Origin: Microvirga soli
GTDB lineage: Bacteria > Pseudomonadota > Alphaproteobacteria > Rhizobiales > Beijerinckiaceae
Assembly: GCF_016734765.1 (NCBI RefSeq)
Contig: NZ_JAERQE010000007.1
Location: 107,757 to 171,756 of the forward strand
Direction of reading: 5' to 3'
Length of the DNA stretch: 64,000 nucleotides
Position numbers and translations under genes: made by a program. The notes under the pieces are model-generated. The model saw only the letters and a program-made list of their open reading frames with translations. It did no database searches and was not told the origin of the DNA. The number at the start of each line of letters is the position of its first letter. Position 1 is the stretch's first letter. Shown here piece by piece: positions 1-64,000 of this stretch.

Positions 1-1134
1 GTCGATCACCGTGTTGCCCTCGCCATAGGAGAAGGTGACATTCTCGAAGCGGATTTCGCCGCGCGGCACCGCCAGCGGCCGCGCATTCGGCTTGTCCTGC
101 ATGGTGAGCGGGCGCGAGATCGTCTTCATGCCCTCCTGCACCGTGCCCAGGTTCTCGAAGATGCCCATGACCTCGAAGGCCACCCAGCCGGACATGGAGA
201 CGATCTGCGTGGAGAGCAGCAGCGCCGTGGTCATGGTGCCCGCATCGACCCGGTTTTCGCTGAAGAGCCACACGGCCACAGCGCCGGTGGCGACCAGAAA
301 GACCGCGTTCAGAAAGGTGAGCCCCGCCACGTAAAGCGTGTTGATGCGCTGCTGGCTCATGAAGGCGTCGTTGAGCCGGCTGTATCCCTCGCTGATGTAC
401 TCGTCCTCGTCCTTGCGGCGCCCGAACAGTTTTACCGTCATGATGTTGGTAAAACTGTCCACCACCTTGCCGGTGACGGCGGAGCGCGCCTCGCTCGACA
501 CGCGCGAGCGTTTCTGGATGCGTGGCACGGAAAAGCCGAGCAGCGAGGCATAGAACACGAACCAGCCGGCCATGGGGATGGCGAGGCGCCAGTCCTGCGT
601 GCCGAGGAGCCCGATGGAGGCCGCGCCGAAGATCAGGATCTGCCAGACCGCGCGGGCGACCGACAGAACCGTCTCGCGCAAGGGACGGCCCGTCTGCAGC
701 ACCCGGTTGGCGATGCGCCCGGCGAAATCCTCCTGGAAGAAGCCCAGGGGCTGGCGCACCACGTGCCAGTAGTTCTGCCAGTGCACCATGGCGGTGAAGG
801 AGACGGCGAGCGAATGGTTGACCAGCAGCCGGAACAGGATCGTCCCCACGGGCCGCACCAGAAGGATGATCGCCGCCATGGCGATCAGCAGCGGCCCGGC
901 CTCATCGAAGATGCCTTCCGGGGAGGTGTGCGACAGCGCGTTCACCAGACGCCCGATGAGCCAGGGGATCAGCGCCTCGAAGATCGCGAGCACGAAGCCC
1001 AGCGCGAACAGGGCGGCAAACAAGCCCTTCGCCTGCTTGATGAAGTGCCAGTAGAAACCCCAGAGCGTATCCGGCGGCGATTCCTCGGGCGGCTTCTTCC
1101 TGAAATCGATGCGGGTTTCGAAAAAGCGGAACAT
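1..1134 (-). CDS. ABC exporter, fused permease/ATPase (partial)
   Basis: The gene runs off the left edge, so about 378 N-terminal residues are visible. It begins MFRFFETRID, has a hydrophobic six-helix-type membrane domain, and the last visible part (RFENVTFSYG) is the first strand of the nucleotide-binding domain. The Walker A, signature and Walker B motifs lie outside the window. Full-length relatives of MsbA/multidrug-exporter type are about 600 residues and work as dimers in the inner membrane, exporting lipids or drugs; the substrate cannot be told here. An in-frame GTG lies one codon upstream of the chosen ATG at 1134. It is transcribed away from the kinase gene and separated from it by 130 bases. 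Confidence 0.85.
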   Translation of the reverse strand, partial: MFRFFETRIDFRKKPPEESPPDTLWGFYWHFIKQAKGLFAALFALGFVLAIFEALIPWLIGRLVNALSHTSPEGIFDEAGPLLIAMAAIILLVRPVGTILFRLLVNHSLAVSFTAMVHWQNYWHVVRQPLGFFQEDFAGRIANRVLQTGRPLRETVLSVARAVWQILIFGAASIGLLGTQDWRLAIPMAGWFVFYASLLGFSVPRIQKRSRVSSEARSAVTGKVVDSFTNIMTVKLFGRRKDEDEYISEGYSRLNDAFMSQQRINTLYVAGLTFLNAVFLVATGAVAVWLFSENRVDAGTMTTALLLSTQIVSMSGWVAFEVMGIFENLGTVQEGMKTISRPLTMQDKPNARPLAVPRGEIRFENVTFSYGEGNTVID

Positions 1135-1264
1135 CACGGCCTGCGTACGTTTCAGCCCGAATCAAACGGGCCAGCGGCCGGAATAATGCAACATTCTTTG
1201 TCGCGGTAAGGGCAATAGCTGTAGGTTGAGGACTTATGACATGAGGCAGGGCCTATTGGCCCAG

Positions 1265-2347
1265 CTATGCCCCAGGAAGAAGGACTGTAAACGTCACCTC
1301 ACTTTGGTGGATGCCGTTAATCTCACCCTTCGAAGCGCCAACGCTAAGTTCGATCTTGCCTCCGAAGCCGTCCTCGACGAGCCGTTTCAGGAGGAAGAGT
1401 CCGATACCCGAGCCACCTATGCCACTGCGCCGAGCCATGTGTCCTCGAAAATCCTGCTGAAACACCTTATCAAGCTCTTCCTTCTCTATTGCTGGACCGG
1501 TATTTGTTATGGTTGCTTTGATGTTGGGACCAACATCGTTAACATTAACAAGAATTGACTCACCCTGCGGAGAGTACTTCACAGCATTGTCGAGAAGGAG
1601 ATAAGCTGCAAGATCCAATAGGTTGCGCGGTCCTAAAGTGCTATTGTAGCTATTTCCATTAAGAGTAATCAAATTTTTGTTTCTTGATGCTTTAGACCTA
1701 AATGACCTGCACATTTTGTCGAACTTGCGGAATGCGTGAACCTCACCAACATCTTGCTCAGATAGTGATTCATCAAAATAGTAGTTGATGAAATCCATTC
1801 TGGCGGAGAGAATCTGGGACATTGCGACGATATTGCCTGCTAGCTCCACTTCTCTCCAGTGGCTGTCCTCTCGTTTATCGATAGCGCCCTGCAACTCAAT
1901 GGCGGCGTGGTACAGGCCACTATTGATCCCCCTGATCTCATGAATGTTCTGGCGGCTGATCTCGTCGAAACGGTCTACTGTGTCCCGTTGGGCCATCAGG
2001 ACATCATTGACATGCCTCTCAACGTGCTTCTGTTCACTGCGGATTGTAAGTCCATCTGACTTGCCTGATGCGGTGCTTATCCCAGCAACCTTAAGGCCAG
2101 GAAGGATAAGTCTTCCGGCAGCGCCAATGCTTGAACTGCCAGCTGACAGTTCTCTGACGAACACAGCGTACCCCAAGGGGCATTTGTGCCACCCCTCTCT
2201 CCGCAAAGAGGAGTAGAAGTCAAGTTCGCGACTGTCCTTTGCCGGTCCAGGTAGGTCGAAAAGTGATCCTTTCCCGAAATCGATGAGATTGCCCGACAGA
2301 TCATAGATGAACCAAGGAAACGCTATAGCTCTTAGAATAGGCATCAT
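1265..2347 (-). CDS. soluble sensor histidine kinase
   Basis: This is a GHKL-type histidine kinase of about 360 residues without membrane segments. A phosphoacceptor-like H box (NIHEIRG, His about 136), an N box (DNAVKYS, about 253-259), a G1-like turn (ITNTGPAI) and a G2 box (GGSGIGLFLL) are visible. The first 110 residues look like a divergent sensory domain that I do not recognise. It follows the response regulator directly: the regulator stops at 2349 and ATG codons lie at 2347 and 2344. An in-frame TTG at 2359 would instead overlap it by 11 bases. It probably phosphorylates the upstream regulator. Base composition is far more AT-rich than in neighbours, which suggests transfer. What it senses is unknown. 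Confidence 0.75.
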   Translation of the reverse strand: MMPILRAIAFPWFIYDLSGNLIDFGKGSLFDLPGPAKDSRELDFYSSLRREGWHKCPLGYAVFVRELSAGSSSIGAAGRLILPGLKVAGISTASGKSDGLTIRSEQKHVERHVNDVLMAQRDTVDRFDEISRQNIHEIRGINSGLYHAAIELQGAIDKREDSHWREVELAGNIVAMSQILSARMDFINYYFDESLSEQDVGEVHAFRKFDKMCRSFRSKASRNKNLITLNGNSYNSTLGPRNLLDLAAYLLLDNAVKYSPQGESILVNVNDVGPNIKATITNTGPAIEKEELDKVFQQDFRGHMARRSGIGGSGIGLFLLKRLVEDGFGGKIELSVGASKGEINGIHQSEVTFTVLLPGA

Positions 2348-2348
2348 C

Positions 2349-3056
2349 TTAGCCAACAAGCGCCTTGAAGATTAGAGAAGCTACAAATCCTTGAATGACA
2401 CCCCGAAGATCTTGGGTAAGGCTAAGTCCACTTGCGGCGCTAACTAGATTTTCGCGAGCCTTATCTCCATCAACTTCAAGGCCAGCAACATATGCACTTT
2501 CGAGCTTTGCCAGCTGCAAAGGCGTGAGACCAGCATCGAGCATTCTCTTGCGGAATTCTTTCCATACACGCACTGGATCGGTGACTTTATCAACAGCCTG
2601 ATCTAACGCGGTCAACCACTGATCAATGTCAGCGTCCTTTTTAAGGAAGTAGTCTGCGCTTTGCTGCGCAACACGGGTCATTGTCTTGTTTTTGGCGATC
2701 CCAGTATAGGCAATAACCACCTTGTCAGGGTAATGGGTCTTTATCTCCCTAATAAGATGAGCGCCCTGATTCTCTTCACTTAATTGGGTTCCCACGCCTT
2801 GAAGATCGCAGAGTATCACGGGATAACGCTCTATTTCTGCGAGTGTCTTCACATCCCGAACATGAGTAATCTGATAACCATGATTCTGGAGATTATTGCC
2901 AGGCTCGAAGGGCTGATCATCAATAACGACAATTGGCACCACTTTTCGTAGGTGGAGCTTGCCTTTCTGAGCTCGCTTCACACTGATTGAGGCTTCTATG
3001 TCGTTAATCGTCCTATAGCCAACGTCCTGCGAACGTTTCCCAAACAGACCCAACAT
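2349..3056 (-). CDS. response regulator with unusual helical C-terminal part
   Basis: A 235-residue protein with a receiver domain at about 38-150: acidic pair Asp46/Asp47 (VVIDDQ), putative phosphoacceptor Asp84 (ILCDLQG), Thr118 (IAYTG) and Lys139/140 (FLKKD). The remaining 85 residues are predicted helical and match no DNA-binding domain I know, so the output may be protein contact rather than transcription. The ATG at 3056 is chosen because GGAGGA lies five bases before it; the open frame extends 44 codons further up without a ribosome site. It heads a two-gene unit with the kinase at 1265-2347. The GC content is low compared with flanking genes, consistent with an acquired cassette. Confidence 0.75.
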   Translation of the reverse strand: MLGLFGKRSQDVGYRTINDIEASISVKRAQKGKLHLRKVVPIVVIDDQPFEPGNNLQNHGYQITHVRDVKTLAEIERYPVILCDLQGVGTQLSEENQGAHLIREIKTHYPDKVVIAYTGIAKNKTMTRVAQQSADYFLKKDADIDQWLTALDQAVDKVTDPVRVWKEFRKRMLDAGLTPLQLAKLESAYVAGLEVDGDKARENLVSAASGLSLTQDLRGVIQGFVASLIFKALVG

Positions 3057-3257
3057 CACGCTCCTCCAGAGCATTTGAGCTCGTAAGAACAAGAAAGACG
3101 GAAAGCAACCGTGACAATAGCTTTCCGGCTTCCACCGTGAGAAGCCCTGACGGAAGGATTGTGGATGCTGGGTACGCATATTAAGCATCGAAATGATAAG
3201 CTACTGACATATTTATTATATATGAGGTTTATGAGAATTGGCGGAGGGAGCGGGAAC

Positions 3258-4802
3258 CTACCCCACCGCAAACAGATCTCGCGTCTCAGGCCCTTGCGGC
3301 TCCTCGAAGGCGTTCGGGTCGCCGGGGGCGGTTTCCCAGCCGAGATCGGGGAGCGCGATGATGCGCAGGCCCCGCGGGTCGTTGCGGGTCACGACGATGT
3401 TGCGGCTTTCCATATAGGCGATGAGGCGGCGGGCCCGGCCGGGCGAGCGGCTGCCGCAGGCACGCGCAATCTCGCCGTCCGGCGGGCAGGGCGATGCCTC
3501 CATGGCCGCGCGGGCGATGAGCAGGTAGATGCCCTGGATGTCCTCCGTGAGATCGGCCGCGAAGGTCACGGCGCGGTCCCATTCGGTGCCATCGGCGGTG
3601 GCCATGTCGACGCCGGCGCGGGCGACCGCCAGACGGCGGCGGAACGCGTTGAGGTTCAACGGCTCGCCGGCCACGCGGCGGATGCGGCAGCGGACGAGAA
3701 AATCCTGATACAGAACGGCCACGGACCGGAAGGCGGCCTCCGGGTCGTCGAGGATCTCGCGCAGGATCGCGTCGAGGGTGGCGTCGCGCTCGGCCTTGGA
3801 TTGCTCGGTCTCCTCCGCCTGAGGCTCGGGTGCTGCGGCAGGCCTTGTGCGGGCGAGCTGGGCGAGGAGATCGTTGGTCGAGGGAGCAGGCGGTGGTGGG
3901 GGCGCACGACGCGGCATGACCGGGCGGGCCGCCACTTCGTCCTCGCCGGCCTTGAAGATGAGGTCGCGGGCGTCTTCCTTGGGCTGCTCGGGCAGCGGCA
4001 TGAGCTGGAAGGTGCCCGTGCGGGTGGAGGTTTCGACCTTGCCGATGCGGATCGGCAGCGGACGGCGCGACAGGGCCGGGCCGAGGGCCACGAAATGACC
4101 GCGCTCGAGATCGCGGAACATCTCGGCTTGGCGGCGCTCCATGCCCAACAGGTCGGCGGCGCGGGCCATGTCGATGTCGAGGAAGGTGCGGCCCATGAGG
4201 AAGTTGGAGGCTTCCGCCGCCACGTTCTTGGCGAGCTTGGCGAGGCGCTGGGTGGCGATGATGCCGGCTAGTCCCCGCTTGCGGCCGCGGCACATGAGGT
4301 TGGTCATGGCGCCGAGGGAGACTTTTCGCGCCTCGTCCGACACCTCACCGGCGGCTGCAGGGGCGAAAAGCTGCGCCTCGTCCACCACCACGAGCATCGG
4401 ATACCAGTAATCGCGCTCCGCATCGAAGAGCCCGCCGAGGAAAGCCGCCGCGCAGCGCATCTGCGCCTCGGTATCGAGACCTTCCAGGCTGAGCACCACC
4501 GAGACCCGGTGCTGGCGCACGCGGGCGGCGATGCGCTGCAGGTCGCCCTCGGACCGGGAGGCATCCACCACCACATGGCCGAACTTGTCGGCCAGCGTGA
4601 CGAAATCGCCCTCGGGGTCGATGATGGCCTGCTGGACGAGGTTGGCGCTCTGCTCGAGAAGGCGGCGCAGGAGATGCGACTTGCCGGAGCCGGAATTGCC
4701 CTGGACGAGCAGACGCGTCGCCAGGAGCTCTTCCAGATCGAGCAAGGCCGATTGTCCTCCGAGAGCGGAGGATGCCACTCCCATGTCGATGCCAGCCTTC
4801 AT
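3258..4802 (-). CDS. HerA/FtsK-like ATP-binding protein
   Basis: A 514-residue P-loop ATPase. Walker A is GNSGSGKS (about 35-42) and Walker B is LVVVDEAQ (about 137-144); the order and spacing resemble HerA/DUF87 ATPases, which form hexameric DNA translocases or related motors. A proline-rich linker (about 320-345) leads to a C-terminal part that looks like a winged-helix/helical domain. The start at 4802 is supported by GGAGGC just before the ATG; the frame is open for another 49 codons without such a site. No NurA nuclease partner is adjacent, so a role in DNA processing is only inferred from the family. Confidence 0.75.
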   Translation of the reverse strand: MKAGIDMGVASSALGGQSALLDLEELLATRLLVQGNSGSGKSHLLRRLLEQSANLVQQAIIDPEGDFVTLADKFGHVVVDASRSEGDLQRIAARVRQHRVSVVLSLEGLDTEAQMRCAAAFLGGLFDAERDYWYPMLVVVDEAQLFAPAAAGEVSDEARKVSLGAMTNLMCRGRKRGLAGIIATQRLAKLAKNVAAEASNFLMGRTFLDIDMARAADLLGMERRQAEMFRDLERGHFVALGPALSRRPLPIRIGKVETSTRTGTFQLMPLPEQPKEDARDLIFKAGEDEVAARPVMPRRAPPPPPAPSTNDLLAQLARTRPAAAPEPQAEETEQSKAERDATLDAILREILDDPEAAFRSVAVLYQDFLVRCRIRRVAGEPLNLNAFRRRLAVARAGVDMATADGTEWDRAVTFAADLTEDIQGIYLLIARAAMEASPCPPDGEIARACGSRSPGRARRLIAYMESRNIVVTRNDPRGLRIIALPDLGWETAPGDPNAFEEPQGPETRDLFAVG

Positions 4803-4989
4803 CAGCCTCCCTCGTGCAGTTACGAAACGTCGGTGTGGTCCTAACACGGCAAGGCTTAAGGAAGTGCCGGGCGATCTAACGCTCTCCACAGGCGAGATCG
4901 ACTGTCCCCAGCCACGACGCCGCAGGATCAAGGAAACCTCTGAGCCCAAGGATCATTGATCCCGGCCATATTCCCGCTCAGGATGGACG

Positions 4990-5202
4990 ATGCCGATCCC
5001 CGCCTACCGAATCACCGATGACGCCCTGGTTGTCCGGGCCCAGAGCACAGCGCCCGGCACGGAGACGCCAGGACCGCAGACCACGCCGCCCGGCGCAGCC
5101 GAGACGGAGGGAGCGTTCGGCGTCTTCGGGATGATCATCTCAGGGTTGATCATCATCTTCGCCATCGTGCTGCTTTACATGCGCACGCGGAACCGACGCT
5201 GA
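4990..5202 (+). CDS. small single-pass membrane protein
   Basis: Seventy residues. The first 40 are polar and rich in Pro, Thr and Ala; residues about 44-63 (GVFGMIISGLIIIFAIVLLY) form one membrane segment, followed by a basic tail (MRTRNRR). It ends one base before the stop codon of the convergent MFS gene. An AGGATGG sequence upstream of the ATG could serve as ribosome site. There is no family I recognise. A basic tail after the helix suggests the C terminus is cytoplasmic. Confidence is moderate because the frame is short, but hydrophobicity and codon use look like a real gene. Confidence 0.55.
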   Translation: MPIPAYRITDDALVVRAQSTAPGTETPGPQTTPPGAAETEGAFGVFGMIISGLIIIFAIVLLYMRTRNRR

Positions 5203-6705
5203 TCAATCGGCGACCGCCGCTTCCGCGGCCTTCACTGCGCTGCCGCGCAGGGGCAGTTCCTTCAGGGCGAGCAGGAAGGCGAGTGCCAGGCCGAAGCCCA
5301 CCATGGCGGCCAGGAACACATAGCTGAACACGTCCGCCAGGTTGATGCCGCTGCGGAGGGCAGCTTCCCCCATGGCCTCGAAGCTTGCCGCGCCGGTGAG
5401 CCCCGAGCCGCTGAGCACGATGGCGCCGAAGATCGCCACGATGAAGGCGCCGCCGAGCGAGCGGAAGAAATTGGCCGTGCCCGTGGCGGTTCCCATCTGG
5501 TGCGGGGCCACCGCGTTCTGGGTCGTCACCATGGTGACGGGGAGCAGCGTGCCCAGGCCGATGCTGATGATGCCGAGCATGACCTCGATGGCCGTGATGG
5601 AGAGGATCTCGCCGTAGAGAAAGAGCACACCCATGGCGCTGATCGCCACCATAAGGCCGGCTGTGGGAAGCCGCTTGTAATGCTTCACCCTGGCCATGGT
5701 CTGGCCGGAGAGCGTCGCGCCGACCACGGTGCCGGCCATGAGGGGGATGAGGGCCAGCCCCGACAGGCTCGCCGAGAGGCCGCGCACGGTCTCGAAATAG
5801 ACCGGCAGGTAGATGGTGAGCCCGATATAGGTGCCCATGCCGAAGCAGGCCGCGAGCACACCCATCCGCACCACCGGGTTATGCAGCACCCCGGAGGGAA
5901 TCAGCGGTTCCGGGGCCAGCCGCATGCGCAGGGCGAACAAGCCCCACAGAATCAGAGAGCCGGCCACCAGCCCAAGGATCGGCAAGGAGCCCCAAGGGTA
6001 GCGGATGCCGCCCCAGCTGAGGGCGAGCAGCAGCACGACGGTGGCGGAGACCAGCAGCGCCGCGCCCAACAGGTCGAGCCGGTGCGGGCGCTCGTGGCGG
6101 GGCAGCTTCTTGAGGGTGCGATGGGCGAGCAGGAAGGCCACGAAGCCGAGCGGCAGGTTGATCCAGAAGATCACCGACCAGTGCATCTTCTCGGCGAAGA
6201 AGCCGCCGAGCACCGGGCCAAGCAGGCTCGACGACATGAAGACGCTGGCGAAATAGGCCTGATAGCGCCCGCGCTCCCTGGGCGACACGATGTCGGCGAT
6301 GATGGTCTGGCCCATGGCGATCAGTCCACCGCCGCCGATGCCCTGCAGCCCCCGCGCCAGGATGAGGAAGAACATGCTGGGCGCCAGCGCGCAGGCGATG
6401 GAGCCCAGGATGAAGATCACGATGCCGACCAGCATGATGGTGCGCCGGCCATACGAATCGCTGAGCTTGCCGTAGAGCGGCGTCACGGCCGTGGAGGTCA
6501 GGAGATAGACCGTCACGATCCAGGACAGGTGCTCCAGATCGCCGAGCTCGCGGCCGATGGTGGGCAGCGCCGTGGCGATGATGGTCTGGTCCAAGGCCGC
6601 CAGGAACATGGCGAGCAGAACGCCGAAGATGATGGTGCGGATCTCAGTTTGGCTCAGAGCCTTGCTCTGGCCGCTCTGAAGCTGTGCAGGGGTTGATTGG
6701 TCCAT
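5203..6705 (-). CDS. MFS drug efflux transporter, DHA2 (14-TM) family
   Basis: About 500 residues with many hydrophobic helices. The N-terminal FLAALDQTIIATALPTIGREL segment (motif around the acidic residue of helix 1) and LYGKLSDSYGRR between helices 2 and 3 are typical of DHA2/EmrB-type proton-coupled multidrug transporters. GGGLIAMGQTII fits the antiporter helix-5 region. EmrB works with an EmrA adaptor, but no HlyD-like gene is adjacent here, so the pump probably acts alone in the inner membrane. The start could be at 6714 (MDTMDQS) or 6705; the second was taken. It is divergent from the YcaQ-like gene. Confidence 0.88.
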   Translation of the reverse strand: MDQSTPAQLQSGQSKALSQTEIRTIIFGVLLAMFLAALDQTIIATALPTIGRELGDLEHLSWIVTVYLLTSTAVTPLYGKLSDSYGRRTIMLVGIVIFILGSIACALAPSMFFLILARGLQGIGGGGLIAMGQTIIADIVSPRERGRYQAYFASVFMSSSLLGPVLGGFFAEKMHWSVIFWINLPLGFVAFLLAHRTLKKLPRHERPHRLDLLGAALLVSATVVLLLALSWGGIRYPWGSLPILGLVAGSLILWGLFALRMRLAPEPLIPSGVLHNPVVRMGVLAACFGMGTYIGLTIYLPVYFETVRGLSASLSGLALIPLMAGTVVGATLSGQTMARVKHYKRLPTAGLMVAISAMGVLFLYGEILSITAIEVMLGIISIGLGTLLPVTMVTTQNAVAPHQMGTATGTANFFRSLGGAFIVAIFGAIVLSGSGLTGAASFEAMGEAALRSGINLADVFSYVFLAAMVGFGLALAFLLALKELPLRGSAVKAAEAAVAD

Positions 6706-6883
6706 CGTATCCATCGTGTTCCGGCAGGCTCATCTAGGGGATGAGCCGAGGCTCTGTCGAACCTTCGTCTGCAGGGCAGGTATGCGTTCGGGCTCAAGAC
6801 TGGGCTAAGTGCCGGCTCCGTCCACAGGTTCCAGCTTTTCGTCCGGCCGTTTCGGAGCCCCGCCTCTGGCAACAGTCGAACAT

Positions 6884-6898
6884 GTTCCTCTATTGTTC
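6884..6898. promoter_or_regulatory. LexA box before YcaQ-like gene
   Basis: GTTC, seven bases, GTTC: the consensus alphaproteobacterial SOS box. It ends five bases before the start codon at 6904. TATTGT inside it could be a -10 element, placing the transcription start at or next to the ATG, so LexA would block the promoter. A DNA-repair gene directly downstream makes the match more credible. Confidence 0.7.
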
Positions 6899-6903
6899 GC
6901 GCC

Positions 6904-8094
6904 ATGCCGTCCCGCACCCACATCACCCTCGCCCAGGCCCGGCGGATCGCGCTGGCTGCCCAAGGCCTTCATGAGGGCCGCCCTGCTGCGGCAACGAAGC
7001 GCCATGTGAGCCGCGCGCTGCAGCGCTCGCACCTGCTCCAGATCGATTCGGTGAACGTGCTGGTGCGCGCCCATTACATGCCGCTGTTCTCGCGGCTCGG
7101 CTCCTATGATCGCGGGCTGCTCGAAAAGGTGGCCTATCACCCGAAGAAGCGGGAAGCCTTCGAGTATTGGGGACACGAGGCCTCGCTGATCCGGCTCGAC
7201 CTGCAGCCGCTCTTCCGCTGGCGCATGGAGCGCGCGGCGCGGGGCGAAGGCACCTATGGCGGTCTTGCGAAGTTCGGGCGCGAGAAGCGCGCCTTCATCG
7301 AGGAGGTGCGCCGCGAGATCGAGACGCGCGGGCCGATCGGTGCCGGCGAGTTGTCCATCGGCGGCAAGGGTCAGGGCTCCTGGTGGGGCTGGAGCGACGG
7401 CAAGCGGGCGCTCGAATGGCTGTTCTGGGCGGGCCAGGTCACCACCGCGACGCGCCGCGGCTTCGAGCGCCTCTACGACCTGCCGGAACGGGTGCTGCCC
7501 TCGGACATCCTGAACGTGCCGACACCATCCGCCGAGGAGGCGCAGCGCGAGCTCATGCGGTTGTCCATCCGGGCGCTGGGCATCGCGTCGGAGCGATGCC
7601 TGCGCGACTATTTCCGCCTGGAGCCGCAGGACGCTAAGGCGCGCATTCCCGAATTAGTGGAGGCGGGCGACCTCATCCCGGTTGCCGTGGATGGCTGGGG
7701 CCCGGTCTATCTCGACCCGCAGGCCAAGATCCCACGCCGGGTCGAGGCACGGGCGCTCGTGTCGCCTTTCGACCCTATCGTCTGGGAGCGCACGCGCACG
7801 GAGCGCCTGTTCGACTTCCGCTACCGGATCGAGATCTACACCCCGGTCGAGAAGCGGGAATTCGGCTATTACTGCCTGCCCTTCGTGCTAGGCGAGCGGA
7901 TCGTCGCCCGCGTCGACCTGAAGGCCGACCGGGCGGCGGGCAATCTCATCGTCCACTCCATCCACCCGGAGGCCTCGGTCCCGCCGGAAGAGATCGCCCC
8001 TGCCCTGGGGGACGAACTGCGCCTCATGGCCGAGTGGCTCAATCTCGGCTCGATCACCGCGCCGAAGGCGTGGCGGAAGCGGCTTGAGGTGTAA
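6904..8094 (+). CDS. YcaQ/AlkX-type DNA glycosylase (winged-helix protein)
   Basis: A 396-residue member of the HTH_42/AlkZ-YcaQ superfamily. The active-site signature is Gln46-Ile-Asp48 (LLQIDSVNV), the QxD form of E. coli YcaQ rather than the QxQ form of Streptomyces AlkZ. Family enzymes unhook DNA interstrand crosslinks made by nitrogen mustards and excise alkylated bases by glycosylase chemistry. The N-terminal helices and the beta-rich C-terminal region match family length. No ribosome site precedes the ATG; with the LexA box ending at 6898 the mRNA may be leaderless. SOS control is inferred from that box. Confidence 0.82.
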   Translation: MPSRTHITLAQARRIALAAQGLHEGRPAAATKRHVSRALQRSHLLQIDSVNVLVRAHYMPLFSRLGSYDRGLLEKVAYHPKKREAFEYWGHEASLIRLDLQPLFRWRMERAARGEGTYGGLAKFGREKRAFIEEVRREIETRGPIGAGELSIGGKGQGSWWGWSDGKRALEWLFWAGQVTTATRRGFERLYDLPERVLPSDILNVPTPSAEEAQRELMRLSIRALGIASERCLRDYFRLEPQDAKARIPELVEAGDLIPVAVDGWGPVYLDPQAKIPRRVEARALVSPFDPIVWERTRTERLFDFRYRIEIYTPVEKREFGYYCLPFVLGERIVARVDLKADRAAGNLIVHSIHPEASVPPEEIAPALGDELRLMAEWLNLGSITAPKAWRKRLEV

Positions 8095-8111
8095 GGCGAG
8101 ATGCCTCTGGT

Positions 8112-8207
8112 GTCATTCCCGGCCGGAGCGCAGCGGAGGGGAAGGGAATCCATAGCGCCGAGCGTGTGGGTGGATCCCCTTCCCGCACTTCGTGCGCCGG
8201 GGATGAC
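8112..8207. repeat. palindromic REP-like element (family B, long form)
   Basis: The segment opens with GTCATTCCCGG, closes with CCGGGGATGAC, and has inner inverted arms (GAAGGGAATCCA and TGGATCCCCTTC). It can fold into a long interrupted hairpin. It fills the gap between the YcaQ-like and PAP2 genes. Shorter relatives are at 24809-24846 and 26592-26627. Confidence 0.8.
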
Positions 8208-8266
8208 ACGTGTTCCCCTCGCTCTCGCCCTCGCCAGACGTCCCGACCCTCCTATGTCATGAGGCC

Positions 8267-9019
8267 ATGAACACGCTTCTCACCCCCGTCACCCGCCTGT
8301 GGTTCCGCCTGCGGCTCAACGAAATCGGCCCGCTGCTCTCCGTTTCCGCCTGCGGGTTCTTCGCCTGGGCCTTCATCACGCTTGCCGACGAGGTGCAGGA
8401 GGGCGAGACCCATGCGCTCGACAAACAGCTCCTGTTGGCCCTTCGCGATCCACAGAACCCGGCCAATCCCCTCGGACCCTCCTGGCTGGAGGAATCGGCC
8501 AGGGACTTCACAGGGCTGGGCGGCTACGCGATCTTGACGCTTCTCACGCTGGCGACGGTCGCCTATCTGCTCATGGTGGGCAAGCGAGGAGCCGCCCTTC
8601 TTGTGCTGGTCGCCATTGTGGGTGGCACCCTCCTGTCCACCGGCCTGAAACTCGGCTTCGAACGGCCGCGACCGGATCTCGTGCCCCATGCCACCAGGGT
8701 TTACACCGCGAGCTTCCCAAGCGGCCATGCCATGATGTCGGCGATCACCTATCTGACGCTCGGCGCCCTGCTCGCCCGGGTGGAGAAGAGCCGGCGCGTA
8801 AGCGCCTTCTTCATGGGGCTTGCCATCATCATGACCCTGCTGGTCGGCGTGAGCCGCGTCTATCTCGGCGTCCACTGGCCGAGCGACGTGGTCGCCGGCT
8901 GGTCGGTCGGCGCGGCCTGGGCGGCCCTGTGCTGGTTCGTGGCGCTGCAGCTGCAGCGACGTGGCCAAGTTGAAAAGCCCGGCGAAACCTCGCGCTCGTC
9001 CGACGACAAGCCAGAATGA
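8267..9019 (+). CDS. PAP2-family membrane phosphatase
   Basis: A 250-residue membrane protein carrying all three motifs of the PAP2/vanadium haloperoxidase superfamily: K-x6-RP (KLGFERPRP), PSGH (SFPSGHAM) and SR-x5-H-x3-D (SRVYLGVHWPSD). The last two supply the histidines of the phosphatase reaction. About five or six helices surround the motifs, so catalysis is expected at the periplasmic face, on lipid phosphates such as undecaprenyl pyrophosphate or phosphatidate. The ATG at 8267 is chosen; a longer frame from 8210 would begin in the repeat next door. The stop codon overlaps the start of recX (ATGA), indicating cotranscription. Confidence 0.88.
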   Translation: MNTLLTPVTRLWFRLRLNEIGPLLSVSACGFFAWAFITLADEVQEGETHALDKQLLLALRDPQNPANPLGPSWLEESARDFTGLGGYAILTLLTLATVAYLLMVGKRGAALLVLVAIVGGTLLSTGLKLGFERPRPDLVPHATRVYTASFPSGHAMMSAITYLTLGALLARVEKSRRVSAFFMGLAIIMTLLVGVSRVYLGVHWPSDVVAGWSVGAAWAALCWFVALQLQRRGQVEKPGETSRSSDDKPE

Positions 9020-9567
9020 CAGACGAGACCGGCAAACCCGTCCGCAAGCCGCCGCGCAAGGTGACGGAGGCCTACCTGCAGCGGGCCGCCATGTCCTACC
9101 TCGAGCGCTATGCCTCCTCGGCCGAGAACCTGCGCCGGGTGCTGCGGCGCAAGGTGGACAAGCGCTGCCGCCTGCGCGGCGAAGACCCGGCCGAGTTTCA
9201 TGACATGATCGACGAGGTGGTGGCGAAAAGCCTGAAAATCGGCCTCATCGACGACACCCGCTACGCGGAGGCCCGCGTCGCATCCTTACGCCGCCGGGGC
9301 GGCTCGGCCCGCGCCATCCAGGCGAAGCTCTCCGCCAAAGGCGTCGACCGGGGCACCATCGCGGCGGCTCTCGAAGGAGAAGAGGGCGACGAGGAGCAGG
9401 CCGCCCGCGCCTTCGCCCGCCGCCGCAAGCTCGGACCCTTCCGCCCCGGCGAGCGGGCGCCCTATAGGGACAAGGATCTGGCGGCCATGGCCCGCGCGGG
9501 CTTTCGCTTCGACGTGGCGCGCAGGATCATCGAAGGCGAACGAGACGACGAACAGGACAGTGTCTAG
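9016..9567 (+). CDS. recX: RecX-family regulator of RecA
   Basis: One hundred and eighty-three residues with the tandem three-helix layout of RecX: LERYASSAENLRRVLRRKV early, LIDDTRYAEARVASLRRRG in the middle and a basic C-terminal region. RecX binds the RecA filament groove and limits its extension, moderating recombination and SOS induction. The ATG overlaps the stop of the phosphatase gene by four bases. recA itself is not in the window. Sequence similarity in this family is low, but the LIDD-x-RYA segment is characteristic. Confidence 0.85.
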   Translation: MTDETGKPVRKPPRKVTEAYLQRAAMSYLERYASSAENLRRVLRRKVDKRCRLRGEDPAEFHDMIDEVVAKSLKIGLIDDTRYAEARVASLRRRGGSARAIQAKLSAKGVDRGTIAAALEGEEGDEEQAARAFARRRKLGPFRPGERAPYRDKDLAAMARAGFRFDVARRIIEGERDDEQDSV

Positions 9568-9576
9568 CCCCACCTA

Positions 9577-9621
9577 TTTTACCCGGGTCTTATTGACGTC
9601 TTAATTTAGCCCGGGTAAAAC
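9577..9621 (+). promoter_or_regulatory. promoter with paired CCCGGG operator-like sites
   Basis: A -35 box TTGACG (9593-9598), 17-base spacer and -10 box TAAAAC (9616-9621) precede the DUF2239 gene. Two CCCGGG cores, at 9582-9587 and 9610-9615, are flanked by TTTTA on the left of the first and TAAAA on the right of the second, forming an inverted pair with 28 bases between centres. One lies just upstream of -35 and one within the spacer, as expected for a repressor site. Confidence 0.6.
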
Positions 9622-9654
9622 CCTGCAGCGCTTGGTGCTGGCAGAGGAATGATC

Positions 9655-10242
9655 ATGGCTGAGGACGACAAGACTTTCACGGCTTTCGCGGGAACGCGCC
9701 GGATTGCGACGGGGGATCTCGCCAGTGTCGCGGCAAGGGCCAAGGCCGTCCTCGATCAGGACGAAGGAGCTTCCATCCTGGTCCTCGACGACGAGACCTG
9801 CCGTGTGTTCGAGGTCGATTTCCGCGGAACGGCCGAGGATGTAGCCAAGCGGCTGGAGCCGATTTCCGGCAAGCCGGAGGCGCGGGGGCCGGGCCGGCCC
9901 AAGCTCGGTGTCGTGGCGCGCGAAGTCACGCTGCTCCCGCGGCATTGGGAATGGCTCAACACCCAGCCCGGAGGCGCGTCCGTGGCCCTGCGCAAGCTGG
10001 TCGAGGAAGCACGGCGCAGCAATGAGGCCAAGGACCGTGTGCGACTCTCGCAGGAGGCGCTCTATCGGTTCATGTCGACGCTCGCCGGAGACGAGGCAGG
10101 CTTCGAGGAGGCCTCACGCGCACTCTTTGCCGGGGATCGAAAGCTGTTCGAGGCTCTGATCCGGCTATGGCCCAGGGATCTGCGCGATCATGCCCAGCGG
10201 CTGGCCGGCTCCGCCTTCGCGAGCGACGCAGAAAAACCCTGA
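9655..10242 (+). CDS. DUF2239 family protein
   Basis: A 195-residue cytoplasmic protein with the DUF2239 pattern: an N-terminal FTAFAGTRRIATGDL segment, a central ARGPGRPKLGVVAREVTLLPRH stretch ending before HWEWL, and a helical C-terminal half. The GRPKLG-V-REVTLLPRHW part resembles sequences seen in small DNA-binding proteins, so a regulatory role is possible but unproven. The ATG at 9655 is preferred because AGAGGA lies six bases before it; the ATG at 9649 touches the ribosome site. Its promoter has paired CCCGGG palindromes, suggesting tight, perhaps self-, control. Confidence 0.75.
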   Translation: MAEDDKTFTAFAGTRRIATGDLASVAARAKAVLDQDEGASILVLDDETCRVFEVDFRGTAEDVAKRLEPISGKPEARGPGRPKLGVVAREVTLLPRHWEWLNTQPGGASVALRKLVEEARRSNEAKDRVRLSQEALYRFMSTLAGDEAGFEEASRALFAGDRKLFEALIRLWPRDLRDHAQRLAGSAFASDAEKP

Positions 10243-10260
10243 AACAAACGCGGGTCGTTC

Positions 10261-10794
10261 CTACCGCACGAACATGATCGTCGGTTTGTCCTTGTAGGTG
10301 GTGCGGCAGAGCTCCCGGTAGCCGCATTTCTCCGCTACACGGATCGACGACTGGTTCTCCGGCGCGATGATGCACGCGGTGCGCCGGGAGTTGAAATGCG
10401 CGTCGCCCCACGCGATGGCGGCCTGCACGGCTTCCGTCGCATAGCCCTTGCCCTGGCCATGAGGCGCGATCACCCATCCGATCTCAGGCATGCCGTCGAG
10501 GGATGGCTCCATCTCACGCCTGAAATCGGCAAACCCCACTTCGCCCAGAAATCGGCCGGTTTCTTTCTCCGTTACCGCCCAATAGCCGAAGCCGAGCAGC
10601 GCCCAATGGCCGGCATAGCGCAACAGCCGCGACCAGACCTCCTCACGGGTGGAAGGCTTGCCGCCGATGAACCGTGTGACCTCTGGGTCGGTCCAGAGTG
10701 CCAGGCTATCGACAAAGTCGTCAGCCCCGTGCCCGCGTAAGGTAAGGCGCTCGGTTTCGATAATGGGAACGGCGAAGGGTTGGATGGAAAGCAT
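10261..10794 (-). CDS. GNAT family N-acetyltransferase (RimJ/RimL-like)
   Basis: A 177-residue GNAT enzyme. IETERLTLRGHGADDF at the N terminus, GEVGFADF in the middle, the acetyl-CoA loop HGQGKGYATEAVQAAI and the late ENQSSIRVAEKCGY are the usual landmarks of the RimJ/RimL branch, which acetylates protein N termini or small amines. The substrate is not predictable. The ATG at 10794 fits the family N terminus; 39 further codons are open upstream but would run into the preceding zinc-ribbon gene. It is convergent with the DUF2239 gene, 18 bases away. Confidence 0.85.
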   Translation of the reverse strand: MLSIQPFAVPIIETERLTLRGHGADDFVDSLALWTDPEVTRFIGGKPSTREEVWSRLLRYAGHWALLGFGYWAVTEKETGRFLGEVGFADFRREMEPSLDGMPEIGWVIAPHGQGKGYATEAVQAAIAWGDAHFNSRRTACIIAPENQSSIRVAEKCGYRELCRTTYKDKPTIMFVR

Positions 10795-10816
10795 CGGTCT
10801 CGTCTTGCAGGTCGAA

Positions 10817-11077
10817 TCACGCCTCTCGGCTGCCGCCATCAGGCACCACGAATTCCGTTCCGCATAGCCGGCAGCGTGCGCCTGCACCTGTGATCTCCGC
10901 ACAGGGATCATGATCGCGCAGGGCTCTCAGGCATTTCGGGCAGCTATAGCCTTCCCCATCTTCGAAGTCGTAATCCGGACCCACATAGGCGCAGATCAGG
11001 TGATGGACGATGGCATGGGTCTCGACATCCTCAGCCTGACAAGCCGGACATGAGACAAGAGTGGCGGCGGGCTGCAT
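10817..11077 (-). CDS. TackOD1-like zinc-ribbon protein
   Basis: Eighty-six residues with eight cysteines, most in CxxC pairs: CPAC (10-13), CPKC (46-49), CRLC (68-71), plus a His-His pair followed by Cys (HHLICAY). The order CPxC, HH-x2-C, YSCPKC, C-CxxC resembles the TackOD1 metal-binding domain, found as an output module in signalling proteins. It probably binds zinc in the cytoplasm. It starts eight bases after the HlyD-like gene stops and so is likely the third gene of the GT2-HlyD operon. Its C terminus extends past the start of the downstream GNAT frame, not past its chosen ATG. Confidence 0.6.
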   Translation of the reverse strand: MQPAATLVSCPACQAEDVETHAIVHHLICAYVGPDYDFEDGEGYSCPKCLRALRDHDPCAEITGAGARCRLCGTEFVVPDGGSREA

Positions 11078-11085
11078 CGGCGTTC

Positions 11086-12141
11086 TCAGCTGAGCTCGAA
11101 CATGTGGATCAGCGCTTCCGCGATGCGGCTCGCGACGTTCGTGTAGTACATGTAGACGTTGACGGTCGAATTGAGGGCAGGCGGGCTGACATCGGGATCC
11201 AGCCGGATGCGCGCAACCTGGCCCCTTTGCGGCTCGCGCAGGATCGAGCTGCGGCGGCTCTCGAATGTGTCGGAGATCGGCAGAATCTCGCTGATGGTCC
11301 CAAGAACTCTCGTGCGCCCTATCCCGACGACAACCCTGTAGCCGGGCTGCGGATCGACGAGGCGAAAATCCGGGATGTACCAGTCGATATAGACCTCGCT
11401 GTCGTGGAAGACTTCCGCGATGGACGAGCCTGCCAGCACGGTTTCACCCGCGCGGGCCGGGTGTGTCGCGACGATGCCGGTCACGGGCGAGAGAACACGG
11501 CCGCCGTCGAATTCCCGCTCAGCGCGTTCCAGCTGACTTTGGATCTGCTCGCGGGTCTGCGCGAGACGCAACAACTGGGTGGAGGCCTCCTCGGCCGCAG
11601 CCTCGAGTTCCACCACGTTCTGCACGGCCTCGGCCCGCTCCCGATAGACCGTCGTGCGGTAGGCGAGACTAGCGCTTTCGGTGTTCGCGATTTTCTCAAG
11701 GCGGCTCAGGCTCTCGTCAGCCACGCGCAGGCGCGAGCGGGCGGATCCGAGGGAGTCGCGGGAAAGGCGCGCCTTAACGCGCAGCTCCGCCTCGCGGCTC
11801 GTCACCTCCGCGAGAGCGCGCGTGAGGTTCGACAGGGTTTCGGCAAACTGGGGTGAACGGACGAGGGCGATCGGCGCGCCGGCCTCGACTCTGGCGCCCG
11901 GGGTCACATCCATCCTCTGCACCTGGACGATGTAAGGCAGCGAGACGATCTCGCGCGGGGCCGAGACGATTCCCGGGCCGCCAAGGAAAACGAGAGGCAT
12001 GCTGAAGCGAAGCAGGAAGAAGCTCAGCACGCCGATCACGCCCACGGCATAGATCAGGCGCACGAGACGCCCCGTCGCCGAGCGCCGGCTCTCGACGGGA
12101 TCGGGAACGTTGGGATCGAGGCGGCGGAGCTGGATGTTCAT
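11086..12141 (-). CDS. HlyD-like membrane fusion protein
   Basis: A 351-residue inner-membrane protein. One signal-anchor helix (VIGVLSFFLLRFSMPLVFL region, about 33-55) is followed by a lipoyl-like half (RMDVTPGARVEAGAPIALV), a long coiled-coil hairpin (about 100-200) and the second lipoyl half (GRVLSPVTGIVATHPARAGE), then a beta-barrel domain. This is the plan of HlyD/EmrA adaptors. Its start shares one base with the GT2 stop (TGATG), so the two are translationally coupled. Together they recall alginate Alg8/Alg44 and Sinorhizobium BgsA/BgsB, where a periplasmic adaptor assists glucan export; that role is inferred. Confidence 0.8.
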   Translation of the reverse strand: MNIQLRRLDPNVPDPVESRRSATGRLVRLIYAVGVIGVLSFFLLRFSMPLVFLGGPGIVSAPREIVSLPYIVQVQRMDVTPGARVEAGAPIALVRSPQFAETLSNLTRALAEVTSREAELRVKARLSRDSLGSARSRLRVADESLSRLEKIANTESASLAYRTTVYRERAEAVQNVVELEAAAEEASTQLLRLAQTREQIQSQLERAEREFDGGRVLSPVTGIVATHPARAGETVLAGSSIAEVFHDSEVYIDWYIPDFRLVDPQPGYRVVVGIGRTRVLGTISEILPISDTFESRRSSILREPQRGQVARIRLDPDVSPPALNSTVNVYMYYTNVASRIAEALIHMFELS

Positions 12142-13403
12142 CACGAGACACCCTGGATGCGCTGAGCGGTCAGGGCTCGGCGGACGCGGGGCGGAACGTA
12201 GTCGTCGGCGCGCGAGACGGAGAACAGGATTTCGGATGAGAACGCCACGAAGCGAACGACCTTCATGATGATGCCTTGATAGAGCGGAAAGACCAGGGCG
12301 GCCGAGAGGCCGAAGAGTGTGAGGGACCGGCCGAACAGGAGGCTCGCCAGCGCAATGTTGAACAGCGCGATGCCGATGAGGAACAGGTAGACGGCTGTGA
12401 GGAACAGCAGGGTCTGCGATCCGAACAGAAGCGTGCAATAGACGAGATAGAACGGAAACGAGAGCGTCGGCACGAGATCGAAGACAATGAAATCCAGGCG
12501 CTGGAGCGTGTCGGCCAGCCGCTCCGGCTTGAAGATCTCCATCTCACGATATTCGATGAGCCGGATGCGTAGGGAATCCCTGTCCCAGCGCTGCCGCTGG
12601 CGAACGAGGCTGACCGGATTGTCGGGCACCGCCGTCTCGCCCCAGGCCTCAGGCACGAAGCGCACGCGGTAGCCGTAGCGTCGCAGGCGCAGGGTCATCT
12701 CGAGGTCTTCGCCCGGACCGGGATCAAGCCCGCCGCGCTTGAGGAAGATGTCGCGCCGATACATGGAGCAGGCGCCGGAACAGCAGGAGATCGCGTTGAT
12801 CAGGTTGAGGAAGGATTTGCCGGCGCTGATCGACATCAGGTACTCGATGGCCTGAAGGGCCGTGCTGAGCGAGGCATTCTCGTTGCTGACGCCGAGATTG
12901 CAGCAGGCGGCTGCAACCCATGGATCGCGGAAGGCGGCCGCGAGACGGGCCAGTGTCGTGGGTGCGAAAACGGTGTCGGGATCCATCGCGAGGATCAGGT
13001 CGCCCCGCGCATAGCGCGCGCCGACATTCACGGCGGGGCTGCGCCCGCAACGGGTGCCGTGAGAGATCACCACATCGACAAGCCCGGCTGCCTTTGCTTC
13101 TCCCGCAAGGGCGCGTGTTCCGTCCGTCGAGCCATCGTCCACCACGATGATCTCCAGGGGCTTCAGCGTCTGCCCGTGCAGAGACGCGAGCGAATCGAGG
13201 AGACCCGGGCCGCCGTTGAAGGCAGGAAGGATGACGCTGATCGTGACGCCTCCGGTCGCTTCAATGGCAACAGGAGGCCGAAGCCAGCGCAGGAGAACGA
13301 GTGAGATGAGAGAGATCGAGTAGCGGGGAATATCGAGGACGAAGACGGCAAGCGCGAGGAGGACCCAGTCCGCCTGGCTCAACAACAGGAGCATGTCATT
13401 CAA
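12141..13403 (-). CDS. processive family-2 glycosyltransferase (polysaccharide synthase)
   Basis: A 420-residue membrane GT2 with two N-terminal helices, a cytosolic catalytic domain and four or more C-terminal helices. Catalytic features are VVDDGSTDG (UDP binding), MDPDT (metal-binding DxD), GEDLEM (catalytic acid region) and RQRQRW (the QxxRW motif of processive enzymes such as cellulose, hyaluronan and curdlan synthases). It should polymerise and export a beta-linked glycan across the inner membrane. No PilZ domain is visible, so it lacks the c-di-GMP switch of BcsA. It is first in an operon with a HlyD-like adaptor and a zinc-ribbon protein. The polymer is unknown. Confidence 0.85.
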   Translation of the reverse strand: MNDMLLLLSQADWVLLALAVFVLDIPRYSISLISLVLLRWLRPPVAIEATGGVTISVILPAFNGGPGLLDSLASLHGQTLKPLEIIVVDDGSTDGTRALAGEAKAAGLVDVVISHGTRCGRSPAVNVGARYARGDLILAMDPDTVFAPTTLARLAAAFRDPWVAAACCNLGVSNENASLSTALQAIEYLMSISAGKSFLNLINAISCCSGACSMYRRDIFLKRGGLDPGPGEDLEMTLRLRRYGYRVRFVPEAWGETAVPDNPVSLVRQRQRWDRDSLRIRLIEYREMEIFKPERLADTLQRLDFIVFDLVPTLSFPFYLVYCTLLFGSQTLLFLTAVYLFLIGIALFNIALASLLFGRSLTLFGLSAALVFPLYQGIIMKVVRFVAFSSEILFSVSRADDYVPPRVRRALTAQRIQGVS

Positions 13404-13603
13404 TACGCGGCTTGCTCCTCGCTCATGGATCTATCGGCGGAAGTTCTCATCCTTGAATTCGCAGCGGCTCATGTTTGTTCCAACATAACGTTGCAACCGA
13501 GGCGTGAGGCAATGTCGGATTCATGAACCAAAGCGCGAGTTGCCCTTGGAGCACGTGGTCTCCTGTCCTAGATCCCCAAGCCCATTCACAGGAGGAGATC
13601 AGG

Positions 13604-14026
13604 ATGAACCGCAAGGCAAGAGCCGTCTGGCAGGGCACGGGCAAGGAGGGCACCGGCCATCTCACGTCCGATTCCGGCGTTCTGTCCTCGACGCCCTATT
13701 CGTTCAAGACGCGTTTCGAGAACGAGAAGGGCACGAACCCGGAAGAGCTGATCGCCGCCGCTCACGCGGGCTGCTTCACCATGGCGCTCGCCTTCCAGCT
13801 TCAAGGCGCGGGCTTCACGCCGAACGAGCTCGCCACGGAAGCGGTGGTGTCCCTCGAACAGGAGGGCAGCGGATTTGCGATCAAGAAATCGGCCCTGACG
13901 CTCAACGCGAATGTGCCGGGCATCGACCGGGCAAAGTTCGAGGAACTCGCCCGCGCTGCGGAGAAGAACTGCCCGGTGTCGAAGGTGCTCAACGCTGAAA
14001 TCACCATGGATTTCACGCTGGCGTAA
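13604..14026 (+). CDS. osmC: OsmC-type peroxiredoxin
   Basis: A 140-residue OsmC/Ohr-family hydroperoxide reductase. The two catalytic cysteines are in HAGCFTM and KNCPVSK. The N-terminal KARAVWQGTGKEGTGHL segment and the NPEELIAAAHAGC block are typical of OsmC rather than Ohr. It reduces organic and fatty-acid hydroperoxides in the cytoplasm with thiol donors and is usually induced by osmotic stress or stationary phase. The ATG at 13604 follows a strong AGGAGGAG site; an in-frame ATG at 13523 lacks one. Confidence 0.92.
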   Translation: MNRKARAVWQGTGKEGTGHLTSDSGVLSSTPYSFKTRFENEKGTNPEELIAAAHAGCFTMALAFQLQGAGFTPNELATEAVVSLEQEGSGFAIKKSALTLNANVPGIDRAKFEELARAAEKNCPVSKVLNAEITMDFTLA

Positions 14027-14043
14027 ATCCCGCTGCCAAACGC

Positions 14044-14142
14044 GTCATCCCGGGGCTGCGGAGCAGAACCCGGGATCGCGAGACGAGAGTGGCGCCTTAT
14101 CCTGAAAACGATCCCGGATCGGCTTATGCCGTCCGGGATGAC
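14044..14142. repeat. palindromic REP-like element (family A)
   Basis: It starts GTCATCCCGGGGCTGC and ends GCCGTCCGGGATGAC, with ACCCGGGATCG and CGATCCCGGAT facing each other inside. It sits between the convergent osmC and dctP-like genes and could act as a bidirectional terminator or mRNA stabiliser. Near-identical copy at 19225-19323; inverted, interrupted copy at 46498-46716. Confidence 0.88.
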
Positions 14143-14160
14143 GTATCACTCTTCAACTTG

Positions 14161-15144
14161 CTACGACCCGGCCTTCTTGTAGGCATCAACGATGGCCTGG
14201 CCATCAGAACCAGCCTTCTTCAGCCAATCGGCCGTCAGCTGCTCGCCCACCTTCAGGAGGCCCGTCTTCAATTCGGGGCCGGGAGGCTGCACCTTCATGC
14301 CGTTCTTGGCTAGCTGCTCGAGATACCACTTGGTCTTTTCCTGAGCGGTCTGCCAGCCGCGAGTCTCGGCCGTCTTGGCAGCTTTCAGGATGGCCTCCTG
14401 GGTCGGCTTGTCGAGGGCGTCGAACGCGGCCTTGTTGACGAAGGTCATGTTCTTCGGGATCCAGGCCTGGGTGTCGTAGAAGTGGGACAGCGACTCCCAC
14501 ACCTTGGCGTCATAGCCGGTTGCACCGGAGGTCATGAAGGTGGTGACGACGCCGGTGGCGAGCGCCTGCGGCAGCTCGGCGGCCTGAACGGTCACAGGCT
14601 GCGCGCCGACGATCTCGGCAATGCGCGAGGTGCCCACATTATAGGCCCGCCACTTCACGCCCTTCAGGTCTTCGACCTTGTTGATATGCTGCTTGGCAAA
14701 GATGCCCTGCGGCGGCCACGGCACGGCGAAGAGCAGCATCAGGCCCTGGCTTGCGAGCTTCTTCTCGATGGCCGGGCGCTGCACGTCCCACAGCTTCTTC
14801 GACTGGTCGAACGAAGTGGCGAGGAAGGGCACCACGTCGAGGCCGTAGAGCGGATCCTCGTTTTCGTGGAGCGACATCAGCACCTCGCCGGCCTGAGCCT
14901 GCCCGGTCTGCACCGCGCGCTTGATCTCCGGCGCCTTGAACAGCGAGGCGTTGGCATGAACCGTGATCTGCAGTTTTCCGCCGGTCGCGTCCGCCACATC
15001 CTTCGAGAAGGCATTCAGGTTTTCGGTGTGGAAGTTGTCGGTCGGATAGGCCGCCGGCAGGTTCCATTTGGTCTGTGCCATGGCAGGAGCCGCCAGCAGC
15101 AGCGCACCGGCAAGGCTGAGACCCCATCGTGTCATATGCTTCAT
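14161..15144 (-). CDS. TRAP transporter substrate-binding protein (DctP family)
   Basis: A 327-residue periplasmic protein. Residues 1-24 form a signal peptide (LSLAGALLLAAPAMA then QTKW). The mature part contains DctP landmarks: LNAFSKDVADATGGKLQITVH-type early region, KRAVQTGQAQAGEVLMSL and the DLKGVKWRAYN motif with the arginine that binds the ligand carboxylate. It captures an organic acid and delivers it to the DctQM permease. The start follows AGAAGGA. It is the last gene of the cluster, 31 bases after the large permease. The ligand cannot be assigned. Confidence 0.9.
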   Translation of the reverse strand: MKHMTRWGLSLAGALLLAAPAMAQTKWNLPAAYPTDNFHTENLNAFSKDVADATGGKLQITVHANASLFKAPEIKRAVQTGQAQAGEVLMSLHENEDPLYGLDVVPFLATSFDQSKKLWDVQRPAIEKKLASQGLMLLFAVPWPPQGIFAKQHINKVEDLKGVKWRAYNVGTSRIAEIVGAQPVTVQAAELPQALATGVVTTFMTSGATGYDAKVWESLSHFYDTQAWIPKNMTFVNKAAFDALDKPTQEAILKAAKTAETRGWQTAQEKTKWYLEQLAKNGMKVQPPGPELKTGLLKVGEQLTADWLKKAGSDGQAIVDAYKKAGS

Positions 15145-15175
15145 GTAATCCTTCTCCCTCTGGTTATGATGGATC

Positions 15176-16492
15176 CTATTCCGGGAAAGCGAGCCGTGGC
15201 AGCCACAGGGCGATGTCCGGAAAAGCCGTGATGATGGCGACCGCCGCCACGAGCAGGAAAAAGAACGGCAGCGCCGCCCTTGCGATGGTGAAGCTGTCGC
15301 GCCCGCTCATGTTCTGCAGCACGAAGAGGTTGAACCCGACCGGCGGCGTGATCTGCGCCATCTCCACCAGGATGATGAGGAAGACGCCGAACCAGATCAG
15401 GTCGAAACCCGCCTGCTTGATCATGGGCAGCACCACCACGGTGGTGAGCACGATCATAGAAATGCCGTCGATGAGGCAGCCGAGCAGGATGTACATGACG
15501 GTGAGCGCCGCGATCAGCACGTAAGGCGAGAGCTGCATCGATTCGACCCAGGCGGCCAGCGCTGCGGGAATGCCCGTATAGGCCATGGCGGCCGTGGTGA
15601 AGGCCGCGCCCGCCAGGATCAGCATGATCGTGACCGTCAGGCGCGTGGCGCTCAACAAGCTGTCCCGGAACGTCGTCCAGTTGAGCGTGCCCGACCACCA
15701 GGCGAGGATCAGAGCGCCCGTCACGCCCCAGGCGGCGCATTCGGTGGCCGTCGCCAGGCCGAAGATGAGGGCGGAGAAGATGAAGGCGATCAGCAGCAGA
15801 ACGGGCAGGAGCTTCGCCGAGCGCCGCAGCTTGTAACCGAGGCTCGTGCGGGGCTCGGGCGGTGGCGACTTCTTCGGGTTCGCGAGCGACCAGACGGCGA
15901 TATAGCCGGAATAGAGCGCCATCACGAGAAGGCCCGGCAGGAAGCCCGCGAGGAAGACCTGGATCACCGAGACATTCGCCGCGATGGCATAGACCACCAT
16001 GGGAATGGACGGCGGAATGAGAAGCCCGAGGGTGCCGGAGCCGGCGAGGCTCCCGAGACTCATCATGTCGTCGTAGCCGCGCTTCTTCAGTTCCGGCAGC
16101 GCGATCTTGCCGATGGTCGCGCAGGTGGCGGCCGACGAGCCCGACACCGCCGCGAACACGCCGCAGCCGACCACATTCACGTGCAGCAGGCGCCCGGGCA
16201 GCCAGTTGAGCCAGGGCGCAAGTCCGAGGAACATCTGCTCGGACAGGCGTGTGCGGAAGAGGATCTCGCCCATCCAGATGAAGAGCGGCAGCGCTGCAAG
16301 CGACCAGGAGGCGGAGCTCGACCAGACCGTGGTGGCGAGCACCGGTCCGATGGGCACCGATGTGACCATCAGGATCGCCGCAAAGCCTACGATCAGCAAG
16401 GAGATGCCGATCCAGACTCCAAGCGCCAGAAGACCGATGAGCAAGCCTAAGAGGATGGCGGCGGTGGTGACGAGGCCGAGATCTGGAAACAT
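15176..16492 (-). CDS. TRAP transporter large permease (DctM family)
   Basis: A 438-residue protein with about 12 membrane helices. Typical DctM features are FIWMGEILFRTRLSEQMF, the AVSGSSAATCATIGKI hairpin region, and GLLIPPSIPMVVYAI in helix order, with QITPPVGFNLFVLQ near the C terminus. It forms the sodium-coupled translocation path with the small subunit. It begins three bases after the small permease stops, as in most TRAP operons, and precedes the binding-protein gene. Confidence 0.93.
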   Translation of the reverse strand: MFPDLGLVTTAAILLGLLIGLLALGVWIGISLLIVGFAAILMVTSVPIGPVLATTVWSSSASWSLAALPLFIWMGEILFRTRLSEQMFLGLAPWLNWLPGRLLHVNVVGCGVFAAVSGSSAATCATIGKIALPELKKRGYDDMMSLGSLAGSGTLGLLIPPSIPMVVYAIAANVSVIQVFLAGFLPGLLVMALYSGYIAVWSLANPKKSPPPEPRTSLGYKLRRSAKLLPVLLLIAFIFSALIFGLATATECAAWGVTGALILAWWSGTLNWTTFRDSLLSATRLTVTIMLILAGAAFTTAAMAYTGIPAALAAWVESMQLSPYVLIAALTVMYILLGCLIDGISMIVLTTVVVLPMIKQAGFDLIWFGVFLIILVEMAQITPPVGFNLFVLQNMSGRDSFTIARAALPFFFLLVAAVAIITAFPDIALWLPRLAFPE

Positions 16493-16495
16493 CGC

Positions 16496-17041
16496 TTAAA
16501 GTCCGCTCTCGGCTGCACGGTTGACAATTTCCTCAGGCGTTTCCGCCGGCGGCTTCTCGTAGCGCGGCGCGCGCCCTTTCAGCACGTGAACGAGTTCGTC
16601 GATGAACGCGATGGCGAGGATCGTCAGGCCAATCGAGTACCCGAGCTGGGGGAACCAGAGCGGAACCGCGACGGCTCCTTGAGACATGTCGTTGAAGCGC
16701 CAGCTGTCATAGGTCATGTGCACGGCATACCAGGCGAAGAAGCCGACCACTGCGGTGGCGACAAGAAGACAGGCGATCTCAATGACACGCCGCGCACCGA
16801 CGGGCAGCCGGTCGAGCACCAGCCCGATGCGGATCAGCTCGCCGGACCTGAAGGTGTGGGCCAGCCCCAGGAACGCCATCGCGGCCATCGACCAGGCTGC
16901 ATAATCGTCACCGGCCGCGATGTTGATGCCGAACTCGCGCCCGAGCGAGAGGGTCATCATCAGGAGAAAGATCACGATCAGGAAAACGCCTGCCAGATAT
17001 CCGGCGAAGAGATAAAGACCGTCGAGCAGGGTTCGGATCAT
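16496..17041 (-). CDS. TRAP transporter small permease (DctQ family)
   Basis: About 181 residues with four membrane helices (roughly 8-28, 46-64, 84-106 and 125-150), the length and topology of DctQ. ELIRIGLVLDRLP in the loop after helix 2 is characteristic. In family structures this subunit packs against the large permease as a scaffold. An in-frame ATG exists at 17050; the ATG at 17041 gives the usual N terminus. First gene of the dctQ-dctM-dctP order; nothing upstream suggests its regulator. Confidence 0.88.
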   Translation of the reverse strand: MIRTLLDGLYLFAGYLAGVFLIVIFLLMMTLSLGREFGINIAAGDDYAAWSMAAMAFLGLAHTFRSGELIRIGLVLDRLPVGARRVIEIACLLVATAVVGFFAWYAVHMTYDSWRFNDMSQGAVAVPLWFPQLGYSIGLTILAIAFIDELVHVLKGRAPRYEKPPAETPEEIVNRAAESGL

Positions 17042-17244
17042 ACAGGCCACTTGGGTTGAGCCACGACAAGGGAAGGGTGGCCAAGTCTAAGTATCCCTGC
17101 GGCAGGAGCAAGCGGTTCTTACCCGAGGTATGGAGAATAAACCGGCATCGTTCAGCGCACGTGCCCGCATGTTAAGCACGCTCACCATTGAGGTGAAGAA
17201 CGGGGCTGAACGCGAAGGAGCCCTCCGGCCCCTTCGCTCATGCC

Positions 17245-17595
17245 TTATGATTTCTGGTGGGCGATGACCTTGTCCTTGATCGCGTCATAGGCGTTCTGCG
17301 GGATGATCCCTTTGTCCACCAGTTCGTTCTTGGCCCTGTAGGGGCGTCCCTTGATGATGGCGTCCGCGCGAGCCGATCCGATCTGCGGCAGCCGGTCGAG
17401 TACGTCCTTGGAGGCGGTATTGATGTCGATCAGCGCTTCCTGCGACGATGCCGGGGCAGGCATGGGTTTCGCCGCAGGCGCTGCGCTGGTCGCAGGCGGT
17501 CGCGTCGTGGCGCTTGGTGCCGTTGTCTGAGCGTGAGCCGGAGAGGCAAGCAGCAGGGCAAGCGAGGCAAGGACTCCGAGATAGGACGGGCGCAT
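17245..17595 (-). CDS. secreted helix-hairpin-helix (ComEA-like) protein
   Basis: A 116-residue protein with a signal peptide (YLGVLASLALLLASPAHA), a Pro/Ala/Thr-rich linker, and a C-terminal HhH domain: LIDINTASKDVLDRLPQIGSARADAII. That motif binds DNA without sequence preference in ComEA, the periplasmic DNA receptor of competence. The second hairpin (ELVDKGIIPQNAYDAIKDKV) is of the type seen in short secreted HhH proteins of Rhizobiales. The ATG at 17595 follows AGGAGACG. Competence or another extracytoplasmic role is inferred only. Confidence 0.8.
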   Translation of the reverse strand: MRPSYLGVLASLALLLASPAHAQTTAPSATTRPPATSAAPAAKPMPAPASSQEALIDINTASKDVLDRLPQIGSARADAIIKGRPYRAKNELVDKGIIPQNAYDAIKDKVIAHQKS

Positions 17596-17969
17596 CGAAC
17601 GTCTCCTTTGATTCACGGGTCCCATTCCGGCCGAAATGGCTGCCGGAGAACCCGACTTCGCGCATGAACAACCTTTTGCCCTCCATTCAGTTCAGCTTGC
17701 CCGATCCTCAGCCTTCCAAACTGTCCCTGCCTTCTCAAGCAATCGACCCAAGGACCGACCAATTCTACGAGCCCTTTGAGGCTCTCCCCTGATGATCGGT
17801 GAATGGCTCAGCATGGGGAAGGGGCTGCTTCTCAAGAAGGGTGAGCCACACAGGCTTTCGGGCTCGGTTGAAGCCAAGGTTCATGATCTGACTGAAACCT
17901 GTTCCTACGGCAGACATGCGACCTCCCGCCCCCTCCCGGGACCCTCGCCAGCACCCTATCTTCATGCTA

Positions 17970-17984
17970 GAACAAAACACGAAC
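17970..17984. promoter_or_regulatory. LexA box before radical SAM-UdgX genes
   Basis: GAAC, seven bases, GAAC, the alphaproteobacterial SOS box, ending 17 bases before the ATG at 18002. The downstream pair belongs to DNA-repair-associated families, so LexA repression is a reasonable reading. Confidence 0.75.
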
Positions 17985-18001
17985 AATCCTGCGGAAGACC
18001 G

Positions 18002-19216
18002 ATGGACGAGAAGCTTTCGAAGAAGCTGCGCATCCTGGCGGACGCGGCCAAGTATGATGCCTCCTGCTCCTCCTCCGGGGCCCCCAAGCGCAAGTCGGAT
18101 CCCGACGGCCTCGGCTCCACGGTGGGAACCGGCATCTGCCACGCCTACACGCCGGACGGGCGCTGCGTGTCCCTGCTCAAGATCCTGCTGACGAACTACT
18201 GCCTGTTCGACTGCGCCTATTGCGTGAACCGGCGCTCGTCCAACGTGAAGCGAGCCAAGTTCTCGGTCGACGAGGTGGTGACGCTCACGGTGGAGTTCTA
18301 CAAGCGCAACTACATCGAGGGCCTGTTCCTCTCGTCGGGCATCATCCGCTCGCCCGACTACACCATGGAGCAGATGATCCTGGTGGCGAAGAAGCTGCGC
18401 CGCGACCATGGCTTTCGCGGCTATATCCACCTGAAGACGATCCCCGAGGCGAGCCCCTGGCTCATCGAGGAGGCGGGCCTGTGGGCCGACCGCCTGTCGA
18501 TCAACTTGGAACTGCCGACGGAGAAGAGCCTGGAGCAGCTTGCGCCCGAGAAGGACGGTGCCTCCATCGAGACCGCCATGGCGCAGATGTCGGAGCGCAT
18601 CGAGGAGGCGCGCGAGGAGCGGCGCCATTTCTCGCCGGCCGGCCAGACCACGCAGATGATCGTCGGGGCCGACGAGACCACGGACGCGGATGTGTTGCGC
18701 AAATCCGCCACGCTCTACGGCCATTACGCTATGAAGCGGGTGTATTACTCGGCCTTCAGCCCCATCCCGGATTCGAGCGCGATCCTGCCGCTCAAATCGC
18801 CGCCGCTCATGCGCGAGAACAGGCTGTACCAGGCCGATTGGCTGCTGCGCTATTACGGCTTCGATGTGGACGAGATCGCATCAAGCGCCGAGAAGGGCAT
18901 GCTCGACCTCGATGTCGACCCCAAGCTCGCCTGGGCGCTCAAGAACCGCCACCGCTTCCCGGTCGACGTGAACCTGGCCGACCGGGAGATGCTGCTGCGC
19001 GTGCCGGGCCTCGGGGCGCGTGCCGTCGACAAGATCGTGGTGGCGCGCAAGCACACGACCCTGCGCCTGGAGGATGTGGCCCGCCTCACCTCGGGGTTGA
19101 AACGCGCCAAGCCCTTCCTGATCACGGCCGATCATCACCCGAAGGCCAGGCTCGACAAGCTCGACTTGCGCGAACGGCTGATCGAGAAGCCGGAACAGCT
19201 GAGCTTGTTCGTATGA
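18002..19216 (+). CDS. radical SAM protein linked to UdgX (putative DNA modification/repair)
   Basis: A 404-residue radical SAM enzyme. The 4Fe-4S cysteines are Cys67, Cys71 and Cys74 (CLFDCAYC, CX3CX2C). It has the invariant SSGIIRSPDYTMEQM segment and a C-terminal helix-hairpin-helix (VNLADREMLLRVPGLGARAVDKI) that suggests DNA contact. This fits the family of putative DNA modification/repair radical SAM proteins encoded next to UDG-like genes; the reaction is unknown. The ATG at 18002 follows GGAAG; the open frame continues 70 codons upstream through the LexA box, which argues against a longer start. The UdgX gene follows after a repeat. Confidence 0.88.
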   Translation: MDEKLSKKLRILADAAKYDASCSSSGAPKRKSDPDGLGSTVGTGICHAYTPDGRCVSLLKILLTNYCLFDCAYCVNRRSSNVKRAKFSVDEVVTLTVEFYKRNYIEGLFLSSGIIRSPDYTMEQMILVAKKLRRDHGFRGYIHLKTIPEASPWLIEEAGLWADRLSINLELPTEKSLEQLAPEKDGASIETAMAQMSERIEEAREERRHFSPAGQTTQMIVGADETTDADVLRKSATLYGHYAMKRVYYSAFSPIPDSSAILPLKSPPLMRENRLYQADWLLRYYGFDVDEIASSAEKGMLDLDVDPKLAWALKNRHRFPVDVNLADREMLLRVPGLGARAVDKIVVARKHTTLRLEDVARLTSGLKRAKPFLITADHHPKARLDKLDLRERLIEKPEQLSLFV

Positions 19217-19224
19217 GCGTGGCT

Positions 19225-19323
19225 GTCATCCCGGGGCTGCGCAGCAGAACCCGGGATCGCTTGACGAGAATAGCGCCATATCCTGCACACGATCCCGGAT
19301 CGGCTTTCGCCGTCCGGGATGAC
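19225..19323. repeat. palindromic REP-like element (family A)
   Basis: Second copy of the element at 14044-14142, with the same GTCATCCCGGGGCTGC and CCGTCCGGGATGAC ends and a near-identical middle. It lies between the radical SAM and UdgX genes, so it may differentially stabilise the two halves of their mRNA. Confidence 0.88.
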
Positions 19324-19336
19324 CATTGAAGCTCCC

Positions 19337-20776
19337 ATGACCCTCCACCGCATCATCCTCAAGACCGGCGCGGATCTCCACGGCTTCCGCAAGGCCGTAC
19401 GCTGGCTGATCGCCGAGGAACTGGCGCCGCAGCATGTGGTGTTCGCCATCGACGATGCGCCGGGCCTCTTCGGCGACGAGACGGTTATGGATGCACCGCC
19501 GGTCTCGATCCCGAAGGGTGTGTCGCGCCTCATCGAGCAGGTGGTTTGCCACGGCGATCCCGAGCGTTATGCCCTGCTTTACGGCCTTGTCTGGCGTGTT
19601 CTGAACGGCGAGCGCGATCTTCTCGAAGTCGCGAGCGACCCGCTGGTTCACCGCATCGACCTGATGGCCCGCTCCGTGCGGCGTGACCTGCACAAGATGC
19701 ACGCCTTCGTGCGCTTCCGCCGGATGCAAGGAGAGCTTGAGCGCTTCGCCGCCTGGTTCGAGCCGGAGCATTTCATTCTCGAAGCGGCGGCGCCCTTCTT
19801 CGTCGACCGCTTCCGTTCCATGGACTGGACGATCCTCACGCCCATCGGTTCCACGCGCTGGGACCGGCATGAGCTGACCTTCGGGCCTCCCGGGCGGCGC
19901 GAGGATGCCCCGGATGAGGACAGCTTCGAGGAGGGCTGGCGCGGCTATTACGAGAGCGTGTTCAACCCGGCCAGGGTGAACCCCACGGCCATGCGGGCCG
20001 AGATGCCGAAGAAGTACTGGCGCAACATGCCCGAGACCGCCGCGATCCCGGGCCTGATCCAAACCGCCGCTCAGCGCGTTGAACGGATGATCGAACAGGA
20101 GGCGACGATGCCCACCAAACGCACGCCCGAACGCGCTATTCAAGCCATGTGGGATCAGGAACCCAAGACCCTCGAAGAGCTCAATGCCATCATCGCCAAG
20201 GCAGGACCGCTGGTGCCCGGCGCCACGCAGGCCGTCTTCGGCGAAGGCCCGCATCATGCCGAGATCGTGTTCGTCGGCGAACAGCCGGGCGACCAGGAGG
20301 ACCTGCAGGGACGGCCCTTCGTGGGTCCCGCGGGCAAGCTCCTGACCAAGGCCATGAGGGAAGCCGGGATCGAACGTGAGCAGGCCTATCTCACCAATGC
20401 GGTGAAGCACTTCAAATTCGACCAGCGCGGCCACCGGCGCATCCACGCCAAGCCGACCGCCGGCGAGGTGAAGCATTACCGGCCCTGGCTGATGAAGGAG
20501 CTGGAGCTGGTGCGGCCCAAGCTCATCGTCGCTCTGGGGGCCACGGCCGTTCTGGCGCTCTCCGGCAAGGCGACGCCGATCACCCGCTCGCGCGGCCGCG
20601 CCAAGTTCGGTGCTTACGAGGGCTACATCACCGTGCATCCGAGTTACCTGCTGCGCCTGCCCGACGAGGCGACGAAGCAGGAAGCCTACGAGGCATTTCT
20701 GAATGACCTGCGCCGCATTCATGACTTGGCACAGGCCGATCTGAACACCGGCGAGCTGCCGCTCGCGGCGGAGTAG
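19337..20776 (+). CDS. UdgX-type uracil-DNA glycosylase fused to N-terminal DUF4130-like domain
   Basis: A 479-residue two-domain protein. Residues about 1-255 match the domain that accompanies UdgX-linked radical SAM proteins. Residues about 260-479 are a family-4-like UDG: motif A GEQPGDQED (314-322), RPFVGPAGKLL, and the UdgX-specific RRIH loop (367-370). In mycobacterial UdgX the histidine of this loop attacks the abasic sugar and stays covalently bound to DNA, so His370 is the expected nucleophile. An ATG at 19319 lies inside the repeat and is less likely. The pair should handle uracil or damage-derived lesions under SOS control. Confidence 0.9.
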   Translation: MTLHRIILKTGADLHGFRKAVRWLIAEELAPQHVVFAIDDAPGLFGDETVMDAPPVSIPKGVSRLIEQVVCHGDPERYALLYGLVWRVLNGERDLLEVASDPLVHRIDLMARSVRRDLHKMHAFVRFRRMQGELERFAAWFEPEHFILEAAAPFFVDRFRSMDWTILTPIGSTRWDRHELTFGPPGRREDAPDEDSFEEGWRGYYESVFNPARVNPTAMRAEMPKKYWRNMPETAAIPGLIQTAAQRVERMIEQEATMPTKRTPERAIQAMWDQEPKTLEELNAIIAKAGPLVPGATQAVFGEGPHHAEIVFVGEQPGDQEDLQGRPFVGPAGKLLTKAMREAGIEREQAYLTNAVKHFKFDQRGHRRIHAKPTAGEVKHYRPWLMKELELVRPKLIVALGATAVLALSGKATPITRSRGRAKFGAYEGYITVHPSYLLRLPDEATKQEAYEAFLNDLRRIHDLAQADLNTGELPLAAE

Positions 20777-20909
20777 GTGTGCCGCCGCACGAAGCGAGCC
20801 TGCTGCCTCTTAGGAGTCATTGCGAGTTCAAGGTGATGAGCAGAGGCTAGCCCAAGCTGGTGCCACCTCGGCCCGGCGAAGGAGGCGCCGGGCAGCCGGC
20901 GAACAGGCC

Positions 20910-21206
20910 ATGCCAGAATTCGTGATCGAACGAGACATGCCGGGTGTCGGCAATTCATCTGATTCAGACATGCAGCAGGCCTCACAGACCTCATGCAATG
21001 TGCTGCGTGAACTCGGGCCCGAAATTCAATGGGTTCACAGCTACGTCACGGACAACAAAATCTACTGCATCTATCGGGCACCGGACGAGTCCATGATTCG
21101 CCAACATGCCCAGAAGGCCGGGTTCCCGGCAAACAGCATTGCCAAGGTCCAAAGGGTCATAGACCCGACGACGGCCGAGATGGACGGTACATCCATGTAT
21201 CCATGA
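20910..21206 (+). CDS. DUF4242 (nickel-binding-like) domain protein
   Basis: Ninety-eight residues. MPEFVIERDMPGVGNSSDSD at the start, SYVTDNKIYCIYRAPDESMI in the middle and GFPANSIAKVQRVIDPTT near the end are the pattern of DUF4242, a small ferredoxin-like fold that includes the SCO4226 nickel-binding protein. The function is unknown. The ATG at 20910 is the family N terminus; a frame from 20820 would add 30 basic residues from repeat-like sequence. It stands alone, 133 bases after the UdgX gene. Confidence 0.75.
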   Translation: MPEFVIERDMPGVGNSSDSDMQQASQTSCNVLRELGPEIQWVHSYVTDNKIYCIYRAPDESMIRQHAQKAGFPANSIAKVQRVIDPTTAEMDGTSMYP

Positions 21207-21244
21207 CGATCGCCCCGAGGAGGCTGCGAGAACTCAAGAAGAAG

Positions 21245-21292
21245 GCATCGGATAAATCCCAAAAGTGCAAGTCCACTTTTGGGTCCGAGGCC
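21245..21292. repeat. palindromic repeat (family C, degenerate copy)
   Basis: GGCATCGG, then CCCAAAAGTG facing CACTTTTGGG, then CCGAGGCC. It matches the core of the elements at 32594, 33500 and 36183 with a worn right arm. It lies between convergent genes. Confidence 0.75.
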
Positions 21293-22533
21293 TAGGCTCT
21301 CGCCTCAAGCTTCCGGCGGTGATCGAGGTGGCGCATCGCCGGCGTGACCGTGATGCCGTGGAGCACAATCGATACCAGAATGATGAATCCAGCCGTGCTC
21401 CAGAGAAGGCTGGTATTGTCGAACTTCGCGTGATGCATGGCATAGGCGAGATAATAGATCGAGCCGAGCCCGCGGATGCCGAAGAAGCTGATGGCCGCCT
21501 TCTCGCCCGGCGGCGGATCGGTGCCGATCAGCCCGATCCATCCGGCGAGCGGCCGCACCACGAACAGCGTCAGCAGGCCGAAGACGGCAGCCTGCCATGT
21601 GAGGGCATCGAACAGGTCGCCGCCCGTCATGGCGCCGCCGAGCAGGACAAGCAGCACCATCATCATAAGCCGCTCGAGTTCCTCCGCGAAGTCGTGCAGC
21701 TTGTTGTGATATTCATGCTTGGGCTTCGTGGCGCGAAGCGCCAGCGCCGCCACGAATACCGCCAGGAAGCCGTAGCCTCTGACCATCTCGGTCAGGCCAT
21801 AGGCGATGCAGGTGATGCCGAGCGCCACGAAGCCCGCGCCCGTGCGGGAAAGCTTCGCCCGGTTCGGCAGATGGAAGGTCAGCCAGCCGAGCGCACGGCC
21901 GATCATGTAGCCCATGCCGATGCCGGCCGCGATCTTCCAGAGAACCGCATAGGCGAACCACTCGGCCACCCTCGTGAGGCTGTCCTCCTCGGCAAAGGAG
22001 ACGGCCAGGAGAACGAACGGAAAGGCGAGGCCGTCGTTGAGCCCGGCTTCCGAGGTCAGCGTGAAGCGCACCTCGTCCTCCTCGCTGTCACCCGGCGGCC
22101 CCACCTGCACGTCGCTGGCGAGCACCGGATCCGTGGGAGCAAGCGCTGCTCCGAGCAGCAAGGCTGCCGCGAGGCTCAAACCCAGCATGCTCTGCCCCAG
22201 CCAAGCGAGCGCGAAGATCGTGAGCGGCATGGCGATGCCGAGAAGCCGCCAGGTGAGCCGCCACCGCTTCCAGCCGAAAGGCCGGTCGATCTTGAGACCT
22301 GCACCCATGAGCGAGACGATGACCACGAACTCAGAGAGACGCTCGACGATGGCGAGTTCCTCGTTGGGGTGAGGCATCACGCCCGGGACCTGGGGGAAGG
22401 CAAAGATGAGCGCACCCAAGGCCACGCAGAAGATCGGCAGAGACAGGGGCAATTCCTTCAGGACCATGGGAAGCCAGGCGGTCAAAAGGACGACAACCCC
22501 GAAGCCTGCCAGCACGACGATGTAAGCGCTCAT
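21292..22533 (-). CDS. CPA1-type cation:proton antiporter
   Basis: A 413-residue protein with about 12 membrane helices. ALLLGAALAPTDPVLASDVQVG carries the TDP motif of the ion-binding site and LTSEAGLNDGLAFPFVLLA carries the ND motif of electroneutral CPA1/NhaP exchangers. It should swap Na+ or K+ for protons in the inner membrane, supporting pH and salt homeostasis. No ribosome site is evident before the ATG. A LexA-box match ends nine bases upstream (22542-22556), the one oddity of this gene. It is divergent from the PBP1A gene. Confidence 0.88.
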   Translation of the reverse strand: MSAYIVVLAGFGVVVLLTAWLPMVLKELPLSLPIFCVALGALIFAFPQVPGVMPHPNEELAIVERLSEFVVIVSLMGAGLKIDRPFGWKRWRLTWRLLGIAMPLTIFALAWLGQSMLGLSLAAALLLGAALAPTDPVLASDVQVGPPGDSEEDEVRFTLTSEAGLNDGLAFPFVLLAVSFAEEDSLTRVAEWFAYAVLWKIAAGIGMGYMIGRALGWLTFHLPNRAKLSRTGAGFVALGITCIAYGLTEMVRGYGFLAVFVAALALRATKPKHEYHNKLHDFAEELERLMMMVLLVLLGGAMTGGDLFDALTWQAAVFGLLTLFVVRPLAGWIGLIGTDPPPGEKAAISFFGIRGLGSIYYLAYAMHHAKFDNTSLLWSTAGFIILVSIVLHGITVTPAMRHLDHRRKLEARA

Positions 22534-22541
22534 AAGGCAGC

Positions 22542-22556
22542 GAACGCGGCCTGAAC
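22542..22556. promoter_or_regulatory. possible LexA box before antiporter
   Basis: GAAC, seven bases, GAAC, between the divergent antiporter and PBP1A genes. Neither is a usual SOS gene, so this match may be chance; it is listed because of its exact consensus and promoter position. Confidence 0.35.
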
Positions 22557-22590
22557 TCGGCAGTTCCGGCCGGCAAGGGGTTAATCCCCG

Positions 22591-22605
22591 TTAACCGCCC
22601 CTTAA
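22591..22605. promoter_or_regulatory. possible CtrA site before PBP1A
   Basis: TTAA, seven bases, TTAA, the spacing of the CtrA cell-cycle regulator site, about 77 bases before the PBP1A start. A further TTAA lies at 22581. CtrA binding is inferred from the pattern alone. Confidence 0.35.
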
Positions 22606-22681
22606 ACCGCCACAATTAGGGTGCCTCAGAGCATGAAAGGCCAGGATCCACTGGCTGTATGATTGCGGGGTCATTAAAGAC

Positions 22682-24802
22682 GTGGCGAACGGACGTGACA
22701 GGCGCGAGCCGGTGTTCGATGCGCCCGCTGGGCAGGCGGGGGAGCTGGACTTTCACCTCTCGCCCGAGGATCGGGCAGGGGGAACGATGGCGCGCAGGCG
22801 AGCTTCCGGACAGGGGGGCGGCAGGCCTTCACGGCCCAAGAAGGTGAAGCGCCGCGGCGGCCGTTCCCTTTTCAGCAAACTGGTCTATGCCGGGCTCGTG
22901 CTCTGCCTGTGGGGCGTGATCGGCGTCGGCGGCATCGTGGCCTATTACGCCTCGCAGTTGCCGCCCATCGATCAGCTCTCCGTGCCCAAGCGCCCGCCGA
23001 ACATCGCCATCCTGGCGAGCGACGGCTCGTTCCTCGCCAATCGCGGCGAGACGGGCGGCCGCACGGTCACCCTGAAGGAACTGCCGCCCTATCTGCCGAG
23101 AGCCTTCGTGGCCATCGAGGACCGGCGCTTCTACGACCATTTCGGCATCGACCCGATCGGCATCGGCCGCGCGATCTACCGCAACCTCAGCAACAGCGGC
23201 GGTCTGCAGGGCGGCTCGACCCTGACGCAGCAGCTCGCCAAGAACCTCTTCCTGACCCAAGAGCGCACCGCCTCGCGTAAGATCCAGGAGGCGATCCTGG
23301 CGCTCTGGCTCGAGCGCAACTACTCGAAGGACCAGCTCCTCGAGCTTTACCTGAACCGGGTCTATTTCGGCGCCGGCGCCTATGGCGTCGAGGCCGCCGC
23401 CCAGCGCTATTACGGCAAGTCGGCGCGCAGCGTGTCTCTGTCGGAAGCCGCCGTGCTGGCGGGCCTCGTCCAATCGCCGTCGCGGCTTGCTCCCAACCGC
23501 TATCCGGAGCGGGCGCAGGCCCGCGCGGAGCTCGTGATCGCGGCCATGAACGACCTCGGCTTCATCACGCCCGGCATGACCAAGACGGCCCTCGGCGATC
23601 CCGCAGAGTCTGTCCGCCCGAACACCGCCGGGTCCGCCAATTACGCGGCCGATTACGTGATGGACGTGCTTGATGATTTCGTCGGCACCGTCGAGGCTGA
23701 CATCGTGGTCTCGACCACCGTCGAGCCTGGCATGCAGTCGGCGGCCGAGCGCGTGCTGGTGGAAGAGCTCAACGCCAAGGGCCAGAAGTTCAACGTGAGC
23801 CAGGGCGCGGTCGTGGCCATGCAGCCGGACGGAGCCGTGAAGGCCCTGGTCGGCGGCCGCAACTACGAGACGAGCCAGTTCAACCGGGCCATCGCGGCCC
23901 GGCGCCAGCCGGGCTCGTCCTTCAAGCCCTTCGTCTATCTCGCCGCCATGGAGCGGGGCTACACGCCCGACATGGTCGTGGACGATGCGCCTGTTGCCTA
24001 CAAGGGCTGGGCGCCCAAGAACTACGACCGCAAATACCGCGGGCCGATCACGATCCGCGATGCGCTGGCACTCTCGCTCAACACCATCGCGGTGAAGCTC
24101 AACATGGAGGTGGGGCCTAAAGCCGTGGCGCAGGCCGCGCAGCGTCTCGGCATCTCGTCTCCGCTACAGGCCAACGGCTCGCTGGCGCTCGGCACCTCCG
24201 AGGTGACGCCGCTCGAACTGGTCTCCGCATACGCGGCCTTCGCCAATGGCGGCATCGGCGTGACCCCCTACGTGATCACCCAGGTGAAGACCACCGACGG
24301 CAAGCTCATCTACAAGCGCCCGGGCTCGGGCGGCCTCGGGCGCGTCATCGACCCCGGTGTCGTGGCCCAGATGAACGAGATGATGCACAACGTCTTCGTC
24401 ATCGGCACCGCCCAGAAGGCGCAGATCCCGGGCTGGACGCTCGCCGGCAAGACCGGCACCACCGACGATTACAAGGATGCCTGGTTCGTGGGCTACTCGG
24501 GCAATCTCGTGGCTGGCGTGTGGCTCGGCAACGACGACGGCGCGCTCACCAAGCGCGTCACCGGCGGCAACCTGCCGACAGAAGTCTGGCACAACTTCAT
24601 GACGGCCGCCCTCAAGGACAAGCAGCCCGTGCCGCTGCCCGGCCTGGAGCGCATGCGCGCCCCGTCCGACATTCCCGTCGCCGGTGCCGGAGGCGGCCCG
24701 CGCTATGCCAACGCGGACGGCGAAGGCAGCTGGGTCGCGCCCGCGCCGCAACGGCGCGCCAGCCGCGAGAAGAACTTCTTCGAGAAGCTGTTCGGGCTTT
24801 AA
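22682..24802 (+). CDS. class A penicillin-binding protein 1A
   Basis: A 706-residue bifunctional murein synthase. One membrane anchor (about 66-90) is followed by the GT51 transglycosylase domain (AIEDRRFYDHFG with catalytic Glu146; QGGSTLTQQLAKNLFL; RKIQEAILALWLER) and a transpeptidase domain with SxxK (GSSFKPF), SLNT and KTGTTDDYK. It polymerises lipid II and crosslinks the peptides at the outer face of the inner membrane. The GTG at 22682 keeps FHLSPEDR, an N-terminal cytoplasmic feature I expect in relatives; an ATG at 22787 has a better ribosome site (AGGGGG) and is the alternative. Confidence 0.93.
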   Translation: MANGRDRREPVFDAPAGQAGELDFHLSPEDRAGGTMARRRASGQGGGRPSRPKKVKRRGGRSLFSKLVYAGLVLCLWGVIGVGGIVAYYASQLPPIDQLSVPKRPPNIAILASDGSFLANRGETGGRTVTLKELPPYLPRAFVAIEDRRFYDHFGIDPIGIGRAIYRNLSNSGGLQGGSTLTQQLAKNLFLTQERTASRKIQEAILALWLERNYSKDQLLELYLNRVYFGAGAYGVEAAAQRYYGKSARSVSLSEAAVLAGLVQSPSRLAPNRYPERAQARAELVIAAMNDLGFITPGMTKTALGDPAESVRPNTAGSANYAADYVMDVLDDFVGTVEADIVVSTTVEPGMQSAAERVLVEELNAKGQKFNVSQGAVVAMQPDGAVKALVGGRNYETSQFNRAIAARRQPGSSFKPFVYLAAMERGYTPDMVVDDAPVAYKGWAPKNYDRKYRGPITIRDALALSLNTIAVKLNMEVGPKAVAQAAQRLGISSPLQANGSLALGTSEVTPLELVSAYAAFANGGIGVTPYVITQVKTTDGKLIYKRPGSGGLGRVIDPGVVAQMNEMMHNVFVIGTAQKAQIPGWTLAGKTGTTDDYKDAWFVGYSGNLVAGVWLGNDDGALTKRVTGGNLPTEVWHNFMTAALKDKQPVPLPGLERMRAPSDIPVAGAGGGPRYANADGEGSWVAPAPQRRASREKNFFEKLFGL

Positions 24803-24808
24803 CACACT

Positions 24809-24846
24809 GTCATTCCGGGGCCGCGTAAGCGGAGCCCTGGAATGAC
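24809..24846. repeat. short palindromic REP-like element (family B)
   Basis: GTCATTCCGGGGCCGC facing a GGAATGAC end: a compact 38-base hairpin just after the PBP1A stop. It could protect or terminate that mRNA. Copy in opposite sense at 26592-26627. Confidence 0.85.
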
Positions 24847-24946
24847 AGTGGGTGTGCTCGAAGAACTCTCGAACCATTACCCCGCACGTAATCGCCACGC
24901 CTCACCTGAGCCGGCATGCTCGCTTCATCACAAGAAGGAGCCTGTT

Positions 24947-25294
24947 ATGTCCACCTACGCCATCGGTCATCTGCACGACGTGAATGTCGGTTCCGACATC
25001 GTCGAGTATCTCAAGCGCATCGACGATACGCTTGAACCCTTCGGTGGCCGGTTCATCATCCACGGCGGACCGGCGACAATTCTGGAAGGCTCCTGGCAGG
25101 GGGACCTGATCGTGATCGCGTTCCCAAACAGGGAGAGTGCCCGGGCATGGTATGACTCCCCGGCCTATCGGGACATTCTGCCCCTGCGTACTGGCAACTC
25201 GCGCGGCGACGTCTTCTTCATGGAGGGTGTCGATGCCGACCACAAGGCCACGGATGTGCTCGCCGGAATCCCGGTGGATCAGCCCTTGGGCTGA
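24947..25294 (+). CDS. DUF1330 family protein
   Basis: A 115-residue protein of the DUF1330 dimeric alpha-beta barrel family: IVEYLKRIDDTLEPFGGRFIIHGG, LEGSWQGDLIVIAFPNRESARAW and YDSPAYRDILPLR are its hallmarks. The biochemical role is unknown; the fold is shared with small monooxygenases and EthD-like proteins. The ATG at 24947 follows AAGGAG. It is convergent with the Bcr/CflA gene, whose stop lies within its last codons. Confidence 0.88.
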   Translation: MSTYAIGHLHDVNVGSDIVEYLKRIDDTLEPFGGRFIIHGGPATILEGSWQGDLIVIAFPNRESARAWYDSPAYRDILPLRTGNSRGDVFFMEGVDADHKATDVLAGIPVDQPLG

Positions 25295-26478
25295 TGCCCT
25301 CTTGCACGGCTCGTCATGAGGAAAAGCGCAAGCGCCAGCACACCCGTGGTGGCGATGGTGGCGGGGAGCGGAATCGCCGAAGCGTCGAGGTTGCCGCCAA
25401 GGAGAATGCCCACGATGGCCGCGAAGGTCATCTGGCAAATGCCCAGCAGCGACGACGCCGCGCCGGCCCGCTCCGGAAAAGGCATCAGGGCCGAGGCCAT
25501 GGATTGCGGCATAGTGAGGCCGACCCCGATCCCGTAGATCGCCATCGGGGCGCTGATGCCGAGCGAGGACGGCACTCCGAGGAGCACGAGGGTCAGCATG
25601 GTGGCGCCGCCGACGGCAAGGCATGTGACGCCGAGCTGGATCGTGCCGTCGAGACCGCGCCGGCCCACCAGATGCTGCGCGAGGTACGTTCCGCTGATGA
25701 AGCCCACCACCACGAAGGTGAAGGAAAAGGCGTAAGACAGTTCGTCCAGGCCATAGATCTTCTGCAGCACGAAGGACGAGCCGGAGATGAAGGCGAAGAG
25801 CCCGCCATAGGTGAGCATCGAGAGGCCCACATAGGTGCGATAACCCGGATGGCCGAGCAGCAGCCTGAAGCCGCGCAGGATCGCCCCGAACGAGATCGGC
25901 ACCTCGGATTTCTTGCGAATGCTCTCGGGCATGCGCAGGCTGATCACGGCCGCCATGGCGATGCCGAACAGGATCATGACCGCAAACGTCACGCGCCAAC
26001 CGGAGATGCGCTCGATCACGCCGCCGAGGATGGGCGCTGCGGCCGGCACCACACCCATGATGGTGCCCATGCGCGACAATTCCTTGCCCGCGCGTGGCCC
26101 CTCGTAGAAATCGCGCACGATGGCGCGCCCGAGCACGATGGGCCCCGACGCGCCGAGCGCCTGGAGAAAGCGCGCGCCGATCAGGGTCTCGATGTTGGGC
26201 GCGAACGCGCAGATGAGGCTTGCCACCGTAAAGAGCGCGAGCCCGAAGAGCAGCACGGGCTTTCGCCCAATCCGGTCGGAAATCGGCCCATAGAAGAATT
26301 GCCCGGCCGCAAAGCCGAGGAGAAACGCGGAGAGCGTGAGCTGCGTCTGGCCGGTGGTCGCCCTAAGGCCCGTGGCAATCGCCGGCAGCGACGGCAGATA
26401 CATGTCCGTCGAGAGCGGCCCGAGTGCAGTGAGCAGCGCCAGGACGACGGTGAGAGCCAAGGTGTCGGGCTTGAGCAT
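25279..26478 (-). CDS. Bcr/CflA-type MFS multidrug efflux protein
   Basis: A 399-residue, 12-helix transporter. STDMYLPSLPAIA in helix 1 and GQFFYGPISDRIGRKPVLL in the 2-3 loop are diagnostic of the Bcr/CflA branch (bicyclomycin, chloramphenicol and sulfonamide efflux). GASGPIVLGRAIVRDFY matches the family helix 4-5 region. It exports drugs by proton antiport across the inner membrane. The ATG at 26478 gives the normal N terminus. Its 3' end overlaps that of the DUF1330 gene by 16 bases on the opposite strand. Confidence 0.9.
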   Translation of the reverse strand: MLKPDTLALTVVLALLTALGPLSTDMYLPSLPAIATGLRATTGQTQLTLSAFLLGFAAGQFFYGPISDRIGRKPVLLFGLALFTVASLICAFAPNIETLIGARFLQALGASGPIVLGRAIVRDFYEGPRAGKELSRMGTIMGVVPAAAPILGGVIERISGWRVTFAVMILFGIAMAAVISLRMPESIRKKSEVPISFGAILRGFRLLLGHPGYRTYVGLSMLTYGGLFAFISGSSFVLQKIYGLDELSYAFSFTFVVVGFISGTYLAQHLVGRRGLDGTIQLGVTCLAVGGATMLTLVLLGVPSSLGISAPMAIYGIGVGLTMPQSMASALMPFPERAGAASSLLGICQMTFAAIVGILLGGNLDASAIPLPATIATTGVLALALFLMTSRARGHQPKG

Positions 26479-26591
26479 TTTGTTGGGACGCAGCGGTGAC
26501 GGGAGGATTCGACTAAGCCGAAACGATAGGCGTGTCACTCACTAAGAGGCGTCGCATCGGTGATCCCGATGGGATGAGGCGGCTACGAATT

Positions 26592-26627
26592 GTCATTCCG
26601 GGCTCCGCTGCGCGGCCCCGGAATGAC
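26592..26627. repeat. short palindromic REP-like element (family B)
   Basis: GTCATTCCGGGCTCCG facing CCCCGGAATGAC. It is the reverse-oriented twin of 24809-24846 and lies just downstream of the YgjP-like gene. Confidence 0.85.
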
Positions 26628-26657
26628 AGTGGGATAGAATAGAACGCGAAGTGCCCT

Positions 26658-27401
26658 TCACCCAATGCGATGCAGCGCGCTGCCGTAGGTCTTGAGCCAG
26701 GCTTCCGCCTCGTCGGTGCGGGGGCAGAGCTGGTGGGTGATTTTCCAGAAGCGGTGGGAATGGTTGAGCTCGCGCAGGTGCGCCACCTCGTGAGCGGCGA
26801 GGTAGTCGAGCACGAAGGGCGGGGCCATGATCAGGCGCCAGGAGAAATTGAGCGCTCCATTGGCCGAGCAGGAGCCCCAGCGGCTCTTGGTGTCGCGCAC
26901 GGTGATGCGCTTGGCCGAGACGCCGAGCTGGGCCGTGTGCTTCTTCACAGCGGCGGCAAAGTCCTTCTTGGCCTCTGCCTCGAGGAAATCCCGCACCCGG
27001 CGGGCCACGTGGGAAGCCTCGCCGGCCACCGCGATGATCGGCTCGCCCGCGCTGCCGCGGCCGGCCTGGGTCACGCCGCGGATCGAGGACCAGTGGACGA
27101 TCCGGTGGAGGACACCGCGAACGGGCACCAGCGCACCCGGCTCGAAGATCACCCGCTCGGGCACCTTGGCGAGACGGGTGGCGATCCACTGGCTGTGGCT
27201 GTCGGCGAATTTCTGGGCCAGCCCCACATCGGTGCGCTCAGGGATCGACAGCACGACCTCGCCGGTCGCGTTGGAGACGCGCAGCGTGATCCGTTTGGCC
27301 GTGGGACGGCGCTTGAGGGCCACCTTAAAGGCTTGGCCCTCATGCAGAACTTTGAGATGAGGCGGGTCCGCAGGGACGCGGCGGAACAGGGCGGATTTCA
27401 T
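26658..27401 (-). CDS. YgjP-type metallopeptidase (DUF45)
   Basis: A 247-residue zinc peptidase-like protein. The catalytic signature is HEVAHLRELNHSHRFW: HExxH plus a third histidine downstream; RDTKSRWGSC precedes it as in the YgjP/UPF family. Substrates are unknown, but the fold is related to SprT/Wss1 proteases that remove DNA-protein crosslinks. The start at 27401 (MKSALFRR) is chosen over an open extension of 62 codons that would cross the phaZ stop region. A LexA-box match lies 58 bases upstream. Confidence 0.83.
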   Translation of the reverse strand: MKSALFRRVPADPPHLKVLHEGQAFKVALKRRPTAKRITLRVSNATGEVVLSIPERTDVGLAQKFADSHSQWIATRLAKVPERVIFEPGALVPVRGVLHRIVHWSSIRGVTQAGRGSAGEPIIAVAGEASHVARRVRDFLEAEAKKDFAAAVKKHTAQLGVSAKRITVRDTKSRWGSCSANGALNFSWRLIMAPPFVLDYLAAHEVAHLRELNHSHRFWKITHQLCPRTDEAEAWLKTYGSALHRIG

Positions 27402-27458
27402 GTCCGCAATCTGCCCTGTCACGCTGATTCTGTCAGCGCAGCCGTTTGCCGCTCCTAG

Positions 27459-27473
27459 GAACGTATCAAGAAC
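27459..27473. promoter_or_regulatory. possible LexA box before YgjP-type peptidase
   Basis: GAAC, seven bases, GAAC, in the short gap between the phaZ stop and the peptidase start, about 60 bases before the latter. SOS control of a protease related to crosslink-repair enzymes would make sense, but this is inference from position. Confidence 0.5.
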
Positions 27474-27477
27474 GGGT

Positions 27478-28740
27478 TCAGGCTCTTGACGCCTTCTTCC
27501 GGGCTGGCTCTCGATCGTGATTCTCAATGAATTCAGCGATTCGAGGAGCGATCTGAGACCGGAACCGAGAACCGTTGAAGACACCATAATGACCGACCTT
27601 GGCCTGCAGATGATAAAGCTTCTTGTCGGAGGACAGGTTGGGGGTCAGTTCGAGGGCGGCCAGGGTCTGGCCCACGCCCGAGATGTCGTCCCGCTCGCCT
27701 TCGACGGCCATGATGGCGCAGCGCCGGATGGACATGAGATCCACCGGCTGGTCCCGGTGCATCATCTCGCCCTTGGGCAGCTCATGGTTCACGAACACCT
27801 TCTCGACCGTCTGGAGGTAGAACTCGGCGGTCAGGTCCATGACGGCGAGATACTCGTCATAGAACTCCCGGTGCTTTTCGGCCGAATCACCGTCGCCCTC
27901 CACCAGGTGGTTGAACATGTCGTAATGGGCGGTCAGGTGCCGGTCGATGTTCATGGCCATGAAGCCGGAGAGCTGCTGGAAGCCCGGATAGACATCGCGC
28001 CAGAAGCCCGGATGGGATGGCGGCACCTTGGTGATGCAGTGACGCTCGAACCAGTCGATGCCGCGCTCCTCGGCCAGCCGGTTCACGGCCGTGGGGGAGC
28101 GGCGGGTGTCGATGGGGCCGCCCATGAGGGTCATGGAGCGCGGAATGAAGGGATCGTTCTCGGCCTCGAGGCGGGCGACGGCCGCGATCACAGGAACGGC
28201 CGGCTGGCACACGGCCATCAGGTGCAGGTCCGGGCCGAACGCGCGGCACAGGTCCTTGATGTAGTCGATATAATCGTCGAGATCGAAACGCCCCTCATCC
28301 AGGGGCACCATGCGGGCATCGGTCCAATCGGTAATCATGACCTGGTGCGTGGGCAGGAAGGTTTCCACCGTGCCGCGCAGGAGCGTGGCGTAGTGGCCCG
28401 ACATGGGCGCCACGATCAGGAGCTTCGGCTGGGTCTTGGCAGCGGCATGATCCCGCTCGAAGGAGATGATTCGGCAGAACGGGCGCTCCCACACGATCCG
28501 CTCCGTGACCGCCACCTCCGCACCGTCGATCACGGTGGTGGGCAGGCCGAAGACAGGCTTGCCGTAGCGGCGGGTGGTGCGTTCGAACAGCTCGCAGGCG
28601 GCGGATACGGTTCGGCCGTAGGGTGTGTTGGTGAGCGGATTGTCAGGATTATCAAAGAAATGCTTCGTCAAATCGGAGGCCGCACGGGCGGGGCTCAAGA
28701 GCCAATGCGCAGTATCGTACCAAACATAAGAAAAGTTCAT
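27478..28740 (-). CDS. phaZ: intracellular polyhydroxyalkanoate depolymerase
   Basis: A 420-residue PHB/PHA depolymerase of the intracellular type. It begins MNFSYVWYDTAHWLLSPAR, as these proteins do, and its lipase-box-like AVCQPA carries the cysteine nucleophile used in this family instead of serine; GHYGVFNGSRFR near the end holds the catalytic histidine. It degrades stored polyhydroxybutyrate granules to hydroxyacids when carbon is limiting. The ATG at 28740 follows GGGGACAC; the frame extends 40 codons upstream without support. Confidence 0.93.
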   Translation of the reverse strand: MNFSYVWYDTAHWLLSPARAASDLTKHFFDNPDNPLTNTPYGRTVSAACELFERTTRRYGKPVFGLPTTVIDGAEVAVTERIVWERPFCRIISFERDHAAAKTQPKLLIVAPMSGHYATLLRGTVETFLPTHQVMITDWTDARMVPLDEGRFDLDDYIDYIKDLCRAFGPDLHLMAVCQPAVPVIAAVARLEAENDPFIPRSMTLMGGPIDTRRSPTAVNRLAEERGIDWFERHCITKVPPSHPGFWRDVYPGFQQLSGFMAMNIDRHLTAHYDMFNHLVEGDGDSAEKHREFYDEYLAVMDLTAEFYLQTVEKVFVNHELPKGEMMHRDQPVDLMSIRRCAIMAVEGERDDISGVGQTLAALELTPNLSSDKKLYHLQAKVGHYGVFNGSRFRSQIAPRIAEFIENHDREPARKKASRA

Positions 28741-28989
28741 CTGTGTCCCCAAAGGCCGGGAGCCTGGTTCTCGCCCAATGCGGTAGGCTTTATCCTCAAC
28801 CGTAATTTTAAGATTAAAGTTCCTTGAGCCTATTGCAACAAACTTGTCCGTCCACCGCAAAAACGGGCGCCATACTTTTGTTTCAGAGCATTGCCTGAGG
28901 GTTGCATGGCGTCTGGAAAGTCATCGATAGGAAAATAGGCTGGCGGCTTCTGCTTGGCGAACCGAGGGGCGGCCCTATTCTGTTCGAGG

Positions 28990-30345
28990 ATGTCCCGGAT
29001 CGAACCCAAGAACCTGACGCACCACGCCCGGCACCTGCGCCTGGACACCCTGGTCCGCCTGCGCTGGCTTGCGGTAGCCGGGCAGTCCGCGGCGGTGATC
29101 GGGGTCCGCTTCGGGCTCGGATTCCCCCTGCCCTTCGCCCTGTGCGTTCTGGTGATCGTCGCGTCGGTCTGGGTCAACCTGCTGCTGCGCATCCAGTATC
29201 CGGCAAGCCACCGGCTTAGCGACAACGTCGCCACCGCGCTGCTCGCCTTCGACATCCTGCAGCTGGCCGGCCTCCTCTATCTCACCGGCGGGCTGGAAAA
29301 CCCCTTCGCCATGCTGTTTCTGGCGCCCGTGCTGATCTCGGCCACGGCGCTCACGCCGGAGCGAACCCTGGGGCTCGGGCTGCTGGCGGTCGGCTGCGCG
29401 ACCTTTCTCGTGCTCGCCCATCGGCCGCTGCCCTGGTTTCCGGGGCAGGCCTTCTCCCTGCCCTTTCTCTATGTGACGGGAATCTGGACCGCGATCCTCC
29501 TCGGCACAGCGTTCACCGGCATCTATGCCTGGCGTGTGGCCGAGGAGGCCCGCCAGCTTGCCCAGGCGCTCGCCGCCACCGAGTTGGTGCTCGCCCGCGA
29601 GCAGCACCTGTCCCAGCTCGACGGCCTGGCGGCAGCCGCCGCCCATGAGCTCGGAACGCCCCTCGCCACCATCGCGCTGGTCACCAAGGAGCTCAGCCAT
29701 ACCATGCCCAAGGAAGGCCCGGTGGGCGAGGACCTGAAGCTCCTGCGGGAGCAGGTGGAGCGCTGCCGCACCATCCTGACCAAGCTCACCTCCATGGACG
29801 AGGACGACGGGGGAGAGTTCCTGGAGACCGTCTCCCTCAGCCATCTGGTGGAGGATATCGTCGAGCCGCAGCGGGCGGTCGGCTTCGACGTGAAGGTAAT
29901 CACCAAAGGCGATGGCCCCGAACCCCTATGCCGGCGCAATCCGGGGGTGGTCTACGGGTTGTCCAACATCCTCGACAACGCCACGGACTTTGCCGAGAGC
30001 CAGGTGACGATCGAAGCCTGCTGGTCTCCTCACGAGGTTTTCATCGAGGTCCGGGATGACGGCCCCGGTTACGCGCCCGATATCCTGCTCAGGATCGGCG
30101 AGCCCTACGTGACCACCCGCAGCGCCGCCGAGCGCTCGGAGGACAGCGAGGAGGGCGGTGGACTGGGCTTAGGCCTGTTCATCGCCAAGACTTTGGTCGA
30201 GCGATCGGGGGCCGAACTGACCCTCACGAACGCCGCCCCGCCGGCCTCGGGCGCCATCGCGCGGATCGTTTGGCCGCGTCAGGCGTTTGAACGAGGTGCG
30301 GCAATTTCGCCGCAGGGAGGTTCGGTGGAGCCTCTCAAAGATTAG
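28990..30345 (+). CDS. actS: redox sensor histidine kinase ActS/RegB
   Basis: A 451-residue membrane kinase with about six N-terminal helices. GGLENPF (100-106) is the quinone-binding heptapeptide of RegB/PrrB. The H box is AAAHELGTPLATI with His219, and Cys259 (VERCRTIL) matches the redox-active cysteine of RegB. N and G boxes are ILDNATDFA and GGLGLGLFIAK. It senses the ubiquinone pool and oxygen, then phosphorylates ActR. The ATG at 28990 fits the family; an upstream TTG at 28954 is possible. The regulator gene follows in the same direction. Confidence 0.93.
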   Translation: MSRIEPKNLTHHARHLRLDTLVRLRWLAVAGQSAAVIGVRFGLGFPLPFALCVLVIVASVWVNLLLRIQYPASHRLSDNVATALLAFDILQLAGLLYLTGGLENPFAMLFLAPVLISATALTPERTLGLGLLAVGCATFLVLAHRPLPWFPGQAFSLPFLYVTGIWTAILLGTAFTGIYAWRVAEEARQLAQALAATELVLAREQHLSQLDGLAAAAAHELGTPLATIALVTKELSHTMPKEGPVGEDLKLLREQVERCRTILTKLTSMDEDDGGEFLETVSLSHLVEDIVEPQRAVGFDVKVITKGDGPEPLCRRNPGVVYGLSNILDNATDFAESQVTIEACWSPHEVFIEVRDDGPGYAPDILLRIGEPYVTTRSAAERSEDSEEGGGLGLGLFIAKTLVERSGAELTLTNAAPPASGAIARIVWPRQAFERGAAISPQGGSVEPLKD

Positions 30346-30426
30346 GGGATGAATTCCCATATGAGAAAGGAGCTGATGCAGCTCGCCTCATGAAGGAATA
30401 TCCTTAAGATGCAAGGAGATAGTCTG

Positions 30427-30984
30427 ATGGCCGATGCGCCTGCCGCATTCGAAGATCGCGCCGACAAGAGTCTCTTGATCGTCGACGACGACCGGCCGTT
30501 CTCGACCCGTCTGGCCCGCGCCATGGAAGGCCGCGGCTATCAGGTTCGCGTGGCCGAGAGCGTAGCGGACGGCATTGCGGCCATCGAAAACGAACCGCCG
30601 GCCTTCGCGGTGATCGACATGCGGCTCGGCGACGGCAACGGCTTGGACGTGATCGAGCGCCTGAAAAACCGCCGTCCGGACGCCCGCGGGGTCATCCTCA
30701 CCGGCTACGGCAACATCGCCACGGCCGTGACGGCGGTGAAGATGGGGGCGTTCGACTACTTGGCAAAGCCCGCCGATGCGGACGAGATCCACGCCACCCT
30801 CATGGCCCAGCCGGGCGAACGGGCGCTGCCGCCGGAAAACCCCATGTCGGCCGACCGGGTGCGCTGGGAGCATATCCAGCGGGTCTATGAGCTCTGTGGC
30901 CGCAACGTCTCGGAAACGGCCCGCCGCCTCAACATGCACCGCCGGACCCTGCAGCGCATCCTCGCCAAGCGCGCGCCGCGCTAA
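30427..30984 (+). CDS. actR: redox response regulator ActR/RegA
   Basis: A 185-residue two-domain regulator. Receiver residues: Asp20-22 (LIVDDD), phosphoacceptor Asp64 (AVIDMRLGDG), Thr92 (LTGYG) and Lys114 (YLAKPA). A proline linker leads to a Fis-like helix-turn-helix (GRNVSETARRLNMHRRTLQRIL), nearly invariant in RegA/ActR/PrrA. It activates respiration, CO2 or nitrogen fixation and redox-balancing genes in relatives. The ATG at 30427 has AGGAGAT upstream; the ATG at 30409 does not. It follows actS by 81 bases. Confidence 0.94.
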   Translation: MADAPAAFEDRADKSLLIVDDDRPFSTRLARAMEGRGYQVRVAESVADGIAAIENEPPAFAVIDMRLGDGNGLDVIERLKNRRPDARGVILTGYGNIATAVTAVKMGAFDYLAKPADADEIHATLMAQPGERALPPENPMSADRVRWEHIQRVYELCGRNVSETARRLNMHRRTLQRILAKRAPR

Positions 30985-30988
30985 CTCC

Positions 30989-31486
30989 TCAAAGCCGCCC
31001 GTCCGCGATCCGGTCGGGATCGGCCAGGGCGTGCAGCAGGGATGCGGCCGCGTGCGCGAAGCGCAGGGTCACGGCCTTGCGGCGGGCGCCCGCCAGCGGG
31101 TGATGCGACGCCTCGCGCAGGATCGCCGCCCCGAAACTGTCGGCGATGATGAGACCCCGATCCTCCGGCAGAATGTCGAACGGCACGGTCTCCGGCACCG
31201 CGAAATAGAACCGGTCGCAGAAATCCTCGTAGTCGGGCCATTTCCGGTCGGCCCGGAAATCCGCCACGCTCGACTTGATCTCGACGATGGTGAGCGCCCC
31301 GTCGGGCGCGAGCGCGATCAGATCGGCGCGCCGTCCGTTGGCGAGGGTGAATTCCGGCAGGGTGACATGGCCGAGCTGCGAGAACAGGCGGCGCACGCCG
31401 CGCTGAACGCCGGCCGCCACCGGCGACTGGCGGCCGTCGACGGGCAGGATGATGGGGCGGGAGAGGGCGGCAGGCGAATCGGACAT
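30989..31486 (-). CDS. mmcB: MmcB-family DNA repair protein
   Basis: A 165-residue protein with a PD-(D/E)XK-like core: EFTLANGRRADLIALAPDGALTIVEIKSS has the acid and the E-I-K of a restriction-like nuclease fold, followed by DFRADRKWPDYEDFCDRFYFAV. This is the MmcB family, linked to mutagenesis and DNA repair in Caulobacter, where it is among CtrA-dependent genes. Whether it cuts DNA is not established. It ends four bases from the convergent actR stop. I see no LexA box before it. Confidence 0.85.
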   Translation of the reverse strand: MSDSPAALSRPIILPVDGRQSPVAAGVQRGVRRLFSQLGHVTLPEFTLANGRRADLIALAPDGALTIVEIKSSVADFRADRKWPDYEDFCDRFYFAVPETVPFDILPEDRGLIIADSFGAAILREASHHPLAGARRKAVTLRFAHAAASLLHALADPDRIADGRL

Positions 31487-31566
31487 GGGCCTAAGGTATC
31501 ATCCCGCCGCCGCCGTCCCGCAACGGCTCCGTTGTCGCGCTTGCTCCGGATAAAAGAAATCGCCCG

Positions 31567-32463
31567 TCAGCGGAAGCGCTTCCATCGCGCCCAGGTCAGC
31601 CGCATGGCGCTGCTGCGCCGGAGCGCGATGATCAGGACACCGCACAGGGCGAGCCCCGTCCCAACGGCGGTGCGAGCATCGAACCGGTCGCCCGTGACCA
31701 GAATGCCCAAGGCCACCGTCAGCAGAGGGTTCATGATCAGCAGAGGGGCGATCATGTTGGCAGGATATTTCCTGATCAGGCCATAGTAGATCGTGTGGGC
31801 GATCAGCGACACGACAAGGGCGGAGAACAGCAGGGCCGCGACGAAATTCCAGCCGGCCGCCATCGCCTTGTCCACTTGGCCCGTCTCGAATGTCGTGGTC
31901 AGGAGAATCATGGGCATCACCGAAGCGAGCCCGATCCATGACTGGAACTGAAGCGGCTTCACACCCTCGATCTGCTTCATCATCACGGCGGCGAGCGACC
32001 CGACGGCCGTGGAGGCCAGAACCAGCAGGAGGCCCGCGGAGAGCGGAAAGCCGCCATCCGGGTCCCACATCACGAGCACGCCACCGGCGAAGGTCAGCAC
32101 GATGCCGAGCGCCCGCCTGCCGTCGATCCGCTCGCCCAGGATCATAAGGGAGAGAAGCGCCGTGATCGGGATTCCGAGCTGGCTCACCACCGCGGCGCTG
32201 GAAGGACTCGCTGTCTTGATGCCGAGGAAGAACAGGGCGAACCCGCCGCCGCCCATGAGGAACCCGACCAGGACGATGCGCCATCGCGGCCGCGGGGCCG
32301 GCAGCAGCCAGGGAAGGGCGAGCACCGCCACGATGCCGAAGCGGATGGCCGCATAGAACAGGGGTGGAATTTCCATGCCCGAAACGACGATCTTGCTGAC
32401 GATGGTATGGGCCGCCCACAGGAAGCAGACGACAAACATCAGAAAGAGATCGCGCAGGGCCAT
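31567..32463 (-). CDS. EamA/DMT-family transporter
   Basis: A 298-residue protein with ten membrane helices and two EamA repeats. FLWAAHTIVSKIV early and the SPSSAAVVSQLGIPITALLS segment (end of repeat one) and MNPLLTVALGILVTGDRF (end of repeat two) are typical. Such transporters export metabolites or amino acids; this one cannot be assigned. The ATG at 32463 gives the usual N terminus just before helix 1, whereas an upstream frame start at 32565 adds 34 Pro/His-rich residues unlike the family. Confidence 0.88.
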   Translation of the reverse strand: MALRDLFLMFVVCFLWAAHTIVSKIVVSGMEIPPLFYAAIRFGIVAVLALPWLLPAPRPRWRIVLVGFLMGGGGFALFFLGIKTASPSSAAVVSQLGIPITALLSLMILGERIDGRRALGIVLTFAGGVLVMWDPDGGFPLSAGLLLVLASTAVGSLAAVMMKQIEGVKPLQFQSWIGLASVMPMILLTTTFETGQVDKAMAAGWNFVAALLFSALVVSLIAHTIYYGLIRKYPANMIAPLLIMNPLLTVALGILVTGDRFDARTAVGTGLALCGVLIIALRRSSAMRLTWARWKRFR

Positions 32464-32593
32464 ATTGCTGGATAGCTCGGCTGTGGGGAATGTTGCAAAT
32501 GCCGGGAACGGGGGTCTGGCATGATCGTGGGGAGGGTTCCGCCACGACCAAGGATCCTGCGGCATGTTCGCAGAGGATTATGAAGATTCCCTA

Positions 32594-32638
32594 GAGCATC
32601 GGACCCAAAAGTGGAAAGCACTTTTGGGTCCGATGCTC
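32594..32638. repeat. palindromic repeat (family C)
   Basis: GAGCATCGGACCCAAAAGTG facing its exact complement CACTTTTGGGTCCGATGCTC around a short AAAG-type loop. One of the cleanest copies of a repeat seen five times in the window. Confidence 0.9.
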
Positions 32639-32651
32639 CATTTCTGAAGTG

Positions 32652-32700
32652 GCGCATCGTTCCAGGCAGAAAACCGAATCCACTTTTCTGCACGATGCGC
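32652..32700. repeat. palindromic repeat (family C, subtype 2)
   Basis: GCGCATCGT and ACGATGCGC ends with CAGAAAA and TTTTCTG inside. It follows the copy at 32594 after 13 bases and ends at the stop codon of the TPR gene. A related element is at 33438-33486. Confidence 0.8.
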
Positions 32701-33266
32701 TAATGCAGCATCAGGTGATGCGGCGACAGGTTCTCCAGCATGTCGCGCAGGTCTTCCATGTGCGGATTGATGCCGAGCGCGATCTGGAAGGCGGCGCGCG
32801 CCTCGTTGAGGTGGCCGTGGCGCAGGCAGATGTTGCCGAACCCGGCCACCGCCCCGAAATGGCGCGGCTCGAGGCGCAGGGTCTGGGCGATGTCGAGCAG
32901 GCTGTCCGCATCGCGCTTCTCGATGGAGGCCAGCGTCGCGCGCTTGTTCCAGGCTTCCGGCCAGTCCGGGTACATGGCGACCAGATGGTCGAGCAGCGGC
33001 CGGGCCTTCTTGAGGGATCCCGAACCGAGGGCCTCGACCGCCGCCGCCATGGTCTCCTCTGCGATGCGGTCCTCATGCGAGCTCCACAGAGCCCAGATCT
33101 GATCCTCGATCTCCTCCACGGGCCGGGGCGGCTCATCCATGGCCAGTTCCTGGAAGAGGGCGGTCAGGCGACGCGGCAGGTCCGGTCGTGGCGAATGGGC
33201 CGGAACCTCGAGGACGAGCTGGAACACCGGATCGATCGGCAGAGGGGACGGCAAAAGGGACGTCAT
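32700..33266 (-). CDS. TPR-like repeat protein
   Basis: A 188-residue helical protein without signal or membrane segments. The second half holds tetratricopeptide-type repeats: LGSGSLKKARPLLDHLVAMYPDWPEAWNKRATLA, then DIAQTLRLEPRHFGAVAGFGNICLRHGHLNEARAAFQIALGINPH in order. TPRs mediate protein contacts; no partner is obvious. The ATG at 33266 is chosen because upstream codons come from repeat-derived DNA. The stop codon coincides with the edge of a family C repeat. Confidence 0.75.
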   Translation of the reverse strand: MTSLLPSPLPIDPVFQLVLEVPAHSPRPDLPRRLTALFQELAMDEPPRPVEEIEDQIWALWSSHEDRIAEETMAAAVEALGSGSLKKARPLLDHLVAMYPDWPEAWNKRATLASIEKRDADSLLDIAQTLRLEPRHFGAVAGFGNICLRHGHLNEARAAFQIALGINPHMEDLRDMLENLSPHHLMLH

Positions 33267-33437
33267 GGGCGAGTTCACCGATCCTCCATGGCAGGCAGCC
33301 AAGGCAGGGGACATAGAGTCGAAGTGCGGCGCGGCGAGAGGGCAAATCGGCGCCCATGCCGAAACCTGTGGAACGACCGATGTGTGCCCGGGCGCACTTT
33401 GTGAACGCAAACCCTCTTCACCGTGTCGAAAACGCTC

Positions 33438-33486
33438 GCGCATCGGGCGCAAAAGTGGTTCCGGTTTTCGGTCCAACACGATGCGC
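33438..33486. repeat. palindromic repeat (family C, subtype 2)
   Basis: GCGCATCGGG left end, AAAAGTGG and CCGGTTTT core, ACGATGCGC right end. It lies with the next copy in the 330-base gap between the TPR gene and the ABC-like gene, which otherwise holds nothing recognisable. Confidence 0.75.
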
Positions 33487-33499
33487 TATTTAACGAATT

Positions 33500-33549
33500 G
33501 AGCATCGGGCGAACCCCAAAAGTGGTTTCCACTTTTGGGCCTGATGCTC
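33500..33549. repeat. palindromic repeat (family C)
   Basis: GAGCATCGGGC, CCCAAAAGTGG facing CCACTTTTGGG, CTGATGCTC. Second element of the tandem pair upstream of the ABC-like gene; translating through it creates a spurious 58-codon extension of that gene. Confidence 0.88.
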
Positions 33550-33596
33550 TAGGCTCCGCTAACGTCACTGAACCCGAACGATCATTGGAGTTGCCC

Positions 33597-36143
33597 TTGG
33601 GAGCCGTCATCGAGCGCGACCCGTTGCGCCTGGCCTGGAAAACCTCGCCCGTCCGCCATCTGGCCGGCTTCGGGCTCTTGGCGCTGGCGGGTGTCCTGAT
33701 CCTGATCGGGTTCGATCTGGTTCGGCAGATCGTCGACCGGGCAACCGGCGGCGTCGAAGCCTGGAATGCGCCGGCTGCCTTCCTGCGGATTGCCCTTACT
33801 CCCCCGGCCAGCCTGTGGCCGGAATCCCTGGTTCTGTTCCCCGGCTTTGCCCTTAATCCTGAGACATTCGCGCTTGCGGCGGTCATCGGCGTGCTGCTCA
33901 TCCCCCTGGCCCTCGGGCTGATCCTGGTGGCGCTCGAGTGGGTGGCGGTCGGCATCGGCGTGCAGATGCTGACGCGAACCCAGTCGGCCGCCCTCGACAT
34001 CATCCTGAAAGTACCCTCCGCGTCGCATGACGAGATCGCCATGATCTCGACCCTCGCCTCACGCGGACTGGCCCGCGAAAACGGCGTGCTGGGATCGAGC
34101 CTCCTGATCCCGGTGAAGCTCGGCGGCATGATCGGGCTCGCCTGCGCTTACGTGTTCGTCACGGATTGGTACCTAGGCGCCGTTCTGGCGGTGGTGCTCG
34201 GCCTTGCCATGATCGTAAGCGCGCGCCGGGCGCTCCTGCGCTTCGACGCCGCTGCGGCCCGCCACCGGGAGGGCGACGAAGCCGAGGGCGTGTTCGCCGA
34301 TCTGGAGCAGCGCCTGCCGGCCCTGCGCGCGCACGGCACCGCGCCTTTCGAGCGCGACCGGGTGCGCCAAGCCCTCATGAGCGGCCATCGCCCGGTGATG
34401 CGGGAGGAATACCGCCTGGCCATCATGGAAGCTGCCTCCGCGGCCCTGCTCCTGATCGCCCCCCTGGCGGTTCTGGCGCTCGGAGCCTGGTTCTCGCAAT
34501 CGCGCCCCCTGACCTCTGGCACGGTCGCGGCCAGCGTGCTCGCGGCGGCGCTTGCTGCCTATGGCACCCGCGAGGTGGTGCAGTGGCACCGGCTGATCAT
34601 GCGGGCCAGGGCATTGCTCATCGATCTCGGCAAGGGCTTGGCTCCGCTGAAGCTGCGCGCCGCCCTCAAGGGCAAGGCGAGCCTGCCGGAGAACGGCGCC
34701 CTGGTGGCCCAAGGCGTGTCGGCTTACGATCCTGCGAGCGGGGCGCGCGTCGCATCGGTCAACCTCAGCCTCGCCTTCCCGTCCCACGTGGCCCTGGTGG
34801 GCGACGGCGATGCGGGGCCGAGGCTGCTTGCGGCGCTCATGAGCGGTCAGCTGCCGCCCTCCATGGGCCGCCTGACCTTTGGCGGGGTGGATCTCGCCGC
34901 CGCCAACCCGGTGGAGCGCAGCCAGCGCATCGCCTTTACCGGACAGACGGTGCTGATCGAGGGCAGCCTCAAGGACAATCTGCTCTATGGCTGCACCGCG
35001 CCGGCGGATGAACTGAGGCATCGCCTGTCCGAGGCCATCGCCATCGCCGGGCTCGATCGCCTCACCCATGCCCGCGGCCTGTCCGGCACCATCGATCCGT
35101 CCAGGGAGCCGAAATTTGCCGACGCCGTGGTGGAAGCGCGCCGTTTCGTCGAGGCCGCGCTCGCCGCCGAGAACCTCGACCGCTTCGTCGACCCTTTCAG
35201 CGCCACCCGCTACAACCGTTACGCCACGATCGGCGAGAACCTGCTCTTCGGAAAGCCCATCGGCGACGCCTTCCATGAAGACCGGCTGTCGAGCCACCCG
35301 TTCGTGCGCGCCATTCTTGAAGCCAACGAACTCACCAAGCCGCTCGCCCGCATGGGGCTCTCCATCGCCACCAGCATGATCGAGATCTTCGCGGAGATCC
35401 CGGACGGGTCGCCGCTCTTCGACCGCTTCTCGTTCTTTTCGGCAGCCGACCGGCCCTATTTCCAGGACCTCGTCGACCGCAAGAACGAACAGCGGCGCAG
35501 CGACAAGACCTCCCGCGACCAGGAGCGCCTCATCGGTCTGGCGCTGCGCTACAACGAGAGCCGGCATCGCCTGGGGCTGCTGGAGCCGGGCCTGGAGGAG
35601 CGCATCCTCGTGGCCCGGGCCGATTTTGCCCGCATGCTGCCGGTGAGCCTGAAATCGGCCATCGAGTTCTACGACGAGGCGCGGTTCTGCGCGGCGGCAA
35701 GCATCCAGGACAACCTGCTCTTCGGCCGCATCGCGGCCGACCAGGCCGGCGCCCTCGAGGCGGTGCAGGAGGTCGCCCGCCGGGTGCTGACCCAGCGCGG
35801 CCTCGACGGCGAGGTCTCGCGCATCGGCCTCGACACGCCGATCGATCCGCAAGGCGACGACCTGACCCTCACCGAGCTCGCCGCCGTCGATCTCGTGCGC
35901 GGCCTCGTGCGCCGGCCGAGCGTCCTGGTGGTGCAGCGGGCCCTCGAAGGCCTGCCAGGACCGGCCGCCGACAAGCTGGTGATGAACCTGCGCCGGGCGC
36001 TCGTGGGCCGCGGCCTGATCCTCGTGACGCCCGCGATTTCGCCCGCCATGGATCAACCGCCCTTCGATGCTGTTATCCATTTTGAGCGGGGCGAACCCGT
36101 CATGGAGCGCCGCACCCGGCGTCTGGAGGCGTTAAGTGCGTGA
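33597..36143 (+). CDS. ABC exporter-like protein with degenerate nucleotide-binding domain
   Basis: An 848-residue protein. Five or six membrane helices (about 20-320) resemble an exporter permease. The ATPase part has lost its key residues: GDGDAGPR (402-409) replaces Walker A and lacks the lysine, LTLTELAAVDLVRG (about 756-769) stands for the signature, and VLVVQRALEG for Walker B. The Q-loop-type motif occurs three times (SLKDNLLYG, TIGENLLFG, SIQDNLLFG). ATP hydrolysis is unlikely; a structural or regulatory role is inferred. The TTG at 33597, with GGAG six bases before it, is preferred because the preceding frame is repeat DNA. Confidence 0.78.
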   Translation: MGAVIERDPLRLAWKTSPVRHLAGFGLLALAGVLILIGFDLVRQIVDRATGGVEAWNAPAAFLRIALTPPASLWPESLVLFPGFALNPETFALAAVIGVLLIPLALGLILVALEWVAVGIGVQMLTRTQSAALDIILKVPSASHDEIAMISTLASRGLARENGVLGSSLLIPVKLGGMIGLACAYVFVTDWYLGAVLAVVLGLAMIVSARRALLRFDAAAARHREGDEAEGVFADLEQRLPALRAHGTAPFERDRVRQALMSGHRPVMREEYRLAIMEAASAALLLIAPLAVLALGAWFSQSRPLTSGTVAASVLAAALAAYGTREVVQWHRLIMRARALLIDLGKGLAPLKLRAALKGKASLPENGALVAQGVSAYDPASGARVASVNLSLAFPSHVALVGDGDAGPRLLAALMSGQLPPSMGRLTFGGVDLAAANPVERSQRIAFTGQTVLIEGSLKDNLLYGCTAPADELRHRLSEAIAIAGLDRLTHARGLSGTIDPSREPKFADAVVEARRFVEAALAAENLDRFVDPFSATRYNRYATIGENLLFGKPIGDAFHEDRLSSHPFVRAILEANELTKPLARMGLSIATSMIEIFAEIPDGSPLFDRFSFFSAADRPYFQDLVDRKNEQRRSDKTSRDQERLIGLALRYNESRHRLGLLEPGLEERILVARADFARMLPVSLKSAIEFYDEARFCAAASIQDNLLFGRIAADQAGALEAVQEVARRVLTQRGLDGEVSRIGLDTPIDPQGDDLTLTELAAVDLVRGLVRRPSVLVVQRALEGLPGPAADKLVMNLRRALVGRGLILVTPAISPAMDQPPFDAVIHFERGEPVMERRTRRLEALSA

Positions 36144-36182
36144 CATCTTTCGCCCTGCGCAGAATGCAGCGGTTAAGACCAG

Positions 36183-36232
36183 GAGCATCGAATGGATCCC
36201 AAAAGTGGCTTCCACTTTTGGGTCCGATGCTC
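36183..36232. repeat. palindromic repeat (family C)
   Basis: GAGCATCG, CCCAAAAGTGG facing CCACTTTTGGG, CCGATGCTC. It lies between the ABC-like and MBL genes and could separate their transcripts. Confidence 0.88.
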
Positions 36233-36322
36233 TTGACCCGTTGTCCGTGTCAGGGGCAGCTTACCGCAGTCCATGTGCGCTAGCGCACATAAGAGGAGTT
36301 TTCGTTACATCATGATCCTGCC

Positions 36323-37234
36323 ATGGTAAGGCGTGTTGCATCCTCTGACGCATTGCAAGTCCGGTTCTGGGGCACACGCGGCTCCACCTGCGCATCTGGG
36401 CCTCAATTCGTCGAGTTCGGATCGCACACGCCCTGTGTCGAAGTTCGATGCGGCGAGCGCCTCTTCATCCTCGATGCGGGCACCGGCCTCTCGGCGCTCG
36501 GCATGGACCTCGGCCAGACCGCTCCCGAGAAGATCGACATCCTCCTCAGCCACCTCCACCTCGACCACATCAGCGGCCTGCCCTTCTTCAAGCCGGCGCT
36601 GCTGGCCAATGACCGGGTGATCCGCACCTATTGCGGGCATCTGGAGGGCGAGAGCGCCATGGAGCCCCTCGGCCGCCTCTTTGCCCCGCCCCTGTTTCCG
36701 GTGCGCCTGGGCCAGCTCCCGGCCCGGTTCGAGTATCACGGCTTTAAAGCCGGGGAGCCGATCACCTTCGACGACGGCACCCGGATCGAAACACACCTTC
36801 TCAACCACCCCGGCGGCGCCACCGGCTACCGCCTCAGCCACGGCGGCCGCAGCGTCTGCTACATCAGCGACGTGGAGCACAGCGATCCCTGGCCCGATCC
36901 GGATCTCGCCGCCTTCGTGCGCGACACGGATCTGATGATCTTCGACGGCATGTTCTCGGATGCCGAATACTCCTATTGCCGCGGCTGGGGCCATTCCACC
37001 TGGCAGAAGGGCGTGGAGCTCTCGAAGGCCGCCGGCGTGAAGGCCCTGGCGGTTTTTCATCTCTACCCCGGTCACGACGACAATTACCTGAAGGCAGCCG
37101 AGGCCGAAATGCAGGCCGTCATGCCCACCGCCTTCATGGCCCGCGAGCGGCAATCGTTCGTATTCGAGCCGGTCGATCAGGAAACGGTAGCTGAGCGGCC
37201 GGAGTTTGTTTTCGCTGAGGCTGCGAAGACCTGA
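36323..37234 (+). CDS. MBL-fold metallohydrolase
   Basis: A 303-residue metallo-beta-lactamase-fold protein. The metal site is visible: HLHLDH (77-82), then HPGG (histidine of motif 3), SDVEH (bridging aspartate) and a late GHDDNYL. RFWGTRGS near the N terminus is typical of the subgroup related to PhnP and RNase Z-like phosphodiesterases, some of which act on cyclic nucleotides. It probably hydrolyses a phosphodiester in the cytoplasm; the substrate is unknown. It is codirectional with the ABC-like gene, 179 bases downstream. Confidence 0.87.
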   Translation: MVRRVASSDALQVRFWGTRGSTCASGPQFVEFGSHTPCVEVRCGERLFILDAGTGLSALGMDLGQTAPEKIDILLSHLHLDHISGLPFFKPALLANDRVIRTYCGHLEGESAMEPLGRLFAPPLFPVRLGQLPARFEYHGFKAGEPITFDDGTRIETHLLNHPGGATGYRLSHGGRSVCYISDVEHSDPWPDPDLAAFVRDTDLMIFDGMFSDAEYSYCRGWGHSTWQKGVELSKAAGVKALAVFHLYPGHDDNYLKAAEAEMQAVMPTAFMARERQSFVFEPVDQETVAERPEFVFAEAAKT

Positions 37235-37235
37235 G

Positions 37236-37361
37236 ATTTTCTCTGGCAAGCTCTACGGCCATGGCGACGCCGACGGATCGAGCACGAAGATCAAGGCGGT
37301 GGAGATCGCCACCCTCTCCAAGGACCTCCAGATGACCTACAAGGGCTTCTCCGTCGTCTGA
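37236..37361 (+). pseudogene. remnant of an RTX protein C terminus
   Basis: Read in the frame starting at 37242 the DNA gives SGKLYGHGDADGSSTKIKAV, then EIATLSKDLQMTYKGFSVV and a stop. This matches the last 40 residues of the RTX genes in this window (LYYDQDGTGSKAQVKIATL...DFFVI and LYYDSDGSG...DFYII). There is no start codon or calcium-binding repeat in front, so it is a truncated gene end left next to the following RTX gene. Confidence 0.7.
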
Positions 37362-37415
37362 GCCTTCCTCGCGATGGAGCGAAAAGCCCAATGAAGCCGG
37401 TCTGCTTGAGTTCAT

Positions 37416-37432
37416 TATAACGTTACGTTATA
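37416..37432. promoter_or_regulatory. 17-base palindrome before RTX gene
   Basis: TATAACGT, one base, ACGTTATA: a perfect inverted repeat 33 bases before the RTX start codon. It has the size of a dimeric regulator site; no regulator is encoded nearby. Confidence 0.45.
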
Positions 37433-37464
37433 TCTACCTGAATTGATTTCAGGAGCCTGTTGCT

Positions 37465-39436
37465 ATGACCGTTGTCGTTGCCCCCACCGGTGAAACCCGC
37501 GTCAACACCACGACCGGTGGATCTCAGATGGATTCCTCCATAACACGTCTTGCCGATGGCGGCTGGGTGGTCACCTGGGAATCCCCCGATGGAGCTAGCT
37601 CTGGCATCTACCAGCAGCGCTACGATGCACAAGGTAAGCCGGTTATGGGAGATCCGGGTCAATGCAACGACCGCCGGCGCCCAATTTGGGGCTTCCATCA
37701 CGGCGTTGGCCGATGGCGGCTGGCTCGTCACCTGGACCTCACCGGACGAGGCCGGTACGGGCATCTACCAGCGGCGTTACGACAGGTTCGGGAACGCCGG
37801 GGACGAAACCCAGGTCAACCTCATTACGGCGGGCGATCAGACAAAGCCGTCCGTAACGGCTCTGGCAGGAGGCGGTTGGATCGTCACCTGGATGACGCCG
37901 GATGGGACAGCCCCCGGCAACAACATTCACCAGCGGCATTTTCCGGCTCAAGGCGACCCCGGACCCGAAACCCGCGTGAACCCCACCCCTGCCGGTGATC
38001 AGAAAGAGCCCTCCATCACGGCTTTGGCAGGAGGCGGTTGGGTGGTGACCTGGACTACTTATGACGGGGCCGACAACAACATCTATCAGCGCCATTATAC
38101 GGCCAACGGCACGATCGGCAGTGAAGTTCTGATCAACAGTACGACTGCTAATGCCCAGTGGAGTACATCCGTCACCGCTTTGGCGGATGGCGGATGGGTG
38201 GTGACTTGGGAATCGTACGGCCAAGACGGCGATAGTAATGGCATTTATCAGCAGCGCTACAATGCGAATGGCAGCAGAGTTCTTGGGGAAACGCAGGTCA
38301 ACACCACAACCGCGGGTAGCCAATATGGACCATCGGTCACAACGTTAACAGATGGTGGCTGGGTGGTCACATGGACATCGGAAGATCCCAATATGTCTAC
38401 TGGTGATAAGGAGCAAATCTATCAGCAGCGCTATTCAGCCAATGGCTTGAAAGTCGGCGGCGAAATTCACGTCAATACTAACACTTCCAAGAGTCAGAAT
38501 AACCCTTCTGTGACAGCGCTGGCGGATGGTGGGTGGGTGGTAACCTGGACGTCAGAAATGCAGGATGGCGATGACTACGGCATCTATCAGCAGCGCTTCA
38601 CCAAGGACGGCCAGAAGGTCGGCCCGACCACGCCAACGGGCCTGAGCTCCACTCTTTCCTTCCAGGAGGGACAAACAGGAGCCTCGGGCCAGCTCACGGT
38701 CAAGGCCTTCGATGTGAGCCAGGGCCACAGCTACACCCTGCTCGACGATGCCGGCGGTCTCTTCGCCCTGACGGCGAACGGCACCGTCATCGTCAAGGAC
38801 GGCATCAAGCTGGATTATGAGCAGGCGCAGTCGCACCAGATCAGGGTGCAGGTCAAGGATGGGCTCGGCGCTGCCTACGAACAGTGGGTGCAGATCCAGG
38901 TGGCGGATGTGGCAAACGAGAACCTGACCGGCAGCGCTGGCGCCGACGTGCTCAAGGGCGGCGGCTTCAGCGACACGTTCAGAGGCAGCGGCGGCAACGA
39001 TGCGCTTTACGGCGGCCTGGGCAATGATCGACTTTATGGCGACAGCGGCAACGACAAGATCTATGGCGGCGCAGGCAATGACCGGCTTTACGGCGGCAGC
39101 GGGCGCGACACCTTCGTGTTCGACACGCGGCCGAACAAGCGCACGAACGTGGACAAGATCTACGACTTCAAGTCGCGGGACGACAGCTTTCACCTGGACA
39201 ATGCGATCTTCACCAAGCTGGGTAGGGTGGGCTCGGAGGCGCAGCCGAAGAAGTTCAACTCGGACATGTTCGTGGAGGGCACGCGGGCCAAGGACCGGGA
39301 GGACCGGATCGTTTACGACAAGAAGACGGGCAGCCTGTACTACGACCAGGACGGCACCGGCTCCAAGGCCCAGGTGAAGATCGCCACGCTGACCAACAAG
39401 ACAAAGCTCTACTGGCACGACTTCTTCGTCATCTGA
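37465..39436 (+). pseudogene. RTX/cadherin-like repeat protein gene with frameshift
   Basis: The ATG at 37465 follows AGGAG and opens with one 50-residue repeat (ETRVNTTTGG...ADGGWVVTW...GIYQQRY). At about 37648 the frame shifts: the following repeats, the cadherin-like domain (about 38640-38920) and four RTX nonapeptide rows (GGNDALYGG, GNDRLYGD and so on) are in another frame up to 39436. Seven repeats of the VN-TAG-ADGGWVVTW-IYQQRY type are present across both frames. Such proteins are secreted by type I systems and bind calcium. One extra or two missing bases explain the break: true inactivation, sequencing error or slippage. Confidence 0.75.
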
Positions 39437-39566
39437 GCAAGAACCGGAAGAGATCGGCCCCATGTTCGACGGCCCTCGCCGAAGCGAGGGTCGTTCCGTG
39501 TGCGAACAATCTCCCCTTTGCGGAAAAATCCATTATGGTGCTCGCACCTATCGAAGCGGGCCCATC

Positions 39567-40574
39567 ATGACCTCCCCCATTCTCGTCACCGGTGCGGCCG
39601 GGTTCATCGGCTATCATGTGGTCAAGCGGCTCCTGGCCGATGGCCATCAGGTGGTGGGGGTCGACAGCTTCACGCCCTATTACGACATCGGCCTGAAAGA
39701 GGCCCGCTTCGCCAAGCTCGCCCCGCACAACACCTTTCTGGGCGAGCGCCTGGACCTCGCCGACCAGCAGGCCACCCGCGACCTGTTCCAGCACCATCGC
39801 TTCGAGCGCGTCATCCATCTGGCCGCCCAGCCCGGCGTGCGCTTCGTCGATCCGCAGCCCTACACTGCTTCCAACCTCATGGGCTTCATGAGCATGCTGG
39901 AGGCCTGCCGCCATGGAAACGTGCAGCATCTCGTCTATGCCTCGTCGAGCTCGGTCTACGGCGCCAACCGCAAGCTGCCCTTCTCCGAGCACGACACCAC
40001 GGATCACCCCATCAGCCTCTATGCCGCCACCAAGAAGGCGAACGAGATGATGGCGCATTCCTACGCGTCCCTGTTCGGCCTGCCCTCCACGGGCCTGCGC
40101 TTCTTCACGGTCTACGGGCCCTGGGGCCGGCCCGACATGGCGGTGTACAAGTTCACTCATGCCATCAGTGAGGGTCGCGAGATCCAGGTGGCCAGGGCCG
40201 GCAAAGTCTGGCGCGACTTCACCTATGTGGACGATATCGTGGAGGGCATCGTGCGGCTGGTCGAGCGTGCGCCCTCAGGCGATCCGGCGTGGAACGCGGA
40301 AGCGCCCGATCCGGCCACGAGTGCTGCCCCGCACCGGGTCTACAACATCGGCAACGATAGCCCTGAAGAGGTGAACCGGCTGATCGCCCTGATCGAGGCT
40401 GCCCTGGGCAAGACGGCCCATCGCGTCGACGTGCCCCTGCCGCCCGGCGACGTGCTCGAGACCCGCGCGGATGTTACGGACCTGCGCCGCGACGTGGGCT
40501 TTGCGCCCTCAACGTCCCTGGAGGAGGGCATCAGGCGCTTCGTCCAATGGTATCGCGAGTATCACGGGGCATAA
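39567..40574 (+). CDS. UDP-glucuronate 4-epimerase-like NAD-dependent epimerase
   Basis: A 335-residue extended SDR. GAAGFIG binds NAD; YAATKKAN supplies the catalytic Tyr-x3-Lys; DSFTPYYDIGLKEARFAKL and SSSSVYG are typical of the UDP-glucuronate/UDP-glucose 4-epimerase group (CapI/LpsL), which makes UDP-galacturonate for LPS or capsule. Start at the ATG 39567; upstream codons are non-conserved. The WecA-like gene begins four bases after its stop, so the two are cotranscribed in a surface polysaccharide locus. Confidence 0.87.
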   Translation: MTSPILVTGAAGFIGYHVVKRLLADGHQVVGVDSFTPYYDIGLKEARFAKLAPHNTFLGERLDLADQQATRDLFQHHRFERVIHLAAQPGVRFVDPQPYTASNLMGFMSMLEACRHGNVQHLVYASSSSVYGANRKLPFSEHDTTDHPISLYAATKKANEMMAHSYASLFGLPSTGLRFFTVYGPWGRPDMAVYKFTHAISEGREIQVARAGKVWRDFTYVDDIVEGIVRLVERAPSGDPAWNAEAPDPATSAAPHRVYNIGNDSPEEVNRLIALIEAALGKTAHRVDVPLPPGDVLETRADVTDLRRDVGFAPSTSLEEGIRRFVQWYREYHGA

Positions 40575-40578
40575 GGGG

Positions 40579-41712
40579 ATGATCAGGGATTATCTCACGC
40601 TTCTGGCCCTATGGGCTGGCCTGCTTTTACTGGGCTTTCTTCTCTGCGTTGTGTTCAACCCTTTCGGTTTTTTTGCCGTCGCCATCGCCATGGGCATCCT
40701 GCTTCTGTCGGGTGTTCTCTCAGCCGTTCTCATCCTCGTCCTGAAACCAGTTCTTATCCGCTATGCGTTAGCACGCCCTAATGCCCGCTCCAGCCACAAG
40801 ATCCCGACTCCTCAGGGTGGCGGGATTGCGGTTGTCGGAGCTGCTTTGTTGATGGTGCTGCTACCAGCGTGGTTTCTGAATCTTCCGGGTTATGTCCTAT
40901 CCCAGTTTCTCATTGTGGCCTGTGCTTCTATCGGCTTGGCATTGATTGGCGCTGTCGACGACATTCGACCACTCCCCGCAAGCCTACGCCTATTGCTGCA
41001 GATGGCAGCCGTCATGGCTGTGGTTTTGACAAGCGGAATTCGCATCTTCCCTGAATGGATGCCTCTGGGCGTGGAACAGGCTCTGCTCATTTTTGGCGGC
41101 GTGTGGTTCGTGAATCTCACCAACTTCATGGATGGCCTCGACTGGATCACCGTTGCCGAAATGGTGCCGGTGACAGGAGCAATTGTTATCCTCGGTCCAA
41201 TGGCGAGCCAGGAGCCCCCACCGCTTCTTGCTATGGTGATAGCCCTCGCCCTCTGCGGCGCCCTCCTCGGCTTCGCGCCCTTCAACAAGCCCGTTGCCCG
41301 CCTCTTCCTCGGCGATGTCGGCTCGCTGCCCATCGGCCTCCTCGTCGGCTGGATGCTGCTGGAACTCGCTGGAACAGGCGCGCTCGCGGCCGCTCTCCTG
41401 CTGCCGCTCTATTATCTCATGGACGCCACCATCACCCTGCTGCGCCGCCTCGCGCGGCGTGAGAAGGTGTGGGAGGCGCATCGCAGCCATTTCTACCAGC
41501 AGGCCACCGACAACGGCTTCTCGGCGCTACAGGTCAGCGCCCATGTTTTCGGCCTCAACCTTGTCCTGGCCGGTCTCGCCGCTATGACATTGATCTGGTC
41601 CTCGGGCGCCGTGCAGATCGCGGCGCTTGTCTCAGGGATCGTCCTCGTCGGCCTGATGCTCAGGCGCTTTTCCACACCACGCCAGACAATTCCTTTGGAG
41701 GTTTCCCGATGA
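40579..41712 (+). CDS. polyprenyl-phosphate sugar-1-phosphate transferase (WecA/WbpL/WreU type)
   Basis: A 377-residue membrane enzyme of glycosyltransferase family 4 with about 11 helices. Conserved acidic motifs face the cytoplasm: AVDDIRP, NFMDGLD and FLGDVGS; AHRSHFYQQ is the HxxH-type loop before the last helices. It transfers a HexNAc-1-phosphate from UDP-sugar to undecaprenyl phosphate, starting O-antigen or similar glycans. It overlaps the next gene by ATGA. With the reductase and dehydratase beside it, the likely sugar is QuiNAc or a close 6-deoxy-HexNAc. Confidence 0.88.
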   Translation: MIRDYLTLLALWAGLLLLGFLLCVVFNPFGFFAVAIAMGILLLSGVLSAVLILVLKPVLIRYALARPNARSSHKIPTPQGGGIAVVGAALLMVLLPAWFLNLPGYVLSQFLIVACASIGLALIGAVDDIRPLPASLRLLLQMAAVMAVVLTSGIRIFPEWMPLGVEQALLIFGGVWFVNLTNFMDGLDWITVAEMVPVTGAIVILGPMASQEPPPLLAMVIALALCGALLGFAPFNKPVARLFLGDVGSLPIGLLVGWMLLELAGTGALAAALLLPLYYLMDATITLLRRLARREKVWEAHRSHFYQQATDNGFSALQVSAHVFGLNLVLAGLAAMTLIWSSGAVQIAALVSGIVLVGLMLRRFSTPRQTIPLEVSR

Positions 41713-42650
41713 ACGCACCCCTGATTGCCCTCACCGGCGCAACGGGTTTCATCGGACGGCACCTCCTCACTGAGCTTCCCAAACGCGGCTACCGGGTCCG
41801 GGTGCTGCTGCGCCGCCCCTCCGAGGTGCCGGCGGGTGCCGCGAGCGCCGTGATCGGTGATATCGCCTCCCCGCACAACATGGCGGCGGCTTTGCGCGAC
41901 GTGGACATGGTGATCCACTCGGCGGGCCTGGCGCATGCCATGTCGGGACGGCCGGAGGACGACTATCGCAGCATCAACACGGACGCGACGGTAAAGCTCG
42001 CCCAGTCTGCCGAGCGGGCCGGCGTGAAGCGCTTCGTTTTTCTCTCCTCGATCCGCGCGCAGAGCGGTCCTTCCACTGATCGCGTGCTGACGGAGGATAT
42101 GACGCCTGAGCCGACGGATGCCTATGGCCGCTCGAAGCTCGAAGCCGAACGGGGATTGGCCGAACTCGGGCTGGACTGGGTGGCCCTTCGCCCGGTTCTC
42201 GTCTACGGCCCTGGCGTGAAGGGCAACATGGCTGCCCTGCTCGGTCTCGCGCAGTCATCCTGGCCCCTGCCACTCGGCGGCCTGAGGGCCAAGCGCTCGC
42301 TCCTCTGTCTCGACAACCTGGCGGCGGCTGTGGACACGGTTCTGAAGGCGGACGGACCCTTGAAGCGCCCCTTCATCGTGGCCGATCCGAAGCCGGTGAC
42401 GATCCCCGAAATGGTGGCCGCCCTGCGCGAGGGTTTTGGACGTGGGCCGGGACTGATTCCGGTTCCGGGGTTCGTTCTCAAAGGGGCGGCGGCTCTGGCG
42501 GGGAAGGCTGAGGCCTATGAGCGGCTGGCAGGCTCGCTCGTGGCGAGCCCGGAGGCCTTGCGGCGTCTAGGCTGGCAGCCGGTCAGTTCGACGCGAGACG
42601 CGCTTGCGGAACTGGCGCGACAAGCGGGGGGGCAGGCTTCCGGCGCTTGA
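41709..42650 (+). CDS. NAD-dependent sugar reductase/epimerase (WbpV/WreQ type)
   Basis: A 313-residue SDR. GATGFIGRHLL binds the nucleotide, SSIRAQSG precedes the catalytic YGRSKLEAE. Proteins of this subgroup (WbpV in Pseudomonas, WreQ in Rhizobium etli) reduce the 4-keto sugar made by a WbpM-type dehydratase to give UDP-QuiNAc; the assignment is by context and subgroup look. The start overlaps the stop of the transferase. Its last 68 bases overlap the 3' end of the opposite-strand dehydratase gene, so both proteins are encoded by the same DNA there. Confidence 0.8.
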   Translation: MNAPLIALTGATGFIGRHLLTELPKRGYRVRVLLRRPSEVPAGAASAVIGDIASPHNMAAALRDVDMVIHSAGLAHAMSGRPEDDYRSINTDATVKLAQSAERAGVKRFVFLSSIRAQSGPSTDRVLTEDMTPEPTDAYGRSKLEAERGLAELGLDWVALRPVLVYGPGVKGNMAALLGLAQSSWPLPLGGLRAKRSLLCLDNLAAAVDTVLKADGPLKRPFIVADPKPVTIPEMVAALREGFGRGPGLIPVPGFVLKGAAALAGKAEAYERLAGSLVASPEALRRLGWQPVSSTRDALAELARQAGGQASGA

Positions 42651-44547
42651 ATTCCGGGATCGCCTCTTCGAACACCCGCTCGGCCAGGGCCCGGTCGCCT
42701 TCCACGAGGGCGCGGTCCAGGATCTTGAGCCATTGCTCGACCCGCTCGCGGTCGGCGAAGATGGGCTTTGCCGCCATGACGCCGTCGATGCCGATCTCCG
42801 TGCGCGGCTCCTCGCGGGCGAACAGGATCTCGTGCAGGCGCTCGCCGGCCCGCGCGCCCGTGACGGCAATCTCGATGTCCTCGCCCGGCTCATAGCCGGC
42901 AAGCCGGATCATGCGCTCGGCGAGCTCATAGATGCGCACGGGCTGGCCCATCTTGAGCACATAGACCGAGGCGCGCTCGTCGCCGTTGGAGCGCTCCGTC
43001 AGGGACCGGCTTTCCTCCGCATGAGACGCGGAGGTGAGCACCAGGTCGGCCGCCTCGCGGGTGGTCATGAAGTAGCGCACCATGTCCGGATGGGTGACGG
43101 TAACGGGTCCGCCGCGGGCGATCTGCGCCTTGAACTTCGGCACCACGGAGCCGACCGAGCCCAGCACGTTGCCGAAGCGCACCGCGATGGTGCGGGTGGC
43201 GCCGTTGCGGCCCATGAACTCGGCATCCAGCGCCTGCCCGTACATCTCGGCAAGGCGCTTGGTGGCGCCGAGCATCGAGACCGGATCGATGGCCTTGTCG
43301 GTGGAGATCATCACGATGGTGTCGGCGCCGGCCTCGACTGCCGCATCGGCCACGTTCACCGAACCGAACACGTTGGTCTTGATGCCTTCCGTCCAGTTCT
43401 TCTCGAGATAGGGCACATGCTTGAGGGCCGCCGCGTGGAAGACCACCTCCGGCTTGAACTCGCTCATGACCTCGCGCACCCGCTCCCGGTCGCGCACGTC
43501 GGCAATGACGCCGTCCACATTGGTGTCGCTGGACAGGAGCGTCGGGTTCTCGAGAATGTGGTGCAGGGACGGCTCGGAGCTTTCCAGAATCAGAAGATCG
43601 CTCGCCCCGAAAGCCACCGCGCGGGTGCAGATCTCGGACCCGATGGAGCCGCCGCCGCCCGTGACCAGCACGCGCTTGCCGCGGATGAAGGTTTCCAACC
43701 GCTGCCGGTCGATCTGCACGGTGGGACGCAGGAGCAGGTCTTCGATTTCGAGCGGCGCGAGCTCGGCGTTGCGCATGCCCTCGCCGAGGCTCGTGACCCG
43801 CACAAGGGGCAGGCCGAGACGGCGCGCGCGCGCGAGCAGCATGTCCGGGTTCGCTTCCGGCGTGAGCGCGCTCGGGGTCGCCACCAGCCGGCGGATCGGT
43901 ACGCCCCGCTCCTGGAAGTCCTGCACCACCTGGTCGAGGTCGGCGAAGGTGCCCAGCACCGGAACGCCGCGCATGGACTGGCCGAGATCGTCGCTGCGAT
44001 AAGAGAGGATGCCCCTGGGCTGGATCTTTTTGACCGTGCCCGCCTCGATGGCCCGCAGGATCACCTCGACGTCGGCGACGCGCCCGAGCAGCAGGGTGGG
44101 CGTGCTGGCATCGCGCTGCAGGCTGTTCCGGGACCGGGCGTACTTCACGTAGCGGAAGGCAAGGCGCGGGCCGCCCAGCAGGAACATCTGGATCAGCCAG
44201 TAGAGGGCGATCGTGATCTTGCCGAAGAAGAAGGTGCCTCGGACCTGCGGCGAGACGAGGATGTAGTCCACCACCAGCAGGGCAATCGCCAGGATGGTGG
44301 CGGCCCGGAAGATGTTGAAGAGATCCGGCAGGGAGGCAAAGCGCCACTTGGACTTGTAGAGCTGCGAGAACCAGTAGACCACGCCCGCAAAGGCGATGAA
44401 GGGCGGCAGGAACAGCGGCAGGTGAACCAGCCGCTCGCTGAGCAGCGTTCCCTCGAAGCGCACGAAGAACGTCGCGAGGACGGCCACGCCGGTCATCACG
44501 AGATCATGCACGATGATGAGAGTTTTCTTGAAGTCCTGCCGATTCAT
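42583..44547 (-). CDS. UDP-sugar 4,6-dehydratase, membrane type (WbpM/CapD family)
   Basis: A 654-residue protein with four N-terminal membrane helices (about 12-120), a CoA-binding-like domain and a C-terminal SDR domain: TGGGGSIGSEI, FHAAALKHVP, STDKAIDP and SMLGATKR, where Met replaces the usual catalytic Tyr as in large WbpM enzymes. It converts UDP-GlcNAc to the 4-keto-6-deoxy sugar, the first step to QuiNAc, FucNAc or bacillosamine. It is convergent with, and overlaps, the WbpV-like gene, unlike the usual codirectional arrangement. Confidence 0.9.
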   Translation of the reverse strand: MNRQDFKKTLIIVHDLVMTGVAVLATFFVRFEGTLLSERLVHLPLFLPPFIAFAGVVYWFSQLYKSKWRFASLPDLFNIFRAATILAIALLVVDYILVSPQVRGTFFFGKITIALYWLIQMFLLGGPRLAFRYVKYARSRNSLQRDASTPTLLLGRVADVEVILRAIEAGTVKKIQPRGILSYRSDDLGQSMRGVPVLGTFADLDQVVQDFQERGVPIRRLVATPSALTPEANPDMLLARARRLGLPLVRVTSLGEGMRNAELAPLEIEDLLLRPTVQIDRQRLETFIRGKRVLVTGGGGSIGSEICTRAVAFGASDLLILESSEPSLHHILENPTLLSSDTNVDGVIADVRDRERVREVMSEFKPEVVFHAAALKHVPYLEKNWTEGIKTNVFGSVNVADAAVEAGADTIVMISTDKAIDPVSMLGATKRLAEMYGQALDAEFMGRNGATRTIAVRFGNVLGSVGSVVPKFKAQIARGGPVTVTHPDMVRYFMTTREAADLVLTSASHAEESRSLTERSNGDERASVYVLKMGQPVRIYELAERMIRLAGYEPGEDIEIAVTGARAGERLHEILFAREEPRTEIGIDGVMAAKPIFADRERVEQWLKILDRALVEGDRALAERVFEEAIPEFKRRKPAPPLVAPVPQARLASN

Positions 44548-44640
44548 GGCCCTGCCGTCTGCTGCCTCGGGGTATCGGATGGGCTCACCTCTTTGTCAAT
44601 GTAACCTTGTCCCGCTATCGATGCCAACAGCGCAGGCCCC

Positions 44641-45423
44641 TCACGCGCCCGGCAGAGGGCTCTGCGGCACGATCAGAAGGCGGCCATCCTCGGTTGCGAC
44701 CCTGGCCCTGATGCCGAAGCTGGAGGCGAGCCGGGCTTCGGTCAGGACCACCTCAGGAGCCCCTGAGGCTTCGAGTTTTCCTTGATCCAGCAGGGCGATA
44801 CGGTCGGCGAACCGGGCCGCCAGGTTGAGGTCATGCAGGATCGCCACGACGGTAGCGCCCGCATGGGCACAGGCCTTGATCCCGTCGAGCACTATGAGCT
44901 GATGACGCGGATCGAGCGCCGCGACGGGCTCGTCGGCCAGGAGCACCGGCGCCTGCGTCGCGAGAGCGCGGGCGAGCAGCATGCGGGCGCGCTCGCCGCC
45001 GGACAGGGAGGTGGCGGGCCGGTTCTCGAAGCCCGCAAGCCCAACGGACAGGAGTGCCGCCGCCACCGCGTCCCGGCCAGGCGCCGGCAGACGGTCCGGC
45101 TCCTCCCCGTGGGGCAGGCGGCCGAGCGCGACGACGCTTTCGACCGGCAGAGGCCAGGCGACCGTGCCGCCCTGCGGCAGGTAGGCGATGGCCCGCGCCC
45201 GCGCGGACGCCCGCATCCGGGCAACGGGGGCTCCGTTCAGGGCAACCTCTCCGGCCGAAGGCTGCACCAGGCCGGCCATCGCCCGCATGAGCGTGGTCTT
45301 TCCCGCGCCATTGGGGCCGATCAGCACCGTCAGGCATCCGGGCTCAAGGGAGAGGTCGATGCCCTGGAGCGCCCGGCGGGCCCCGAGATCGACCGAAAGG
45401 GCGCGGATCTCGAGGCGCATCAT
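44641..45423 (-). CDS. HmuV/FecE-type ABC ATPase
   Basis: A 260-residue ATPase. Walker A is GPNGAGKTTL, the signature is LSGGERARMLLARAL, Walker B is VLLADEPVAALD and the switch histidine is in ILHDLNLAARFAD. The last two patterns are typical of iron-siderophore, heme and cobalamin importers. ATG codons at 45423 and 45420 overlap the permease stop. It energises the FecCD-type permease. No binding protein or TonB receptor is in the window, so the substrate (heme, siderophore or cobalamin) remains open. Confidence 0.88.
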   Translation of the reverse strand: MMRLEIRALSVDLGARRALQGIDLSLEPGCLTVLIGPNGAGKTTLMRAMAGLVQPSAGEVALNGAPVARMRASARARAIAYLPQGGTVAWPLPVESVVALGRLPHGEEPDRLPAPGRDAVAAALLSVGLAGFENRPATSLSGGERARMLLARALATQAPVLLADEPVAALDPRHQLIVLDGIKACAHAGATVVAILHDLNLAARFADRIALLDQGKLEASGAPEVVLTEARLASSFGIRARVATEDGRLLIVPQSPLPGA

Positions 45424-46424
45424 GCGGGCGCCTCCACCAGCTCGGCCCTGCGGCGGGCGATCACCCAGAGAAAGAACGGCACGCCGATGAGGGCTGTGAG
45501 CACGCCGACCTTGACCTCGGCGCCGGACGGGATGAGGCGCACCGCGCAATCCGCCGCCAGCAGCAGGGCTGCTCCCGCAAGGCCTGCCGGCACGAGCGTG
45601 CGGGCCGGGTCGTAGCCCACGAAGGGACGGACGAGATGGGGTGCCACGAGGCCGACGAAGCCGATGGACCCGGCAACCGCCACCGAGGCGCCGGTGCCGA
45701 TGGCGGCGCCAGCGACGATCAGGCCGCGCAGCCGCGCCACGTCGGTCCCGAGGCTGCGCGCGGTCTCCTCCCCGAGCGCCAGGGCGCGCAGGCCCGATGA
45801 CGCCTTCAGGATCAGAAGCGAAGCCATGAGAACGAACGGAGCGGAGAGCCCCACATGGACCACGGACCGGTCCTCGAAGGAGCCGAGCAGCCAGAACACG
45901 ATCTCCGTGACCGCAAACGGATTGGGCGAGAGGCTGATCGCCAGCGACGTGCCGGCACCCGCCAGGCTCCCGACCGCGAGGCCTGCGAGAACCAGCACCA
46001 CGATGGTGGCGCTCCGCCCCGCCACCGCCACCACGAGGGCGATGGACAGCATCGCCCCGGCGATGGCCGCGAAGGGCAGCGCCCAGGACAGGGTGCCGAC
46101 GAGCCCGGAATAGATCACCAGTACGGCCCCGAAGGCCGCCGCCTGCAGCGCGCCGAACACCGCCGTGTCGGCGAGCGGATTGCGCAGCATCCCCTGAAGC
46201 GCCGCGCCGGACAGGCCGAAAACCCAGCCGATCATGAGAGCGAGCACGGTGCGCGGCAGGCGGATCTCCCGCACCACGATGCTGGCCGCTCCCTCGTCCG
46301 ACACGAAGGCCTTCAGCGCCGCAAGGGTCGAGATCGGCGCCGGGCCTATCACCAGGGAGGCGAGGCTCAACGCGCCGAGGAGGGCAATCAGGCCGGGGAT
46401 GAGGGGCGAGGGAGGACGAGGCAT
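45420..46424 (-). CDS. FecCD-family ABC permease
   Basis: A 334-residue protein with about ten helices. LPRTVLALMIGWVFGLSGAALQG, RNPLADTAVFG and the GSIGFVGLVAPHLVRPFVG coupling region identify the FecCD/BtuC/HmuU family. It probably works as a homodimer with the downstream ATPase. A TTG at 46427 is also in frame; ATG 46424 is taken. Upstream lies a nested repeat and no visible riboswitch, Fur or Irr site, which is unusual for an iron or B12 importer. Confidence 0.88.
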   Translation of the reverse strand: MPRPPSPLIPGLIALLGALSLASLVIGPAPISTLAALKAFVSDEGAASIVVREIRLPRTVLALMIGWVFGLSGAALQGMLRNPLADTAVFGALQAAAFGAVLVIYSGLVGTLSWALPFAAIAGAMLSIALVVAVAGRSATIVVLVLAGLAVGSLAGAGTSLAISLSPNPFAVTEIVFWLLGSFEDRSVVHVGLSAPFVLMASLLILKASSGLRALALGEETARSLGTDVARLRGLIVAGAAIGTGASVAVAGSIGFVGLVAPHLVRPFVGYDPARTLVPAGLAGAALLLAADCAVRLIPSGAEVKVGVLTALIGVPFFLWVIARRRAELVEAPA

Positions 46425-46497
46425 CAAGGATTGTTTCGTTGCTTCATCGGTAGAGCATGAAACGCAGTGAGGACAAAGCCACCCTCATCCCACCGTG

Positions 46498-46716
46498 GTC
46501 ATCCCGGACGGCGCAGCCGATCCGGGATCGTGTGCAGGATGAAACGCTGACTCCCTCTCCCTGAGAGAGAGGGCTGGGGTGAGGGGTTACAGGTTTATCC
46601 GGAGAGGACACCAACCCCTCACCAGCGCCTGAAGGAGCGACCTCTCCCATCGGGGGAGGTGAAGGGGAGCCATTCTCGTCTTGCGACCCCGGATCGGCTG
46701 CGCCGTCCGGGATGAC
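46498..46716. repeat. family A element interrupted by a second repeat
   Basis: The outer parts (GTCATCCCGGACGGCGCAGC and GCTGCGCCGTCCGGGATGAC) and the inner edges (GTGTGCAGGAT, ATTCTCGTC) match the 19225 element in inverse orientation. Between them, about 46541-46670, sits a different palindromic sequence with CCCTCTCCC, GGTGAGGGGTT facing AACCCCTCACC, and GGGGGAGG. Confidence 0.8.
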
Positions 46717-46762
46717 GCCCTCTGGTGATGACGTAGGGGTGCAGGGATGGTTCGATAGCAAT

Positions 46763-46777
46763 GTTCTTACTTTGTTC
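46763..46777. promoter_or_regulatory. LexA box next to a strong promoter
   Basis: GTTC, seven bases, GTTC. It ends at the base before the -35 hexamer at 46778, a position from which LexA could block RNA polymerase. Confidence 0.6.
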
Positions 46778-46806
46778 TTGACAATCATCCTAAGTTCGGC
46801 TATATC
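46778..46806 (+). promoter_or_regulatory. near-consensus sigma-70 promoter
   Basis: Perfect -35 TTGACA (46778-46783), 17-base spacer, -10 TATATC (46801-46806). Transcription would start near 46813, 345 bases before the aminotransferase. The RNA is either a long leader or an independent small RNA. Confidence 0.6.
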
Positions 46807-46812
46807 GTTGTG

Positions 46813-47085
46813 CATCCTTTCCCGACGAGGGGCGCGCTCGCGAGGCGTCGCAGATGTGGGGTAAGGAGCGGTCCCGCCGCAGGTCTCGCACACCTGTGAT
46901 CGCGGGTGGCCGATCCTGGCATGCCTCCAGGTCCGCTGAAACAAACCGCGCGTGACGAGCAGTCTGGCTCTCACTTATCCCATCACCATCGAGCCGGGCT
47001 GCCCAACGCGCCACCCTCGATTGACCTGACGGCTTGAGGCCACCCAGCCTCAGGCCCGAAGGTGCTGGTCTTTTTGGAATGAATG
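46813..47085 (+). ncRNA. candidate structured RNA or long leader
   Basis: The stretch downstream of the promoter has several self-complementary parts, including GGCTTGAGGC facing GCCTCAGGCC with a six-base loop (about 47030-47055), followed by CTGGTCTTTTTGG, a weak U-tract. It lacks tmRNA tag codons, RNase P and 6S landmarks that I know. Boundaries are estimates. Confidence 0.3.
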
Positions 47086-47158
47086 CGGGTTCGATCTCCC
47101 GCATCTCCATGCTACGAAACAGGTCAGCACCTCACCAAACACCGATTGAGAGAGCGGC

Positions 47159-48313
47159 ATGAACCGTTTGTTCGCCAACCTGCCCACCACCGTCTTCGAA
47201 GTGATGTCGAGCCTTGCCCGGGAGACCGGCGCGATCAATCTCGGCCAGGGCTTTCCGGACGATCCGGGCCCGGAGGATGTGCGGCGGGCAGCGGCGGATG
47301 CGGTGCTCAACGGCTACAACCAGTATCCGTCCATGATGGGCATTCCGGAGCTGCGTTCGGCCATCGCCACACACTACAAGCACTGGCAGGGCGTCGATCT
47401 CGATGCGAACACGGAAGTGATGGTCACCTCCGGCGCCACGGAGGCGCTCGCGGGCGCGATCCTCGGCATCGTGGAGCCCGGCGATGAGGTGGTGCTGTTC
47501 GAGCCCATGTACGACGCCTATCTTCCGCTCGTGCGCCTCGCCGGCGGCGTGCCGAAATTCGTCACCCTGCAGCCGCCGCATTTCCGCTTGACGGAAGAAG
47601 CGCTGGCCAAGGCCTTCTCGCCGAAGACCAAGGCGGTCGTGTTCAACAACCCGCTTAATCCGACCGCCACGACATTCTCCGATGAGGACCTGAACCTGCT
47701 GGCCGATTTCTGCCGCCGGTTTGACGCGATCGCGATCTCCGACGAGGTCTGGGAGCACGTGGTGTTCGACGGCAGGCAGCACCGGCCGATCCTGGCGCTC
47801 GACGGCTTGCGCGAGCGCTCGGTGAAGATCGGCTCGGCGGGAAAAATCTTCAGCCTCACCGGCTGGAAGGTTGGCTTCGTGTGCGCCGCCCCGTCCATCA
47901 TGAAGGTGCTGGCGAAATCCCACCAGTTCCTCACCTTCACCACGGCACCGAACCTGCAGCACGCGGTGGCCTACGGGCTTGCCAAGGACGACGTCTACTT
48001 CGAGAGCATGCGCAAAAACTTCGCCCGCAGCCGCGACCGTTTCACGGATGGCCTGCGGACGCTGGGCTTCGACGTGATCCCGAGCCAGGGCACCTATTTC
48101 GTCAACATCGACATCTCAGCCCTGGGCGAGACCGACGACGTCGCCTTCTGCCGCCGCCTCGTCATGGAGCATGGCGTCGCGGCGATTCCGGTCTCGGCCT
48201 TCTATGCGGAAGGCGCGGTGAAGAACGTGGTGCGCTTCTGCTTCGCCAAGAAGGACTCGACGCTTGATGCCGGGCTCGAGCGGCTGGCGGACGCGATCAA
48301 ACAAGCACGCTGA
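47159..48313 (+). CDS. class I/II PLP aminotransferase
   Basis: A 384-residue fold-type I enzyme. INLGQGFPDDPGP, NQYPSMMGIPELR, VTSGATEAL, NNPLNPT and the lysine loop SAGKIFSLTGWKVGF (Schiff-base lysine) match the YbdL/kynurenine-aminotransferase subgroup, which uses methionine, glutamine or aromatic amino acids and 2-oxo acids. The ATG follows GAGAGAGCGGC. The enzyme acts in the cytoplasm; the physiological substrate is not certain. A short secreted-protein gene follows at once, perhaps in the same transcript. Confidence 0.9.
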   Translation: MNRLFANLPTTVFEVMSSLARETGAINLGQGFPDDPGPEDVRRAAADAVLNGYNQYPSMMGIPELRSAIATHYKHWQGVDLDANTEVMVTSGATEALAGAILGIVEPGDEVVLFEPMYDAYLPLVRLAGGVPKFVTLQPPHFRLTEEALAKAFSPKTKAVVFNNPLNPTATTFSDEDLNLLADFCRRFDAIAISDEVWEHVVFDGRQHRPILALDGLRERSVKIGSAGKIFSLTGWKVGFVCAAPSIMKVLAKSHQFLTFTTAPNLQHAVAYGLAKDDVYFESMRKNFARSRDRFTDGLRTLGFDVIPSQGTYFVNIDISALGETDDVAFCRRLVMEHGVAAIPVSAFYAEGAVKNVVRFCFAKKDSTLDAGLERLADAIKQAR

Positions 48314-48337
48314 ACCATGACCGGACAGGGATGCGCG

Positions 48338-48880
48338 ATGCGCCTCATCACGCTCCTGTCCGCTTTCCTATGGCTCGGCTCAGCAACAGCACAGGCGGAG
48401 CCTCTGACGATCCGTGACCTGGCGGGCATCTATCGCGTTCCCGTCACGGTCGATTTCCTCCACCCCGAGCGTCCTTTCAAAACCCAGCACATCCTTGAGA
48501 TCGTTCCCTATGGGCAGGGGAACTTCTACATCAACACCGAGATCAACGGCCATCACGCCTGCACCCTCTCCGGCATCGCGGAAGTCGAAGAATCCCGGCT
48601 GGTCTACCGCAGCGTTCCGGGCGAGGACGATCCCTGGCCGGCCTGTACGTTCTCCATACAGCTTCAGGCCAGCAGGATCGTTTTCGACGATGCCGAGGGA
48701 GCCTGCCGAAGGCTGTATTGCGGCGCAAGCGCTGGCCTCGACGGTGTGAGCTTTGACGCGAAATTGCGGCGCCCTCTCGGCAACCTGAGAAAGATCCGCA
48801 GCTCCGCAGGATACGAGGAAGCCGTTGCGGTTTACGAGCGCCTCCTGCAGTGGCGCACAGCCCAGCCCAAACAGCCTTGA
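48338..48880 (+). CDS. hypothetical secreted protein
   Basis: About 180 residues with a signal peptide (LITLLSAFLWLGSATAQA, cleavage near residue 20) and then a mature domain of mixed strands. Four cysteines (HHACTL, WPACTF, GACRRLYCG) could form two disulfides in the periplasm. I recognise no family. The ATG at 48338 with AGGGA upstream is taken; another ATG at 48317 directly follows the aminotransferase stop. Codon use is like its neighbours, so it is native. Confidence 0.6.
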   Translation: MRLITLLSAFLWLGSATAQAEPLTIRDLAGIYRVPVTVDFLHPERPFKTQHILEIVPYGQGNFYINTEINGHHACTLSGIAEVEESRLVYRSVPGEDDPWPACTFSIQLQASRIVFDDAEGACRRLYCGASAGLDGVSFDAKLRRPLGNLRKIRSSAGYEEAVAVYERLLQWRTAQPKQP

Positions 48881-48956
48881 CGCGCGGAGCAATAGGATCT
48901 CAATTGAGCGCCTAGCCGATCAAGGCTTTTCTCGTTTCGCAGGAGTGCCGCCCTAA

Positions 48957-50042
48957 ATGATCCGTCTTCTCGCTTCGGTTGCTCTGACCTTAAGCCTTGT
49001 AACCGCCGCCACCGCTCAGGAACGTGTGGTCAACGTCTATAACTGGTCCGACTATGTGGACCCGAAGGCGCTGGACGAGTTCACGAAGCAGACCGGCATC
49101 AAGGTGGTCTACGACACCTACGACAACAACGAGATCGTCGAGACCAAGCTGCTTGCCGGCAAGTCCGGCTATGACATCGTCGTGCCGTCAGGCCCCTTCG
49201 TGCAGCGCCTGATCGGCGCCAAGGTGTTCCAGAAACTCGACAAGGCAAAGCTGCCGAACCTCGCCAACCAATGGCCGGAGGTGACGCAGCGTCTGGCCGT
49301 GTTCGATCCCGGCAACCAGTTCGCCGTGAACTACATGTGGGGCACCACCGGCATCGGCGTGAACGTCAAGAAGGTGAAGGAAATTCTGGGCGACATGCCG
49401 CTCAACACCTGGGACCTCGTGCTGAAGCCGGAGATCTCCGCGAAGCTCAAGAGCTGCGGCATCTACATGCTGGATTCACCTGAGGATCTCTTCCCCGGCG
49501 TGCTGGCCTATCTCGGGCTCAATCCCGATTCCAAGCGCGTCGAGGATCTGAACAAGGCGGGCGACGCCCTGTTCCGCGTGCGCGGAAACATCCAGAAGTT
49601 CCACTCCTCCGAATACATCAACGCGCTTGCCAACGGCGATATCTGCGTGGCGGTGGGCTATTCGGGCGACATGATCCAGGCCAAGAGCCGCGCCGAGGAA
49701 GCCAAGAACAACGTCGAGGTCGGCTATGTCATCCCGCGCGAGGGCGCGCTGATGTGGTTCGACAGCTTCGTGATCCCGGCGGATGCCAAGAACGTCACGG
49801 AAGCGCATGAGTTCATCAACTTCATGCTCCGCCCCGAGATCGCCGCCATGAACACGAATTTCGTGTCCTATGCCTCCGGCAACCTTGCCGCGAAGCAGAA
49901 CATCGACAAGGCGATCCTCGACAATCCCGGCATCTATCCGGACGACGCCACCATGAAGCGCCTCTTCACCAACACGGCCTATGACGAGCGCTCCCAGCGC
50001 ACCGTCACCCGCCTCTGGACCCGCGTGAAGACCGGCCGTTAA
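48957..50042 (+). CDS. polyamine ABC transporter binding protein (PotF/PotD family)
   Basis: A 361-residue periplasmic protein. Residues 1-20 are a signal peptide ending TAATAQ. VNVYNWSDYVDP is the N-terminal signature of PotD/PotF, and LLAGKSGYDIVVPSG, WGTTGIGVN and GYSGDMIQA hold ligand-contact aromatic and acidic residues. It binds putrescine or spermidine for an ABC importer whose membrane and ATPase genes are not adjacent. A good terminator follows the stop, so it is a monocistronic gene. Confidence 0.92.
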   Translation: MIRLLASVALTLSLVTAATAQERVVNVYNWSDYVDPKALDEFTKQTGIKVVYDTYDNNEIVETKLLAGKSGYDIVVPSGPFVQRLIGAKVFQKLDKAKLPNLANQWPEVTQRLAVFDPGNQFAVNYMWGTTGIGVNVKKVKEILGDMPLNTWDLVLKPEISAKLKSCGIYMLDSPEDLFPGVLAYLGLNPDSKRVEDLNKAGDALFRVRGNIQKFHSSEYINALANGDICVAVGYSGDMIQAKSRAEEAKNNVEVGYVIPREGALMWFDSFVIPADAKNVTEAHEFINFMLRPEIAAMNTNFVSYASGNLAAKQNIDKAILDNPGIYPDDATMKRLFTNTAYDERSQRTVTRLWTRVKTGR

Positions 50043-50083
50043 TCCGGCGCTCAGCTTCGTTTGTGCATCGTCCCGGTGCCCGC

Positions 50084-50113
50084 AAAGCTCCGCCTTATGG
50101 GCGGGGCTTTTTT
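50084..50113 (+). terminator. intrinsic terminator after potF-like gene
   Basis: AAGCTCCGCC, TTATG, GGCGGGGCTT hairpin with one G-T pair, followed by TTTTT. It ends 42 bases after the potF-like stop and just before the SIMPL gene. Confidence 0.88.
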
Positions 50114-50135
50114 GTTTGAAGAAGGACGTTTTGTC

Positions 50136-50858
50136 ATGCGCCTAGCCGCTGTTGTCGCTCTGGTCACCTTGAGCCTCGCCTCCCCGGCCCTGGCACAAGC
50201 TCCCGTGCCGCGCCAACCCACGATCAGCGTGATGGGAACCGGCGAGGCGGAGCTGAAGCCCGATTTCGCGCGCATCCATGTGACGGTGGCAACGCAGGCC
50301 GAGACGGTGGCGCAGGCAAGCACCGCCAACAATACAGCCACGGAGCGGGTGCTCGCCCGCATCCAGGGCCTCGGCATCAAGCGGGACGACATCAGGACCG
50401 CGAACTTCCAGGTCTTCCAGACTCCGCAGCAGGTCGGCCCCGACGGCAAGGAGGTGAAGACGCCGAAGTTTTCGGCTCATCATAGGCTCCAGATCACCAC
50501 CCGCGATCTCGACGGCGTCGGGCGCCTGGCAGGCGAGATCCTGGCAAGCGGCGACATGACCTTCCAGTCGGTCTCCTTCGGCCTCGACCGGCAGGAGCAG
50601 GGCGCGGACAAGGCGCGCGAAGCCGCCGTGCGGGATGCCAAGCGGCAGGCCGAGGTCTATGCGACGGCCGCCGGGGTGTCCCTCGGTCGCCTCCTGGAGA
50701 TCCGGGACGGCTCGGCCCAGCCCTTCGAGCCGCAGCCCGACATGCGCATGTCGATGGCAATGTCGAAGGGAGCCGAGTCGGTGCCGATCGTGCCCCCGGC
50801 GACGATCCGCTATACTGCCAATGTCCAGCTCGTCTGGGAAATGGCCGGGCAGCCCTAA
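50136..50858 (+). CDS. SIMPL-domain (DUF541) periplasmic protein
   Basis: A 240-residue secreted protein. Signal peptide about 1-21 (LVTLSLASPALAQA). The mature part begins ISVMGTGEAELKPDFARIHVTV, the hallmark of the SIMPL/DUF541 family (Brucella BP26-like), followed by IQGLGIKRDDIRTANFQVF and AVRDAKRQAEVYATAAGVSLGRLLEI. BP26 forms channel-like oligomers in the periplasm; cellular function is not defined. The ATG at 50136 follows AAGGA; the frame from 50061 would cross the terminator. Confidence 0.9.
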   Translation: MRLAAVVALVTLSLASPALAQAPVPRQPTISVMGTGEAELKPDFARIHVTVATQAETVAQASTANNTATERVLARIQGLGIKRDDIRTANFQVFQTPQQVGPDGKEVKTPKFSAHHRLQITTRDLDGVGRLAGEILASGDMTFQSVSFGLDRQEQGADKAREAAVRDAKRQAEVYATAAGVSLGRLLEIRDGSAQPFEPQPDMRMSMAMSKGAESVPIVPPATIRYTANVQLVWEMAGQP

Positions 50859-50879
50859 AGCCCCGGCCGACAGGTCTCG

Positions 50880-52871
50880 CTAAGCCGCCTTCACGCTGTT
50901 GAGGAACTGGTGGATTTCGGCGCCGAGCCGCTGCGCTTGGTGCTCCAGAGCCACCGAGAGATCCGCCACGGCCCGGGCCGCATCGAGAGACTGCACGGCA
51001 ACGCCCTGCGTGGTCTCGATCGCCGACGTGCCGGCCTGCGCCTCCGACGAGACCTGAGCCACCGACTGGGCGATCTCCGACACCGCCGCCGTCTGCTGGC
51101 TCACGGTTCCGGCCACCGTGGACACCACTCCTGCCAGATCCTCGACGGAGGCCTGCACGGTGCCGAGCGCCACCAGGGTCTCCCGTGAGGCGGCCTGCAC
51201 CGCCTCGATCTGCCGGGCGATCTCCTCGGTGGCCTTGGCGGTCTGGCCGGCCAGGTCCTTCACCTCGTTGGCCACGACGGCAAAGCCCTTGCCGGCCTCG
51301 CCGGCCCGGGCCGCCTCGATGGTGGCGTTGAGCGCCAGGAGGTTGGTCTGCGCCGCAATGGTGCGGATGAGGCCCGCCACTTCGCCGATCTGGGACGTCG
51401 CGGCCGATAGGGTCGTCATGCTGCTCGAAGCGCCGCGCGCCTCGGCGACGGCGCGCTCGGAGGCTTTTGCCGAGGCATTCGTCTGGGCTGCGACCTCGGA
51501 CAGGGATGCATCGAGCTCTTCGGCAGCGCTCGCCACCGCCGACATGTTGTGCGCGGTCCGCAGGGAGGCGCTTCCTGCGATCTGCGCCTGCTGGGTCACG
51601 TGGTTCGCCGAGCCCTCCAGCTGGCCGGAAGCCTTGGCGAGATCGCCCGTCACCTCGCGGACCTCCGCCAGGATCTGCTCGACCGTGGAGTCGAACGCCA
51701 TGATGGCATTGGAGATCGCGTGGGCGCGCTCGGCATCGACAGCCGCCATGCCCTCGCGCTCCCGGGTGAGCCGCTCGCGCTCGCGGGCGTTGTCGCGGAA
51801 GACCAGCACGGTGCGGGCCATGGCGCCGATCTCATCCGTCCCCTTGGTGGAGGGAATCTCAACGGAGGCATCGCCGTCGGCGAGCCGCCGCATGGCCTGC
51901 TGCAGGCGGGTGAGCGGGAGGGAAATCGAGCGTCCCACGATGAAGTTGAGGACGAGGCCGAACAGAAGCGTCGCGCCCATGGCCCAGAGGATCAGGGTGA
52001 AGGTGCGCTGCTGCGAGGCGGTGAGCTGAGCCTCGGTCTTGTGGGCTTCCGTGCGGACCTTGGCGAGCAGTTGATCGAGAACCGGCACGAGCAGGTCGAA
52101 CTGCCCCATCAGCTTCTCGCTCTGGCCCGCCACCTCACGCTCCAGCTCGCCCCAGGCATGAAAGGCCTCCTGGAACGACGCGCCGGCGCTCTCGACAGCG
52201 GCCTTCTCCTTGGCAAGATCGCCGGAGAGCTGGGCCAAGGCGCGGGTGAAACGCCCCTGCTCCACCTCGAAAGCGCCCAGAATGCTCTCCTCGAGCAGGA
52301 TCCTGGCGCGAGCCTCCTGATTGAACATGCCCAGCATGGCGGCCCACAGGCGCCATGCGATGGTCTCGCCGCTGCCGGTCAGGGGGCGCACGAGCTTCTC
52401 GAGATTGGCCTCGGCTTTGAGAAGGCGCCCCTGTGCTCCCTCGTCCGGCTTGTTGCCGATGCCGGTGTAGAGCTTCTCGAGGGACTTGCCCTGGCCCAAG
52501 AGGGCGGCGGCATGCTGCTTCAAGGCAGCGACTTCGGGCTCGATCAGGCTCGCGCCCGGTGCCGCGCTCATCTCATCGAGCTGGACGACCAGGGCCTTGT
52601 GCTGGTCGAGGAAGGCCTGGCCGTGATGGCTGAGGCGGCTCGTGGTCCATTCGCCGGCTACGACCTTCAGGCCGTCGGCCCGGCCGCGAAACCCGTTGGC
52701 CTTCTCGGCCAGCGCCGAATAGGTCTGCTGCGCCGAGAGTGCCTGCTCCACCTCGGAGCGGCCCGTCTGGAACACCGCGCCGATGACCGCAAAGCCGAGC
52801 ACCATCACGCCGCTCAATGTGGCGACGCGCATCCGCACCGACGGCTGTTTCAACCGAGCCAGAAACCCCAT
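50880..52871 (-). CDS. methyl-accepting chemotaxis protein
   Basis: A 663-residue receptor. Helix 1 (about 16-38) and helix 2 (about 285-306) bracket a periplasmic helical sensor of about 250 residues. A HAMP domain follows ([20 protein letters not shown]), then a long coiled coil and the signalling hairpin ([42 protein letters not shown]). It signals to CheA/CheW at the membrane. No CheB/CheR pentapeptide tail is seen; it ends FLNSVKAA. The ATG at 52871 follows GGGGG. No other chemotaxis genes are nearby. Confidence 0.93.
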
Positions 52872-52921
52872 TGCCCCCGAATCCCTCTTATACCGTTGCG
52901 GCAAGATTGCGGGGGACGTCT

Positions 52922-52935
52922 TAAAGATATCTTTA
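52922..52935. promoter_or_regulatory. 14-base AT-rich palindrome before chemoreceptor gene
   Basis: TAAAGATATCTTTA is a perfect palindrome 51 bases before the chemoreceptor start and just downstream of the ptsN stop. A regulator site is possible but nothing identifies the protein. Confidence 0.35.
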
Positions 52936-52963
52936 CGTTAGGTCAGAAGCCGACTTAGCCGTC

Positions 52964-53422
52964 TCAGGCGGCCTTCGGCATCTCTGTCATGATGGCGTAG
53001 AGGGCAGCGGCATCCCGTGTGGCCCGCACCCGCTCGATCAGGCCGGGCTCGCGCAGGACCCGGGCGACCCGGGCCAGGGCCTTCAGGTGATCCGCGCCGG
53101 CGCCTTCGGGAGCCAGGAGCAGGAAGAGAACGTCCACCGGCTGGCTGTCGAGAGCCTCGAAGTTCACCGGTTTGTCGAGACGGGCCACGAGACCGAAGAT
53201 CCGGGCCAAGTTCGGCAGCTTGCCATGGGGAATGGCGATGCCTTCGCCGATCCCGGTCGAGCCGAGGCGTTCGCGCTGCAGGAGAGCCTCGTAGATGGCA
53301 GTCTCGGGAAGATCCGTGAGACGGGCCGCATGGGAGGCCAGTTCCTGAAGAGCCTGCTTCTTGCCGCTGACGCGCAAGGCGGGCAGGACGGCCTGAGGGT
53401 CTAGAAAATCCAGCAAGGGCAT
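52964..53422 (-). CDS. ptsN: nitrogen PTS enzyme IIA
   Basis: A 152-residue EIIA-Ntr. IAIPHGK contains the phosphorylatable histidine; KKQALQELASHAA and RERLGSTGIGEGIAIPHG are the expected surroundings. It receives phosphate from NPr and, depending on its state, modulates potassium uptake, the stringent response and other targets. It is the last gene of the conserved lpt-rpoN-hpf-ptsN order, 83 bases after hpf. Confidence 0.94.
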   Translation of the reverse strand: MPLLDFLDPQAVLPALRVSGKKQALQELASHAARLTDLPETAIYEALLQRERLGSTGIGEGIAIPHGKLPNLARIFGLVARLDKPVNFEALDSQPVDVLFLLLAPEGAGADHLKALARVARVLREPGLIERVRATRDAAALYAIMTEMPKAA

Positions 53423-53505
53423 CGATCACGCTGCATTCTTGATGTGAAGCCTGGAAGGCCTCTCACCGTTCCACGCAAGAACTGGGCCAAAAGAGGTAGA
53501 TCCCC

Positions 53506-54078
53506 TCAAGCCTGTGCAAGCGGCGGATCGACCCAACCGATCGCTCCGTCACCGCGGCGATATACGACGTTCACGCGTCCGGTGCTAGCGTGGATGAACA
53601 CGAGAGCGGCCGCCCCCGTCAGGTCGAGCTGCATCACAGCGTCGCTGACGGAGAGCGTGTGCAGCGGCTTCGTGGTCTCGGCTACGACGATGGGATGATA
53701 GCCCTCCTCCTCGACGGTTTCGTCACTCGGCGCCTCGAACACCGCGTAAGGCACCTCGATGCCACCGGCGCGCGCGCCTGCGCCGGATTTGCCCTTGAGT
53801 CGCTGCTTGTAGCGCCGCAGGCGATTCTCGATCCGGCCCGCCGTCTGGTCGAAGCTGGCATAGGCGTCGCCGGCGGCACCGGAGGCCTCCAGGGTCATGC
53901 CCGAGGTGAGGTGAAGCACGCATTCGGTGCGAAATCCGCCGCCGTCGCGGGTGACGGTCACATGGCCGGAATAGCCGCCGTCGAAATACTTGGCCAGGGC
54001 GCCGGCCATCCGGGCCTGGACCTGGGACCTGAGAGCTTCGCCGATATCGAGATTCTTCCCCGACACTCTCAATGTCAT
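53506..54078 (-). CDS. hpf: long-form ribosome hibernation promoting factor
   Basis: A 190-residue HPF. The N-terminal domain (MTLRVSGKNLDIGEALRSQV, then AKYFDGGYSGHVTVTR) binds the decoding centre; the C-terminal domain (VVAETTKPLHTLSVSDAVMQLDL) dimerises ribosomes into 100S particles. Length about 190 marks the long form. The ATG at 54078 follows GAGGGAGAA; earlier in-frame codons are unsupported. It lies between rpoN and ptsN, as in most alphaproteobacteria, and should rise in stationary phase. Confidence 0.94.
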   Translation of the reverse strand: MTLRVSGKNLDIGEALRSQVQARMAGALAKYFDGGYSGHVTVTRDGGGFRTECVLHLTSGMTLEASGAAGDAYASFDQTAGRIENRLRRYKQRLKGKSGAGARAGGIEVPYAVFEAPSDETVEEEGYHPIVVAETTKPLHTLSVSDAVMQLDLTGAAALVFIHASTGRVNVVYRRGDGAIGWVDPPLAQA

Positions 54079-54205
54079 CGCATTCTCCCTCGCCTCACAC
54101 TGTCCCTGTGGCGCCTTCGCTGTGCTGCGATCCTTCAGGGTGACGTTTGGAGATGATGATCCGAATAAGGGCCAATGCAAGTCTTGAAATTGCGGGCTTG
54201 AGCGG

Positions 54206-55615
54206 TCAAGCTTCGCGCCCGAGCCGGCGGCGCTCGGATGAGGACGGAATGCGCAGAGCGTCCCGGTACTTCGCCACCGTGCGGCGGGCGACCTGAATCC
54301 CCTCCAGCTTCAATTTCTGGGCAATTGCCTCATCCGAGAGCACATCCTCCGGCTTTTCGGCACCGATCATCTGGCCGATGCGGTGGCGCACGGCCTTGGC
54401 CGCATGCTCGCCCTCGCCCGTCGCGGCGCCGAAGAAGAACTTCATCGGGTAGGTGCCGCGCTCGGTGCCGATGGCCTTGTTCGCCGCAACGCGCGAGATG
54501 GTGGATTCGTGCATGCCGATGGCGTCCGCGACGCTTTTCAACGTGAGCGGGCGCAATCCGGAAACGCCCTGGCGGAAAAACTCCTCCTGATGGCGGGCGA
54601 TCTCGGCCGCCACCTTCAGGATCGTCCTGGCGCGCTGCTCCAGGCTGCGGGTGAGCCAGCTCGCCGCCTGGACGCATTCCGACAGGAAGCTCTTGTCCTC
54701 CTCCTTGTTCAGAACCTTCGCTACCTCGGCGTAATAGGTGCGGTTGAGCAGGATGTGGGGCATGGTCTCGGGATTGAGCTCGACCGCGAGGCTGCCGTCA
54801 GGCGCAGGCCGGACCAGCACGTCCGGCACGAGCACGTCGATGGCGGCAGGCGTGAAGGCAAGCCCTGGCTTGGGCTCCAGGCGGCGGATCTCGGCCAGCA
54901 TGGCGGCGAGATCCTCTCGGCCAACGCCGCACACTTTCTTCAGGGCAGCAAAATCCTGCCGGGCGACGAGGTTGAGATTGCCGAGCAGCGCCTGCATGGC
55001 CGGGTCCAGCCGGCCTAGCTCCTTCAGCTGGATCGCGAGGCATTCGGCAAGGTCTCGCGCGCCGACGCCGGCGGGCTCGAAGGTCTGAATCAGCTGCAGG
55101 GCCGATTCCACATCGGCGGGCGCCGTTCCCAGGCGAACGGCGATTTCCGCCAAGTCCTCCCTGAGATAGCCGGCCTCGTCGAGGCTGTGGATCAGGTGCT
55201 CGCCGATCATGCGAAGGTGGGGGTCGGACGTGGCGAGATCGAGCTGCGCCTCCAGGTGTTCGGTCAGGCTGGCCGCGCGGGCCAGCGTTTCGCCCAGTTC
55301 GGACCCGATCTCGCCGTGGGTCGGGCCGGACGCTCCCGAGGAGGGCGAGCTCCGCAAAGGTGAAGGGCCGGGAACGATGCGGGGTCCCAGAGCCTGCGCC
55401 TTTTGCTTGGCACGCAGGAAGTCGGCGAGGCTCAGGCCCGGCGCGTCGGCCGGGATCTCGCCTTCCTGCAGAAGGGGATTGCGTTCGAGTTCCGCCGCCA
55501 CATAGGAAGCGAGTTCCGCATGGGAGAGCTGCAGCAGCTTGATGGATTGAACGAGCTGGGGCGTCATGGTCAGGGACTGACCCTGCCGCAGCTCCAGCCG
55601 TTGCATCGCATTCAT
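54206..55615 (-). CDS. rpoN: RNA polymerase sigma-54 factor
   Basis: A 469-residue sigma-54. Region I is the glutamine/leucine-rich start (LRQGQSLTMTPQLVQSIKLLQLS), the core-binding region spans about 120-300, a helix-turn-helix (ESTISRVAANK) recognises the -12 element and the RpoN box ARRTVAKYRDAL recognises -24. It directs activator-dependent transcription of nitrogen and other genes. Start at 55615 (MNAMQRLEL) or the ATG nine bases later. It follows lptB by 82 bases. Confidence 0.96.
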   Translation of the reverse strand: MNAMQRLELRQGQSLTMTPQLVQSIKLLQLSHAELASYVAAELERNPLLQEGEIPADAPGLSLADFLRAKQKAQALGPRIVPGPSPLRSSPSSGASGPTHGEIGSELGETLARAASLTEHLEAQLDLATSDPHLRMIGEHLIHSLDEAGYLREDLAEIAVRLGTAPADVESALQLIQTFEPAGVGARDLAECLAIQLKELGRLDPAMQALLGNLNLVARQDFAALKKVCGVGREDLAAMLAEIRRLEPKPGLAFTPAAIDVLVPDVLVRPAPDGSLAVELNPETMPHILLNRTYYAEVAKVLNKEEDKSFLSECVQAASWLTRSLEQRARTILKVAAEIARHQEEFFRQGVSGLRPLTLKSVADAIGMHESTISRVAANKAIGTERGTYPMKFFFGAATGEGEHAAKAVRHRIGQMIGAEKPEDVLSDEAIAQKLKLEGIQVARRTVAKYRDALRIPSSSERRRLGREA

Positions 55616-55697
55616 GACCGCACCCGAAAAGGCATGCTTCCTGCATACCTGTCGATTTTTAGCGGGATCGGGAGCGATCCGTCAAAAGGGATACATC

Positions 55698-56546
55698 TCA
55701 GTAGAGGCGGAAATCCTCGCCGAGATACAGGCGGCGCACTTCCTCGTTCGCCACGATGGCGTCCGGCGTGCCCTCCGTCAGAACGCGGCCGGAATGGATG
55801 ATGTAGGCGCGGTCGATGAGCCCCAGGGTCTCGCGGACATTGTGGTCGGTGATAAGCACGCCGATGCCGCGGCGGGTCAGGTGCCGCACGAGGTTCTGGA
55901 TGTCGCCGACCGCGATGGGATCGATGCCGGCGAAAGGCTCGTCGAGGAGCATGAAGGTCGGCTCGCCGGCCAGCGCGCGAGCGATCTCGCAGCGCCGCCG
56001 CTCGCCGCCCGAGAGCGCGATGGAGGGCGACTTGCGCAGGCGTGTGATGTTGAACTCCTCGAGGAGCGCGTCGAGCTTGCGCTCGCGCTCCTTGCGGCTG
56101 GGCTCCACAATCTCGAGCACGGCGCGGATGTTGTCTTCCACGTTGAGGCCGCGGAAGATCGAGGCTTCCTGCGGAAGATAGCCGATGCCGAGGCGGGCGC
56201 GGCGATACATGGGCAGACCCGTCACGTCGTGGCCGTCGAGGCTGATGACGCCGCGATCCGCTCCCACGAGACCGGTGATCATGTAGAAGATCGTGGTCTT
56301 ACCCGCGCCGTTGGGGCCGAGAAGACCGACGGCCTCGCCGGCGCGCACCTGCAGGCCCGCATCCTGCACCACGGTGCGGCCGCGATAGCTCTTCTGCAGG
56401 CCCTTCACGGCCAGGATGCCCGCGCCGCCGAAGGCGCCCTCGCCCTGGGTCCGGGAAGAACCATGCGAGACTGGCCCGGCTGCATGGGGCTCCAGGAGGC
56501 TCACGTCCGAGGGACCGGGTTGAGAACGGTTGAAAAGCGGTTTCAC
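55698..56546 (-). CDS. lptB: LPS export ABC ATPase LptB
   Basis: A 282-residue ATPase. Walker A GPNGAGKTT, signature LSGGERRRCEIARAL, Walker B FMLLDEPFAGIDP and ITDHNVRETL are all canonical for LptB. It has about 45 extra N-terminal residues (GPSDVSLLEPHAAGP region) compared with E. coli, so the real start may be internal. It powers LPS transfer from the inner membrane through LptF/G (not here), LptC and LptA. It follows lptA by 53 bases. Confidence 0.95.
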   Translation of the reverse strand: MKPLFNRSQPGPSDVSLLEPHAAGPVSHGSSRTQGEGAFGGAGILAVKGLQKSYRGRTVVQDAGLQVRAGEAVGLLGPNGAGKTTIFYMITGLVGADRGVISLDGHDVTGLPMYRRARLGIGYLPQEASIFRGLNVEDNIRAVLEIVEPSRKERERKLDALLEEFNITRLRKSPSIALSGGERRRCEIARALAGEPTFMLLDEPFAGIDPIAVGDIQNLVRHLTRRGIGVLITDHNVRETLGLIDRAYIIHSGRVLTEGTPDAIVANEEVRRLYLGEDFRLY

Positions 56547-56599
56547 AGGATCTTCGCTGATGATGGACTAGGGAATAAGCGGGAAGAGAACATCCCGCC

Positions 56600-57250
56600 T
56601 CAGTTCGTCGCCGGCCTTTGCGCAGGCTTCGGCTTGGCATTGTTGCCCGGAGCGTTCGCGCCACCGGCTCCCGTCGGTGCCGGACCGCCGTTGCCGGGCA
56701 CGAACAGCGCCCTCACGCGGCCGCCGGGGGTGGTTTCGATATTGGCCACGCCGGTGTTGATGTCATAGAGCACCCGCTCGCCCTTGGTAACGTTCGGCCC
56801 GTCGCTGAGGGTGGCGTTGCCGGTGAGCAGAATCTTGTTGGAGCCGCGGTCGAAGGTGGCGTTCTCGCCCGTGGCCACCTGGGTCCGGGACACGATGGTG
56901 ACCGGGCCCTTGCAGTCGATCTTCTTGATCGCGCTGTCGTCGGTGCCCTGCGCGGCAGGAGCAGGGGCCGCCTGTCCGCCGTTCTGGTCCCGCTGCTCGT
57001 AGAACACGGTCATGATCGTGCACTTCATGGTGCTCTCGCCCTGAACCGCCACCACGTCTCCGGTGAAGACGGCGCGCCCCTCCTTGTCGAAGACATCGAG
57101 CTTGTTGGCATCGATCTTGATCGGCTCCTTGCTGGAGCCGAAATTGCCGAAGCCGACCGCGCGCTCCTTGCCGGCCTGGGCCCAGGCGGCCTGCATCGGA
57201 ACGGAGGCGAGAAGCGCAACAGTGAGGGCAGCGCGTGGGAAACTCATCAT
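56600..57250 (-). CDS. lptA: LPS transport periplasmic protein LptA
   Basis: A 216-residue OstA/LptA protein. Signal peptide about 1-24 (LTVALLASVPMQAAWA). EPIKIDANKLDVFDKEGRAVFTGDVVAVQG is the typical first jellyroll strands, and FDRGSNKILLTGNATLSDG the repeat strand pair. It bridges LptC and LptD across the periplasm. The C terminus has an Ala/Pro/Asn-rich tail. The ATG overlaps the lptC stop by four bases. Confidence 0.92.
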   Translation of the reverse strand: MMSFPRAALTVALLASVPMQAAWAQAGKERAVGFGNFGSSKEPIKIDANKLDVFDKEGRAVFTGDVVAVQGESTMKCTIMTVFYEQRDQNGGQAAPAPAAQGTDDSAIKKIDCKGPVTIVSRTQVATGENATFDRGSNKILLTGNATLSDGPNVTKGERVLYDINTGVANIETTPGGRVRALFVPGNGGPAPTGAGGANAPGNNAKPKPAQRPATN

Positions 57251-57999
57251 GGACGGGTACTTGTCTGTTGGGGCGCGGTGGCGGACGCAGGCATCGTGGA
57301 ACCCGTGCCGGCGGCGTCCTTGGACGATGGGGTGGAGCGGGACGGCTCGAGAACGGTGCGCACGCGGCCTTCGAAGCTCATGACCTTGCCGTTATCCGTG
57401 ACCTTCAGCTTCTCGGCCTCGATGGAGCCGTTGCCGAACAGGACGGAGACGGGTTCGTTGGACGTCACGTTGCCGGACTTGAACTGCACAAAGGCCGACT
57501 GGAGCCTGACTTCATGGCCGGCATCCGTGGTGACCACGATGTTGTTGCGCAGCCGCATCTGCTCTTTCTTGGTATCCAGGGTTCCACCGGCAGCCTGAAG
57601 CCATGCGACGCTGCCGCGATCATCCGTGACGATGCGCGCCTTGAGATTTTTGAGCTGCACCAGATCGGGCTTGCGCACGTCCTGCGTAGCCTCGCTGGCG
57701 GTCACCTCGTAGGGGCGGTTGTCGTTCTTGAAGCCGGTCAGCTTCGGGCTCGCCATGGTGACGTTGCTGCCGCTCACCCCGATGGAACCGAAGCTCAGGT
57801 TCTGGATGTTCCGGAACGGGTCGTAATAGGCCACGAAGCCCACGGCGCCCATGCCGATCAGGGAGCCGAGGGGAATGGCGATCTTGGCGAAGCGCACCCA
57901 GCGGGAATGGCGACGGGCCTTGGTATAGGCGCGCGTCGACCGGCCGGCCGGCCTCAAGGCCGGGCCGTCACGCATCGTGGTGCCCTGGATTACCGCCAC
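57247..57999 (-). CDS. lptC: LPS export protein LptC
   Basis: A 250-residue bitopic protein: basic cytoplasmic start, one helix (about 40-60, IAIPLGSLIGMGAVGFVAYY), then a periplasmic beta domain (SNVTMASPKLTGFKNDNRPYEVTASEATQ). It passes LPS from the LptB2FG complex to LptA. The C-terminal 30 residues are low complexity and Ser/Thr/Ala-rich. It follows nrnC by 104 bases and overlaps lptA. Confidence 0.92.
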   Translation of the reverse strand: MAVIQGTTMRDGPALRPAGRSTRAYTKARRHSRWVRFAKIAIPLGSLIGMGAVGFVAYYDPFRNIQNLSFGSIGVSGSNVTMASPKLTGFKNDNRPYEVTASEATQDVRKPDLVQLKNLKARIVTDDRGSVAWLQAAGGTLDTKKEQMRLRNNIVVTTDAGHEVRLQSAFVQFKSGNVTSNEPVSVLFGNGSIEAEKLKVTDNGKVMSFEGRVRTVLEPSRSTPSSKDAAGTGSTMPASATAPQQTSTRP

Positions 58000-58103
58000 T
58001 TCTGAAACCCCTTCCGCCTCACAATCGGCCCCGCGCCATGCCGGACGGACATGGCGATGTTATGACGGATATGGAGTTTTATGCGGGAAAGTTTAAGCGC
58101 CCG

Positions 58104-58718
58104 TCAAGAATGGGCGAAAATATCGGTCTCGGACCAGCCGAGAAGGTCGAGCTGCGCCCGGGTCGGCAGGAAGCTGAAGCATTGATGGGCAATGCCGAGG
58201 CGGTTTTCCCGCTCCAGCATGCGGTCGAGCTTTTCCCTAAGGGCATGCAGGTGCAGCACGTCGGAGGCTGCATAGTCGAGCTGGGCGGGGGTGAGGGTGT
58301 CGGCGCCCCAATCGGAGGATTGCTGCTGCTTCGACAGCTCCACGCCGAGCTGCTCGCGCGCCAGATCCTTCAGGCCATGGCGGTCGGTATAGGTGCGCAC
58401 GAGCCGCGAGGCGACCTTGGTGCAGTAGACCGGGCGCGGCATCACTCCGAAGGTATGGAAGAGCACGGCGAGATCGAAGCGCGCATAGTGGAAGATCTTG
58501 AGTACGCTCTCGTCGGACAGGACGCGGATCAGGTTCTCCGGCAGAGGACCGTCCTTGAGGATCTGCACCACGTCCGCCGTGCCGTCCCCGGTGGAGATCT
58601 GCACCACGCAGAGCCTGTCCCGGTGCGGGTTGAGGCCCAGCGTCTCTGTGTCGATGGCAATGGCGGCGCCGGGCGTGTAGGTGGCGGGCAGATCGCCGCG
58701 ATGAAAGCGTACGGTCAT
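58104..58718 (-). CDS. nrnC: NrnC-type 3'-5' exoribonuclease (RNase D-like)
   Basis: A 204-residue DEDDy exonuclease. Exo I is IDTETLGLNP, Exo II FHYARFDLAVL and Exo III YAASDVLHLHAL with the catalytic tyrosine. The length, without HRDC domain, is that of NrnC from Bartonella/Brucella rather than RNase D (about 370). NrnC forms octamers and degrades diribonucleotides, including pGpG from c-di-GMP turnover, so it serves as the Orn substitute in this order. It is the first gene of the lpt-rpoN block. Confidence 0.92.
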   Translation of the reverse strand: MTVRFHRGDLPATYTPGAAIAIDTETLGLNPHRDRLCVVQISTGDGTADVVQILKDGPLPENLIRVLSDESVLKIFHYARFDLAVLFHTFGVMPRPVYCTKVASRLVRTYTDRHGLKDLAREQLGVELSKQQQSSDWGADTLTPAQLDYAASDVLHLHALREKLDRMLERENRLGIAHQCFSFLPTRAQLDLLGWSETDIFAHS

Positions 58719-58783
58719 GGAGCATCCAAAAATCTGATGTAACAGGCTGTAACGCGTCTGGCCGCCGGCTTCAACGGATGAGA

Positions 58784-58806
58784 AAAGCCCCGCTTCCGCG
58801 GGGCTT
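58784..58806 (-). terminator. intrinsic terminator after hsp20
   Basis: On the minus strand AAGCCCCGC, GGAA, GCGGGGCTT is followed by TTC. The perfect nine-base stem and U-rich tail end the hsp20 transcript 92 bases after its stop codon. Confidence 0.8.
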
Positions 58807-58897
58807 GTGTCGTCTGCGACGATGCCGGAGATCGAGAGCAGGTCCGGACCCGGCGCACAACCACTGGCGCCGGCGCCCTTGATGCAGCGCGCTGAGG

Positions 58898-59386
58898 TTA
58901 TGCGGCCCTGCCGTGCTCGATCTGCGCGGACTTGTTGTCCTGCCCCAGGCTCTTCACGCCGGTGTCGGATTTGATCTCGATGCGGCGCGGCTTCAGAGCC
59001 TCGGGCACCTCGCGCTTGAGCGCGACCGCCAGCAGGCCGTTCTCCAAGTTCGCATCCGTCACCTTCACATGGTCGGCGAGGTTGAAGATCTGCTTGAAAG
59101 CACGGGTTGCGATGCCGCGATGCAGGTACTGCTTGCCCTCGTCGGAGCCTCTCTTCTGGCCCATGACGAGCAACTGGCCCTCCTTCTGCATGAGCTCGAT
59201 CTCGTCAGGCGAGAAGCCTGCAACGGCCATGGTGATGAGGTACTGGTCCTCGCCCAGCTTTTCGATGTTGTAGGGCGGCCAGTTGGTCATGGTCTCGACC
59301 TGTGTCGACTGGTCGAGCATGTCGAACAGGCGGTCGAAGCCGACCGTGGAGCGGTACAGGGGAGAGAAATCGAAAGCGGATCTCAT
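58898..59386 (-). CDS. small heat shock protein Hsp20 (IbpA type)
   Basis: A 162-residue alpha-crystallin-type chaperone. MRSAFDFSPLYRSTVGFDRLFDML is the IbpA/HspA class A N terminus; YNIEKLGEDQYLITMAVAGFSPDEI to ALKREVPEALKPRRIEI is the crystallin domain, with a short tail. It holds unfolding proteins without ATP. The ATG at 59386 is eight bases from GGAGG; the nearer ATG at 59392 sits too close. A sigma-32-type promoter and a ROSE-like leader precede it. Confidence 0.94.
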   Translation of the reverse strand: MRSAFDFSPLYRSTVGFDRLFDMLDQSTQVETMTNWPPYNIEKLGEDQYLITMAVAGFSPDEIELMQKEGQLLVMGQKRGSDEGKQYLHRGIATRAFKQIFNLADHVKVTDANLENGLLAVALKREVPEALKPRRIEIKSDTGVKSLGQDNKSAQIEHGRAA

Positions 59387-59389
59387 AGC

Positions 59390-59412
59390 CATATCCTCCG
59401 TTGAGCAACATG
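59390..59412 (-). promoter_or_regulatory. ROSE-like RNA thermometer hairpin
   Basis: In the hsp20 leader, CAUGUUGCUC pairs with GGAGGAUAUG across an AACG loop, leaving one bulged G next to the CUC/GAG pairs. This masks the ribosome site and the upstream AUG. The UUGCU strand and bulged G are the defining features of ROSE elements of rhizobial heat-shock genes. The full leader is about 88 bases (to about 59474). Confidence 0.75.
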
Positions 59413-59480
59413 GGTCTAAGAGCGCCGGACACCCGCCGGCGCCCGTATGGCCAAGCCTTTGAAAGGCCTTGGCAATCATG

Positions 59481-59510
59481 ATCTTAGGAGCGGTTTTTTC
59501 TCTTTTCAAG
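59481..59510 (-). promoter_or_regulatory. sigma-32 (RpoH) promoter of hsp20
   Basis: On the minus strand a -35 CTTGAAA (59510-59504), 15-base spacer and -10 CCTAAGAT (59488-59481) fit the alphaproteobacterial RpoH pattern. The start would be near 59474. Confidence 0.7.
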
Positions 59511-59607
59511 AGGGTGCCGAAGCCCTGCCGAAAGGTTTTTGAAGCGGGCTGGCCATCATGCCCGCCAAGTCCTAGCATCGGGCTACTTCAAACAGGGAAC
59601 GACCGAC

Positions 59608-59766
59608 ATGCTTCGCATCCTCTCCCTCGCCTTGTTGACGATTCTTGCCCTCCCAGCTTCCGCAACGGAAACACCCACGGACGGCACAATCGTCGCCCAG
59701 GAGCAGCGGCCGCAGCAATCCCCGAAACGGGATTGCGAGAGGAAGCAGGACGAGGGCGTCAGCTAA
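59608..59766 (+). CDS. small secreted peptide
   Basis: Fifty-two residues: signal peptide MLRILSLALLTILALPASA, then a polar mature peptide of about 33 residues, rich in Gln, Glu, Lys and Arg with one Cys (RDCERKQDEGVS). There is no family I know. It is divergent from hsp20 and its stop overlaps the YihY-like stop on the other strand. The strong signal peptide argues for a real gene. Confidence 0.5.
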   Translation: MLRILSLALLTILALPASATETPTDGTIVAQEQRPQQSPKRDCERKQDEGVS

Positions 59767-60668
59767 GCCTGCAAAACGGGATCCGACGCCGCTTCCATGA
59801 TTCCGGGAATTCCATCGTCGGTCGGAGCAGACCGCCGCCGCAGGGCGGCGTTGAGTTCGGCACCGAAGATGAAGATCGCGGCTGAAATCTGCAGGAAGAT
59901 CAGCGCCGTCAGGATGCCCGCAAGGCCCGCATAGGTGGCCTTCAGATGGCTCATGTTAGCCAGGAACTCGCCATAGAGGCTGGCGCCCAGAAGCCAGAGA
60001 ATCAGGGTGGCGGCGATGCCGGGTAGCACGTTCCATGCGCGGGGCCGGGCATCCGGTAGCCAGAGATGGGTCGCCACGAGGCCTGCCACCAGGACGATGG
60101 ACGCCAGCCCATAGCGAACCACGTTGTAGGTGAGGCCCAGGGCCTTCAGGTCCGGCATCGACAGCACCGCGGCGCGCCAGAAGGACGGCCACAGCACCAC
60201 CAGAACCGCGGAGGCGACCAAAGCCCCCGCCCCGATCAGCACGAAGCCCACGCCGATCAGCCTCGCCTGCCACCAGGGCTGGAAGCGTTCAACCCCATAT
60301 GCCCGGCACAGGGCGATCCTCAGGCTCTCCACGCCGTTCGTAGCCACCAGCAGGGTGAGCACGATGCTGATGGTCAGCACGTTTCGGCGCGGGATGAGAA
60401 CCTTGTCGGCCTCCCGGGCCAGCGGGCCAGCGACCCCTTCGGGCCAGAAATCGAAGAGCAGGTGAATGATATGCGTCGAGATGCGCCCGGCCCCGAGAAG
60501 GGCCGCCAGGGCGGCGACGCAAATCAGGAAGGGAAACAGCGCAATCACTAGCGAGAGCGCCACGTGGCTTGCCACGGCAAGGCCGTCGTTACGCGAAAAC
60601 TGTGTGCCCGCGTCGGCGATGGTCGCGAGGATCGAGCGGGCACGGGGAGGAACAGAGGGGAAGCGCAT
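59763..60668 (-). CDS. YihY/BrkB-family membrane protein
   Basis: About 301 residues with six long hydrophobic helices. HVALSLVIALFPFLICVAALAAL, TNGVESLRIALCRAYG and the C-terminal YAGLAGILTALIFLQISAAIFIFGAELNA are the family hallmarks. It was once called RNase BN in error; it is now regarded as an inner-membrane protein, possibly a transporter. The ATG at 60668 gives the common N terminus (MRFPSVPPRARSIL). A further 32 codons are open upstream. Confidence 0.87.
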   Translation of the reverse strand: MRFPSVPPRARSILATIADAGTQFSRNDGLAVASHVALSLVIALFPFLICVAALAALLGAGRISTHIIHLLFDFWPEGVAGPLAREADKVLIPRRNVLTISIVLTLLVATNGVESLRIALCRAYGVERFQPWWQARLIGVGFVLIGAGALVASAVLVVLWPSFWRAAVLSMPDLKALGLTYNVVRYGLASIVLVAGLVATHLWLPDARPRAWNVLPGIAATLILWLLGASLYGEFLANMSHLKATYAGLAGILTALIFLQISAAIFIFGAELNAALRRRSAPTDDGIPGIMEAASDPVLQA

Positions 60669-60790
60669 CGTCGATGGAGAAATCCTGGACTGGCAGACCG
60701 GGCGAATGCTGTTGCGCGATCCAGCCTCTTGGTGCCTGTCTCCGGCACCCAAGGCAAGATCCATTCTGCCACAGGCGGTTGAGCGCTCCC

Positions 60791-61546
60791 CTATGAAACC
60801 CGGCCCCGCGCCTCGTTCGCCAGCCGGATCAGCATCGGCCGCACCTCATGCGGGCCGGTGAGCGCCCGTGGGAAAGCCAGGCGCAGGATCTCGTCTCCGA
60901 GCGCCATCTGGACCCCTTCCGGATCGACGCCGATCAGGCGCCAGGCACCCTCGCGGGCGCCGCAGAGCTGCGTGGCATACAGCGCCACCGCGTCGGCGTG
61001 ATCCTCGTTCATGTGCTCCACGGCCTGGGTCTCGAAATCGTAGAAGTCGAAGAACTCGGAGAGATCCGCCAGCAGATCCTTACGACCCATACGATAGGCC
61101 CGGCCGAAGCCGCCATTGAGGCTGGCGGACACGACCTCAAGGCGCCAGAACGCGAAATCTGGAAAGTCAACGTAGAGCTCGGCCTTGGGATGCTGCAGCA
61201 GGTAGCGGCGGCGGATGTGCCGCGCCTCCTCGCTCTCCCGCTCGAGCCTGTGAGCCTTCGCCAGCAGGGTGAGGCGCGGGTGCGCCAGCGGGTCGCCCCG
61301 GCCTAGGGAGGACAGGAGCAGCGAACAGCGCGGATCGGCCTCCAGCAGGCGCGTGTGGGCGGAGAGCTGCGAGGTGAGGATGAGAGGCGAGCCGTCGATA
61401 TCCGTTCCCACCTGCACGAGGCTCGCGAACGGCGTGCCGCTCTCGGCATCGTTGGTGGCGAGCGCGCCGGAGCGCGTCGTGCGCAGGAGCTTCTTCGCCA
61501 GCGCCCGCGCCTCGTCATCGACGGGCAGGAATGGATCTTTAGCCAT
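60791..61546 (-). CDS. hutZ: HugZ/HutZ-family heme oxygenase-like protein
   Basis: A 251-residue split-barrel protein. The N-terminal part (ARALAKKLLRTTRSGALATND, then PLILTSQLSAHTRLLEADPRCSLLL) is the PNPOx-like fold of HugZ/HutZ; the C-terminal DUF2470 domain has EHMNEDHADAVALYA with the histidines used for heme. These proteins degrade heme and release iron. It begins 24 bases after hutX, so the two form a heme-use operon. Confidence 0.87.
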   Translation of the reverse strand: MAKDPFLPVDDEARALAKKLLRTTRSGALATNDAESGTPFASLVQVGTDIDGSPLILTSQLSAHTRLLEADPRCSLLLSSLGRGDPLAHPRLTLLAKAHRLERESEEARHIRRRYLLQHPKAELYVDFPDFAFWRLEVVSASLNGGFGRAYRMGRKDLLADLSEFFDFYDFETQAVEHMNEDHADAVALYATQLCGAREGAWRLIGVDPEGVQMALGDEILRLAFPRALTGPHEVRPMLIRLANEARGRVS

Positions 61547-61570
61547 GACGTCTCACCGGCTCCCCGTCGA

Positions 61571-62050
61571 TCAAGCCGCTGCACGATACTTTCCGCAAAG
61601 CGCTTCGAACCGCTCAACCTGGTCGGCTTTGAGAGTGTGATCCTTATTGTAACCGACGTAAATCTTGAACATCACGCCCCCGTCCCGATTGACGAACTGC
61701 ACCGAGCAGGTGCGTGTGCCGAAAGAGGGACGGTCGACGAAATAGATGGACTGGCAGCGATCCATCCTGAAGTGCCCGCCGACGGGGCTGTCGCCGTGGA
61801 CGTTGAAATAGCCGTGGCCGAACTCGCCCGGCACGATGGCACCCTCGCTTTCGAAGAAGCCATCCAGGGTGTGCACGACGAAGCTGACATCGCCCCAGGT
61901 GGTCAGCTCGCGCCAGATCTCCTCGAACAGATCCGCACCGACGCATACGGCGCTCTCAGGCACGAGACAATCGAGGACCGCCTGCATGGGAACGCCGCGG
62001 GCTTCGGTGATCGACTTGCCAATGGCCGCTAATTGAAGTGGTGCAATCAA
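61571..62050 (-). CDS. hutX: cytosolic heme carrier HutX
   Basis: A 159-residue HutX/HuvX protein. LTTWGDVSFVVHT, GHGYFNVHGDSPVGGH and IYFVDRPSFGTRTCSVQFVNRDG are almost consensus for the family. HutX binds heme in the cytoplasm and passes it to HutZ, encoded next. The frame begins at a TTG (62050) with no clear ribosome site; an internal ATG at 61987 would remove part of the first helices. It lies 44 bases after the RTX gene on the same strand. No Fur or Irr box is seen. Confidence 0.88.
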   Translation of the reverse strand: MIAPLQLAAIGKSITEARGVPMQAVLDCLVPESAVCVGADLFEEIWRELTTWGDVSFVVHTLDGFFESEGAIVPGEFGHGYFNVHGDSPVGGHFRMDRCQSIYFVDRPSFGTRTCSVQFVNRDGGVMFKIYVGYNKDHTLKADQVERFEALCGKYRAAA

Positions 62051-62094
62051 ATGGGAAGACGGCAGATCGCTCCGGAGCCTTCCAAGGGATCATC

Positions 62095-63312
62095 TCAGAT
62101 GATGTAGAAGTCCTTGTTCGTCATCCCAAGCTTCTTGGCGATGGTGGCAAATGCTACGGCTGCACCTTTTCCAGAGCCATCAGAATCGTAGTAGAGAACG
62201 CCACTATCCTTATCGTAGATAATTCGGTCATCCTTATCGTGCGCCTTGCCCGTGTTGTTGGTCCAAAACGCGGATGACTTAAGGGTGCCGTTCGCGCCAA
62301 CCTTCGTGAACACAGCGTTGTCCAAACGGACTGTGTCATCAACGACCTTGAAATCCTTTATGGCATCCTTGTTCGTGCGGGTGTTCGCCTTCGTGTCAAA
62401 GACGAATCCGTCCTTGCCGGCACCGCCATAAAGGGTGTCATTCCCTGCACCACCGAATAGGAAGTCATTGCCACCCTGCCCATAGAGCTTGTCGTTACCG
62501 CCAAAACCTTTGAGGGTATTACTGCCCGAAGTTCCATTCAGGGTATCAGCTCCGGCATAGACTTGCTCGGGTGTCGGCGGAGGAGGGTTATACGGAGGGG
62601 GTGGCGGAGGGTTTGCTGGGAGCAAGCTGGAGAGGCTGAATGTTCCATTGTCAAAGTATAGAGCCTCAACACCCAACACGATGTCGGCGCCCCATCCGCC
62701 TACCAGATCTCTGACCGTGACCGAACCGTCATAGTTTACAGTGAAGATATAGTTGGTGCTGACTCCGCCGAAACTTGCGATATCGTAGCCTTCACCCCCA
62801 ATAAGGACGTCGTTTCCGTAGCCACCACCAAGAGTGTCATTGCCCTGATCGCCTAAGAGCGTATCGTTACCAGCGTACCCGATGACGAGGTCATTGCCAT
62901 ATCCAGCACGAATGATGTCGTTGTAATCGTTGCCTTCAAACGTATCGTTGCCTTGGTTTAAGCGAACCATCCAAGCATTGGATTGCAAATCTGATACTGT
63001 CGTCCAAAGGTTTAAATCGGACATCTCCATGGTCTTTATGATGTCTCCCGACGGATCTACAAAGCCGGAAAGCATGTAATCGACCTGGACATCATAGTCA
63101 TTGGTCCAAAATACGATCCCCATCCAGTTCGCATAAGGATTCCCGGTCACATCGTATTCGACGTACTTGTTACCAAACGCGTCTATGTCACCGAAGTCGC
63201 GTAGATACGTCTGAATGTTGGGATCTGCCTCAATGTAGTCCCAACCGGAATCACCGGTCGTAGACATGTTAAAACCTACACCTGCCGCATTGTATGCAAT
63301 GAAGTTAGCCAT
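62095..63312 (-). CDS. RTX calcium-binding protein
   Basis: A 405-residue secreted-type protein. Residues about 1-110 are a unique domain; about 118-175 hold one block of GGxGxDxx nonapeptides (GNDTLLGDQGNDTLGG), followed by a serralysin-like strand segment, a Pro-rich linker (PANPPPPPPYNPPPP), a second RTX block (GGNDKLYGQGGNDFLFGG) and a C-terminal domain (GFVFDTKANTRTNKDAIKDF to DFYII) that serves as type I secretion signal. It shares this end with the gene at 37465. Base composition is AT-richer than the core genes. No secretion genes are adjacent. Confidence 0.87.
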   Translation of the reverse strand: MANFIAYNAAGVGFNMSTTGDSGWDYIEADPNIQTYLRDFGDIDAFGNKYVEYDVTGNPYANWMGIVFWTNDYDVQVDYMLSGFVDPSGDIIKTMEMSDLNLWTTVSDLQSNAWMVRLNQGNDTFEGNDYNDIIRAGYGNDLVIGYAGNDTLLGDQGNDTLGGGYGNDVLIGGEGYDIASFGGVSTNYIFTVNYDGSVTVRDLVGGWGADIVLGVEALYFDNGTFSLSSLLPANPPPPPPYNPPPPTPEQVYAGADTLNGTSGSNTLKGFGGNDKLYGQGGNDFLFGGAGNDTLYGGAGKDGFVFDTKANTRTNKDAIKDFKVVDDTVRLDNAVFTKVGANGTLKSSAFWTNNTGKAHDKDDRIIYDKDSGVLYYDSDGSGKGAAVAFATIAKKLGMTNKDFYII

Positions 63313-63542
63313 CTCGTCCCCAGTTACACTCGTTGTTTCTTAACGAGTGCTGTGCCCGAATCCTGTCCATTAGCAAGGCAGGAAACCTATGTTGCCGATA
63401 GGACCCTTTAGCAGAAAAAACCTAGGAAAACCTGGATTCTTTAGGATCTCTAAGCATCAAAGATGTCGCACCTCAGCAAATCAATTAGCCGATTGGATTT
63501 AGTCCAACTCTTTATGAGGACAGTTATATCCGTTTCGCTACG
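63313..63542. promoter_or_regulatory. upstream region of RTX gene with hairpin
   Basis: CACTCGTT (63327-63334) and AACGAGTG (63342-63349) form an eight-base hairpin with a seven-base loop, 15 bases before the RTX start on the minus strand; it could mask translation. The rest of the stretch is AT-rich, and I see nothing else in it. Confidence 0.45.
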
Positions 63543-63908
63543 TCAAGCAGCCAATAGAATTAGAGATAGACTCTTTGTGATGTCGCCATAACTTGGAAGA
63601 GCATTCAATGTCGAAGGAATTCCTACGAATTCCATTAGGTTATTGGCTCCTTGAGTGCCCCAAACAAAGCAGTTCCTAGTGACACGCCAGGGAACAACTT
63701 TTCCTCGAGCCCTTGAGGGTGTTGTACGTGTCACACAACGGCATCCAATAGGACACTGAGGCGTGTCGGCAGTTGGCACCCAGGCAGGATCTTGCCCCCT
63801 TTCGTTCTGACCATTCCCAGCGACGTACCGGTCATATGTTGAAGGGCGATAGCGCCATGAGCAGCCACAAGTTGTTGTGACCCCATTACAGGACAATCGT
63901 AGAGGCAA
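63543..63908 (-). CDS. hypothetical cysteine-rich protein, uncertain
   Basis: An open frame of 121 codons from a TTG; the frame is open further, to about 63975, reading PPEWIQAQIKSALAQSPP before it. Six cysteines cluster in the first half (SCNGV, TTCGCSW, PQCPIGCRC). No family is recognised and no ATG or clear ribosome site is seen. It lies in low-GC DNA where a chance frame of this length is less likely than in the GC-rich parts, so it is kept at low confidence. Confidence 0.25.
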   Translation of the reverse strand: MPLRLSCNGVTTTCGCSWRYRPSTYDRYVAGNGQNERGQDPAWVPTADTPQCPIGCRCVTRTTPSRARGKVVPWRVTRNCFVWGTQGANNLMEFVGIPSTLNALPSYGDITKSLSLILLAA

Positions 63909-64000
63909 AGGGGGACTTTGCGCTAAAGCGCTTTTGATCTGGGCTTGAATCCATTCGGGTGGGCTGCGCGTTGACTAGGATATGGCCCGGGAGGCAAGCC

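Follow-up and report, generated by a model that had tools for sequence, protein, structure and literature searches.

Among the closest described systems is COG1573-COG4277, a two-gene uracil-DNA glycosylase (UDG) operon for which the available text of one study gives predicted control by LexA in Bacteroidetes, citing the same operon as reported for Verrucomicrobia and Alphaproteobacteria (PMC8565304). LexA control was also predicted for Clostridium acetobutylicum CAC3343-CAC3344, from footprints and expression according to the part of the paper available (PMC3828012). Predicted LexA control of the operon is already published, and is not new. A further point of reference is UdgX from Mycobacterium smegmatis (MsmUdgX), in which H109 is given as the cross-linking histidine in the accessible portions of two papers (PMC10359453, PMC10776899).

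The present locus lies in a window of 64 kb, the whole stretch of Microvirga soli DNA analysed, and consists of a radical SAM gene with a DUF4130-UdgX fusion gene directly downstream (Table 1), the two likely forming one SOS-controlled operon. Together the genes pass the cut-offs of all three NCBIfam families concerned (TIGR03916, TIGR03915 and TIGR03914). The radical SAM start is consistent with orthologue starts, and for the fusion gene ATG 19337 is preferred over 19319 because the latter falls inside the intergenic repeat element, a related copy of which occurs at 14044-14142. A sigma-70 promoter scan of 17850-18050 gave no match.

Table 1. Features of the radical SAM/DUF4130-UdgX locus, in window coordinates.
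Feature	Position	Strand	Details
LexA (SOS) box, predicted, GAACAAAACACGAAC	17970..17984	+	exact GAAC-N7-GAAC
Radical SAM gene, TIGR03916 (rSAM_link_UDG), 404 aa	18002..19216	+	start ATG 18002
C22, C46 (then H47), C55 region; predicted second FeS cluster ligands	18065..18166	+	
CX3CX2C (C67, C71, C74), radical SAM cluster motif	18200..18223	+	PF04055, 30.7 bits
C-terminal helix-hairpin-helix (HhH), likely DNA-binding	18959..19054	+	PF12836, residues 320-351, E 2.4e-4, sub-cut-off
Palindromic repeat element, 99 bp, intergenic between both genes	19225..19323	.	inverted CCGGGATGAC ends
DUF4130-UdgX fusion gene, 479 aa	19337..20776	+	TIGR03915 and TIGR03914 over cut-off
DUF4130 / TIGR03915 domain	19370..20038	+	profile matches
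UdgX domain, cysteine-free	20045..20719	+	profile match; zero Cys
R-loop HRRIH, residues 366-370	20432..20446	+	predicted cross-linking H370 (= MsmUdgX H109)

The radical SAM protein scores 567 bits against TIGR03916 (cut-off 343.5), which we take to be the same family as COG4277, and whose NCBIfam name includes 'modification/repair'. An initial annotation had described a radical SAM enzyme with a C-terminal HhH domain; the former assignment stands, whereas the latter is seen solely as a sub-cut-off match (HHH_3, 21.6 bits against a Pfam cut-off of 27). It had also stated that the family has no known reaction, and none was found in the literature consulted; the open-licence literature yielded no paper joining UdgX and radical SAM. 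The CX3CX2C motif is present in all 59 aligned enzymes, near copies (93% and 92% identity) having been thinned ahead of the alignments, and beyond this SAM cluster three further cysteines, spaced C22-X23-C46-X8-C55, occur in 58 of the 59, the lone exception (L111) scoring under the family cut-off.

In the Verrucomicrobiota, enzymes over the cut-off carry C22/C46/C55 in 8/8 cases and DUF4130 in 7/8. Their below-cut-off relatives lack C46/C55 in 22/22 cases, with DUF4130 in 0/22 within the stretch covered, which at these genome-search loci was about 1.5 kb of flank each, so that a DUF4130 gene lying farther away would escape notice. As these 22 paralogues also bear a cysteine at position 22 (CAC), only C46/C55 are specific. 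Because C46/C55 and DUF4130 are jointly missing in the relatives, a second iron-sulfur (FeS) cluster working with DUF4130 is predicted, with C22/C46/C55 as its putative ligands. The extra cysteines lie in a region of the structure model (residues 21-60) with low confidence, at pLDDT 50-59 per 10-residue block. No solved structure was found by sequence at E 0.1, and in a fold search with the model many radical SAM enzymes fitted about equally, the nearest among the matches listed being lipoyl synthase and HydE.

The downstream protein had been read as a conserved N-terminal domain fused to a UdgX-type glycosylase with an RRIH loop, and the profiles agree. Pfam places DUF4130 (139.5 bits) at the N-terminus, followed by UDG (119.4 bits), while the NCBIfam scores are 202.9 bits for TIGR03915 (cut-off 112.25) and 302.2 bits for TIGR03914. 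The UdgX domain has the GEQPG motif A, an R-loop that reads HRRIH and the HPS motif B, and ten published UdgX catalytic positions are intact (E315, Q316, D319, D322, F328, N354, K357, R368, H370 and H434). Its predicted fold matches MsmUdgX 6ajp with a TM-score by target of 0.87, and UDG-type chains fill the best 50 matches listed from a PDB fold search with the whole fusion model. Across 46 UdgX-bearing proteins, nine of the catalytic positions are kept in 46/46 and D59 in 44/46; the tree and the first catalytic counts used 45 of 58 rows, chosen by the letters GEQP, so that two of the ten positions were there invariant by choice. The additional row in the 46-protein counts, L027 (GEQAG), is outside the 45-protein tree; all ten positions are intact in it, and the cysteine trio is missing. 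This trio (CxxC + C), which we infer to be the ligands of a 4Fe-4S cluster, is present in 29 of the 46 proteins and gone from the Microvirga soli domain, which contains no cysteine at all and is therefore classed as a cluster-less UdgX-like variant, not a typical UdgX. On the 45-protein tree, cysteine-free UdgX was reached three times with the catalytic residues retained.

An exact GAAC-N7-GAAC box had been placed 17 bases before the radical SAM gene, and GAACAAAACACGAAC does end 17 bp from ATG 18002. The window holds six such exact matches against 1.4 expected, some without an evident target gene, so a single box is weak evidence on its own; Microvirga soli lexA and three recA-family genes carry the same box. 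A search before orthologues, as the initial annotation had suggested, found a clade-fitting LexA box ahead of 73 of 80, a set that is not independent, as 23 of the loci are from Microvirga and 14 from Caballeronia. Counted from the start of the radical SAM gene, the box lies between -100 and +15 in 55/56 alphaproteobacterial loci (54/55 without L050, a 'Proteobacteria bacterium' classed as alphaproteobacterial by its box and tree place); the chance expectation is 0.0024 boxes in 115 bp, and other mechanical ORFs have one in 8 of 431 cases. The eight half-site bases are unchanged across 24/24 Microvirga rows, and a separate draw of 190 alphaproteobacterial genomes showed the box in all ten that have an over-cut-off enzyme (own genome included).

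Clades use differing LexA-type motifs ahead of the same genes: CTGT-N8-ACAG at 16/16 Burkholderiaceae loci and at L042, GTTC-N4-GAAC at the radical SAM gene of L061, and exact GAAC-N4-GTTC within 250 bp upstream of three of six clostridial or clostridial-like genes, these upstream regions containing all five such sites in 47.5 kb. The scan covered L123 and L124 upstream of the gene alone, and left out L109. None of the tested motifs lies near the start at L037, L039, L040, L052-L054 and L065, or at the Bacteroidetes, Fusobacterium and Acinetobacter loci, and they are absent from five of the eight over-cut-off Verrucomicrobiota loci. The surplus of matches in the window would suit a chance box with the genes outside SOS control, yet such conservation (55/56, 16/16 and 10/10), by a motif that differs between clades, makes this scarcely credible, and a chance box is rejected. 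SOS control of the pair, as originally proposed, is strongly supported by these sequence comparisons.

The linkage to UdgX had been taken as fixed, which does not hold. DUF4130 lies downstream of the radical SAM gene at 78/80 loci and UdgX at 71/80, UdgX being absent from 8 of the 79 testable loci. In the 190-genome draw, ten genomes are positive for the enzyme and ten for DUF4130, with nine common to both; four of the ten DUF4130 genes have no UdgX fusion, three genomes (G033, G162 and G175) combine the box with an unfused state, and UdgX occurs without the pair in nine genomes. Seven of the 80 loci have DUF4130 and no UdgX (L039-L042, L053, L054 and L061); three of these have a box (L041, L042 and L061), and a whole-genome search found UdgX over the family cut-off in none of the seven genomes. 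Six radical SAM-DUF4130 pairs from other phyla or Acinetobacter (clostridial, Bacteroidetes, Fusobacterium and Acinetobacter) likewise have no UdgX in the stretch seen. Among 510 relatives of the Lachnospira DUF4130 protein, PF13566 was the sole precomputed Pfam domain in the 120 listed, although candidates more than 1.75x the query length were unscored and this search therefore says nothing on fusions. DUF4130 is the near-constant partner, and UdgX the variable one.

The reading we favour, with a probability of roughly 55%, is that the core is an SOS-controlled radical SAM and DUF4130 system for DNA-base repair by radical chemistry, having a predicted second cluster, with UdgX as an optional uracil-capturing helper. 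LexA would sit on the box, and DNA damage would induce both genes. HhH and DUF4130 would then present DNA to the radical SAM enzyme, where SAM cleavage at C67/C71/C74 would generate a 5'-deoxyadenosyl radical, while the second cluster held by C22/C46/C55 would orient the substrate or join the chemistry. UdgX may take out uracil near the lesion and cap the abasic site via H370. The evidence that links the enzyme to DNA is the HhH match and the SOS box. More tentatively, and at somewhat less than even odds, the whole may be a radical DNA-repair enzyme that combines two subunits and two clusters and works by an undescribed chemistry, kept under SOS control through several LexA operator changes from Clostridia to Alphaproteobacteria, onto which the suicide enzyme UdgX was bolted in Proteobacteria and Planctomycetes, its FeS cluster being shed in some lineages.

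The two-step pathway first suggested, in which UdgX binds covalently at uracil sites and the base or protein-DNA adduct is then remodelled by the radical SAM enzyme, both acting only jointly, would explain the shared gene pair and box at this locus, the conserved catalytic positions and the UdgX that follows at most loci. Against it stand the boxed pairs with no UdgX or no fused UdgX, the seven UdgX-less genomes, the genomes with UdgX and no pair, and the UdgX-less pairs of other phyla and Acinetobacter. As the UdgX link is not fixed, it is unlikely that the core function of the radical SAM enzyme is to remodel UdgX adducts; such a pathway is rejected in that role, and strictly joint action is very improbable. 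Spore photoproduct lyase (SPL)-like reversal of pyrimidine lesions, where deaminated-cytosine lesions would leave uracil, accounts for UdgX and fits the SOS box, and a figure legend of PMC3765255 ties DUF4130 to SplB-like radical SAM photolyases. However, NCBIfam searched at E 0.01 gave no SPL family, and the nearest folds listed are others, SPL being absent from the best 50 fold matches, an absence that excludes nothing. The SPL cysteine pattern differs from that of the TIGR03916 enzyme, with its cysteines additional to the SAM cluster. Since gut anaerobes carry the pair, a UV photoproduct as sole substrate is argued against, and SPL-like reversal seems rather unlikely.

A DNA- or RNA/tRNA-modifying enzyme with no part in repair, for which SOS control serves another role, would suit both the 'modification/repair' label and the presence among the listed fold matches of MiaB, a two-cluster tRNA-modifying enzyme; it is quite unlikely in view of the LexA-type boxes conserved in several phyla, the HhH match and the fusion with a uracil-DNA glycosylase domain. 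A defence system was rejected, as neither protein had a PADLOC match at E 0.01. Phage origin was also rejected. Of the ten matching phage records, two belong to Acinetobacter 'phage' contigs 240 kb long, and the one inspected seems chromosomal because glyS, glyQ and a gene for an acyl-CoA dehydrogenase lie on it. The remaining eight, of which two were inspected, are faecal clones named 'Bacteriophage sp.' that have no annotation.

A widespread family thus stands behind SOS-type boxes with no reaction found in the literature consulted, and the radical SAM-DUF4130 core, rather than UdgX, becomes the focus. C46 and C55 are named as mutation targets, with the relatives that have neither these cysteines nor DUF4130 as a natural control. 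The cysteine-free UdgX could show whether suicide uracil capture needs the cluster and, if active, might provide an oxygen-robust tool for mapping uracil in DNA. What this analysis adds is the C22/C46/C55 set with the second cluster predicted from it, and the cysteine-free UdgX reached three times.

Compared with known enzymes, lipoyl synthase has an auxiliary-cluster motif, CX4CX5C, that was not found in the TIGR03916 enzyme, where the spacing is C-X23-C-X8-C; the C-terminal HhH and DUF4130 partner also set this enzyme apart from lipoyl synthase and from the other radical SAM enzymes that hold two clusters. SplB is an SOS-linked radical SAM DNA repair enzyme, as is proposed for the enzyme here, and SplB-like enzymes appear as DUF4130 partners in the available text of PMC3765255, whereas the protein here matches no SPL family at E 0.01. 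MsmUdgX, as far as the accessible text of PMC10359453 and PMC10776899 goes, shares GEQPG, TNAV, a KRRIH-type loop and HPS with the Microvirga soli domain. It differs in having a 4Fe-4S cluster, whereas here all the cysteines are lost and the domain is fused to DUF4130; PDB chains of MsmUdgX have 205-229 residues. CAC3343-CAC3344 similarly joins a radical SAM 'DNA modification/repair' gene to one other gene under predicted LexA control, the second gene being labelled as of unknown function, with no UdgX mentioned in the available part of PMC3828012. COG1573-COG4277 is, like this locus, a two-gene UDG operon with predicted LexA control; the text available from PMC8565304 frames it as UDG-based excision, whereas here UdgX is optional and DUF4130 near-constant.

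The exact box proposed upstream of the radical SAM gene was confirmed in the window, although with six exact GAAC-N7-GAAC sites there against 1.4 expected, a single box is weak proof of LexA control. A longer mechanical ORF would move the start of the gene to 17792, which is unlikely, as orthologues begin at the residues coded from 18002. The 404-aa product scores 567 bits against TIGR03916 (cut-off 343.5), upholding the radical SAM assignment of the initial annotation, whereas the helix-hairpin-helix domain also ascribed to it is a Pfam match below cut-off. The next gene exceeds the cut-offs of both TIGR03915 (DUF4130) and TIGR03914 (UdgX), the latter as had been described, and the Pfam families over cut-off for the two genes are Radical_SAM, DUF4130 and UDG. 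The closest orthologous loci (L001-L006) are 97–100% identical to that of the window.

Features of the window
Feature	Coordinates (strand)	Details
Predicted LexA box GAACAAAACACGAAC	17970-17984	Ends 17 bases before ATG 18002 of radical SAM gene
Radical SAM gene	18002-19216 (+)	TIGR03916
Palindromic repeat element, 99 bp	19225-19323	Gap between radical SAM and UdgX genes
Related copy of repeat	14044-14142	5 kb away
DUF4130-UdgX fusion gene	19337-20776 (+)	
Divergent neighbour of radical SAM gene	17245-17625 (-)	Small protein, HHH_3 domain, apparent signal peptide, ComEA-like
GTTC-N7-GTTC, exact	6884-6898	Ends 5 bp ahead of ATG of AlkZ-like gene
AlkZ-like DNA glycosylase gene	6904-8094 (+)	PF06224, 234 bits
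Box	27459-27473	57 bp ahead of likely ATG (27401) of YgjP-like gene
YgjP-like metallopeptidase gene	26658-27401 (-)	PF01863, 166 bits

Searching upstream of orthologues, as the initial annotation had suggested, gave a far stronger signal. Of 204 orthologous loci found, 80 were kept for counts, 56 of them counted as alphaproteobacterial (55 from their record titles, and L050), with loci of one genus not being independent. The box lies within -100 to +15 of the radical SAM start in 55/56 alphaproteobacterial loci, the sole miss being L037 from Roseomonas, against a background in the same loci of 0.0024 per 115 bp, and 8/431 for other mechanical ORFs. All 24 Microvirga rows (the window plus 23 loci) share the eight half-site bases unchanged (24/24); the corresponding mean is 21.4 for the spacer and 18.6 for the flanking bases. 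When 190 alphaproteobacterial genomes were drawn separately, 10 had the enzyme over cut-off, own genome included, and the box was present in 10/10. In the own genome, lexA carries the same SOS-type box, and exact boxes precede each of three recA-family genes over cut-off (L114, L115, L116).

Among the 24 non-alphaproteobacterial loci, CTGT-N8-ACAG, which we take to be the beta/gamma-type LexA operator, occurs at 16/16 Burkholderiaceae loci and the gammaproteobacterium L042. The verrucomicrobial L061 has GTTC-N4-GAAC, presumably also a LexA operator type; none of the tried motifs was found at L039, L040, L052, L053, L054 or L065. All clades together, a clade-fitting box is present at 73/80 loci. 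Outside this set, GTTC-N4-GAAC precedes 3/8 over-cut-off genes of Verrucomicrobiota (L188 being the genome of L061), the remaining five having no tried motif upstream. Exact GAAC-N4-GTTC lies ≤250 bp upstream in three of six clostridial or clostridial-like loci, a one-mismatch form in two more, and neither in the sixth; the five exact sites in the 47.5 kb of these loci are all upstream of the radical SAM gene, overlapping the annotated start in L121, and lying 156–185 bp upstream, ahead of a small annotated ORF, in L122. No tried motif lies close to the start in Bacteroidetes (L106, L125), Fusobacterium (L107), Acinetobacter (L108) or Gemmatirosa (L111). Despite its name, Acinetobacter phage MD-2021a, the 240-kb record of L108 looks like chromosomal DNA: glyS, glyQ and a gene for acyl-CoA dehydrogenase are among its contents.

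The fixed linkage to UdgX that had been proposed did not hold. At 78/80 loci DUF4130 follows the radical SAM gene in the same orientation, at a distance of up to about 1.2 kb (about 1 kb away in L037, L050, L056 and L072), the two misses being L035, which stops at a contig end, and L073, where none was found. UdgX was not found in 9/80 loci (L035, L039-L042, L053, L054, L061, L073), nor over cut-off anywhere in the genomes of the seven that bear DUF4130 (0/7); the L073 genome has UdgX elsewhere, and that of L035 a below-cut-off match only. In the 190-genome draw, DUF4130 is over cut-off in 10 genomes and accompanied by the enzyme over cut-off in nine. In G182 (L091), perhaps a decaying pair, it adjoins only a C-terminal fragment (profile 270–399) of the radical SAM gene; in G045 the enzyme sits at a contig end. 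UdgX exceeds its cut-off in 16/190: in six it is fused and adjoins the enzyme, in G033 it is unlinked, and the other nine genomes lack the pair. The box is kept in G033, G162 and G175, where DUF4130 is unfused to UdgX, and at the UdgX-less loci L041, L042 and L061, with none recognisable at L039, L040, L053 and L054. Pairs of Phocaeicola, Fusobacterium, Acinetobacter, Lachnospira, Pusillibacter and Parabacteroides had no UdgX in the stretch examined. Given the near-constant DUF4130, the variable UdgX and the boxed pairs without it, the radical SAM gene and DUF4130 make up the SOS-linked unit.

Several variants of this arrangement were observed. In L053 (2557-4422), from a Gemmatimonadaceae bin, the fusion partner of DUF4130 (201 bits) is not UdgX but a different C-terminal domain that resembles DUF72/YecE by eye. 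The gene following the pair in the clostridial-like clone L110 (7079-9460) appears by eye to be a DinG/Rad3-type helicase. A second radical SAM family related to TIGR03916, in the phylum of L061 (L192-L213), lacks C46/C55, and had no DUF4130 in the stretch examined.

Elsewhere in the window, the box of the AlkZ-like gene occurs in 9/19 genomes of the genus (own included), an apparent tenth, L153, being an artefact of a fragmentary match, and was not upstream in five matches from outside the genus. That of the YgjP-like metallopeptidase is present at near-identical position in 16/19 and in 0/11 outside the genus; a damage-inducible protease close to a suicide glycosylase would merit a test. In Microvirga, the distance separating the radical SAM gene from the UdgX gene ranges from about 0–3 bp to about 257 bp, so elements may have entered this gap more than once.

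Where UdgX is present, its active site is well preserved. Ten positions have roles described in portions of PMC10776899 and PMC10359453; all ten are intact in the window, and nine of them are retained in every one of 46 proteins that bear UdgX, with D59 retained in 44. The UdgX domain of the window contains no cysteine. A CxxC + C trio, inferred to supply three cluster ligand positions, with no fourth identified, is whole in 29/46, wholly absent in 17/46 and partial in none. On a tree of 45 of these proteins (L027 left out), absence maps to three separate changes: a 14-member clade including Microvirga, Maritimibacter L034, and Roseomonas L037. As a section of PMC10359453 describes a 4Fe-4S cluster in Mycobacterium smegmatis UdgX (MsmUdgX) and family 4, these absences are most simply losses. 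The predicted fold of the window UdgX matches MsmUdgX 6ajp (44% identity, TM-score by target 0.87).

Taken together, LexA is predicted to repress the radical SAM-DUF4130 genes, and after damage their products would attack a base lesion via a 5'-deoxyadenosyl radical; the extra conserved cysteines C22/C46/C55 of the radical SAM protein probably bind a second cluster, and at loci that have it UdgX would probably remove uracil and cap the site. We hold this chain as a whole to be slightly better than an even bet (about 0.55). As gut anaerobes carry the pair, a role confined to UV damage is less likely. No description of the reaction was found in the literature searched.

The pair and its predicted regulation are already known. 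A passage of PMC8565304 places a two-gene COG1573-COG4277 operon of Bacteroidetes under inferred LexA control, and cites SOS control of such a system as reported in Verrucomicrobia and Alphaproteobacteria. An Acinetobacter gene of the same name is up-regulated on drying, according to an excerpt of PMC13130816, and part of PMC3765255 presents DUF4130 as an enzyme with a predicted role related to mutagenesis, in linkage with UDGs and with radical SAM proteins of SplB-like type.
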